A stretch of 35,710 nucleotides of DNA from a bacterium (GTDB lineage: Bacteria > Margulisbacteria > Marinamargulisbacteria > GCA-2716485 > GCA-002719695), in contig PBBX01000003.1 in the NCBI GenBank assembly GCA_002716725.1, forward strand, positions 5,036-40,745, read 5' to 3'. Position 1 is the stretch's first letter; each line of letters opens with the position of its first letter. Made by a program: the position numbers and the translations under genes. Of this stretch, positions 1-35,710 are shown piece after piece. The notes under the pieces are model-generated. The model did no database searches. It was not told the DNA's origin and saw only the letters and a list, made by a program, of their open reading frames with translations.

Positions 1-2360
1 CCACAATCTTCCTCATATATCATTATATTTTGAGCAACATCAACGAGTCGTCTTGTTAAATAACCTGAGTCAGCTGTACGTAAGGCTGTATCTACTAATC
101 CTTTTCTTGCGCCATATGCAGAAATAAAATATTCTGTCAGTGTAAGTCCCTCTTTAAAATTAGATCTAATCGGAATTTCAATTGTTCTTCCTTGAGAATC
201 AGACATTAATCCACGCATTCCAGCAAGTTGGCGTACTTGATCCATATTTCCACGAGCACCCGAGTTTGCCATAATATAAACGTTATTTAGTTCCCCCATT
301 GCTGATGATAGTTCTAATGATACATTGTGAGTTGTTGTTCGCCATACCTCACTAGATCGCTCCTTTTTGTCTATAGCTGAAATAATTCCCTTTTTCTCTA
401 AATTATTTAACTTTTCTATTTCTTTAAGAGCCTCTTTTATTAAATTAGGTTTTGTTTCTGGAATTGTTAAATCTTCAATTGAAATTGATAAACCTGATAA
501 CGTTGAATATTTAAATCCAATGCGCTTTAAATTATTTAAAATAAATGACGTAATTGTATTGCCATATTTTATATAACAATCATAGGCAAGTTCAGAGATT
601 TGTTTTTTACCCACTACATTATTAATAAACGTATAATCCTGTATTCGTAATTTACGTAACTCTTCATTTATGGCTTCATTAAAAATGATTCTTCCTAATG
701 TTGTCTTTATCAATTTCTTTTGAATTTTCACATAAATCTTTGTTTGGTACTCAATTAAATGTGATTCATGCGCTCGAATAACTTCGTTTACATCAGCAAA
801 TACTTTATTACTATCTTCTAACGAATTATTATCAACTGTTAGATAATATAAACCCAGCACCATATCCTGTGTTGGTGTTGCAATTGCTTTTCCTGATGAT
901 GGTGATAAAAGATTATTTGTAGATTCAATTAATAAGCGACACTCTGCTTGAGCTTCTATACTTAGAGGTAGATGTACAGCCATTTGATCCCCATCAAAAT
1001 CAGCATTAAATGCAGAACATACTAATGGCGGAATTTGAATAGCTGATCCTTCTACTAAAATCGGTTCAAATGCTTGGATCCCTAATCTATGTAGTGTTGG
1101 CGCTCTATTTAATAAGACTAATTTACCTTTGATTACTTTTTCTAATATTGACCATACAACGACTTGCCGTTTTTCAATTTTTCTTTTTGCACTTTTCACA
1201 TTTGATGCAAGCCCTTCTTCTACTAATTTTCTAATAACAAAAGGCTTAAATAACTCTAACGCCATTTCTTTTGGTAATCCACATTGATTAAATTTTAAAT
1301 ATGGACCTACGACAATGACTGATCTTGCAGAATAATCCACTCTTTTTCCTAAAAGATTTTGTCTAAATCGGCCTTGCTTTCCTTCAATAATATTTCCTAA
1401 TGATTTTAATGGCCTTCCATTTGCACCTGAAACAGCACGACCTCGCTTACCATTAGATATTAATACATCTACGGCTTCTTGCAGCATTCTTTTTTCATTT
1501 CGAATAATCATTTCAGGAGCGCCAATATCCATAAGACGTTTTAAACGATTATTTCTATTAACAACTCTACGATATAAATCGTTTAAATCAGAGGTAGCAA
1601 AACGCCCTCCTTCTAATTGAACCATGGGTCTTAAATCTGGAGGCATGACGGGTATTGCATCTAACACCATCCATTCTGGGCTATTGCCTGATTTTTCAAG
1701 TGATTCAATAACTCTTAGACGTTTTATGATCTTTAATTTTTTTTGCCCCTTGGATATACCTAAATCGGCTCTTAATTCTTTGATTAACTTTTTCATATTT
1801 AAATTTTCAAGTAATTTCTTTATCGCATAGGCCCCCATTTCAGCTTTGAATTTATCGCCGTGAATTTCCTTTAATTCAGAATATTCAGCTGTTGATAATA
1901 ATTGTGTTTTTTCAAGAACCCCTTCTAATGATTCGGATAGTTCCGTTATGATATAAGAATCATAATATATTACTTCTTCAAGTTGTCGTGATGTTATATC
2001 TAAGATGATACCCAGATATCCAGGAATCCCCTTTAAAAACCATATATGTGTAACAGGAGCTGCTAATTCTAAATGCCCCATTCGTTCACGTCTAACTCGT
2101 GAATGAGTAACTTCAACACCACACCGCTCACACACAATGCCTCTATATCGAATTCTTCTATACTTACCGCAAGAACATTCCCAATCTTTTACAGGTCCAA
2201 ATATTTTTTCACAAAACAAGCCCTTTCTCTCAGGTTTAAATGTTCGATAATTTATCGTTTCAGGTTTTTCTACTTCCCCATAAGACCAATATCGAATTCT
2301 ATCTGGAGAGGCTAAACCAATTTCTAAAAAATCAAAATCTCTGGAATCATTAACAAACAT
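1..2360 (-). CDS. rpoC: DNA-directed RNA polymerase subunit beta' (partial, 3' end outside window)
   Basis: Catalytic large subunit of RNA polymerase. 786 complete codons are visible, open from the ATG at 2360 to the left edge, so the C-terminal part is missing. The N-terminal zinc-binding site is seen as cysteines 62, 64, 77 and 80. The Mg-binding active-site motif NADFDGDQM lies at residues 452-460 (981-1007), with the three catalytic aspartates 454, 456 and 458. The last visible residues read MIYEEDCG, as in the conserved middle of beta'. An AAGGAG ribosome binding site precedes the start. Only 18 bases separate it from the rpoB stop, so the two subunits are co-transcribed. The visible part is uninterrupted, with no sign of an intein or large insertion. 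The identification is secure. Confidence 0.97.
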
Positions 2361-2378
2361 TTTTTATCTCCTTTATCA

Positions 2379-5300
2379 TTATCTAGTATCAATTTCTATG
2401 CCATCCGGTGACATAATACGAATATCTAATGCGATTGATCTTAGTTCTCGTAATAATACTCGAAATGATTCAGGGGTTCCTGGTCTACCTAAAGATCTTC
2501 CTTTAATAATGGATTCATAAGCCTTTGCTCTTCCTGTTAAATCATCTGATTTTAGTGTAAGCATTTCCTGCAAGGTATTAGCAGCCCCATAGGCCTCTAA
2601 GGCCCATACTTCCATTTCTCCAAATCGTTGCCCCCCATACTGCGCTTTTCCACCTAAGGGTTGTTGCGTCACAAGTGAATAAGGCCCTGTTGATCTAGCA
2701 TGGATTTTATCATCTACCAAATGAATTAGTTTTAACATGTACATATACCCAACTGTAACAGGGCGATCCATTGATAATCCTGTTCTTCCATCTCTAAGCA
2801 TTACTTTACCAGTGCCATCTAACCACTTTAACTTACTTTTTGATGATGCTTCTGTTAATTTCTCTTTTACTCTGTTAACTGACGATTGATCTTCATAAAC
2901 TTCATCAAATAATTGTACTTCATAGTTTTCATTTAAATGATGGGAAGCCATTCCTAATAACGTTTCAAATAACTGACCTACATTCATACGAGAGGGAACC
3001 CCTAGCGGATTTAAAATGATATCAATAGGAGTACCATCAGGTAAAAATGGCATATCTTCTATGGGTAATATAGTAGAAATAACACCTTTATTTCCGTGCC
3101 TTCCAGCCATTTTATCGCCAATTGACACTTTTCTTAATTGAGCAATATAAACTCTAACAATATAATTTACGCCGGCAGGTAGCATGTCATCTGTATCTCT
3201 AGAAAACACACGAACACCTATTACTTTCCCTGTTTCCCCTGAAGATACTCTTAATGATGTATCTTTCATATCTCTAGCTTTATCCCCAAAGATCGCTCTT
3301 AATAACTTTTCTTCTGCAGGAGGCTCAGATTCTCCTTTAGGTGTTACTTTTCCAACTAATATATCGCCTGCCTTTACTTCTGCACCTATACTTACAATTC
3401 CATTTTCATCTAGACGGCCTAGAGAATCTTCACTTACATTTGGTATCTCACGTGTGATCTCTTCAGGACCTAACTTTGTAGATCGGACCTCAACTTCATA
3501 TTTTTGAATGTGAACCGATGTAAACACACTTTCTTTTACTAATCGTTCAGAAATTACAATTGCATCTTCAAAATTATATCCTTCCCAAGGTAAAAGAGCG
3601 ATTAACGTATTTCTTCCTAATGCCAGTTCTCCATCTTTTGTAGCTGATCCGTCTGCAATAACCTGATTCTTTTTTATTTTTTGACCAATTTGAACAATTG
3701 GTTTTTGATTTTTACAGGTATTTTGATTTGATCTAAAAAACTTTTGTAAGGCATAAACATTTTCTTCTTTACCTTCTTTGATGATAATTTCATCACCACT
3801 TACGTGTACCACTTCGCCTTTATCTTTAGCTAGTAAAACTGAGCTAGAATCTCTAGCAATAACTTTTTCAAGACCCGTACCAACATACGCTCTTTCTGGC
3901 ATAATTAATGGGACAGCTTGCCTTTGCATATTAGCCCCCATCAACGCTCTATTAGCATCATCATGTTCTAAAAATGGAATTAATCCACAGGATACCCCTA
4001 CAAGCTGTTTAGGAGATACCCCTATATATTCTATTTGTTTTTTTGGCACTAAAATAAATTGCCGGTTGTGCCTGGCAATTACTAAATCATTTTTAAATGA
4101 ATCCCCCTTTAACATGGCATCCCATGGCGCAATATATGACTTATCTTCTTCATCTGCTGATATAGAAATAATATCATCGGTAACCTTTCCATTTTTCACA
4201 ATCTTATATGGCGTTTCAATAAATCCATACTCATTCACTTTAGCAAAGGTTGCCAAAGGACCAATTAATCCAGCATTCGGACCCTCTGGTGTTTCAATAG
4301 GACACACTCTTCCATAATGTGATGGATGAATATCACGAACATCAAAACCTGCTCTTTCTTTTGTCAGACCTCCCGGCCCTAAGGCACTTAATCGTCTTTT
4401 GTGCGCCATTTCTGCTAATGGATTTGTTTGATCCATAAATTGAGATAATTGTGAACTACCGAAAAACTCTCTCATAACGGCTACAAGTGGTCTAATATTA
4501 ATTAAATTCTGAGGTACAATCTTCTCGGTTCCTTTTAAAGCCATCTGCTCTCTAACTAACCTTTCCAATCTTGCCAGACCTATTCGCATTTGCTTTTGCA
4601 ATTGTTCACCTACAGCACGAATTCGTCTATTTCCTAAATGATCTATATCATCTACAGTACCTTCTCCATGTAATAATTTTAAAAGTTGGTTTAATAAATT
4701 AATGACATCTTCTTTTACTAAACAAGTAATATTCTTATCAATATCTGACTCTAATCGTCTATTAAGCCGATACCTTCCAACTAATGATAAGTCATATTTT
4801 GTATCAACAAAAAATAAATTATTTAAAGCGGTTTTAGCTCCCTCAACGGTAACAGGATCACCAGGTCTTAACTTCTTATTTAACTCTACTAATGACACAT
4901 CTTTTGATTCCATAGGATATTTTTCTAATGTATGTTTAAAAAATTCCTTATGTTCTATTTTTGAAAACATTTCTTCTTCTGTAAATCCTAATGCCCCTAA
5001 TAAAACTGTAATAGGCACCTTTTTTAATTTATTTACATTTGCAAAAATAGTATCATCCCTTTCAGATTCAAGTTCCAACCAAGATCCCCTATTAGGGATA
5101 ATTGTTGCAACAAATAATTCTTTTGACGTGATAGCCGATGTTGGCTTTGTTCTAAAATAAACACCTGGTGATCTTACAAATTGACTTACAATAACTCTTT
5201 CAGCTCCATTTATTAAGAAAGTTCCATATCGTGACATCATTGGAATATCACTTAACAAAGCTTCTTGTTCTATAACCTCACCTGTTTCTTTATTATTTAA

Positions 5301-5582
5301 TCTAATGGGTACTTTAAGTGCAGAGCAGTAGGTAACTTCTCTTACTTGGGATTCTTCAAAAGAATACTCTGGTTCTTCAAACGTAAAATTATCTAAAAAT
5401 TCAAGCTCTAATTTTCCTCCACAACCAATTATGGGAGATATATTATCTAGCTCTTCTTTAATCCCGTCACTTATAAAACGCTTAAACGATGCAATCTGCA
5501 CATCGATTAGGTTTGGTGGTGTAAGATTATCCCTGTTTGTTTCTTGATTAAGCCTAACACGCTCTCTTTGTTTCGTAGTCAA
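2379..5582 (-). CDS. rpoB: DNA-directed RNA polymerase subunit beta
   Basis: The second large RNA polymerase subunit, 1067 residues, on the short side for bacterial beta because the lineage-specific insertions of E. coli are absent. The rifampicin pocket is recognisable at residues 375-406 and carries the sensitive-type residues D384, H394 and S399 (E. coli D516, H526, S531). Conserved blocks such as CPIETPEGPN (427-436) and the C-terminal AYGAANTLQEML region are present. The start is a TTG at 5582-5580 preceded by GAGGAG at good spacing; no nearby ATG fits. It follows rplL after a strong hairpin and precedes rpoC by 18 bases. The unusual TTG start and the upstream hairpin may together set beta synthesis below that of L7/L12; that is inference. 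Confidence 0.97.
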   Translation of the reverse strand: MTTKQRERVRLNQETNRDNLTPPNLIDVQIASFKRFISDGIKEELDNISPIIGCGGKLELEFLDNFTFEEPEYSFEESQVREVTYCSALKVPIRLNNKETGEVIEQEALLSDIPMMSRYGTFLINGAERVIVSQFVRSPGVYFRTKPTSAITSKELFVATIIPNRGSWLELESERDDTIFANVNKLKKVPITVLLGALGFTEEEMFSKIEHKEFFKHTLEKYPMESKDVSLVELNKKLRPGDPVTVEGAKTALNNLFFVDTKYDLSLVGRYRLNRRLESDIDKNITCLVKEDVINLLNQLLKLLHGEGTVDDIDHLGNRRIRAVGEQLQKQMRIGLARLERLVREQMALKGTEKIVPQNLINIRPLVAVMREFFGSSQLSQFMDQTNPLAEMAHKRRLSALGPGGLTKERAGFDVRDIHPSHYGRVCPIETPEGPNAGLIGPLATFAKVNEYGFIETPYKIVKNGKVTDDIISISADEEDKSYIAPWDAMLKGDSFKNDLVIARHNRQFILVPKKQIEYIGVSPKQLVGVSCGLIPFLEHDDANRALMGANMQRQAVPLIMPERAYVGTGLEKVIARDSSSVLLAKDKGEVVHVSGDEIIIKEGKEENVYALQKFFRSNQNTCKNQKPIVQIGQKIKKNQVIADGSATKDGELALGRNTLIALLPWEGYNFEDAIVISERLVKESVFTSVHIQKYEVEVRSTKLGPEEITREIPNVSEDSLGRLDENGIVSIGAEVKAGDILVGKVTPKGESEPPAEEKLLRAIFGDKARDMKDTSLRVSSGETGKVIGVRVFSRDTDDMLPAGVNYIVRVYIAQLRKVSIGDKMAGRHGNKGVISTILPIEDMPFLPDGTPIDIILNPLGVPSRMNVGQLFETLLGMASHHLNENYEVQLFDEVYEDQSSVNRVKEKLTEASSKSKLKWLDGTGKVMLRDGRTGLSMDRPVTVGYMYMLKLIHLVDDKIHARSTGPYSLVTQQPLGGKAQYGGQRFGEMEVWALEAYGAANTLQEMLTLKSDDLTGRAKAYESIIKGRSLGRPGTPESFRVLLRELRSIALDIRIMSPDGIEIDTR

Positions 5583-5605
5583 AATATGATCTCCTCATAA
5601 TCAAA

Positions 5606-5637
5606 CTACCTGAAGGGTTCGTCACTCCTTCAGGCAG
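5606..5637 (-). terminator. Attenuator-like hairpin between rplL and rpoB
   Basis: Read on the minus strand, an 11-bp stem (CTGCCTGAAGG pairing with CCTTCAGGTAG, one G-U pair) encloses a 10-base loop. It lies 17 bases after the rplL stop and just before the rpoB ribosome binding site. No strong U-tract follows, so partial read-through is expected rather than full termination. A partial terminator at this place is established for E. coli; its function here is inferred from position. Confidence 0.7.
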
Positions 5638-5653
5638 TAATATAATCACTCAA

Positions 5654-6082
5654 TTACTTAATTTCTACTTTTGCTCCTTGCTCCTCAATTTGCTTCTTTA
5701 TTGCCTCTGCATCTTCTTTTGTCACGCCTTCTTTTATACTCTTTGGAACATTATCAACAATCTCTTTTGCCTCTTTTAATCCCAACCCTGTAACTTCTCT
5801 CACTGCTTTTAATACCTGTATTTTCTTGTCGCCAACGTCTGAAAGAACAACACTTACGGTTGAACTTCCTGAAGAGTCATCATCAGAACCTCCTTCAGAA
5901 GGCGCTGCTGCAACAGCAACAGGAGCTGCAGCTACCACACCAAACTCATCTTCTAAGGCTTTAACTAAATTAGATAACTCTAATACAGTCATATTTTTAA
6001 CCTGATCTATTAATTTTTGTGAATCTTTTGACAAATTTTCTACTGATTTCTCTTTTTCTTCAACTTTAGTTTCTTCTGCCAT
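5654..6082 (-). CDS. rplL: Large ribosomal subunit protein bL12 (L7/L12)
   Basis: Stalk protein of the 50S subunit that recruits translational GTPases. It has 142 residues against about 120-128 in most bacteria. The extra length is an acidic, charged N-terminal leader of roughly 18 residues before the dimerisation helix ([19 protein letters not shown]). An Ala/Gly/Ser/Asp-rich hinge follows (about residues 51-73). The C-terminal domain carries the conserved factor-binding surface ([20 protein letters not shown]). The start is backed by an AGGAGG site six bases upstream. It lies 11 bases after rplJ and is followed by the attenuator-like hairpin, the usual arrangement that allows more L12 than RNA polymerase to be made. 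Confidence 0.96.
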
Positions 6083-6093
6083 TATTTCACCTC

Positions 6094-6609
6094 CTATTTA
6101 TTATTCTTTATATTATTCAATACATTAATAAAACTATTGACAGGGCTTGATAACGTTGCAACTAAACCAGTTAGAGGCCCTTTAATAAGTCCAATTGTTT
6201 TTGCTATAAGCTCTTCTTTTGAAGGAAGCTTTGCTAGCGTGCCAATTTGTTTACTATCAATGTATTTTCCATCTAATACCCCCCCCTTTATTTCGAAGCT
6301 TTCGTAATCTTTTTGATAGGATACCAGAAGCTTCGTTAACCCTACAATATTGTCGTCTGATTTAAAGATAATATTTTGACCTGTTAATAATTCTTCTGGG
6401 CATTCAAACTTATTTGCATCAAATGCTCTCTTCGTCATTCGATTACGTAACACTTTAACAAAAAATCCCTCTTTAAAGATTCGTTGTCTCAAGTCCGTAA
6501 TATCAGAAACACTTAAGCCACTATAATTTGATATTATTATAGCTTCTGAATCTTTAAATTCTGTTTCAATATTTTTAACAATCTCTTTCTTCTTTTCTAT
6601 AGCACTCAT
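6094..6609 (-). CDS. rplJ: Large ribosomal subunit protein uL10
   Basis: Base of the ribosomal stalk; binds 23S rRNA and several L12 dimers. 171 residues from the chosen ATG. The N-terminal rRNA-binding domain is typical ([20 protein letters not shown] region), with the L12-binding helix at the C-terminus. The reading frame also has an ATG four codons upstream at 6621, inside the end of rplA. I prefer the ATG at 6609 because a GAGAG site sits five bases before it and the overlap with rplA disappears, whereas nothing resembling a ribosome binding site precedes 6621. It lies directly between rplA and rplL, so no separate L10 leader RNA can exist upstream. Confidence 0.95.
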
Positions 6610-6610
6610 G

Positions 6611-7312
6611 TTAACTCTCATTCCATTTAATTTTTAAGGGTTCAATAAATATACTAGGACTTTGTGTTGAACACAATGCTATTGATTTAAAATAGGTTCC
6701 CTTGGATTTATTTGGTTTAATTTTATTTATAAAATCATAAATATAATAAAAATTTTCCAATAAATCCTCTTCTGAAAAAGATGTATTTCCAATCATTAGA
6801 TGTATGATGCCATTTTTATCATTGCGATATTCAAATTTTCCTGATTTAAATTCTTTTACAGCTTTTGCAATATCCTGGGTTACTGTTCCTAGCTTTGGAT
6901 TTGGCATTAATCCTTTTGAACCAAGTACTTTTCCTAATCGACCTATTTTTTTCATTAAAGGGGGAGTCGCTATAATGATATCAAAATCAAACCAACCTGA
7001 TTGAATTTTCTCTATGTAATCATCACTACCGACATAATCGGCACCATTATCATTTGCAATAGTCGCCTGCTCGCCCTCTGCTATAACCAAGATTTTCTTT
7101 TCTTTTCCAATGCCCTTAGGTAAACTAACCGTTCCTCGAAGTTGCTGATCTGCATGCTTTGGATCAATCCCTAAATTGAAATGAACTTCGATCGTTTCAT
7201 TAAATTTAGCAAATGAAACTTGCTTCAATAAAGACAGCGCTTCATTTGGAGAATAAAACTTGCTTTTTTCAATTAATTTATGTTTTTCTTTATATACTTT
7301 TGACTGTTTCAT
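6611..7312 (-). CDS. rplA: Large ribosomal subunit protein uL1
   Basis: L1 stalk protein of the 50S subunit, involved in release of E-site tRNA and, in many bacteria, a translational repressor of its own rplK-rplA mRNA. 233 residues, normal for the family. The family signature around [15 protein letters not shown] is present at about residues 132-146. The start ATG overlaps the rplK stop by four bases (ATGA), indicating translational coupling. The C-terminal tail (KIKWNES) is slightly divergent but the domain is complete. Confidence 0.96.
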
Positions 7313-7749
7313 TTTTGTACCGTTACTCCCATACTTCTAGCACTTCCTTCAATAATTCTACATGCCATTTCTATTGTATTAGCATTTAAATCTTCCAATT
7401 TTTCTTTTGCAATTGCTTCTACTTGTTCTTTTCTTAATTTCCCAACAAAATGAGTATTCGGCGTTGGAGAGCCTGATTTTAACTTTAATTCTTTTTTAAT
7501 CAATTCACTTACAGGAGGTGTCTTTAATACAAAAATAAATGTACGATCGACATAAACATAAATTTCGACAGGAATCAGAAAACCAGCCTTATCTTTTGTT
7601 TGATCATTGTAAGCCTTACAAAAATCCATAATATTAACCCCATGTTGACCTAACGCAGGCCCAACCGGAGGTGCTGGAGTTGCTTTTCCCGCAGGAATTT
7701 GCAATTTAATAACCCCCATGACTTCTTTTTTATGCTTTAACTTTCCCAT
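7309..7749 (-). CDS. rplK: Large ribosomal subunit protein uL11
   Basis: Binds the GTPase-associated region of 23S rRNA, where it contacts elongation factors and, in organisms that have it, the RelA stringent factor. 146 residues, close to the usual 141. The N-terminal domain shows the conserved [19 protein letters not shown] stretch, and the C-terminal rRNA-binding domain ends with GSARSMGV. An AGGTGA site precedes the ATG. It starts nine bases after nusG and shares an ATGA overlap with rplA. Confidence 0.97.
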
Positions 7750-7758
7750 TTATATCAC

Positions 7759-8610
7759 CTAAACTGTTTTTTCTACTTGCTCAAAATCCAATTCTACTGG
7801 CGTTTCTCTACCAAATATGGATATTTTAGCTTTAATATTACCTTTTAATGAATTGATCTCAGAAATAGAACCGGTATAGCCTCTAAATGGTCCATCAACC
7901 ACCTTGATTACTTCTCCAACCTCAAAATCTACATCAATCTCTTTACTTGTATCTCCCACTTTTCTTAATACCTTTAAGATCTCATCTTCTACAACCGGAG
8001 ATGGTTTATTACCAATCCCAACAAACTTAGCAATACCTGGAATTTGACGTAACTCATATGCCAATTCATCCTCAATATTCATTTGAATAAAAACATAACC
8101 CGGAAAAATTTTTGTAACTTTTTCAAGACGCTTATTATTTTTTAATTCAACCGTCTGCTGAGTTGGAACTAATACCCTAAAAAGCTTTCCATCATATTTT
8201 CCAGCATCAATGACTTGTTGCACTCTTGTCTCAACACGTTTTTCATAGTTTGATAGTGTTTGAACTATATACCAATTAAGATTGTTGGCGATACTTTCAT
8301 TACCTGGTTTTTTTTCAACGTCTGGTAACACATCATCATTTGTTTCACTATTTTCTTCGGATTCATCCGTATCGTTTACTATATCTCCCATTACATCTTC
8401 ATTTATCGTTTCTACAGATTCCTTACTATCCATATTATTCTTATTTTCTTCCTTTTCACTTTTCTCTATTTTTTGATTGTCTATATGTTTATTATCTTTT
8501 TCTTGCTGATTATCTCCTAAATTACTTCCCTCTTGAACGTGTGCATTTTTGTTACCATCATGCTGCGATTGTTCATTTGAGTTTGTAATATCAGTACTTG
8601 TATTTGACAC
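7759..8610 (-). CDS. nusG: Transcription termination/antitermination protein NusG with long acidic N-terminal extension
   Basis: NusG binds the RNA polymerase clamp through its NGN domain and links it to Rho or the ribosome through its KOW domain. The NGN domain begins at about residue 112 (NWYIVQTLSNYEKR) and the KOW domain occupies about 229-283 (VIKVVDGPFRGYTGSI). The first 110 residues are a low-complexity segment rich in Asn, Asp, Glu, Gln, Lys and Ser, with almost no hydrophobic residues and so probably disordered. That makes the protein 283 residues against about 175-190 usually. A later start is possible, but the frame stays open with ordinary codons and the next ATG is at residue 60. 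It lies between secE and rplK, as in most bacteria. Confidence 0.95.
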   Translation of the reverse strand: MSNTSTDITNSNEQSQHDGNKNAHVQEGSNLGDNQQEKDNKHIDNQKIEKSEKEENKNNMDSKESVETINEDVMGDIVNDTDESEENSETNDDVLPDVEKKPGNESIANNLNWYIVQTLSNYEKRVETRVQQVIDAGKYDGKLFRVLVPTQQTVELKNNKRLEKVTKIFPGYVFIQMNIEDELAYELRQIPGIAKFVGIGNKPSPVVEDEILKVLRKVGDTSKEIDVDFEVGEVIKVVDGPFRGYTGSISEINSLKGNIKAKISIFGRETPVELDFEQVEKTV

Positions 8611-8632
8611 TTAATTTATTCCTTTATTTATT

Positions 8633-8860
8633 CTAAGCTTCGCCACGCAAGACATAGAACAGCTTTGATAAAACTAAATCTAAACCACTTACATATGATG
8701 TTAAAACAACAACTAATGCAAGAATTAAGATTGTAGATTTTATCAGTGTATTGCGATTTGGCCAAGTGACCTTTTTTAATTCAATAGATGGGTTTGTTGA
8801 AAAACTAGGTTTTCTTGTTGACTTTTTAACTTGTGGTATTTCTTTTTTTGCTATAGCCAT
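8633..8860 (-). CDS. secE: Preprotein translocase subunit SecE
   Basis: Small clamp subunit of the SecYEG channel. From the ATG at 8860 it has 75 residues. A polar, basic N-terminus is followed by the family's amphipathic segment with VTWPNR at 31-36, then one transmembrane helix at about 42-62. The frame extends upstream to 8917, but that would run into the tRNA-Trp gene, so I reject the longer start. GGAAAA lies seven bases before the chosen ATG. The single-helix form is the usual one outside gammaproteobacteria. It sits between tRNA-Trp and nusG, a widely conserved order. Confidence 0.94.
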   Translation of the reverse strand: MAIAKKEIPQVKKSTRKPSFSTNPSIELKKVTWPNRNTLIKSTILILALVVVLTSYVSGLDLVLSKLFYVLRGEA

Positions 8861-8887
8861 TATGTTTTCCAATGCTTTAATAAATTT

Positions 8888-8964
8888 TGGCAGGCCCGGT
8901 CGGATTCGAACCGACAACCCTCGGTTTTGGAGACCGATGCTCTACCAATTAGAGCTACGAGCCT
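8888..8964 (-). tRNA. trnW: tRNA-Trp (anticodon CCA)
   Basis: A full cloverleaf of 77 nt including an encoded CCA end. The acceptor stem is AGGCTCG with CGGGCCT, the D arm GCTC/GAGC, the anticodon stem TCGGT/ACCGA around the loop CTCCAAA (anticodon CCA at 8928-8930), and the T arm GTCGG-TTCGAAT-CCGAC. The discriminator is G, as expected for bacterial tRNA-Trp. It is the first gene of the leftward transcript and lies 27 bases upstream of the secE start. Confidence 0.98.
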
Positions 8965-8991
8965 ATGTTAAGCTCAGTTTAAAGAATTGAA

Positions 8992-9019
8992 TTTATCATA
9001 GTCATTATTTAAAAGTCAA
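8992..9019 (-). promoter_or_regulatory. Possible promoter for tRNA-Trp-secE-nusG-rpl-rpo block
   Basis: On the minus strand TTGACT (9014-9019) is separated by 16 bases from GATAAA (8992-8997). Transcription would begin about 20 bases before the tRNA. The -10 match is only moderate; TATGAT nearby (8995-9000) has too short a spacing. Confidence 0.4.
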
Positions 9020-9031
9020 ACTTTAATTTTA

Positions 9032-9060
9032 TTGACATTTCTAAATTAATTATGTATTTT
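9032..9060 (+). promoter_or_regulatory. Probable promoter of the rplU operon
   Basis: A perfect TTGACA (9032-9037) is followed after 17 bases by TATTTT (9055-9060), giving a leader of roughly 80 bases before rplU. It is divergent from the tRNA-Trp promoter; the two -35 boxes lie only 12 bases apart. Confidence 0.5.
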
Positions 9061-9145
9061 CATTTGAATCATTAAAAATTTAACATATTTAACACTTAAA
9101 ATATTGCTAAGATTATTAGAATAATGATAGTTGGAGGTTTTAAAG

Positions 9146-9622
9146 TTGTCTGAAAAAAGTGAAGAGTTTGTAATTATCGAAACCGGTGGTAAGCAATATA
9201 TTTTGGAAAAAGATACGGTTGTTAGTATAGAAAAGTTAACTGATCAAAAAAGCAAAACGATAACATTTGATAATGTATTGCTTCATTCCAAAAATGGAAC
9301 GTTATCTGTTGGAACGCCCTATTTAAATATTGCTGTTAAAGCTGAGATTCTTTCCAATGAAACCGATAAAAAAATTCGTGTTTTTAAATTCAAACCAAAA
9401 ACAGGATACAAAAAGAAACAAGGTCACAGACAAACTTATACAACTATTAAAGTTATATCTATTGGGGCATCTAAATCATCTGATTCTAAACAAACAGCTG
9501 AAACAAAACCTAGTAAGGTTAGTGCAAAAACACAGCATTCCGATTCAGCTAAAAAATCAAAACCAAGCGTTTCGACAAAAACAGCTGCTAGCAAAGGTAA
9601 AACTAGCTCTAAAAAAACATAA
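9146..9622 (+). CDS. rplU: Large ribosomal subunit protein bL21 with basic C-terminal extension
   Basis: 50S protein that packs against 23S rRNA and L20. The L21 domain spans about residues 8-105 (FVIIETGGKQYILE; KKKQGHRQTYTTIKV). It is followed by about 52 residues made almost only of Ser, Lys, Thr and Ala, unlike the usual protein of about 103 residues. I chose the TTG at 9146 because GGAGG lies eight bases before it. An upstream in-frame TTG at 9131 would make the ribosome binding site part of the coding region. It heads the rplU-rpmA-obgE-proB operon. Confidence 0.93.
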   Translation: MSEKSEEFVIIETGGKQYILEKDTVVSIEKLTDQKSKTITFDNVLLHSKNGTLSVGTPYLNIAVKAEILSNETDKKIRVFKFKPKTGYKKKQGHRQTYTTIKVISIGASKSSDSKQTAETKPSKVSAKTQHSDSAKKSKPSVSTKTAASKGKTSSKKT

Positions 9623-9646
9623 TTATTTTAAATTTAGGAGTTTAAA

Positions 9647-9901
9647 ATGGCACATAAGAAAGGAAAAGGAAGTTCAAAAAATGGAAGAGATAGTGAATCC
9701 AAACGATTGGGTGTTAAAAAATTTGGTGGTGAAGTTGTAAAGGCTGGCAATATTATTATTCGTCAACGTGGGCTTAAGTTTAAGGCTGGTATCAATGTAG
9801 GTATTGGGACTGATTATACTTTATTTTCGAAAGCTGACGGTACGGTTGAATATAAAACGATTCAAGATAACAAAAAACTGGTACACGTTATTACTCAATG
9901 A
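9647..9901 (+). CDS. rpmA: Large ribosomal subunit protein bL27
   Basis: 50S protein whose N-terminal tail reaches the peptidyl-transferase centre. 84 residues. It begins directly with [16 protein letters not shown], so it lacks the cleaved N-terminal peptide found in Firmicutes and their relatives. The rest is canonical ([17 protein letters not shown]). A TAGGAG site precedes the ATG. Its stop overlaps the obgE start by four bases (ATGA). The rplU-rpmA-obgE order is one of the most conserved in bacteria. Confidence 0.97.
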
Positions 9902-10890
9902 AGCAATTTTTAGATAAAGCCACCTTAACGCTTAAAGCAGGTGATGGTGGCCCGGGAGCTACCAGCTTTCGTCGAGAAAAGTTTGTGCCTATGGGAGGTC
10001 CTGATGGGGGTAAAGGGGGTGATGGTGGGTCTATTATCTTTAAAGCCACTCATAAAGTACAATCTCTGATTGATTTAAAAACCAATACCGTTTATAAAGC
10101 TGAAAATGGAAAACAAGGTATGGGGAAAAAGAAATCGGGTACTTCTGGATGTGATCTGATTGTTAATCTACCTATCGGTACTCAAATTTATGATGAGCAC
10201 AATCAATTACTACATGATTTAACCAAACAAGATGAGACCTTTATGGTAGCTCGCGGGGGTAAAGGTGGGCAGGGAAATTCTGTATTTTCTTCTTCTGTTA
10301 ATCGAGCACCACAACATTCCCAACCCGGTATGCCTGGCGAACAGTTAACGGTATGCTTAGAATTACGTCTTATTGCAGAAATTGGTCTTATTGGACTTCC
10401 TAACGCGGGTAAATCGAGTTTATTAAAAATATTAACCCATGCTAATACAAACATTGCTGATTATCCGTTTACGACGCTACACCCTAATTTAGGAACCTTA
10501 AAAACAGATGATCGTGAAATTATATTAGCTGATATTCCTGGTTTAATTAAAGGTGCGAGTCATGGTAAGGGTCTTGGTGCTGACTTTTTAAGACATATTG
10601 ATCGTACTCGTATTTTAATTCATCTGGTTCCAGCAGACCCATCGCCTGATGTTGTCTGGGAATATTATCAAACAACTCTGCATGAACTTGAAGAAAGTTC
10701 TTATTCGTTGCTAGAAAAGCCGTCTATCATACTCTTATCAAAAGCTGATTTAATTGATTCTGATACTGAAAATACCCTTATTTCCTTCTTCAACCAAAAG
10801 CAGGTTGCTCTATTACCAGTTTCAGCATTTACAAATCATGGTATATCTTCTTTAATACATTTAATTTTAAGTATGAGTCAAGAATCATGA
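9898..10890 (+). CDS. obgE: GTPase Obg (ribosome assembly, CgtA)
   Basis: Large-subunit assembly GTPase, also tied to stress responses. 330 residues. The glycine-rich Obg fold covers 1-158, followed by the G domain. G1 is GLPNAGKS at 166-173, the switch I region YPFTTL is at 189-194, G3 is DIPG at 212-215, and G4 reads SKAD at 281-284 in place of NKxD. G5 SA is at 309-310. The C-terminal OCT domain found in some Obg proteins is absent. ATGA overlaps join it to both rpmA and proB, so translation is probably coupled. Confidence 0.97.
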
Positions 10891-11660
10891 AAACAATTAT
10901 TATTAAAATTGGGACTAAAATTTTAACAAATGATGCTAAGCAATTAGATTTAAATAATCTACGTCGCTTAATTTCTGATATTTCTGCTCTTATTCACAAT
11001 CATCACCTTAACTGCATAATCGTCTCCTCAGGAGCTATTGTATCAGGATCGGAAACCTTACTTATCTCTCCTAAAACAATGCCAGAAAAACAAGCAGCTG
11101 CTAGTGTTGGTCAACTTTTATTATTAAAAGAGTATCATCACTTTTTTAGTCAACAAGGTATTGCTATAGGTCAGATTTTACTTACTAAAGATATTACAGA
11201 TAATCATGAAAAATGCCAAAATGTGACGAATACACTTGAAACATTATTAGCAAAACGGATCGTTCCAATTATCAACGAGAATGATAGCGTTGCTACTGAT
11301 GAAATCCAATTTGGTGATAACGATATCTTAACTAGTATTGTTGCACAGCTTACTCCCATCGATTTAGTTGTTTTTTTAACAGATACCCATGGTGTTTATG
11401 ATAAAGATCCTATTAAACACAAAGATGCCTCGTTAATATCGCACCTGCCTGCTATTTCTAATGATTTAATTGATCAAACCTTAGATGCTTATGATGTTAA
11501 GGGAAAAGGTGGCATGAAATCCAAACTCATTGCAGCAAAAGCATGTCATGATAAAGACATACCGGTTGTTATTGCTCATGGACGTCATGCTAGTTTGTCC
11601 TTAGAGGATATAATTATAAATAAAAAAAGTGGTACATGGATTCACCCTGTACAGGATTGA
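10887..11660 (+). CDS. proB: Glutamate 5-kinase (short form, no PUA domain)
   Basis: Phosphorylates glutamate with ATP, the first step of proline synthesis. 257 residues, an amino-acid kinase fold only; the C-terminal PUA domain of the E. coli type is missing, as in many other bacteria. Visible motifs are KIGTK at 7-11, SSGAI at 47-51, NENDSV at 130-135, FGDND at 142-146 and the nucleotide-binding GKGGMKSKL at 206-214. It overlaps obgE by ATGA. No proA follows; the next gene is a small membrane protein, so the second enzyme of the pathway must be elsewhere. Confidence 0.95.
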   Translation: MKTIIIKIGTKILTNDAKQLDLNNLRRLISDISALIHNHHLNCIIVSSGAIVSGSETLLISPKTMPEKQAAASVGQLLLLKEYHHFFSQQGIAIGQILLTKDITDNHEKCQNVTNTLETLLAKRIVPIINENDSVATDEIQFGDNDILTSIVAQLTPIDLVVFLTDTHGVYDKDPIKHKDASLISHLPAISNDLIDQTLDAYDVKGKGGMKSKLIAAKACHDKDIPVVIAHGRHASLSLEDIIINKKSGTWIHPVQD

Positions 11661-11664
11661 TTTT

Positions 11665-11967
11665 ATGCCAGCTATAACGCTATCACATTTACGTATTATC
11701 GCTTTATTAGAAGGTATCTCTTATTTATTTTTGGTATTTGTTGGAATGCCATTAAAATATGGGTTTGATATGTTAGTACCTAATAAAGTACTAGGAATAG
11801 GCCATGGTATTTTAACAGTAATTTTTTGTTTTATTTTATTTTACTTATGGCAAAAAAGAAAAATTAATAGTACGTTAAGCATCTTTGTTTTTATTGCATC
11901 TCTTATTCCTTTTGGTGCGTTTGTAGCTGATTTCAAGCTTGTTAAGTTATCCAGAACATGTCGTTAG
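11665..11967 (+). CDS. Small integral membrane protein, DUF3817-like
   Basis: 100 residues with three predicted membrane helices (about 8-28, 42-62 and 72-90). The N-terminal part LRIIALLEGISYLFLVFVGM, the following PLKYGF and the central GIGHGI look like the DUF3817 family of bacterial membrane proteins, whose role is unknown. I chose the ATG at 11665, four bases after the proB stop and eight bases after AGGA; a longer frame from 11629 would overlap proB. It is probably the last gene of the rplU operon. The family assignment is from memory of the motif. Confidence 0.75.
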   Translation: MPAITLSHLRIIALLEGISYLFLVFVGMPLKYGFDMLVPNKVLGIGHGILTVIFCFILFYLWQKRKINSTLSIFVFIASLIPFGAFVADFKLVKLSRTCR

Positions 11968-12006
11968 AACTTACTATATAATGTTTGTTTTATCTGTTTG
12001 AAATAT

Positions 12007-12040
12007 TATAGCAGTGATTGGGCATGCTATATTTAATTTA
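12007..12040 (+). terminator. Weak terminator candidate after the rplU-proB operon
   Basis: TATAGCA (12007-12013) pairs with TGCTATA (12025-12031) across an 11-base loop, followed by TTTAATTTA. It lies about 40 bases after the last stop codon of the operon. The stem is short and AT-rich. Confidence 0.35.
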
Positions 12041-12193
12041 TCTGTAACTTTACAAATCTATTCATAACATGTAAAGGATTTATAGTGTTATTGTGTTTTA
12101 GGGCTAAAATATGTTAAAAATTAATCAATTTTAATCTCCCGATAGTTATATCAATATTATTTTTTAATTTAATACTAACTATTTAAGACAGGA

Positions 12194-12274
12194 CTACTCT
12201 AACAAAGCACTAAGTCTCCCTATTTTAGGGAATAGCTCTTCAAACGTACGTAAACTCGCTAAGCGTATTAGCAT
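12194..12274 (-). CDS. Tiny 26-residue ORF or gene fragment downstream of the JAMM gene
   Basis: An ATG-started frame encodes MLIRLASLRTFEELFPKIGR and six more residues. The peptide has the pattern of an amphipathic helix and reads more like protein than chance sequence. There is no ribosome binding site. An overlapping frame on the same strand from about 12292 also looks protein-like (MKPIFEHNANTLSEF). Either this is a fragment of a decayed gene or a short repeated genomic element; I do not recognise it. Confidence 0.2.
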   Translation of the reverse strand: MLIRLASLRTFEELFPKIGRLSALLE

Positions 12275-12317
12275 TATGTTCAAAAATAGGCTTCATAGTA
12301 GCAATTTTTTATCCTAT

Positions 12318-12926
12318 CTAAGCAAATGTGCTAAAATCTGAATTTAATTCTCCATCTTTCGGCTTCATTTTTTTATATGTATTTGGTTTATCATCCAAAA
12401 TATTATGCATGCGTTTATTTAAATCGTCTTCATCAGAAATCATTTCTTGTTTTGTATTTTTTGCATTTAAATTTACTTTCTTTTTTAATTCTTTAGACTC
12501 AAATCCTTTATCAGGAATAACAATTAAAGGAAGTTGTGTTGGCACTTTATTATCAATACGAAAACAGTTAAATGTTTCAAATTTATTATCGTTATAACTC
12601 AAAATAAAATGATACTGTTGCCCCGTTGCAATATCAGCTTCTGATGGATATGGAATCCCATTAGGGTGTGTATGATACACCGCATAGTAGATGAGTCCAT
12701 GCTTTTCAAAAAATGCATGAGCGCGGTGTATATCCTCGTTGGCTAAAGCATAGACATCTTTATTTTCGTCCCAATCTTTGTTAAAAGTAGGTAAAATAGC
12801 TTGTATCTGTCCATTTTTTCCGCCCAAAAACCCGCCCGTTTCATACGGCAAATTATCTAAACCTTGTTTAATGAGAGTTTTGTAATGTTTTTCGGTTATT
12901 TCAAATTCATTAATTAACGACTTCAT
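12318..12926 (-). CDS. JAMM/MPN+ (Prok-JAB) zinc metalloprotease-like protein
   Basis: 202 residues. The N-terminal 115 or so residues form a JAB1/MPN domain with the complete metal site: E29 (YETGG), H85 and H87 (HTHP), S95 and D98 (SEAD). Family members cleave isopeptide or peptide bonds next to ubiquitin-like or sulfur-carrier proteins. The C-terminal 70 or so residues are charged (Lys, Asp, Asn) and probably flexible. The start overlaps the end of rph by 17 bases with no clear ribosome binding site, so coupled translation is likely. No ThiS/MoaD-like carrier or E1-like enzyme is adjacent, so the substrate is unknown. Confidence 0.85.
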
Positions 12927-13632
12927 TTACTTTCATCATAGAAATTAAATACGTAACAGTCTCCGTTGACATATCTAATAACGCATTCAGATCCTCTCTT
13001 GAAAATGCTTCTTTTTCTGCCGTACCTTGAATTTCAATCAAGTTTCCAGATTCTGTCATCACTACATTCATATCTAAATCAGCATCCGAATCTTCTACAT
13101 AACATAAATCCGTAATTAATTGTCCATTTTGTGAACCCACACTCACAGCTGCTATCCATTCTTTAATGGGATTTTCAGTAATTTTATTTTCTTTTAACAA
13201 ATAATCTACAGCATCACTTAAGGCTAACATCCCCCCGGTAATCGCTGCGGTTCGTGTCCCCCCATCAGCTTGAATAACATCGGCATCAATATAAATACTT
13301 CGTTCTCCTAATGCTTCTAGATTCATGATAGAGCGTAATGATCGTCCAATTAAACGCTGAATTTCACTGGTTCGACCAGACGGCTTTCCTCTAGAAACTT
13401 CGCGTGATATACGTTGCTGAGATGATCCTGGCAACATTGAATATTCTGCTGTTAACCATCCTTTTCCTTGATCTTTTAAAAACCGTGGCACTTTTTCTTC
13501 GATAGATGCTGTGCAAATAACCTTGGTATCTCCTACAGATACCAATACAGACCCAGGTGCATATTTTGTAAATTTTCGTGTAAATGACACGGGTCTCATT
13601 TCTTTATTATCTCGTCCATCAAATCGTCTCAT
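12910..13632 (-). CDS. rph: Ribonuclease PH
   Basis: Phosphorolytic 3'-5' exoribonuclease that trims tRNA precursors and, in some bacteria, rRNA. 240 residues, standard length. Family motifs are visible: [15 protein letters not shown] at the N-terminus, [10 protein letters not shown] at 61-70, IGRSLR at 95-100 and the phosphate-binding GGTRTA at 124-129. The ATG is preceded by AAGGAG and lies 14 bases inside the end of the upstream coiled-coil gene. It is followed by the JAMM gene in an overlapping arrangement. Confidence 0.97.
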
Positions 13633-14071
13633 TTAAAATCTCCTTTTCAAAGTCTTCATTTTTTAAGCCCTTTTCTGTATTATTTCTTTCTTCAATAATT
13701 TTTCGGCCTCCCTCAATATTTTTTTCTAGTTTTACTAAATTATTTTGCATCTTAGTTACAATTAATTGTAAATTACTTAAAATATATTGAGCATATTCTT
13801 GAGCACCTTCTTTTATCTTTTTTGCGTTTTCAATGTCACTATTTTTATCAATGTCTGGTTTTAGTTGACTGTCTGTTTCTGAAATCTCACTAGCTCTATT
13901 TACTTGAATATTGTTTTGAATAACATCATCTGATTGTAAGACCGCTCTAATTTTATCAATAATACTAATGATATCTTCTTCATTAACCATTACTTTTTCT
14001 GTTAAGGGAACCTTTTTTCCGTCTAATATTTTTGATTCTAGAACATCTAATAAGCCTAATAATTTATTCAT
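13619..14071 (-). CDS. Coiled-coil protein of the coaD-linked family (function unknown)
   Basis: 150 residues. The N-terminal motif [20 protein letters not shown] followed by [19 protein letters not shown] matches a small family often found next to coaD and rsmD in Gram-positive and deep-branching bacteria and sometimes misannotated as ATP synthase subunit b. The middle (about 45-85) is polar, and the C-terminal half (about 85-140) is a predicted coiled coil. No catalytic motif is visible. It shares an ATGA overlap with coaD and overlaps rph by 14 bases. The family memory is moderately reliable; the role is not known to me. Confidence 0.75.
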
Positions 14072-14544
14072 TTAAGTTTTTCCTTTAACTCTATAGCAAC
14101 GTCATCTGGTACAAAGCTCGATATATCACCCCCATAGCGACACACCTGTTTCACAATACTTGAACTTAAATAAGAATACTTTTCATCGGTCATAAAAAAT
14201 ATCGTATCAATATTTTCTCCTAACCGTCTATTGGTTAATGACATTTGAAACTCATAATCAAAATCTGATACCGCCCTTAATCCACGTATAATCGTTTGGA
14301 AGTTATTATCTGTTGCATACTGAACTAATAACCCCTGAAATGAATCTATCCGTACATTATCAGCTTTAATAACAGTCATAATCAATTCTTTTCGTTCTTG
14401 TATTGAAAATAAAGGATGTTTATCTGGGTTATCTACAATAGCAATTGTAAGTTCATCAAAAATTTCTGATGCGCGCTTTATGATATCTAAATGCCCATAT
14501 GTAATGGGATCAAAACTCCCAGGATATAATGCTTTTTTTTTCAT
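14068..14544 (-). CDS. coaD: Phosphopantetheine adenylyltransferase
   Basis: Transfers AMP from ATP to 4'-phosphopantetheine, the penultimate step of coenzyme A synthesis. 158 residues, typical. The nucleotidyltransferase signature GSFDPITYGH is at 9-18, with H18 as the catalytic histidine. Substrate-contact residues are visible in RGLR at 87-90, in the SSS motif at 127-129 and in DKHPLF at 41-46. It is joined by ATGA overlaps to rsmD upstream and to the coiled-coil gene downstream. Confidence 0.97.
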   Translation of the reverse strand: MKKKALYPGSFDPITYGHLDIIKRASEIFDELTIAIVDNPDKHPLFSIQERKELIMTVIKADNVRIDSFQGLLVQYATDNNFQTIIRGLRAVSDFDYEFQMSLTNRRLGENIDTIFFMTDEKYSYLSSSIVKQVCRYGGDISSFVPDDVAIELKEKLK

Positions 14545-15071
14545 TGAGGTCCCTTTATTAAGCTAATCATTTTTTTACCATATGTTACTTGTTTCACACA
14601 ATTATAGGTATCAAACTGTATCATTTTCTTTTTATGCTCACACACAATAATTCCATTAGGCTTTAGTATATCAAAATCAAAAATAGCCTTCAACGCACGA
14701 TCAAATAAACGGGGTTCTTCCCATGGAGGATCTAAAAAAATCAAATCAAATTTTAAATCTGTTTTTTTAAGATAGGATATAGCGGATGTCTTAAAAAAAC
14801 TAATACCCTCTTTTTCTTCAATCCAACTTATATTTTCTTTTACATAGTCAATACATTTATCTATAAAAACAACGTGTTTTGCCCCCCTAGATAAAGCTTC
14901 CAGGCCTAAAGATCCAGATCCAGCAAATGCATCTAGCACCAACGCTTCCTTACACTGAGTATTTATAATATTAAAAACACTTTCTTTAACGCGATCTTGA
15001 GTCGGTCTAAACTGCTTATTTGTAGTAAACATTAACTTTCGACCTTTATATTTTCCACTTATAATTCTCAT
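14541..15071 (-). CDS. rsmD: 16S rRNA (guanine-966-N2)-methyltransferase
   Basis: SAM-dependent methylase of small-subunit rRNA. 176 residues. The N-terminus MRIISGKYKGRKL and RPTQDRVKE at 22-30 are family-specific. The SAM-binding loop LDAFAGSGSLGLEA lies at 46-59. The catalytic motif reads DPPW at 114-117, where DPPF or DPPY is more common. It starts two bases after the recG stop, so it is co-translated with its neighbours. The recG-rsmD-coaD order is widespread. Confidence 0.95.
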   Translation of the reverse strand: MRIISGKYKGRKLMFTTNKQFRPTQDRVKESVFNIINTQCKEALVLDAFAGSGSLGLEALSRGAKHVVFIDKCIDYVKENISWIEEKEGISFFKTSAISYLKKTDLKFDLIFLDPPWEEPRLFDRALKAIFDFDILKPNGIIVCEHKKKMIQFDTYNCVKQVTYGKKMISLIKGPQ

Positions 15072-15073
15072 CG

Positions 15074-17149
15074 TTAATTTAAATGTTGGCCAATCATAGT
15101 ATCCGTAAAACTATCCAGTTGCTTTTTAAGAGACTGATAGATTTCTGAACTTAAACTGGGATCTTCCTTTAAAACATGCTTAGCTACCTTTCTTGCTAAT
15201 AATAAGACCTGTTCATCTCTTAATAAGTCTGCCAACTGAAATTGAGGTAGGCCAGATTGCCTGGTGCCTAAGACATCTCCAGGCCCACGAATTTTTAGAT
15301 CATATTCAGCAATTTTGAACCCATCAGCTGTATCTGTAATAGCCTTAAATCTCTTTTTTGCTTGTTCGCTATTGGATTTTGATATCAAAAAACAATAGGA
15401 CTGTTTTCCTCCTCGACCTATCCGACCTCTTAATTGATGTAACTGAGATAATCCAAATCGATCTGCATCTTGAATCACCATTATGCTTGCATTAGGCACA
15501 TCGACGCCAACCTCAATCACTGTTGTTGATACTAAAATGTGTATTTTATTCTCTTTAAATTCTTTCATAATCTCACTTTTTTCGTCTGGCTTCATTCGTC
15601 CATGAATTAAGCCTACTTGATACTCTTTAAAAATAATGTTAATTGATTCAAAGCCATCTACAGCCGATTTTAAATCAACTTTTTCTGACTCTTCTACGAG
15701 TGGAAAGACTATATAAACTTGTTCTTTTAATCGTAACCTTTCTACACACTTTTGATAAATCTGTGGTAAAAACTCGTCTGTAACTAATGATGTTTTTGGC
15801 TTAATTCTTCCTGGCGGTAATTCATCAATAATCGATTTATCTAAATCACCAAAACAGGTTAGCATATACGAACGTGGAATAGGGGTTGCGGTCATAAACA
15901 AACAATGCGGATTATTGGCTTTATCTTGTAATTTAATCCGCTGCATGACTCCAAAGCGGTGTTGTTCATCAATAATCATCACCCCACAATTTGATACGCT
16001 CACATACTGTTCTATTAACGCATGCGTTCCAATAACAATGCATGGTTCTGATGATTCTATCATCGCTAAGGATTCTTCTTTTTCACGTTTTTTCATCTTT
16101 CCTTTTAATAAGCTACATTGAATATTAAATGGCTCTAATAAGAGTTTTATCTTTAGATAATGCTGTGTTGCAAGTATGTCTGTTGGTGCCATTAATACTC
16201 CGTTTTTTTCTGATTCAATAGCAGCTAATAGCGTTACAATCGCAACATCCGTTTTTCCAGCGCCAACATCTCCTTGAATCAAACGGTTCATGGCAACAGG
16301 CTTTCTTAAATCGTCAAGTATCTCATTAATTACCTTATTTTGTGCGTTGGTTAAGCGATAAGGTAAGGCTTGGTAATAGCGATTAATGAATGCGTGTGTA
16401 TATATTAATGGTGTTGTTTTGGCGATTTGTTTATGTTGAATCCGTTGCTTTTCTAAGCGTAGTTGATAAAAAAAGAATTCATCAAAGACGATTCGATACC
16501 GTGCCTTTTTATAATTTTCGACTGATGTTGGATAATGAATTTCAGTAATAGCAGGTAATAATTCCATTAAGTTATGCTCTCGTTTAATATGATTACTAAG
16601 ATTATCCTGTATTAATGTTTTGCCTGCCATAAATGCTTGTTTGATAATATCTCTTATTTGAGCTTGATATAAGCCGGCTGTTAAATTATAGATTGGAATA
16701 ATAACACCGGTACTTTTTTTAATATCATCTATGGATCGTAAAATCTCTGTTTCTGATACATTGATTTGTGGCATGTAAGTAAATAAATTTGTTTCTACTT
16801 TTCCCTTTACTAGCAACTTTAAGCCTGGCTTTAGTACTTTTAATAAATAAGGCTGATTAAACCAAACCGCTTTCATCCAATCTGATGAATCAAAGGTTAC
16901 GGCTTCGATTACATGTAAGCCTTTTTTTATTTTTTTATCACTCATGGATTCTATCGTTAATACAATCGTAACCATATCACCACATTCTACTTCTTTGACA
17001 CAGGGCAATTTTCGTCTATCGTCATACTCTCGTGGAAAAAAGATTAAACAATCTTTTAGTGTAAAGAGTCCTAATTTATTTAATAACTGACCTATCGCTG
17101 GCCCAACACCTTTAATGTACTGAACATCTGATGTTAATGATAATCCCAT
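15074..17149 (-). CDS. recG: ATP-dependent DNA helicase RecG
   Basis: Branched-DNA helicase that remodels stalled replication forks and Holliday junctions. 691 residues, normal. The N-terminal wedge/OB-fold part (about 1-225) begins with the helix-hairpin-helix-like VQYIKGVGPAIGQLLNKLG. Walker A GDVGAGKT is at 293-300, the DEQH box followed by RFG at 394-400, and motif III TATPIPR at 420-426. The C-terminal RecG motifs around QLHQLRGRIGRGG and DLKIRGPGDVLGTRQSG are present. Its ATG shares one base with the purL stop. Confidence 0.97.
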   Translation of the reverse strand: MGLSLTSDVQYIKGVGPAIGQLLNKLGLFTLKDCLIFFPREYDDRRKLPCVKEVECGDMVTIVLTIESMSDKKIKKGLHVIEAVTFDSSDWMKAVWFNQPYLLKVLKPGLKLLVKGKVETNLFTYMPQINVSETEILRSIDDIKKSTGVIIPIYNLTAGLYQAQIRDIIKQAFMAGKTLIQDNLSNHIKREHNLMELLPAITEIHYPTSVENYKKARYRIVFDEFFFYQLRLEKQRIQHKQIAKTTPLIYTHAFINRYYQALPYRLTNAQNKVINEILDDLRKPVAMNRLIQGDVGAGKTDVAIVTLLAAIESEKNGVLMAPTDILATQHYLKIKLLLEPFNIQCSLLKGKMKKREKEESLAMIESSEPCIVIGTHALIEQYVSVSNCGVMIIDEQHRFGVMQRIKLQDKANNPHCLFMTATPIPRSYMLTCFGDLDKSIIDELPPGRIKPKTSLVTDEFLPQIYQKCVERLRLKEQVYIVFPLVEESEKVDLKSAVDGFESINIIFKEYQVGLIHGRMKPDEKSEIMKEFKENKIHILVSTTVIEVGVDVPNASIMVIQDADRFGLSQLHQLRGRIGRGGKQSYCFLISKSNSEQAKKRFKAITDTADGFKIAEYDLKIRGPGDVLGTRQSGLPQFQLADLLRDEQVLLLARKVAKHVLKEDPSLSSEIYQSLKKQLDSFTDTMIGQHLN

Positions 17150-19398
17150 TAGGGGTTAAATTGATTCCATTGTCGTGACATGTCGTCTAAATCCCATTGC
17201 ATTGTTTCTGTTGCTGTTTTTACTCTTAATTGCTTATTGCTAATCGTATTTCCAATTACATCGTTATCTATTTGTTGTTGCTCACAGCGCTGTTTTACAG
17301 CGTCTATGTTATAAGTCGCTATGACATACCCCCCATTTTCAGAAAATAATTCTGCTAAAATATGCGTTGATTTTGATAAATCAAGTTCTAAGCCAACAAA
17401 TGGCTTCCCCCTTTCTCCTAAGATCATCTCTACAACACTTACCCATAAGCCTCCCATCGAAATATCATGACAACTTTCAAGTAGATTATCTTTGTATAAA
17501 TCTAATACTAGTTTATTTTGTTTTTTTTCTTGATCAAATCTTACTTGAGGAGCCACGTTACTATACTCACTTAAATAAGGTTCTAGCTGAGTTTGTGCAA
17601 ATTCTTCGTATCGCTTTCCGATCCTCACAAGAGTCACATTCTCATTAAACACCTGACTTGTCTTTGCCATGGCAATATCATCTATCTTTCCTACGGCACA
17701 AATAACAGGGGATGGAACAACGGCATTTCCTTGCTTAGATTCATTATAAAAACTAACATTACCAGAGATAATCGGGATAGGATCTGATTTATGAAAACTT
17801 AACTGATTTGCTGCGTCACGAATCCCATCAACCCCTTGCTCAAAATCGAAAAACACGGTTGGCTTTTCAGGATTTCCATAATTTAAACAATCCGTTAACG
17901 CTAATGGCGTTGCTCCTACACTAATAATATTTCGAATAGATTCACTAACAGCATATGCCCCCGCTGTATAGGGATCTGTATTGCCATATAAATTACTATC
18001 CATGGATACGGCTAATCCTGTCTTTGAATCTGGAATCGGTTTGATCACAACAGCATCTGCTTCTCCTGGATAAATAACGGTATTGCCTTTAACCGCATTG
18101 TCAAAAAATCGATATACATATCGTTTAGATGCATTTAATTTAGAGTTTAAATATGTATTACAAATGTCTTCTAGTAATATATTTTTATTTAGCTCAGCGT
18201 TTATAGTAGCTTCTTTTTCAATTATTCTTGGCTGTGAATACCGGTCTGCATGAACTTGTGTAGTAATGGTAGCAACATCTAAATCACAAACGATGTTTGA
18301 TTGATAATTAATCTTATATGTTTTCTCTTTTGTTACCACCCCAATACAACTAGCGCCTGCCTGTGGATGTAAGTCCGGTATTTGAAACTGTTTATTAAAT
18401 ATATCTAAAATGGCCTGAGTGTGTGTTGCTGGCACGGCCATAGCAAAACGTTCTTGTGTTTCTGAGCAGGCAATAACTTCTGGTTTTAACCGTGGATCTG
18501 AGATTAATACCTTATCTAAATCTAAGGCAACACCAAATCCTCCAGAAACCGCTAACTCTGATGTGGCACACGCAATCCCACCAGCACCTAAATCTTTAAA
18601 ACCAATCTCTATAGATTCCTCCTCAAGATATGTTAGACATGCCTTAATTGCCTCTACAAAGACTCGCTTTAAAAAAGGATCATGGACTTGAACCGCGCCC
18701 ACATTGGTTTCTTTATTATCTTCATCTAAAGTATCTGATGAAAAACTGGCGCCTCCAAATCCTGTTGAATCTGTAGGTTTCCCAAATAAGATAATTTTAT
18801 ACGGCTCACTTTCAGCCTGCTTAGGCACATACGAATGAATAATATTTTTTTCCTTGATCAAACCCAAGGCCGCAACATTGACCAAACAATTATCATTATA
18901 ACTAGAATGATAAAGAGTCTCTCCACCTAAGACAGGCACGCCTAAGGGATTGCCATAATCCGCAATTCCTTGAATGACTTTTTCTTCGATTTCTTCTACA
19001 AAAAAATTATCCGACCCATTTTTGACACCAAAATGCAAGGAATTTAAGACCCCAATCACATCCGCTCCCATACAATACACATCTCTAACACAGCCCCCTA
19101 CCCCTGTTGCAGCCCCTTCAATAGGCAAAATTTGTGAGGGATGATTATGGGATTCATGAGAAATAGCAATACAATAACTCTCGCCATCATGATTATGAAA
19201 GCGAACAATACCCGAATCTTCCCCAATTCCTAAGGCAACTGATTCTGCTTTAGTTGGTAAGCGCTTTAGGATTGGCTTACTACTTTTATAAGAACAATGC
19301 TCAGACCACATTGCATCAAATATATAATACTCAACAGGAGATGGATCTCGTTTAAGAATTTCTTTTATTTGTTTTAAATCGTTATCTGAAAGCGCCAT
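17149..19398 (-). CDS. purL: Phosphoribosylformylglycinamidine synthase subunit PurL (small type)
   Basis: ATP-dependent conversion of FGAR to FGAM in purine synthesis. At 749 residues it is the small PurL that needs separate PurQ and PurS subunits; neither gene is in the window. The N-terminal catalytic segment MWSEHCSYKSSKPILK is at 30-45, with the active-site histidine H34. ATP/Mg-binding stretches such as GVGGCVRDVYCMGADVIGV and KDLGAGGIACATSEL are intact. The start is conserved in position, yet no ribosome binding site is seen, and a TATAAT lies only 19 bases upstream, so the mRNA leader may be very short. It heads the purL-recG-rsmD-coaD-rph cluster. Confidence 0.96.
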   Translation of the reverse strand: MALSDNDLKQIKEILKRDPSPVEYYIFDAMWSEHCSYKSSKPILKRLPTKAESVALGIGEDSGIVRFHNHDGESYCIAISHESHNHPSQILPIEGAATGVGGCVRDVYCMGADVIGVLNSLHFGVKNGSDNFFVEEIEEKVIQGIADYGNPLGVPVLGGETLYHSSYNDNCLVNVAALGLIKEKNIIHSYVPKQAESEPYKIILFGKPTDSTGFGGASFSSDTLDEDNKETNVGAVQVHDPFLKRVFVEAIKACLTYLEEESIEIGFKDLGAGGIACATSELAVSGGFGVALDLDKVLISDPRLKPEVIACSETQERFAMAVPATHTQAILDIFNKQFQIPDLHPQAGASCIGVVTKEKTYKINYQSNIVCDLDVATITTQVHADRYSQPRIIEKEATINAELNKNILLEDICNTYLNSKLNASKRYVYRFFDNAVKGNTVIYPGEADAVVIKPIPDSKTGLAVSMDSNLYGNTDPYTAGAYAVSESIRNIISVGATPLALTDCLNYGNPEKPTVFFDFEQGVDGIRDAANQLSFHKSDPIPIISGNVSFYNESKQGNAVVPSPVICAVGKIDDIAMAKTSQVFNENVTLVRIGKRYEEFAQTQLEPYLSEYSNVAPQVRFDQEKKQNKLVLDLYKDNLLESCHDISMGGLWVSVVEMILGERGKPFVGLELDLSKSTHILAELFSENGGYVIATYNIDAVKQRCEQQQIDNDVIGNTISNKQLRVKTATETMQWDLDDMSRQWNQFNP

Positions 19399-19417
19399 AG
19401 TTGGTGTATTAGTATAA

Positions 19418-19423
19418 ATTATA
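19418..19423 (-). promoter_or_regulatory. Possible -10 box of purL
   Basis: A perfect TATAAT on the minus strand, 19 bases before the purL ATG. No TTGACA-like hexamer lies 16-18 bases upstream. If used, it gives a leader of about a dozen bases with no room for a normal ribosome binding site. Confidence 0.35.
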
Positions 19424-19486
19424 GACTTTTATAAGGATAGTCTCTTTTTGATGTATGACGTTATCTATCTTACATGGTATCCCCCT

Positions 19487-19529
19487 ATTTTTATAAATTA
19501 AAAAATATGAAATTTTTAATTATAAAAAT
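19487..19529. repeat. AT-only imperfect inverted repeat
   Basis: An 18-base left arm (19487-19504) pairs with a 17-base right arm (19513-19529) with a single bulged A, around an 8-base loop. It lies between the divergent purL and unknown genes. It could be a weak bidirectional terminator, a protein site or chance in AT-rich DNA. Confidence 0.45.
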
Positions 19530-19612
19530 CCGATAACAATATGAATGGTACAAATGATTTATTTAAAATAGTCTTCAACAACTCAATATAATGCAAACCA
19601 GAAAAAATAATT

Positions 19613-19735
19613 ATGATAATAAACACTTATAACCTGCTTGAGCAGTTTATTCAACGTATAGGCGATTATACCCTAGACATTATCTATAATGGCTATTTTT
19701 TCTGCTATAAACATAAAAAAATAGGCAAAATTTAA
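19613..19735 (+). CDS. Possible 40-residue protein, unrecognised
   Basis: Begins MIINTYNLLEQFIQRIGDY and ends with basic residues (CYKHKKIGKI). It sits 17 bases before the gene at 19753 in the same direction and is rich in Ile and Tyr. No ribosome binding site is visible, so it may be chance. I do not recognise it. Confidence 0.25.
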   Translation: MIINTYNLLEQFIQRIGDYTLDIIYNGYFFCYKHKKIGKI

Positions 19736-19752
19736 TAAAAGGAGCTATTCTA

Positions 19753-20560
19753 ATGAATGTACAAACTGCTCTTTCTAATCCATGCATACCGGCTAATCTA
19801 GCATCAGATGATAAAGCAAAAAAAAATTATTTTTTTATTGAAATATCAAACGGGCTTTATATTTAAGATTCAAGGTTCAGATAAAACGGTTACTTATACT
19901 TTAAAAAAGGAGGGTGGTTTAACGGTTAATAATGGTATTTTAACATTTCATTTTGATGATGAGCATGTTTCTACAGATGATACGGATCCCATTACATGGG
20001 ATCAGCTCTACAACCTCACTTTAAATCAACATTGTTTTCAAGATGAGCGTGCTTTTCAAAAAGCCATTACTTTTTTACAAACACTTTCTCCGTTTCAATT
20101 AACTACATTATGGTCCGATTCTCAACACCCCACACACGTCTCCCATAAACACCAACTCTGTGCTCCTATAGCATGTCATTCTTTTGAAAGCTTAAAAATA
20201 ACGTTGGAAGAATCTGTTTGGAAATTTGTAGTTTTGGAACGCCCAAATGAGCTAGTCCCCTTTAAATTAAAAAAAATAACTGGCAGATATAACTCCCTAT
20301 ATAATCGTTGTATTTTAATAGCAACATTCACGGATGGTACATCTTATCCATTTCGAAAACTCCCACAAGTACTCCAAGATCATATTCCAAATAGAGATAA
20401 TCCCATAACATATGAGCAAGTATTTGATCAAACAGGAAGGTTGGTTTTTAAGACACAACAAGAGTTTGATGATGCAATAACTATTTTAGAAACCTCTATC
20501 TTAAGTATAGCCCCCCATAACATTGCCAAAATTTATGCAACAATATTGCAGCAATCATAG
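19753..20560 (+). pseudogene. Unrecognised protein with internal duplication, apparently frameshifted
   Basis: An AAAGGAG site precedes the ATG at 19753, but this frame stops after 37 codons at 19866. The +1 frame is open from 19802 to 20560 (250 residues counted from an ATG at 19808 that has no ribosome binding site). The overlap contains runs of nine A and seven T. The protein has two related units. Unit 1 contains DPITWDQLYNLTLN and RAFQKAITFLQTLSPFQLTTLW. Unit 2 contains NPITYEQVFDQTGR and QEFDDAITILETSI followed by APHNIAKIYATI. The end of the short frame (YFFIEISNGLYI) resembles the start of unit 2 (WKFVVLERPNELV), which suggests both frames once formed one protein of about 270 residues. 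No known domain, signal peptide or membrane helix is recognised. Sequencing error, mutation or programmed frameshift cannot be told apart here. Confidence 0.5.
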
Positions 20561-20783
20561 TGTCGGAGAGCTAGTCTCATCCCCTGATAATGAGATGTCT
20601 CTAGCATCAATACAACCTAACAACCAAAATCATATGCTTTCTATTTATTATCAAGCTAAAACGTTGCAACTAAATAACAGATCCCGTTGTCATAAGTTAC
20701 GTAACTGGCAATATTATAAGACTTTTTTAGAATCCTTGGGTCTATGTCAATTACACTCTTATGATTTTAACTCAAGACATTAG
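20523..20783 (+). CDS. Unrecognised ORF overlapping the preceding one, possibly a gene remnant
   Basis: The frame is open from 20511 to 20783, +1 relative to the preceding ORF and overlapping its end. Possible starts are TTG at 20523, ATG at 20535 and ATG at 20595; none has a properly spaced ribosome binding site. The product is Gln/Asn/Ser-rich at first and then more basic (RSRCHKLRNWQYYKTFLES). It could be the displaced C-terminal part of the upstream protein, a decayed separate gene, or chance. Confidence 0.3.
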   Translation: MPKFMQQYCSNHSVGELVSSPDNEMSLASIQPNNQNHMLSIYYQAKTLQLNNRSRCHKLRNWQYYKTFLESLGLCQLHSYDFNSRH

Positions 20784-20979
20784 TCGTGCTCAACAGCAAG
20801 AGGACTCTAAAAGAATTTTAGCTCACTTTACACAACGATATAATCCAGACGTAATCGATGCCTTTATTGAATTGATATCTCAATTGAATCTCACAGATCT
20901 ATCGACTACTTTTAATAAAAAGATAACGTGTTTTAAGACTCTGTTCATTCCTTTCTCTAATAAAAAATTAAAGTGTTAA
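20761..20979 (+). CDS. Unrecognised ORF, possibly the last piece of a broken gene
   Basis: 72 residues from an ATG at 20761; the frame is open from 20731 and is again +1 relative to the preceding ORF, overlapping it by 23 bases. Residues 10-45 (AQQQEDSKRILAHFTQRYNP and the following DVIDAFIELISQL) look like real helical protein. The tail is Lys/Phe-rich. There is no ribosome binding site. Together with the two ORFs before it, the picture is of a gene series joined through successive +1 frames. Confidence 0.35.
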   Translation: MILTQDISRAQQQEDSKRILAHFTQRYNPDVIDAFIELISQLNLTDLSTTFNKKITCFKTLFIPFSNKKLKC

Positions 20980-21134
20980 CTTTCCATCATCTGTTATATC
21001 TTGATGTTTAGATTGTTCCCTGTCTTATAATAAAATGACGAATTTTATCATATTAACATAAATAAAGACTCTATGCTTTTAGACGAAAAATCTTGTAGTA
21101 TAAATACTAACTTATTAAATAAAAGGACTTTATA

Positions 21135-21407
21135 TTGAGACTAATAGCGCAAGTTTTTCGAGTTGGTTTAAGACCATTTTCAAATAAACGATGGCCTTCT
21201 TTTCCAGACAGACCTTCATCATCATTAAACTCTTCAGCTAACAACTCTCCTTCTAAACTTTTAGAATCACCCGAACATAAACCAGAAAATAATGAAATAC
21301 ATAAAATCCATCAATTTCTTAGGTGGAAATATCCTGCTGAAACTCCACAGGGTAATGCTCCACCAAGCATTGATCCTACTAGACCTTCTCTTAGGCACCC
21401 CCATTAA
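21135..21407 (+). CDS. Small Ser/Pro/Asn-rich protein, unrecognised
   Basis: 90 residues from a TTG start with AAAGGA about eight bases upstream. After a short N-terminus (LIAQVFRVGLRPF) the protein is low-complexity, rich in Ser, Pro, Asn and Arg, and likely disordered. A more ordered stretch with aromatic residues (IHKIHQFLRWKYP) lies at about 56-68. No membrane helix or known motif is seen. A small TAAAACG-TTA-CGTTTTA hairpin starts at the stop codon. It lies just before the Mrp antiporter operon but has its own spacing, so a functional link is not implied. Confidence 0.45.
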   Translation: MRLIAQVFRVGLRPFSNKRWPSFPDRPSSSLNSSANNSPSKLLESPEHKPENNEIHKIHQFLRWKYPAETPQGNAPPSIDPTRPSLRHPH

Positions 21408-21439
21408 AACGTTACGTTTTATAATTACTTTGATTGAGC

Positions 21440-21459
21440 TTAACTATTAAGATAGTTAA
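21440..21459 (+). repeat. Inverted repeat TTAACTAT-TAAG-ATAGTTAA
   Basis: A perfect 8-bp AT-rich stem with a four-base loop, followed by CTACTTTTCTT. It may act as a weak terminator after the small Ser/Pro-rich gene or as a protein-binding site. Confidence 0.35.
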
Positions 21460-21491
21460 CTACTTTTCTTAATCGTATAGATAAAAAAATG

Positions 21492-21518
21492 TGTATACAT
21501 CATATTTCTAAGTATACA
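21492..21518. promoter_or_regulatory. Paired GTATAC sites upstream of the Mrp operon
   Basis: TGTATAC (21492-21498) and GTATACA (21512-21518) form an inverted repeat with a 13-base spacer. Each contains the palindrome GTATAC, and the two palindromes are 19 bases apart. They lie about 50-75 bases upstream of the promoter, where an activator could bind. Function is inferred from the symmetry and position only. Confidence 0.3.
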
Positions 21519-21566
21519 AATCACCCATTATACCCCTATATGATAATGCTATATTAGTTAACTTGC

Positions 21567-21595
21567 TTGACGAAATGTATCTGTATCATTACTAT
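21567..21595 (+). promoter_or_regulatory. Probable promoter of the Mrp antiporter operon
   Basis: TTGACG (21567-21572), 17 bases, then TACTAT (21590-21595). Transcription would start near 21602, giving a leader of about 35 bases before mnhE. Confidence 0.5.
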
Positions 21596-21636
21596 TTCCT
21601 AATCATTTTATTTTATCAAAATAATTGAGGAAAACT

Positions 21637-22128
21637 GTGCAAATACTTACTAGTTTTATTTTATTACTTCCATTTTGGTTTTTGATGTCTGGAAAATTTG
21701 ACCTATTCCATGTTGTTCTTGGTATTATCTCACTTACCATTGTTTCATTATGGTTCGGTAAAATTCTGATTCAATCTCGTAAAAAATCATTGATCGTGAG
21801 ATTCGGTGAATTCCTTAGGTTTATCCCCTATTTATTTTGGTTATTCATTGAAATTATTAAATCTAATATTCATGTTATTAAGGTTTCTTTATCACCTAAT
21901 ATCAAATCGCGCATTAATCCTCAATTAGTTACCTTTAAAACATCATTGAAAAATGATTTTTCTAAATTTATCTTAGCAAATTCAATTACATTGACACCGG
22001 GAACAGTAACGATACGCATATCAGATTCCGAATTTTTAATTCATGCGCTGACTGATGAGGTTGCTGCTGGATTGCCAGGTGATATGGAATCTAAAATTGC
22101 TAAAGTTTTTAATGAGAGGATGTCGTAA
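21637..22128 (+). CDS. mnhE: Na+/H+ antiporter (Mrp/Mnh) subunit E
   Basis: Small membrane subunit of the multi-subunit cation/proton antiporter. 163 residues from the GTG at 21637, which has GAGGA five bases upstream; the longer frame from a TTG at 21625 would include that site. Two N-terminal helices (LTSFILLLPFWFLM; VVLGIISLTIVSLWFG) and a third near FIPYLFWLFIEII precede a soluble C-terminal part. That part carries the family signature LANSITLTPGTVTI. It is the first gene of a nine-gene operon and ends directly at the mnhF start. Confidence 0.93.
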   Translation: MQILTSFILLLPFWFLMSGKFDLFHVVLGIISLTIVSLWFGKILIQSRKKSLIVRFGEFLRFIPYLFWLFIEIIKSNIHVIKVSLSPNIKSRINPQLVTFKTSLKNDFSKFILANSITLTPGTVTIRISDSEFLIHALTDEVAAGLPGDMESKIAKVFNERMS

Positions 22129-22419
22129 ATGATTTCATTTTTATATGCTGCTGGTTTATTTTTACTTGTTAATCTATTACTAGTATTTATTCGTGCTGTG
22201 CAAGGGCCTACTGTTATTGATAGACTTCTTAGTATTAATGTTATTGGAACCAAATGTATTAATTTAATTGTTATTGCTGGGCTTATTTTTAGTCGGCTTG
22301 ATATGTTTGTTGATATCGCTATTGGTTATGGCTTATTAAATTATATTGCAGCGGTATGTACTGCTAAATTTTATCAGCATCATAAAACATTAAGCCCTGA
22401 TTCTGGAGCATCCTCATGA
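22129..22419 (+). CDS. mnhF: Na+/H+ antiporter (Mrp/Mnh) subunit F
   Basis: 96 residues with three membrane helices. The family stretch RAVQGPTVIDRLLSINVIG is visible at about residues 22-40, followed by the conserved DMFVDIAIGYGLLNYI. The ATG follows the mnhE stop with no gap, and AGAGG lies nine bases before it. Its end overlaps mnhG by ATGA. Confidence 0.93.
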   Translation: MISFLYAAGLFLLVNLLLVFIRAVQGPTVIDRLLSINVIGTKCINLIVIAGLIFSRLDMFVDIAIGYGLLNYIAAVCTAKFYQHHKTLSPDSGASS

Positions 22420-22745
22420 GCCTTATAGCAATTGCATTCATTGTCTTAGGTCTTTTCTTTTTCTTTGGTGCAACGATAGGTATTTTACGATTACCTGACT
22501 TTTATTCTCGCGCTCACGCAGCAGGTAAAGCAGATACTCTATCAACGATTCTTATCATTTTAGGCTGTGCTTTATATTATCTTGATCATTCACATTATGA
22601 TCTTGCATCATTTAATGTTGCCTTTAAACTTTTTGTTATTATTGCTTTTGTTTTTATTGGGAGTCCGACAGCAACTCATGCCATTATGGATGCCGCTGAA
22701 TCCGCAGGTGTGCAACATTGGTCTAAGGATAAGGATAAGTCATGA
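22416..22745 (+). CDS. mnhG: Na+/H+ antiporter (Mrp/Mnh) subunit G
   Basis: 109 residues, three membrane helices. The signature GILRLPDFYSRAHAAGKADT is present at about residues 22-41. GGAG precedes the ATG, and both ends overlap the neighbouring genes by four bases (ATGA). It is a required but non-pumping subunit of the complex. Confidence 0.94.
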   Translation: MSLIAIAFIVLGLFFFFGATIGILRLPDFYSRAHAAGKADTLSTILIILGCALYYLDHSHYDLASFNVAFKLFVIIAFVFIGSPTATHAIMDAAESAGVQHWSKDKDKS

Positions 22746-23779
22746 TACTTGGATTTGATATTATTTGCTTAAGTCTTATCTTGTTATGTGCTGTTTTAGC
22801 CTTATGTATTAGAGATTTAATGGGTTCTGTGATTGTATTTGGGGCTTATAGCTTTTTAATGTGTGTTGTCTGGGCTTGTAATGGAGCTATTGATGTGGCC
22901 TTTACTGAAGCTACAGTAGGAGCCGGCGTTGGAACTGTCTTTCTAGTTTCAACCATTTACAGTACGACGCGAATGGATACCTTCAAAAAAAATCGTCTTT
23001 TAAAACAACTGTTTATGTTTGTTGTTGTGTGTGTTGTGGGTGCTTTACTTTTAAAAACAGTTACGGATCTTCCTCAATGGGGAGATGCTAACTCACCCGC
23101 AAACACTCACTTATCATCTTATTATATTGAAAACTCCATCGATCAAACCCATGTCCCTAATGTTGTTACTAGTGTTCTTGCTGATTATCGAGGCTTTGAT
23201 ACCATGTTTGAAACCTGTGTTGTATTTGTAGCCTTTATTGGCATTTTTGCTCTTTTAAGAATCCGTAAATCAAAATCTAAAAAAGCAGCTACTAATCAAC
23301 CCACTACAGAGCTAACCTTACCACCCCACCAAGAAGTCGATAGTTTAATTATAAAAACAGCCAGTCATTTAATGGTTCCGTTTATGCAATTATTTGCTTT
23401 ATATGTGGTTGCTCATGGTCATTATAGTCCTGGTGGGGGTTTTCAAGGGGGTGTTATTTTAGGTGCTAGTTTGATTTTACTGGCAGTGTCTTATAATTTC
23501 AAAAAAGCCTTATCAATTCTTTCTGAAAAGAAAATCATCCTGCTTGTTTCCTTAGGTGTTCTTATTTATGCAGGCATTGGAGTAATCTGCTTTTTCCTTG
23601 GTGGTAATTTTTTAGATTACAGTGTTTTACATAAAATTTTACCAGCAACGGATCCCATTATGGCACGATCACATGCCATGTTAGGGGTTGAAATCGGGGT
23701 TGCCTTAACGGTTATGGTTAGCATGTATGGTATTTATTTAAGTTTATCTTCGAATGGTCGTTTTGATAAAGGATTATAA
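22742..23779 (+). CDS. Fused MbhD-MbhE-MnhB subunit of the Mrp-type antiporter
   Basis: 345 residues joining modules that are separate or part of MrpA in other systems. Residues 1-75 are MbhD/DUF4040-like, with GAIDVAFTEATVGAGVGTVF at 48-67. About 88-175 are MbhE-like, with VLADYRGFDTMFE at 145-157. A charged linker (175-200) leads to an MnhB domain at 200-335, recognised by HGHYSPGGGFQGGVILGA. About nine or ten membrane helices are expected. In standard Mrp operons the first two modules form the C-terminal end of MrpA, so this protein supplies that part in an operon with no full-length MrpA. It overlaps mnhG by ATGA and is followed two bases later by mnhC. Confidence 0.9.
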   Translation: MILGFDIICLSLILLCAVLALCIRDLMGSVIVFGAYSFLMCVVWACNGAIDVAFTEATVGAGVGTVFLVSTIYSTTRMDTFKKNRLLKQLFMFVVVCVVGALLLKTVTDLPQWGDANSPANTHLSSYYIENSIDQTHVPNVVTSVLADYRGFDTMFETCVVFVAFIGIFALLRIRKSKSKKAATNQPTTELTLPPHQEVDSLIIKTASHLMVPFMQLFALYVVAHGHYSPGGGFQGGVILGASLILLAVSYNFKKALSILSEKKIILLVSLGVLIYAGIGVICFFLGGNFLDYSVLHKILPATDPIMARSHAMLGVEIGVALTVMVSMYGIYLSLSSNGRFDKGL

Positions 23780-23781
23780 TC

Positions 23782-24171
23782 ATGGAATTTATTATTAATT
23801 ATTATAATTATATTATTGTTGTCATTATTATGATGTTAGGTTTATGGGGGATGTTAGCGCTTAGTAATCTTGTCAAAAAGTTAATTAGTATGGCTATTTT
23901 TCAAACCGGTATCATTTTATTTTATATTTCGATGGGTGCTAAGAAAGGCGCCAGTATTCCTATTATAAAACAAGCCTATGATGAGCATCATCATCCCATT
24001 CATCAAACGATTAATAATATGGATTATGCTAATCCATTAACGCAAATTTTAATGTTAACAGCAATCGTTGTGGGTGTTGCCACACTCGGTTTAGGGCTAG
24101 CCTTAACACAACGTGTTTATAGTGAACATAAAAGCCTACATGAAGATGAAATTTTGGAGTCGCTCTCATGA
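23782..24171 (+). CDS. mnhC: Na+/H+ antiporter (Mrp/Mnh) subunit C
   Basis: NuoK-like membrane subunit, 129 residues, slightly longer than usual. Three helices: about 7-27, 30-50 and 88-110. The typical ISMAIFQTGIILFYISMG and DYANPLTQILMLTAIVVGVA stretches are seen. A polar loop with His-rich HHHP lies between helices two and three. AAAGGA precedes the ATG. It overlaps the next gene by ATGA. Confidence 0.93.
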   Translation: MEFIINYYNYIIVVIIMMLGLWGMLALSNLVKKLISMAIFQTGIILFYISMGAKKGASIPIIKQAYDEHHHPIHQTINNMDYANPLTQILMLTAIVVGVATLGLGLALTQRVYSEHKSLHEDEILESLS

Positions 24172-25658
24172 TTGAACAAGCACCCGCATTAATTGTTGTT
24201 ATTCCACTTATCTCAGCACTATTTATAACCATTATTGGGTTATATCAACCTCGCGTATCATGGGCACTTACAATCGTTACCTTTGCTTTATCTAGTATTT
24301 TTGCCTTTATTTGCTTAAAACACGTTGTTACAGTAGGTCCTATTAGTTATATGTTTGGTAATTGGCCTGCTCCTTTTGGAATTGAGTATGCTATTGATCA
24401 CCTAAATGCGCTTATTGTTTTAATGATTAGTATAGTAGCCTTTCTAGTTGCTATTTTTTCAAAACATGACATTGCAAAAGAACTGGGTGATAAGATTCCC
24501 CACTTTTATTCGTTGTTTACTTTACTTGTTACCGGTTTACTGGGGATTACCTTAACAGGGGATGCATTTAACTTATATGTTTTACTCGAAATTTCTGCCT
24601 TAACCAGTTATGCCTTATTAGCACTTAGTGGAGGACGGGCCTATATTGCTACTTTTAACTATTTAATTATGGGTACGATAGGTGCTTGTTTTTATTTGTT
24701 AGGGGTAGGTTATTTATTAATTAATACCGGCTCATTAAATATGGCTGATATAGCCGTTATTATTAGTAATAATACCTACTCTTATACTGTACTTGCTGCA
24801 TTCTTGTTTATTATGATTGGGATGTGGACTAAAATGGCTTTATTTCCACTCCATTCTTGGTTACCAAATGCTTATACCTATGCCCCAACATCGACCAGTT
24901 GTTTATTAGCACCACTTATGACAAAAGTATCGGTTTATGTCATGCTTCGTATGATGACCTCTGTTTTTAATTATGATTATATTTTCAATGTGCTTCAATG
25001 GCAGTCTGTTATCGTCACCTTGGCAGTTATAGCGATATTAGCAGGCTCTGTGTTGGCATTAAAGCAAGATAATCTTAAAAAGATGTTAACCTATTTAATT
25101 GTTGCTGAAATTGGCTATATGGTTGGTGGTGCATGGCTGGGTAATGCTAATGGTTTTACAGGTGCGTCCTATCATATTATTGCGGATGGGTTTATGACAC
25201 TTTGTTTATTTTTGGCTATTGGTTGCATTATTTATAAAGTAGGTGATGCATCGTTAAGTTCGATGAAAGGTATTTTTACTAAAATGCCAATGACTATGCT
25301 TGGTTTTCTTATCGGAGCTTTTTCGATGATTGGGATCCCTCCTACCTGTGGTTTTTTTAGTAAATGGTATTTAATTTCGGGTGCTTATGAAGCGGCTTCG
25401 TGGCACTTTTTAATAGCTTTACTTATTTCTAGTTTAGTTAATGCCGTCTTATTTTTTAGAATTATCGAAGTGGGTTATTTCCAAGCACTCCCTAGCGAAG
25501 AACCCAATCATCACCATCCTAAAATAAAGCGTGATGAAGCCCCTATATCCATGTTAATACCGTTACTAACAACGGCTGGCTTATTAATTGGGATTGGTTT
25601 ATATACAGCTGATATTGTTACCTATCTTATTCAGCCTTTTATCAAGAATTTTTTATAA
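24168..25658 (+). CDS. mnhD: Mrp-type antiporter subunit D-like (first of three)
   Basis: Proton-channel subunit of the NuoL/M/N and MrpA/D family, 496 residues with about 14 membrane helices. The key glutamate E141 (NLYVLLEI) and the lysines K222 (TKMALFPLHSWLP) and K253 (MTKVSVYVML) are present. In the helix that normally carries HAxxK, the sequence is YHIIADGFMTLCLF. The usual histidine is therefore D340 and the usual lysine is T344, so the distal proton path may be altered. GGAG lies eight bases before the ATG. It is tightly placed between mnhC and the second D-like gene. Confidence 0.9.
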   Translation: MIEQAPALIVVIPLISALFITIIGLYQPRVSWALTIVTFALSSIFAFICLKHVVTVGPISYMFGNWPAPFGIEYAIDHLNALIVLMISIVAFLVAIFSKHDIAKELGDKIPHFYSLFTLLVTGLLGITLTGDAFNLYVLLEISALTSYALLALSGGRAYIATFNYLIMGTIGACFYLLGVGYLLINTGSLNMADIAVIISNNTYSYTVLAAFLFIMIGMWTKMALFPLHSWLPNAYTYAPTSTSCLLAPLMTKVSVYVMLRMMTSVFNYDYIFNVLQWQSVIVTLAVIAILAGSVLALKQDNLKKMLTYLIVAEIGYMVGGAWLGNANGFTGASYHIIADGFMTLCLFLAIGCIIYKVGDASLSSMKGIFTKMPMTMLGFLIGAFSMIGIPPTCGFFSKWYLISGAYEAASWHFLIALLISSLVNAVLFFRIIEVGYFQALPSEEPNHHHPKIKRDEAPISMLIPLLTTAGLLIGIGLYTADIVTYLIQPFIKNFL

Positions 25659-25670
25659 TGGGAAACTAAT

Positions 25671-27146
25671 ATGCAGACCATGACATCTATTTTACCTGCA
25701 GCGATTGTACTTGTATCCTTTATAGGATCTGTATTTATATTTTTTACCAAAAAAAATCAAAATTTACGTGAGGCTTGGACCTTTATTACAGCCGCTATCA
25801 ATTTAGTGTTATTATTTAAAATGGCTAAGTGGATTTTAGCCGGTAATACCTACTCCTTTCATATTGCTGAGGTTTTACCAGGATTACCATTATTTTTTAA
25901 CGTTGATGGATTTGGCATGTTATTTGCTTTTGTAGCAGGGTCGTTATGGGTTGTAACGTCTTTGTACTCTATTGGCTACATGAGGCCATTAAAAGAACAT
26001 GCTCAGACACGCTATTTTGCTTGTTTCGCACTGGCTATTTCAGCAACCATGGGAGTTGCTTTTTCAGGTAACGTCTTAACCATGTATTTATTTTATGAGA
26101 TTTTATCCTTATCAACCTACCCTCTTGTTACACATCATCAAGATGCCGAAGCACGAGGGGGTGGTAGAAAGTATTTAACATTTCTTTTAACTACGTCTAT
26201 TGGTTTTGCTTTACCGGCCATGATTATTACATATTTGAATACGGGCACATTAACATTTTCTAATGCAGGTATTTTTACTCAAGCGACAGATCCTACGTTA
26301 CTAATTGTATTACTATTATTATTTATATTTGGTTTTGCTAAATCAGGAATGATGCCGTTTCATGTATGGCTACCAGGTGCGATGGTTGCACCAACGCCAG
26401 TTAGCGCTTTGCTACATGCTGTAGCGGTTGTAAAAGTAGGTGTCTTTTGTGTTTTAAGAGTATTAACAGGTGTATTTGGTATTGATTTGTTATCGTCTAC
26501 GCCATTAAGTACTATCGTTTGTGTTATCGCCAGCATTACTGTGATTGTGTCTTCACTGATAGCACTTACTCAAGATAATTTAAAACGCCGGTTAGCATTT
26601 TCTACAGTTGGACAACTCTCTTATATTGTTTTAGGGGCTGGTATTGCAACCTCGTTTGGGGTTGTTGGTAGTATGACCCATATTGCGATGCATGCCTTTG
26701 GCAAAATCACACTATTCTTTTGTGCAGGAGCTATCTTTGTTGCTACAGGAAAAAAATATATATCGCAAATGGTTGGTATTGGCAAACAAATGCCATTTAC
26801 CATGATTGCCTTTTTAATTGGTTCTATGAGTGTTATTGGGTTACCACTTACCGGAGGTATTATTAGTAAATGGTATATGGTGCTAGGCGCTATGGATTCA
26901 GGAAGATTATGGATTCTTATTATTTATTTAATAAGTTCTTTATTAAATGCGGCCTACTTTTTCCCAATTGTTTATAATGCCTTCTTTTGTAAAGAAGAAG
27001 ATTCCCAATACCCCAATAAAATTAAAGAAGCTCCTCTTGCAGCGTTGTTACCTCCAGTTATAACGGCTATAGGAACTGTTATTTTATTTATCTATCCAGA
27101 ATTATTTCTTGATTTTGCAAAAATTGCAGTGGGAGTAAGTAAATGA
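25671..27146 (+). CDS. Mrp-type antiporter subunit D-like (second of three)
   Basis: 491 residues, NuoL/M/N-type channel protein with about 14 helices. All key residues are in place: E143 (YLFYEILSL), K224 and H231 (AKSGMMPFHVWLP), K255 (VVKVGVF) and K345 (MHAFGKITLFF). It therefore looks like a fully equipped proton-conducting subunit. A GGGAAA site precedes the ATG, 12 bases after the preceding gene. It overlaps the small membrane protein gene by ATGA. It may correspond functionally to the N-terminal pump half of MrpA or to MrpD; sequence alone does not decide. Confidence 0.9.
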   Translation: MQTMTSILPAAIVLVSFIGSVFIFFTKKNQNLREAWTFITAAINLVLLFKMAKWILAGNTYSFHIAEVLPGLPLFFNVDGFGMLFAFVAGSLWVVTSLYSIGYMRPLKEHAQTRYFACFALAISATMGVAFSGNVLTMYLFYEILSLSTYPLVTHHQDAEARGGGRKYLTFLLTTSIGFALPAMIITYLNTGTLTFSNAGIFTQATDPTLLIVLLLLFIFGFAKSGMMPFHVWLPGAMVAPTPVSALLHAVAVVKVGVFCVLRVLTGVFGIDLLSSTPLSTIVCVIASITVIVSSLIALTQDNLKRRLAFSTVGQLSYIVLGAGIATSFGVVGSMTHIAMHAFGKITLFFCAGAIFVATGKKYISQMVGIGKQMPFTMIAFLIGSMSVIGLPLTGGIISKWYMVLGAMDSGRLWILIIYLISSLLNAAYFFPIVYNAFFCKEEDSQYPNKIKEAPLAALLPPVITAIGTVILFIYPELFLDFAKIAVGVSK

Positions 27147-27412
27147 ACCAATCACATGATGTAGGTTATTTTGATAAAGAATCTACCAAAAAACTTTTAT
27201 GGAGACTTTTATGGGGGGTATGTATTTTTTTTCTAATTTTAGAACTGTTTATCGAACGGCATGGTCACTTTGGAGATCATAGTATAGATTCTTATTTTGG
27301 TTTTTTTGGTTTACTTGGTTTTTTTTCATGTTTAATATGTATTTTAATTGCAAAAGGTCTAGGGCTTTTTTTAAAAGTAAAGGAAGATTATTATGATCGA
27401 GATATTATTTAA
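27143..27412 (+). CDS. Small two-helix membrane protein of the antiporter operon
   Basis: 89 residues with two membrane helices (about 17-36 and 49-75) joined by a His/Asp-rich loop (ERHGHFGDHSIDSYFG). GGGAG precedes the ATG, and both ends overlap neighbouring antiporter genes. Its fixed position between two D-like subunits makes it a probable accessory subunit of the complex. I recall small unnamed proteins in this position in related clusters, but cannot name a family. Confidence 0.75.
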   Translation: MNQSHDVGYFDKESTKKLLWRLLWGVCIFFLILELFIERHGHFGDHSIDSYFGFFGLLGFFSCLICILIAKGLGLFLKVKEDYYDRDII

Positions 27413-29195
27413 ATCTAATCCCGCATTTTTGTTTTTTGCAGGGGCACTTATTTTACCTTTTTTAAAAGGACATCTTAAAAACCTCTTTGCTATTAGCATA
27501 CCGGCTATTTCTTTTTTACTTATTCATAAGCTAACACCCGGAACTATAGAAACGATTTCATTTTTACATTATGATTTAAGTATTTTGCGTGTTGATAAAC
27601 TTAGCAAAGCATTTGGTTATATTTTTACCTTAAGTTCATTTGCTGCTTTTATTTATGGCTATTATCAAAAAAAATCCTTAGAGTTTGTTAGTACCTTAGT
27701 TTATGTAGGAAGTGCCTTAGGGGTTGTTTTTTCAGGTGATTTGTTTTCCTTATATATGTTTTGGGAGTTAATGGCTGTCTTTTCTACCTTTTTAATTCTT
27801 GCTAATAAAACATCCAAATCCATGGCAGCTGCAAAACGATATATCTTGGTTCATATTGCTGGAGGCCTTATTTTATTAGCGGGTATTGTATTACATATTA
27901 ATGCAACAGATAGTATAGAATTTACACGTTTTGCTACTCAAAATTTAAGTACTTGGCTTATTCTCATTGGCTTTTTAATTAATGCGGGTGCCATTCCTTT
28001 TTCATCATGGTTGCCAGATGCTTATCCTGAAGCGACTGTATTAGGGGGCGTTGTCTTAAGTGCCTATACATCTAAAACAGCTGTTTATACCTTAGCAAGA
28101 GGATTTGCTGGTTGGGATATTTTAATCATGATTGGTTGTGGCATGGCTGTTTATGGCATTATTTATGCCTTATTAGAAAATGATATGAGACGAATTCTTG
28201 CTTATAGTATTATTAATCAGGTAGGTTTTATGGTATGCGCTGTAGGTATTGGTACTCCTCTTGCTATTAGTGGTGCTGTTGCTCATGCGTTTTGTCATAT
28301 TATTTATAAGGCGCTGCTATGGATGTCTGCAGGCAGTGTTCTGTATCGTGTTGGAAAAAGTAAATGTACTGAAATTGGAGGGCTTTATCGAAGCATGCCT
28401 CTTACCTTATTATTTGGTCTTATTGGTGCCTTAGCGATTTCATCGTTACCACTTACCAGTGGCTTTACATCTAAAACTATTATTATCTTAGCTGCTGAAT
28501 ATCAACATTTAGTTATTCCTTGGCTGATTTTAGAAATCGCTTCTGCTGGTGTTTTTCTTCATGCGGGTATTAAGTTTCCGTATTTTGTTTTCTTTAATGT
28601 GGATCGCGGTTTAAGACCTAAGGAAGCTCCCTTTTGTATGTTACTAGCCATGGGGTTTTTAGCATTTCTTTGTATCTTTTTAGGATGTTTCCCTGAATCA
28701 CTTTATAATATTTTGCCCGATGCTGAATTAGTAAAATCCAAAATGGCTTATACCTTTTCTGATATATATATTCATCACTTTCCTAAAGTAGTAACACAGA
28801 TGCAAATGTTAATGTTTTCTGGTTTAGTATTCTTTTTGTTCTTACCCATGCTAAAGCGTACTGATACTATTTCAATTGATTTTGATTGGGGATACCGAAA
28901 AGGAGCTACTTATTTTTATAAGGTTATGGATGTTGTATTAAACTCACTTAATAAAGTTGCTGATAGTGTTGTTATTCGTAAGTTTGTGCCAGCCTTTTAT
29001 AATCTTATTATTGCTATTCCTGCTTTTGCTTTACTGTTACTTGCAAGAGTTACCTGGCTTATCAGACAATCATCAGCTGATACGATTCAAAAAGAAAGAT
29101 TACTTATTCATTCGCAACTAAAAGCAGCGAGTTTTCCTATCAGCATGTCCGCTATACTTAGTTTAATTTTATTTGCTGTTTTATTTATTTTGTAA
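27393..29195 (+). CDS. Mrp-type antiporter subunit D-like (third, long form)
   Basis: 600 residues, with about 14 channel helices and an extra C-terminal part (about 480-600) containing further helices. Present are E125 (LYMFWELMA), K228 (SKTAVYTLARGF) and K306 (HIIYKALLW). The central lysine and histidine of the usual KxxxxPFHxWLP are replaced by N197 and S204 (INAGAIPFSSWLP). Stretches such as LLENDMRRILAYSIINQVGF are close to a known proteobacterial 'antiporter subunit D' subfamily, so this substitution may be normal for it. AAGGAAG precedes the ATG. It is the last antiporter gene. Confidence 0.88.
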   Translation: MIEILFKSNPAFLFFAGALILPFLKGHLKNLFAISIPAISFLLIHKLTPGTIETISFLHYDLSILRVDKLSKAFGYIFTLSSFAAFIYGYYQKKSLEFVSTLVYVGSALGVVFSGDLFSLYMFWELMAVFSTFLILANKTSKSMAAAKRYILVHIAGGLILLAGIVLHINATDSIEFTRFATQNLSTWLILIGFLINAGAIPFSSWLPDAYPEATVLGGVVLSAYTSKTAVYTLARGFAGWDILIMIGCGMAVYGIIYALLENDMRRILAYSIINQVGFMVCAVGIGTPLAISGAVAHAFCHIIYKALLWMSAGSVLYRVGKSKCTEIGGLYRSMPLTLLFGLIGALAISSLPLTSGFTSKTIIILAAEYQHLVIPWLILEIASAGVFLHAGIKFPYFVFFNVDRGLRPKEAPFCMLLAMGFLAFLCIFLGCFPESLYNILPDAELVKSKMAYTFSDIYIHHFPKVVTQMQMLMFSGLVFFLFLPMLKRTDTISIDFDWGYRKGATYFYKVMDVVLNSLNKVADSVVIRKFVPAFYNLIIAIPAFALLLLARVTWLIRQSSADTIQKERLLIHSQLKAASFPISMSAILSLILFAVLFIL

Positions 29196-29199
29196 GTAT

Positions 29200-29496
29200 A
29201 TGAATGTTTTCTCATTTAAAGATGTAAAGTCAATATACTCAGTAGATTTTGATACATTGTCTAGATCCCCATCCCCATCTCCATCTCCATCTCCAGCTCT
29301 ATTTCTAGCTCCATCTCCAGCTCCATCTCCAGCTCTATCTCCAGCTCTATCTCCAGCTCCATCTCCATCTGCACATTGGCGTATTACAGACGACTCCTTT
29401 CTATCCTCACCTAATTCTTCTAATACCTTATTAGATAGCTCCATAAATGAAGTTTCTCAAAATGATTTACCTTCTTGGATTGAGTTATTGGATTGA
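29200..29496 (+). CDS. Small protein with in-frame Ser-Pro repeat, unrecognised
   Basis: 98 residues from the ATG four bases after the antiporter operon. The N-terminus (MNVFSFKDVKSIYSVDFDT) is followed by about 35 residues of alternating Ser-Pro and Ala-Pro/Ala-Leu encoded by hexanucleotide repeats, then an acidic C-terminus ending NDLPSWIELLD. No ribosome binding site or signal peptide is visible. The opposite strand is also open here (29181-29444, Gly-Asp repeats), because the repeat unit lacks stops on both strands. I prefer the plus strand for its position behind the operon and its more protein-like flanks. Function unknown. Confidence 0.4.
   Translation: MNVFSFKDVKSIYSVDFDTLSRSPSPSPSPSPALFLAPSPAPSPALSPALSPAPSPSAHWRITDDSFLSSPNSSNTLLDSSINEVSQNDLPSWIELLD
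29266..29370 (+). repeat. Hexanucleotide tandem repeat (CCATCT/CCAGCT/CTATCT)
   Basis: About 17 imperfect copies of a six-base unit over 105 bases. The unit length keeps the reading frame when copies are gained or lost, so the repeat could vary in length without destroying the protein. Confidence 0.85.
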
Positions 29497-29547
29497 TTAT
29501 CAGCGTTTGTCACTAGCATTCGATTCTAGAGAAGATCCATCTACCTC

Positions 29548-30465
29548 TCATTGATTGTGTAATGACTTACTAAATGATCCTCGTAAGTAATTAAATTCTT
29601 TTAAAAACCAAAATGATACTTTATGAAGCCATGATGATTCATTTTTTGTAAAGTTTTGTTTAAAAAACCTATAAACAAATGACGTTTCTTTTATTTTTGA
29701 AAATATAAAAACAGAAACTGGATTAAATCCTAAAAACCATTTTAATTCTGGGTGTAACGTTAAAAATATTGTTGCTGATTCCCCTTTTTTAATATTTCGG
29801 TCAATTTCTTCTTCTTTTGATATTACATGATAATGATAATTAACAGAAGATTTTAGATAATATAATGGTACTTTTTGCTGTGATAGCCGATATCCTAGCT
29901 CTAAGTCCTCCCAACCATATCCCATAAACAACGTATTAAATCCATTGTGTTTATCAAAGAGTGATTTTGGCAAGGATACATTGCCTGTTAAAAAATAAAA
30001 CCATCCTAATTTAGCCATATGTTTTGGAAACGTTCCTACTTGTGGGCTGACCTTAGAATGATTAATAGGTAACTCTAATGAATCTAAATTCCAAGCTAAT
30101 CCTTGAAAACAACAGTCTTTACTGGCTTCTTCATGCGCATCAATATGGCCTTGCACAAAATTTTTTTCTGGAATCATATCTGAATCTGTAATCAGCAAAA
30201 CATCTCCTTGCGCAAGCTTGGCGGCGCTATTACGAGCGATTGCTTTTCCTTGATTCTCTTGAATCTTATACCTGAAATTAAAATGAGGTTTATATACCTT
30301 TAAAAATTCCTGAGTTCCATCTGTTGATGAGGAATCAACAATAATTACTTCAAATAAGTCATAGGATGTATTAACGTTTTCATAAAATGGCAATACTTTT
30401 TTTAATGTTTCACATTGATTATAGCTACCAATAATAATACTGATTTTAGGTATTATATTGGTCAT
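29548..30465 (-). CDS. Family 2 glycosyltransferase
   Basis: 305 residues from the ATG at 30465, which overlaps the upstream GT9 gene stop as ATGA; a longer frame to 30507 lies inside that gene. The N-terminal GT-A fold shows ISIIIGSYNQ at 8-17, VDSSSTDGT at 43-51 and the metal-binding DSD at 94-96. A C-terminal GYGWEDLELGYRL motif resembles the galactosyltransferase-like (Glyco_transf_7C) segment. It is predicted to add a sugar from a nucleotide donor at the inner membrane or in the cytoplasm. It is the last gene of a three-gene cluster; the acceptor is unknown. Confidence 0.9.
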   Translation of the reverse strand: MTNIIPKISIIIGSYNQCETLKKVLPFYENVNTSYDLFEVIIVDSSSTDGTQEFLKVYKPHFNFRYKIQENQGKAIARNSAAKLAQGDVLLITDSDMIPEKNFVQGHIDAHEEASKDCCFQGLAWNLDSLELPINHSKVSPQVGTFPKHMAKLGWFYFLTGNVSLPKSLFDKHNGFNTLFMGYGWEDLELGYRLSQQKVPLYYLKSSVNYHYHVISKEEEIDRNIKKGESATIFLTLHPELKWFLGFNPVSVFIFSKIKETSFVYRFFKQNFTKNESSWLHKVSFWFLKEFNYLRGSFSKSLHNQ

Positions 30466-31946
30466 TTTTGAACAATACTTAATTGTTTCGTTGCTTGTAA
30501 ATACCAATCTAATAATTCTTTAATAGTTGTAAAAGAACCCTTACTTTCTACTAATACAGGTTCTTTATCTAACTTTAATGCAATGAGTTTTTTTAATGTT
30601 TGTATCCATAACTGTTTTGGTTTTGATAAAGCATGAATAACGGTCACATCTGAAATAGCAAACTGTGTTACCCATTTTGTGATATATAGTGGATTTGCTA
30701 AAAATATACTGTCATATACTATACTTAACTTATCTTTAATATCTTGTTTTGTTGTACATAAAAACCATCTTATATTCTCTTGCTTTAATAAGTTAATAAT
30801 AGACTCTAATGTTGTATCCATAATACGTTCATCTGTTAAATCATCAACTAAAATAGCAACGGTAGCGCTTGTCTTAAACCAATAATAAAGTTGATTTTTT
30901 GGAAATTTTTCTTGATCGATAATAAATTTGACCGCAGTAAAAACATGGTCAAGTTCTATATTTTGTAATGGATACGCTTCTTCAGAATCGTGTTCTTGTG
31001 ATGACACTATTACGTTAGAGCTATCATTATTTTTTATGACTACATGATTGGTTCCAAATGGCCCCCAACGAAATGGTTTTATATATTTATTGGGTGATAT
31101 TGAAATCACAGGCCTCTTACATAATGTTGCCATATGCGTCGGCCCCGTTTCAGCTCCAATCACACATTGACTTTCTTTGATAAGCCCTAATAATTGATCA
31201 ATGGTTGTTTTTGATGCTAAATTAATCGCAGTTGTTTCACTCAGCTGCATAATTACATCTACAATATCTTTTTCTTTGTCTGAGCCCGTAATCACAACAC
31301 GTAATGCTGTTTTTGTTTGTATTAAATCTACTAATTTTGCATAATCTTGAGCAGGCCATCCTCTATTGCCTTCTCCATAACTTGGATGAATTACAACATA
31401 GCCATTGTCTATTGCATCACTACTTAATAAGGCCTTAACACCCTGCTTTAAATCATCATCCATATTAAATTGAGGATGTTCTACTGATAAAGGCTCTTGC
31501 GTAAACGGTTCTAATAATCTTATTTGTTGCTCTATTTCATGTTTGGTAAAATCATGCCAAGAAATGGATACTTTTGTGGTAATAAATCGACTTAAAATCA
31601 GATTATTAGCATCCCCTACCCGATTCTTTATCCCTACTAAGGCTGATGCAAACACATATAAGGGATCCATATGAGAAAAGAATATATAATCAAATTCTTC
31701 CTCCTTTAATGCATCCATTACCTTTTTAACTAACACGATATTTGATACTCGAAATTGTTGCCTATAATCAATGATAACATTATCCACTGTTGTTAACCGT
31801 TTTATGATTGGATAGGTTAGTTCATTTACGATTACACTGACATGAGCTGATGGCCATTGTTTTTTTATTGTCTGGATCATCGGACATGTTAATAAAACAT
31901 CTCCAATCGTATCGTTTCTGATAATGCAAATCTTACTATTTTCCAT
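30462..31946 (-). CDS. GT9 (heptosyltransferase-like) glycosyltransferase with C-terminal extension
   Basis: 494 residues from the ATG at 31946, which has GAGAG upstream; a frame to 31982 is possible but less supported. The N-terminal Rossmann domain starts KICIIRNDTIGDVLLTCP, with D16 in the catalytic position of WaaC/WaaF-type enzymes. The C-terminal donor domain has VVIHPSYGEGNRGWP and the signature GAETGPTHMATLCKRPVISI. The GT9 fold ends near residue 345; about 140 further residues, starting near VAILVDDLTDERIMD, are not part of usual GT9 proteins and I do not recognise them. It overlaps the upstream gene by 11 bases. Likely role: lipopolysaccharide core or another surface glycan. Confidence 0.85.
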   Translation of the reverse strand: MENSKICIIRNDTIGDVLLTCPMIQTIKKQWPSAHVSVIVNELTYPIIKRLTTVDNVIIDYRQQFRVSNIVLVKKVMDALKEEEFDYIFFSHMDPLYVFASALVGIKNRVGDANNLILSRFITTKVSISWHDFTKHEIEQQIRLLEPFTQEPLSVEHPQFNMDDDLKQGVKALLSSDAIDNGYVVIHPSYGEGNRGWPAQDYAKLVDLIQTKTALRVVITGSDKEKDIVDVIMQLSETTAINLASKTTIDQLLGLIKESQCVIGAETGPTHMATLCKRPVISISPNKYIKPFRWGPFGTNHVVIKNNDSSNVIVSSQEHDSEEAYPLQNIELDHVFTAVKFIIDQEKFPKNQLYYWFKTSATVAILVDDLTDERIMDTTLESIINLLKQENIRWFLCTTKQDIKDKLSIVYDSIFLANPLYITKWVTQFAISDVTVIHALSKPKQLWIQTLKKLIALKLDKEPVLVESKGSFTTIKELLDWYLQATKQLSIVQK

Positions 31947-33243
31947 ACGGGCTTCTCTCTTTGATAAACTGTATGCCTTCAACCAAACTTTCTACTGGGA
32001 CATGTTTATAATAATGATTATTAATCCACTTAATTGAACGATCTGCCTTTTTTGAAGCATATATGTATTTAAATAGTATCTTTTGGAAGACTGTTATATC
32101 CCCAAAAATGTAACTTAACTGATTCGTTTTTACTTGTTCACTCACTTTCTTTAACTTAGCATACGTTCTAGTATCCTTACTAATTAAGGGAATAATCCAT
32201 TGCTTAAAATTATAATTTTTTTCTTCCCAGCTTTCTTGCTCCTCTAAATCAAAAAACATCATTGCTGTTGGGTTTTCAACTAAATACTGTAAACTCCACA
32301 GTTGTTGAGTTGATAATTTAATATTTAAATTTATGTCATAAACTAACTCTGAAAACAGCAAATATGCCTGCTCTGTCAATCTAGTAATAGCGTGATTATC
32401 TACCGTTTCAATCCGACGTATATTACATAATTTTAAATAATTGACCCAACATCCATTATCGCAAGTTGTCCATTCATTATTTGATATAAATAAATATATT
32501 GGCTTTTTTAAAAAAACAGCTACCTGCTCTAAATCGCCTGCCATTCCAGCATATATATCAACGGCATTTATCAGATGAATTTCATCATAAAATGTAACAT
32601 TGTTTTCTTTTACGAGTATTAATTGAGGATGATTAATATCAATATTAAAATTTAATTTTAAAATAATACATACCGAATCTGTTTCAAGTATTTTATGTAT
32701 CCATTGTTTTATAAATATCTTTTTTTGTTTAGAAAGTGTTTCTTCATGTAATGAAACATACATAATTGTTTTGTTTTTATCGATAGCATTTCTTGTTAAT
32801 TTTTTAACCCAATCATTTTTTGGTATTTGTGTTAAAAATGTTTCATAACGATGATTGATATTAAGGTATTTTAAAATGGCGTTAGCCTCTTCATAAGACA
32901 GCCATTTTCCTGAATGTCTAAACCGTTTTAAAAGCGTCTCTTCTTTATTTGGCTCTAAAATAAGCCTTGATTGATTACTATCTTGCTTTGACACTACTTT
33001 ATGAAGGCCATCCCAATGTATATCAGCACCGCTATCTTTGTTACTACGATGATGGTTAAACTCATCTTTATCAAAAAAAACATTCTTTAAACAACATGAG
33101 TCACCATTTGCTTTTAACGTCTTACTCAGTAAGCATATTACAAAATTCTCTGTATATTTATTTTGTAATGTAAAAATAATGTATAACGCATAAATAAAAT
33201 GGCTTTTTTTAATTTCTTGGAAGTTTAGACATATTGTTTTCAT
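31936..33243 (-). CDS. Divergent GT9-like protein, function uncertain
   Basis: 435 residues, first gene of the glycosyltransferase cluster. An AGGAAC site precedes the ATG. No motif is clear in the first 150 residues. Residues 158-190 (KTIMYVSLHEETLSKQKK) and 232-252 (GMAGDLEQVAVFLKKPIYLF) resemble the start and the signature loop of a GT9 donor domain (compare GAETGPTHMA in the neighbour). The acid/His pattern of the true family is not preserved. A region rich in Trp and Tyr follows. It may be a degenerate, substrate-specialised or non-catalytic GT-B protein. The assignment rests on weak local similarity. Confidence 0.6.
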   Translation of the reverse strand: MKTICLNFQEIKKSHFIYALYIIFTLQNKYTENFVICLLSKTLKANGDSCCLKNVFFDKDEFNHHRSNKDSGADIHWDGLHKVVSKQDSNQSRLILEPNKEETLLKRFRHSGKWLSYEEANAILKYLNINHRYETFLTQIPKNDWVKKLTRNAIDKNKTIMYVSLHEETLSKQKKIFIKQWIHKILETDSVCIILKLNFNIDINHPQLILVKENNVTFYDEIHLINAVDIYAGMAGDLEQVAVFLKKPIYLFISNNEWTTCDNGCWVNYLKLCNIRRIETVDNHAITRLTEQAYLLFSELVYDINLNIKLSTQQLWSLQYLVENPTAMMFFDLEEQESWEEKNYNFKQWIIPLISKDTRTYAKLKKVSEQVKTNQLSYIFGDITVFQKILFKYIYASKKADRSIKWINNHYYKHVPVESLVEGIQFIKERSPYGK

Positions 33244-33311
33244 ATGTTCCTGTTCGTTTATGATGTGTATCTATTTTTTTCTGAATCTATAGTTTAAACT
33301 AAATTAAGTAA

Positions 33312-33335
33312 AATTAAAATGAATCCATTTTAATT
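33312..33335. repeat. Perfect 10-bp inverted repeat
   Basis: AATTAAAATG (33312-33321) and CATTTTAATT (33326-33335) around AATC. It lies about 70 bases upstream of the first glycosyltransferase gene. It could be an operator or a hairpin in the leader. Confidence 0.45.
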
Positions 33336-33401
33336 CACTATAATTAGCACCTAGAGGGCATCCTACTCAAATTAAGTCCATTAAAACGACTTAATCATCT
33401 T

Positions 33402-33506
33402 ATGAGGGTATTCGGTAATGGGCTATTACTTCCTACCGTTTCTGTAATACTTATCATTATTTTTTTACTTTGTTTAATATGGCCTTATCTTGATATTTAT
33501 CAGTAG
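33402..33506 (+). CDS. Possible 34-residue single-pass membrane peptide
   Basis: An ATG-to-TAG frame encoding a peptide with a hydrophobic core (LLLPTVSVILIIIFLLCLI) flanked by MRVFGNG and WPYLDIYQ. The length and polarity fit a small membrane protein. No ribosome binding site is seen, though a TATAAT lies about 58 bases upstream. Chance cannot be excluded in AT-rich DNA. Confidence 0.25.
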   Translation: MRVFGNGLLLPTVSVILIIIFLLCLIWPYLDIYQ

Positions 33507-33665
33507 CTCAATTCGCTCTTTTAAAAGTGATCTATTAATAAAAATGTAAAGAACATATCCCTAATTTGATCACAACGTTGAATGAAAATTTTTTAAAATT
33601 TTTAGTCATTTCTCCTGTTTTCCCACCACATGTTCATTACAAAAAAATATTATTAAAATGCTTCG

Positions 33666-34589
33666 TTAAGGGTCTACAAATTCATAAAAGATATCCAAAT
33701 CCTTAAAGCCTTGTTTTTGATATAGTGTCATAGCGATTGAATTGCTCAACGTAACTGCTAATCCCATAATTTCAAACCCTTCTTTTGCAATTTTTTGTAC
33801 CATTGTATTTGCTAATAATTTTCCATAGCCTTTCCCATGATAGTGCGGATCAACACATATATCAAAAATCCAGGGTACTTGCTTATATCCCCAACATTCT
33901 ACTAAGACAACTAAGCTATAACCTACCATCGTATTATCAACAGATAAGACTAATGAACTTGATTCTAATACAGGCCCATATAACCCTTCCATGACCCGAT
34001 CTTCTAACCGTTTACGTTTATCAACATATAACATCTCTTCATACATTTCATAATCTTTACTGATTTTATGAGACTCTACACTGACGGTTGCTCCCCACTG
34101 CGTTAAGTCTTTTGTATACGGTTGAAACGTATACTTAAAATCAACGTTTTGATTAACATAACCCTGGTTTAATTCATTTAACCATAAATACATTCGTTTT
34201 CTAATATTAGGGGTTAAATTTAACTCAAAACATAATTGCTTAATCTCATCAAAATGAACCATAGCAACTAATTCTATTATTTTTTTATTAAAATATCCTT
34301 TTTGTTTAATTAAGCTTATAGATTGGTCTAGGTCGTCACTATTGGGAATATATATCGTTAAATTGCCATAATGAGGCGTTGTTAATTCTACCCAAAATAT
34401 ACCAATGGCTGTCTTTTTTTTAAGAATAATAAATGCTTCAATTAAAAACGTTGATTTTTCAAATAATTTTTTTTTAATATCTTGTGATATCGGAGCTTGT
34501 TCATTTTGAGTATATAATGTATCGATTTCATCAAAAAATACATCTGCATCTTTATTATCTTTTTTTAATACGTGTAATGTATATGTCAT
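33666..34589 (-). CDS. GNAT-family N-acetyltransferase
   Basis: 307 residues. The C-terminal domain (about 165-307) is a clear GNAT fold: DICVDP at 243-248, acetyl-CoA pyrophosphate loop HYHGKGYGK at 249-257, and the closing NSIAMTLYQKQGFKDL. The N-terminal 140 residues have the length of a second, degenerate GNAT-like domain but lack that loop. The substrate (small molecule, protein or peptide) cannot be told. It is transcribed alone, divergently from carA, with only a weak AGAG before the ATG. Confidence 0.88.
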   Translation of the reverse strand: MTYTLHVLKKDNKDADVFFDEIDTLYTQNEQAPISQDIKKKLFEKSTFLIEAFIILKKKTAIGIFWVELTTPHYGNLTIYIPNSDDLDQSISLIKQKGYFNKKIIELVAMVHFDEIKQLCFELNLTPNIRKRMYLWLNELNQGYVNQNVDFKYTFQPYTKDLTQWGATVSVESHKISKDYEMYEEMLYVDKRKRLEDRVMEGLYGPVLESSSLVLSVDNTMVGYSLVVLVECWGYKQVPWIFDICVDPHYHGKGYGKLLANTMVQKIAKEGFEIMGLAVTLSNSIAMTLYQKQGFKDLDIFYEFVDP

Positions 34590-34647
34590 CTCTATCTTAC
34601 TATATTCCCTTAATATTTAATTATAAACGTCTTGATTATTTATAACC

Positions 34648-34676
34648 TTGCATAAATTCAATTCTCACTTTATGAT
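34648..34676 (+). promoter_or_regulatory. Probable promoter of carA
   Basis: TTGCAT (34648-34653), 17 bases, TATGAT (34671-34676). The leader would be about 27 bases, with AAAAGGA before the GTG start. No pyrimidine-responsive terminator or PyrR site fits in such a short leader. Confidence 0.5.
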
Positions 34677-34709
34677 TCTTCAAATTATATTAAAAAAGGA
34701 TCTATATAA

Positions 34710-35710
34710 GTGCAACCCGCTAGGATTGTTTTAGACAACGAGGTAATATATCACGGTTCTGTTTTTGCACATGGTAACAATTGTTTTGGAGAATTGATTT
34801 TTAATACATCCATGTCTGGATACGAAGAAGTTCTTACCGATCCATCTTATAAAAATCAATTCGTCTTAATGACATACCCCCTTATTGGTAATTACGGTAT
34901 CAATGAAAACAATGTTCAATCAAGCGCTCCACATTTATCCGGTTTAATTGTACATGAATATATGTCTTACCCAAGTAATTGGGAATCTAAGCAATCCCTT
35001 AAAGATTATCTAGAGCAGCATAACATTATGGGAATTGACGGTATTGACACACGTCATCTTACGCGTTCATTACGTCATAAAGGAGCTATGAATGCGTATA
35101 TTACAGCCGATTCATCATTATCTGATGATGCGCTTATTCAGAATGTTCTTAAGTATGAAGGGATTACTGGTAAAAATTTAGCTAAAGAAGTGAGTACAGA
35201 TAAACCTTATTCTTGGACAGCACCTGAACAGGTTAAATTTAAGGTTGCTGTTATTGATTGTGGTGTTAAATATAGTATTTTAAATCAACTTCAGAGTTTG
35301 GGATGTCATATTACAGTCTTTCCTTATAACACGCCATCTGCCGACATTCTTTCTCACGATTTTGATGGTGTATTAGTTTCAAATGGACCAGGAGATCCCA
35401 GTGCTGTTCATGAAACTATTCAAACGATTAAAGAACTGGCTGGCAATATCCCTATGTTTGGTATTTGCTTAGGTCATCAAATGATGTGCCATGCTTTTGA
35501 TTTTAAACTTGTTAAACTACCCTTTGGTCATCATGGTATTAATCATCCCATTAAAAATTTAGCAACAGGCAATGTAGAAATTAGTTCTCAAAATCATATT
35601 TACTGTGCTACTGATAGTCATATCCCTGATTCATTTGCTATTTCTCATCTTAACCTTAATGATAATACTGTTGCGGGGATTCGTTCTGACTCTAAACTAT
35701 TATTTTCTGT
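34710..35710 (+). CDS. carA: Carbamoyl-phosphate synthase small subunit (partial, 3' end outside window)
   Basis: Glutamine amidotransferase subunit that feeds ammonia to CarB for carbamoyl phosphate, used in pyrimidine and arginine synthesis. 333 complete codons are visible from a GTG start with AAAAGGA upstream. The N-terminal CPSase domain is canonical (GELIFNTSMSGYEEVLTDPS; GIDGIDTRHLTRSLR). The class I amidotransferase domain begins near residue 180 with VAVIDCGVKYSIL. It shows SNGPGDPS and the nucleophile C253 in GICLGHQ. The catalytic His-Pro-Glu motif lies just beyond the edge. The SQNHIYC segment is slightly divergent from the common SQNHGF. Confidence 0.96.
   Translation, partial: MQPARIVLDNEVIYHGSVFAHGNNCFGELIFNTSMSGYEEVLTDPSYKNQFVLMTYPLIGNYGINENNVQSSAPHLSGLIVHEYMSYPSNWESKQSLKDYLEQHNIMGIDGIDTRHLTRSLRHKGAMNAYITADSSLSDDALIQNVLKYEGITGKNLAKEVSTDKPYSWTAPEQVKFKVAVIDCGVKYSILNQLQSLGCHITVFPYNTPSADILSHDFDGVLVSNGPGDPSAVHETIQTIKELAGNIPMFGICLGHQMMCHAFDFKLVKLPFGHHGINHPIKNLATGNVEISSQNHIYCATDSHIPDSFAISHLNLNDNTVAGIRSDSKLLFS

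Follow-up and report, generated by a model that had tools for sequence, protein, structure and literature searches.

Bacterial NusG is described as an NGN domain followed by a KOW domain, some members having extra domains inserted into NGN (PMC6391919). In E. coli, the N-terminal domain of NusG is placed at the upstream fork junction (PMC9695777). Eukaryotic Spt5, whose Spt5N region carries a conserved histone-binding motif, is presented as unique in that an acidic and mostly unstructured tail directly precedes its NGN (PMC8886531), and two reviews count an acidic N-terminus among the traits of eukaryotic Spt5 (PMC6391919, PMC7819879). A disordered polyanion of another build belongs to the RNA polymerase (RNAP) of Firmicutes: the acidic C-terminal region of the delta subunit, with a net charge of -47, can act at RNAP (PMC7749165). 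In the open-access papers searched we found no account of acidic N-terminal tails on bacterial NusG, which is not proof of absence; the accessible portions of PMC7819879, PMC13289920, PMC12288462, PMC6391919, PMC9695777 and PMC12288461 mention none.

Here we describe such a tail on the NusG encoded in a window of 35,710 nucleotides, the whole stretch of DNA that was analysed, and follow it through the phylum of the source genome and through other bacteria.

A NusG with ordinary domains and an acidic N-terminal tail

The gene order at the locus is tRNA-Trp, secE, nusG, rplK, rplA, rplJ, rplL and rpoB, with rplA named from its translation and not from a family scan. The nusG product (Table 1) matches TIGR00922 over residues 113-281 with 168.8 bits (cut-off 135.7), so that its full-length score lies above the curated cut-off of the housekeeping NusG family, and the RfaH, LoaP, UpxY and NusG_myco models all score below their own cut-offs. 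The Pfam NusG model is matched from residue 112 (75 bits, cut-off 22.2); the KOW motif, at 22.1 bits, falls slightly below the Pfam cut-off of 22.3. By phmmer, residues 111-281 align to the best solved NusG chain, and the invariant first tryptophan of NGN is residue 113. The genome itself, an 81%-complete assembly, contains a single NGN-family match, the one in the secE-nusG-rplK operon.

Like E. coli NusG, the protein combines NGN with one KOW, has the same operon neighbours and matches the family in full, here from residue 113. The difference lies upstream: by alignment range, the first NGN tryptophan of E. coli NusG (2K06, as identified in PMC7819879) follows about 8 residues, that of the window protein 112. 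An NGN at or near the N-terminus is usual for TIGR00922 NusG, without being a defining trait. Several KOW domains, as in Spt5, are not found here, and HARE-HTH, the family of the delta N-domain, is absent from the Pfam matches of the protein and from its genome. Around the locus, Rfam recognizes only the tRNA, and promoter and terminator scans of window positions 7000-9700 stay at chance level.

Table 1. Features of the nusG gene in the window.
Feature	Position	Strand	Description
nusG	7759..8610	-	283 aa, GTG start
KOW domain	7762..7920	-	KOW motif at residues 231-256, strands 234-281; ordinary
NGN domain	7969..8277	-	Pfam NusG, residues 112-214; ordinary
Acidic N-terminal tail, disordered by composition and model	8275..8610	-	residues 1-112, net charge -19
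First 14 codons	8569..8610	-	conserved in same-genus relative, 12/14 residues identical
GTG start with Shine-Dalgarno sequence	8608..8624	-	AAGGA 9 nt upstream; in-frame TAA immediately before GTG

The tail contains 20 Asn, 16 Glu, 13 Asp, 11 Ser, 10 Lys and 6 Gln, and is devoid of Phe, Trp, Tyr, Cys and Arg. A preliminary description had seen in it an acidic, disordered-looking extension of 110 residues made almost purely of these six amino acids; the extension is real, acidic and disordered, its length comes to 112 residues, and the statement on composition was too strong, as the six account for 76 of the 112 (68%). In a charge-hydropathy plot it lies in the disordered region. In an AlphaFold2 model built from 10 sequences, its ten-residue blocks have a pLDDT of 34-48, with no predicted secondary structure up to residue 107, while the NGN and KOW blocks are mostly at 76-92 and the linker between them is at 63; a model built from 4 sequences gave a poor NGN and is not the one reported. 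The NGN-KOW core is near neutral, with a net charge of -1. We are nearly certain of this anatomy, an acidic tail that is disordered by composition and by model and stands directly before NGN.

A 425-kb sample of the genome yields 294 ORF products with a length of at least 150 residues. Over the first 100 residues NusG has the third-lowest hydrophobic content of them all, and the first 112 residues reach a net charge of -19 or lower in 2 of the 294, NusG included. Long acidic tails as a genome-wide habit were considered and rejected: only 9 of 337 sampled products contain a 100-residue stretch with a hydrophobic content of 0.18 or less, and 4 of these 9 are clearly basic.

Such an extension could in principle be an artefact of a wrong start site, the true protein beginning at one of the ATGs inside the frame (residues 60 and 74) or near NGN. 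The match to the anti-Shine-Dalgarno sequence is longer at the GTG (AAGGA, 9 nt) than at either internal ATG. A same-genus relative, G002, retains the TAA-GTG together with AAGGA at 8 nt, and it has no ATG at the places aligned to Met60 and Met74. Of the first 14 codons, 8 are the same in both, 4 carry synonymous and 2 nonsynonymous changes (dN 0.10, dS 0.67, on few codons). In addition, every one of 5000 dinucleotide shuffles interrupts the frame. From the upstream TAA, the Shine-Dalgarno sequence, the conservation in G002 and the shuffles together, translation most likely starts at the GTG at 8610. The mis-called start, rejected on the Shine-Dalgarno comparison and on conservation in the relative, appears extremely improbable; a start near NGN, which the preliminary description had named as evidence against the extension, is likewise at odds with the comparison.

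Beyond these first codons, residues 15-111 diverge strongly between the window and G002 (dN 0.67, dS 0.98, dN/dS ~0.68); the corresponding values for NGN-KOW are dN 0.04 and dS 1.47, the latter near saturation. The middle of the tail thus appears to be under weak constraint as to its letters.

The NusG of G002 is the same as in NZWE01000031.1, the nearest named relative, which is deposited as 'Actinomycetota bacterium NAT535'; this label looks wrong, because the phylum group of that record has just 74 genomes, few for a phylum of the size of Actinomycetota; the group may be Margulisbacteria. A further minor point concerns the neighbouring gene: the listed secE frame (window 8633-8917, minus strand) begins at a TTG within the tRNA-Trp gene (8888-8964), and translation more probably begins at the ATG of MAIAKK, near position 8860.

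Acidic tails across the phylum and in other bacteria

The phylum sample comprised 74 genomes, of which 65 gave a NusG match and 64 a readable upstream region. Left aside were the 9 genomes with no match, for which incomplete assembly is a likely reason, and G049, cut by a contig end. Starts were assigned by two rules: the first takes the first ATG, or an earlier GTG or TTG with a better Shine-Dalgarno sequence, and the second takes the best Shine-Dalgarno sequence. Three automatic starts (L051, L054 and L056) had to be reset by hand, as they extended the frame into secE, which lies upstream.

All 64 readable NusGs carry a tail before NGN, from 16 to 144 residues long with a median of 55.5, and the tail of the window is the fifth longest. 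The net charge is negative in 63, both before and after the manual corrections, and stands at -5 or lower in 60. The second rule also gives a median of 55.5, with 61 of the 64 tails reaching at least 24 residues at a net charge of -3 or lower. The single exception is G067, with 16 residues and a net charge of +1, whose genus-mate G068 has 58 residues and a net charge of -12. Charge and hydropathy class 60 of the 61 phylum tails with at least 24 residues as disordered. The tail is therefore a feature of all readable NusGs in the phylum and not a quirk of one genome. The preliminary description had proposed to align the NusGs of relatives for conservation of charge or length, and had held that relatives lacking the extension would speak against it: charge is kept, length varies widely, and none of the 64 lacks a tail, that of G067 being the shortest.

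A search for linear motifs used 53 of the 64 tails, leaving out same-genus duplicates, and found no strong motif inside them. One clear peak, Pro/Ala/Gly-acid-basic-basic, occurs in 21 of the 53 against 2.2 expected and corresponds to the residues adjoining NGN; a weak hydrophobic-acidic-polar-polar pattern occurs in 19 against 7.8 expected. A linear motif conserved inside the tail throughout the phylum was accordingly discarded, the only strong peak being at the NGN junction and the others weak. On comparison, the tails drift in letters, length and Pro/Ala content and keep their charge and disorder.

Outside the phylum, we retrieved 117 genomes, with a requested completeness of at least 90%. 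A match was found in 114, and 100 were analysed, each from a different family; the 14 matches left out were low-scoring, partial or contained an internal stop, so that lineages with a divergent NusG are under-represented. Loci cut by contig ends were kept. Depending on the start rule, at most 15 residues precede NGN in 71-72 of the 100, and tails of at least 24 residues with a net charge of -3 or lower occur in 18-19 of them, compared with 61-63 of the 64 inside the phylum. Under the second rule, 25 tails outside the phylum have at least 24 residues: 22 are negative, 2 are at zero and 1 is positive, and 23 of the 25 are disordered by composition. That NusG usually begins directly with NGN, as had been stated, thus describes most of these genomes and leaves out the 18-19 with an acidic tail, whose number makes the tail a recurrent bacterial variant.

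Named examples, for which alone a search of a plasmid collection (73 records) was used, come from Actinomycetota. The annotated NusG of Tsukamurella tyrosinosolvens (276 aa) has an 81-residue tail with a net charge of -28, and chain 8e74_Z (238 aa), which we take to be M. tuberculosis NusG, is matched by NGN from residue 47, its tail being known from this match range alone. Nonomuraea was left uncounted, having no annotated nusG and an uncertain start; by rule, its tail would span 142 residues with a net charge of -22. The tail is not universal in Actinomycetota, where Collinsella aerofaciens has 4 residues before NGN. The Actinomycetota cases may allow tests in laboratory species.

Two metagenome-assembled genomes (PKEU01000072.1 and PKEX01000046.1), one of them labelled Clostridia, have acidic NusG tails of 31-32 residues. 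The last 19 residues of the two are almost identical, which may mark a linear motif or mean no more than that the two are close kin.

In being acidic, unstructured by composition and model, and placed directly before NGN, the tail of the window resembles Spt5N. As to differences, a histone-binding motif is described for Spt5N, and in the phylum the archaeal-type histone fold (PF00808) is matched in 0 of the 74 genomes, on which ground a link to archaeal-type histones was abandoned. Nothing points to a common origin of Spt5N and the phylum tails. The claim that an acidic tail before NGN is unique to eukaryotic Spt5, as worded in PMC8886531, is contradicted for the anatomy, not for histone binding. 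With the delta subunit of Firmicutes, the tail shares the character of a disordered polyanion on the transcription machinery; delta, however, is a separate subunit with its own fold, and its acidic part is C-terminal. HARE-HTH is nearly absent from the phylum (1 of 74 genomes), and a link to delta was dropped as well. Acidic tails in a phylum that gave no match to archaeal-type histones, and scattered elsewhere, suggest that the anatomy is separable from histone handling, and raise the question of what general role polyanions play on the upstream side of RNA polymerase.

Acidity, base composition and neighbouring proteins

Shuffling the bases of the window tail gives a mean net charge of +17, against -19 observed, and 0 of 500 shuffles are as low. 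Over the 64 phylum tails, the shuffled mean is +6.6 and the observed mean -13.5, with 63 of the tails significant at p<0.05. Under shuffles that keep the position-specific codon composition, 20 of the 64 are more acidic than their shuffles. Acidity as an artefact of base composition is therefore rejected, since base shuffles yield basic tails, with the reservation set by this codon-position result.

Local GC across the phylum tails ranges from 0.29 to 0.57. With kinship ignored, Pro+Ala content follows GC (rho 0.80), the acidic fraction (median 0.29) declines as GC rises (rho -0.64), and the negative net charge shrinks (rho 0.43). Because acidic fraction and net charge track GC, acidity is partly tied to base composition.

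At the same loci, the stretch that precedes the SecE domain (median length 15) is positive in 41 of 56 cases, zero in 7 and negative in 8. Before the L11 domain, where the median length is 4, the 30 cases divide into 15 positive, 12 zero and 3 negative. The sign of the charge is protein-specific. A tail of the opposite charge to that of NusG is found on L21 (window 9131-9622, plus strand), whose family match covers residues 14-111 of 163: about 50 C-terminal residues are basic and rich in Lys, Ser and Thr.

Possible roles of the tail

The NGN domain is positioned above the cleft, at the upstream fork, and the tail would therefore hang beside the upstream DNA. We tentatively favour a polyanionic tail kept by selection that, in this place, would reduce nonspecific contacts with nucleic acids, hold basic proteins, or both. 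It would act mainly through bulk charge rather than a fixed motif, repelling upstream DNA and nascent RNA or competing with them, which would spare NusG and the elongation complex some of their nonspecific contacts. The tail may also transiently hold basic proteins displaced from DNA. While we infer the mechanism, what the comparison of sequences supports is that the tail is probably translated, present throughout the phylum, negatively charged, disordered and loose in sequence. Against this reading speak the ninefold range of lengths, the short, slightly positive tail of G067, the partial tie of acidity to base composition, the codon-position shuffles and the near-neutral core, in which charge counts show no strongly basic surface to be masked. 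The nearly conserved first 14 residues and the weak hydrophobic-acidic-polar-polar pattern hint at something besides bulk charge. It is plausible that the tail affects contacts with DNA, the ribosome or Rho, as the preliminary description had suggested.

The main rival, to which we give a smaller though real chance, is a passive tail, tolerated on an abundant protein and acidic for solubility and for avoiding adhesion to nucleic acids, with no specific role in transcription. The high divergence of residues 15-111, the spread of lengths with one tail nearly lost, and the drop of acidity with rising GC would all agree with it. Its persistence in all 64 readable genomes of the phylum, even in assemblies as small as about 1 Mb, incomplete though these are, argues otherwise, the more so as most of the other bacteria sampled have at most 15 residues at this place and losses should be commoner if the tail were purely neutral. 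Rather unlikely, in our judgement, is a docking tail that recruits a basic partner to the elongation complex, be it a ribosomal protein, Rho or HU-type nucleoid proteins. Candidate partners exist: Rho is found in 65 of the 74 phylum genomes, which leaves room for Rho coupling, HU-family proteins occur in 17 of the 26 class genomes searched, with two in the genome itself, and the tail's first residues are kept within the genus. A docking site would sit uneasily with the lack of a strong motif inside the 53 tails searched, and Rho was not found in the 81%-complete assembly itself, though two same-genus genomes have it.

We consider very unlikely an intramolecular autoinhibition in which the tail, bending back onto NGN or KOW, would cover the surfaces that bind RNAP or S10/Rho. 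It is tethered directly to NGN, and tail and core net charges are correlated (rho -0.27, p 0.03); this correlation is weak and ignores kinship, the tail is without structure in the AlphaFold2 model, and the core is near neutral, so that charge counts reveal no strongly basic surface in need of masking. Finally, a bolder reading, which we hold to be doubtful, is that bacteria repeatedly, and this phylum universally, evolved a functional counterpart of Spt5N, the tail holding basic nucleoid proteins such as HU and giving them back to the DNA behind the polymerase. If this were true, eukaryotes could not be credited with inventing the transcription-coupled chaperoning of DNA-packaging proteins.

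The two HU-family matches of the genome (G000:C11:18707-18952 and G000:C8:37906-38169) score 53-54 bits, under most class relatives. They lie in longer frames of 121 and 134 residues, and G002 has two alike.

Other acidic or repetitive proteins were seen in the same genome. A FliH-like protein (L108, 17524-18789; 96.6 bits, cut-off 148.9) has a strongly acidic C-terminal tail. A second product (L113, 12019-12636) has a weak FliG match over its first 63 residues (24.7 bits, far under the cut-off), with an acidic stretch after it. The end of a third predicted protein (L112, 10849-12228) is made up of nearly perfect tandem repeats, each about 17 residues long, in which Gln, Glu and Thr are frequent.
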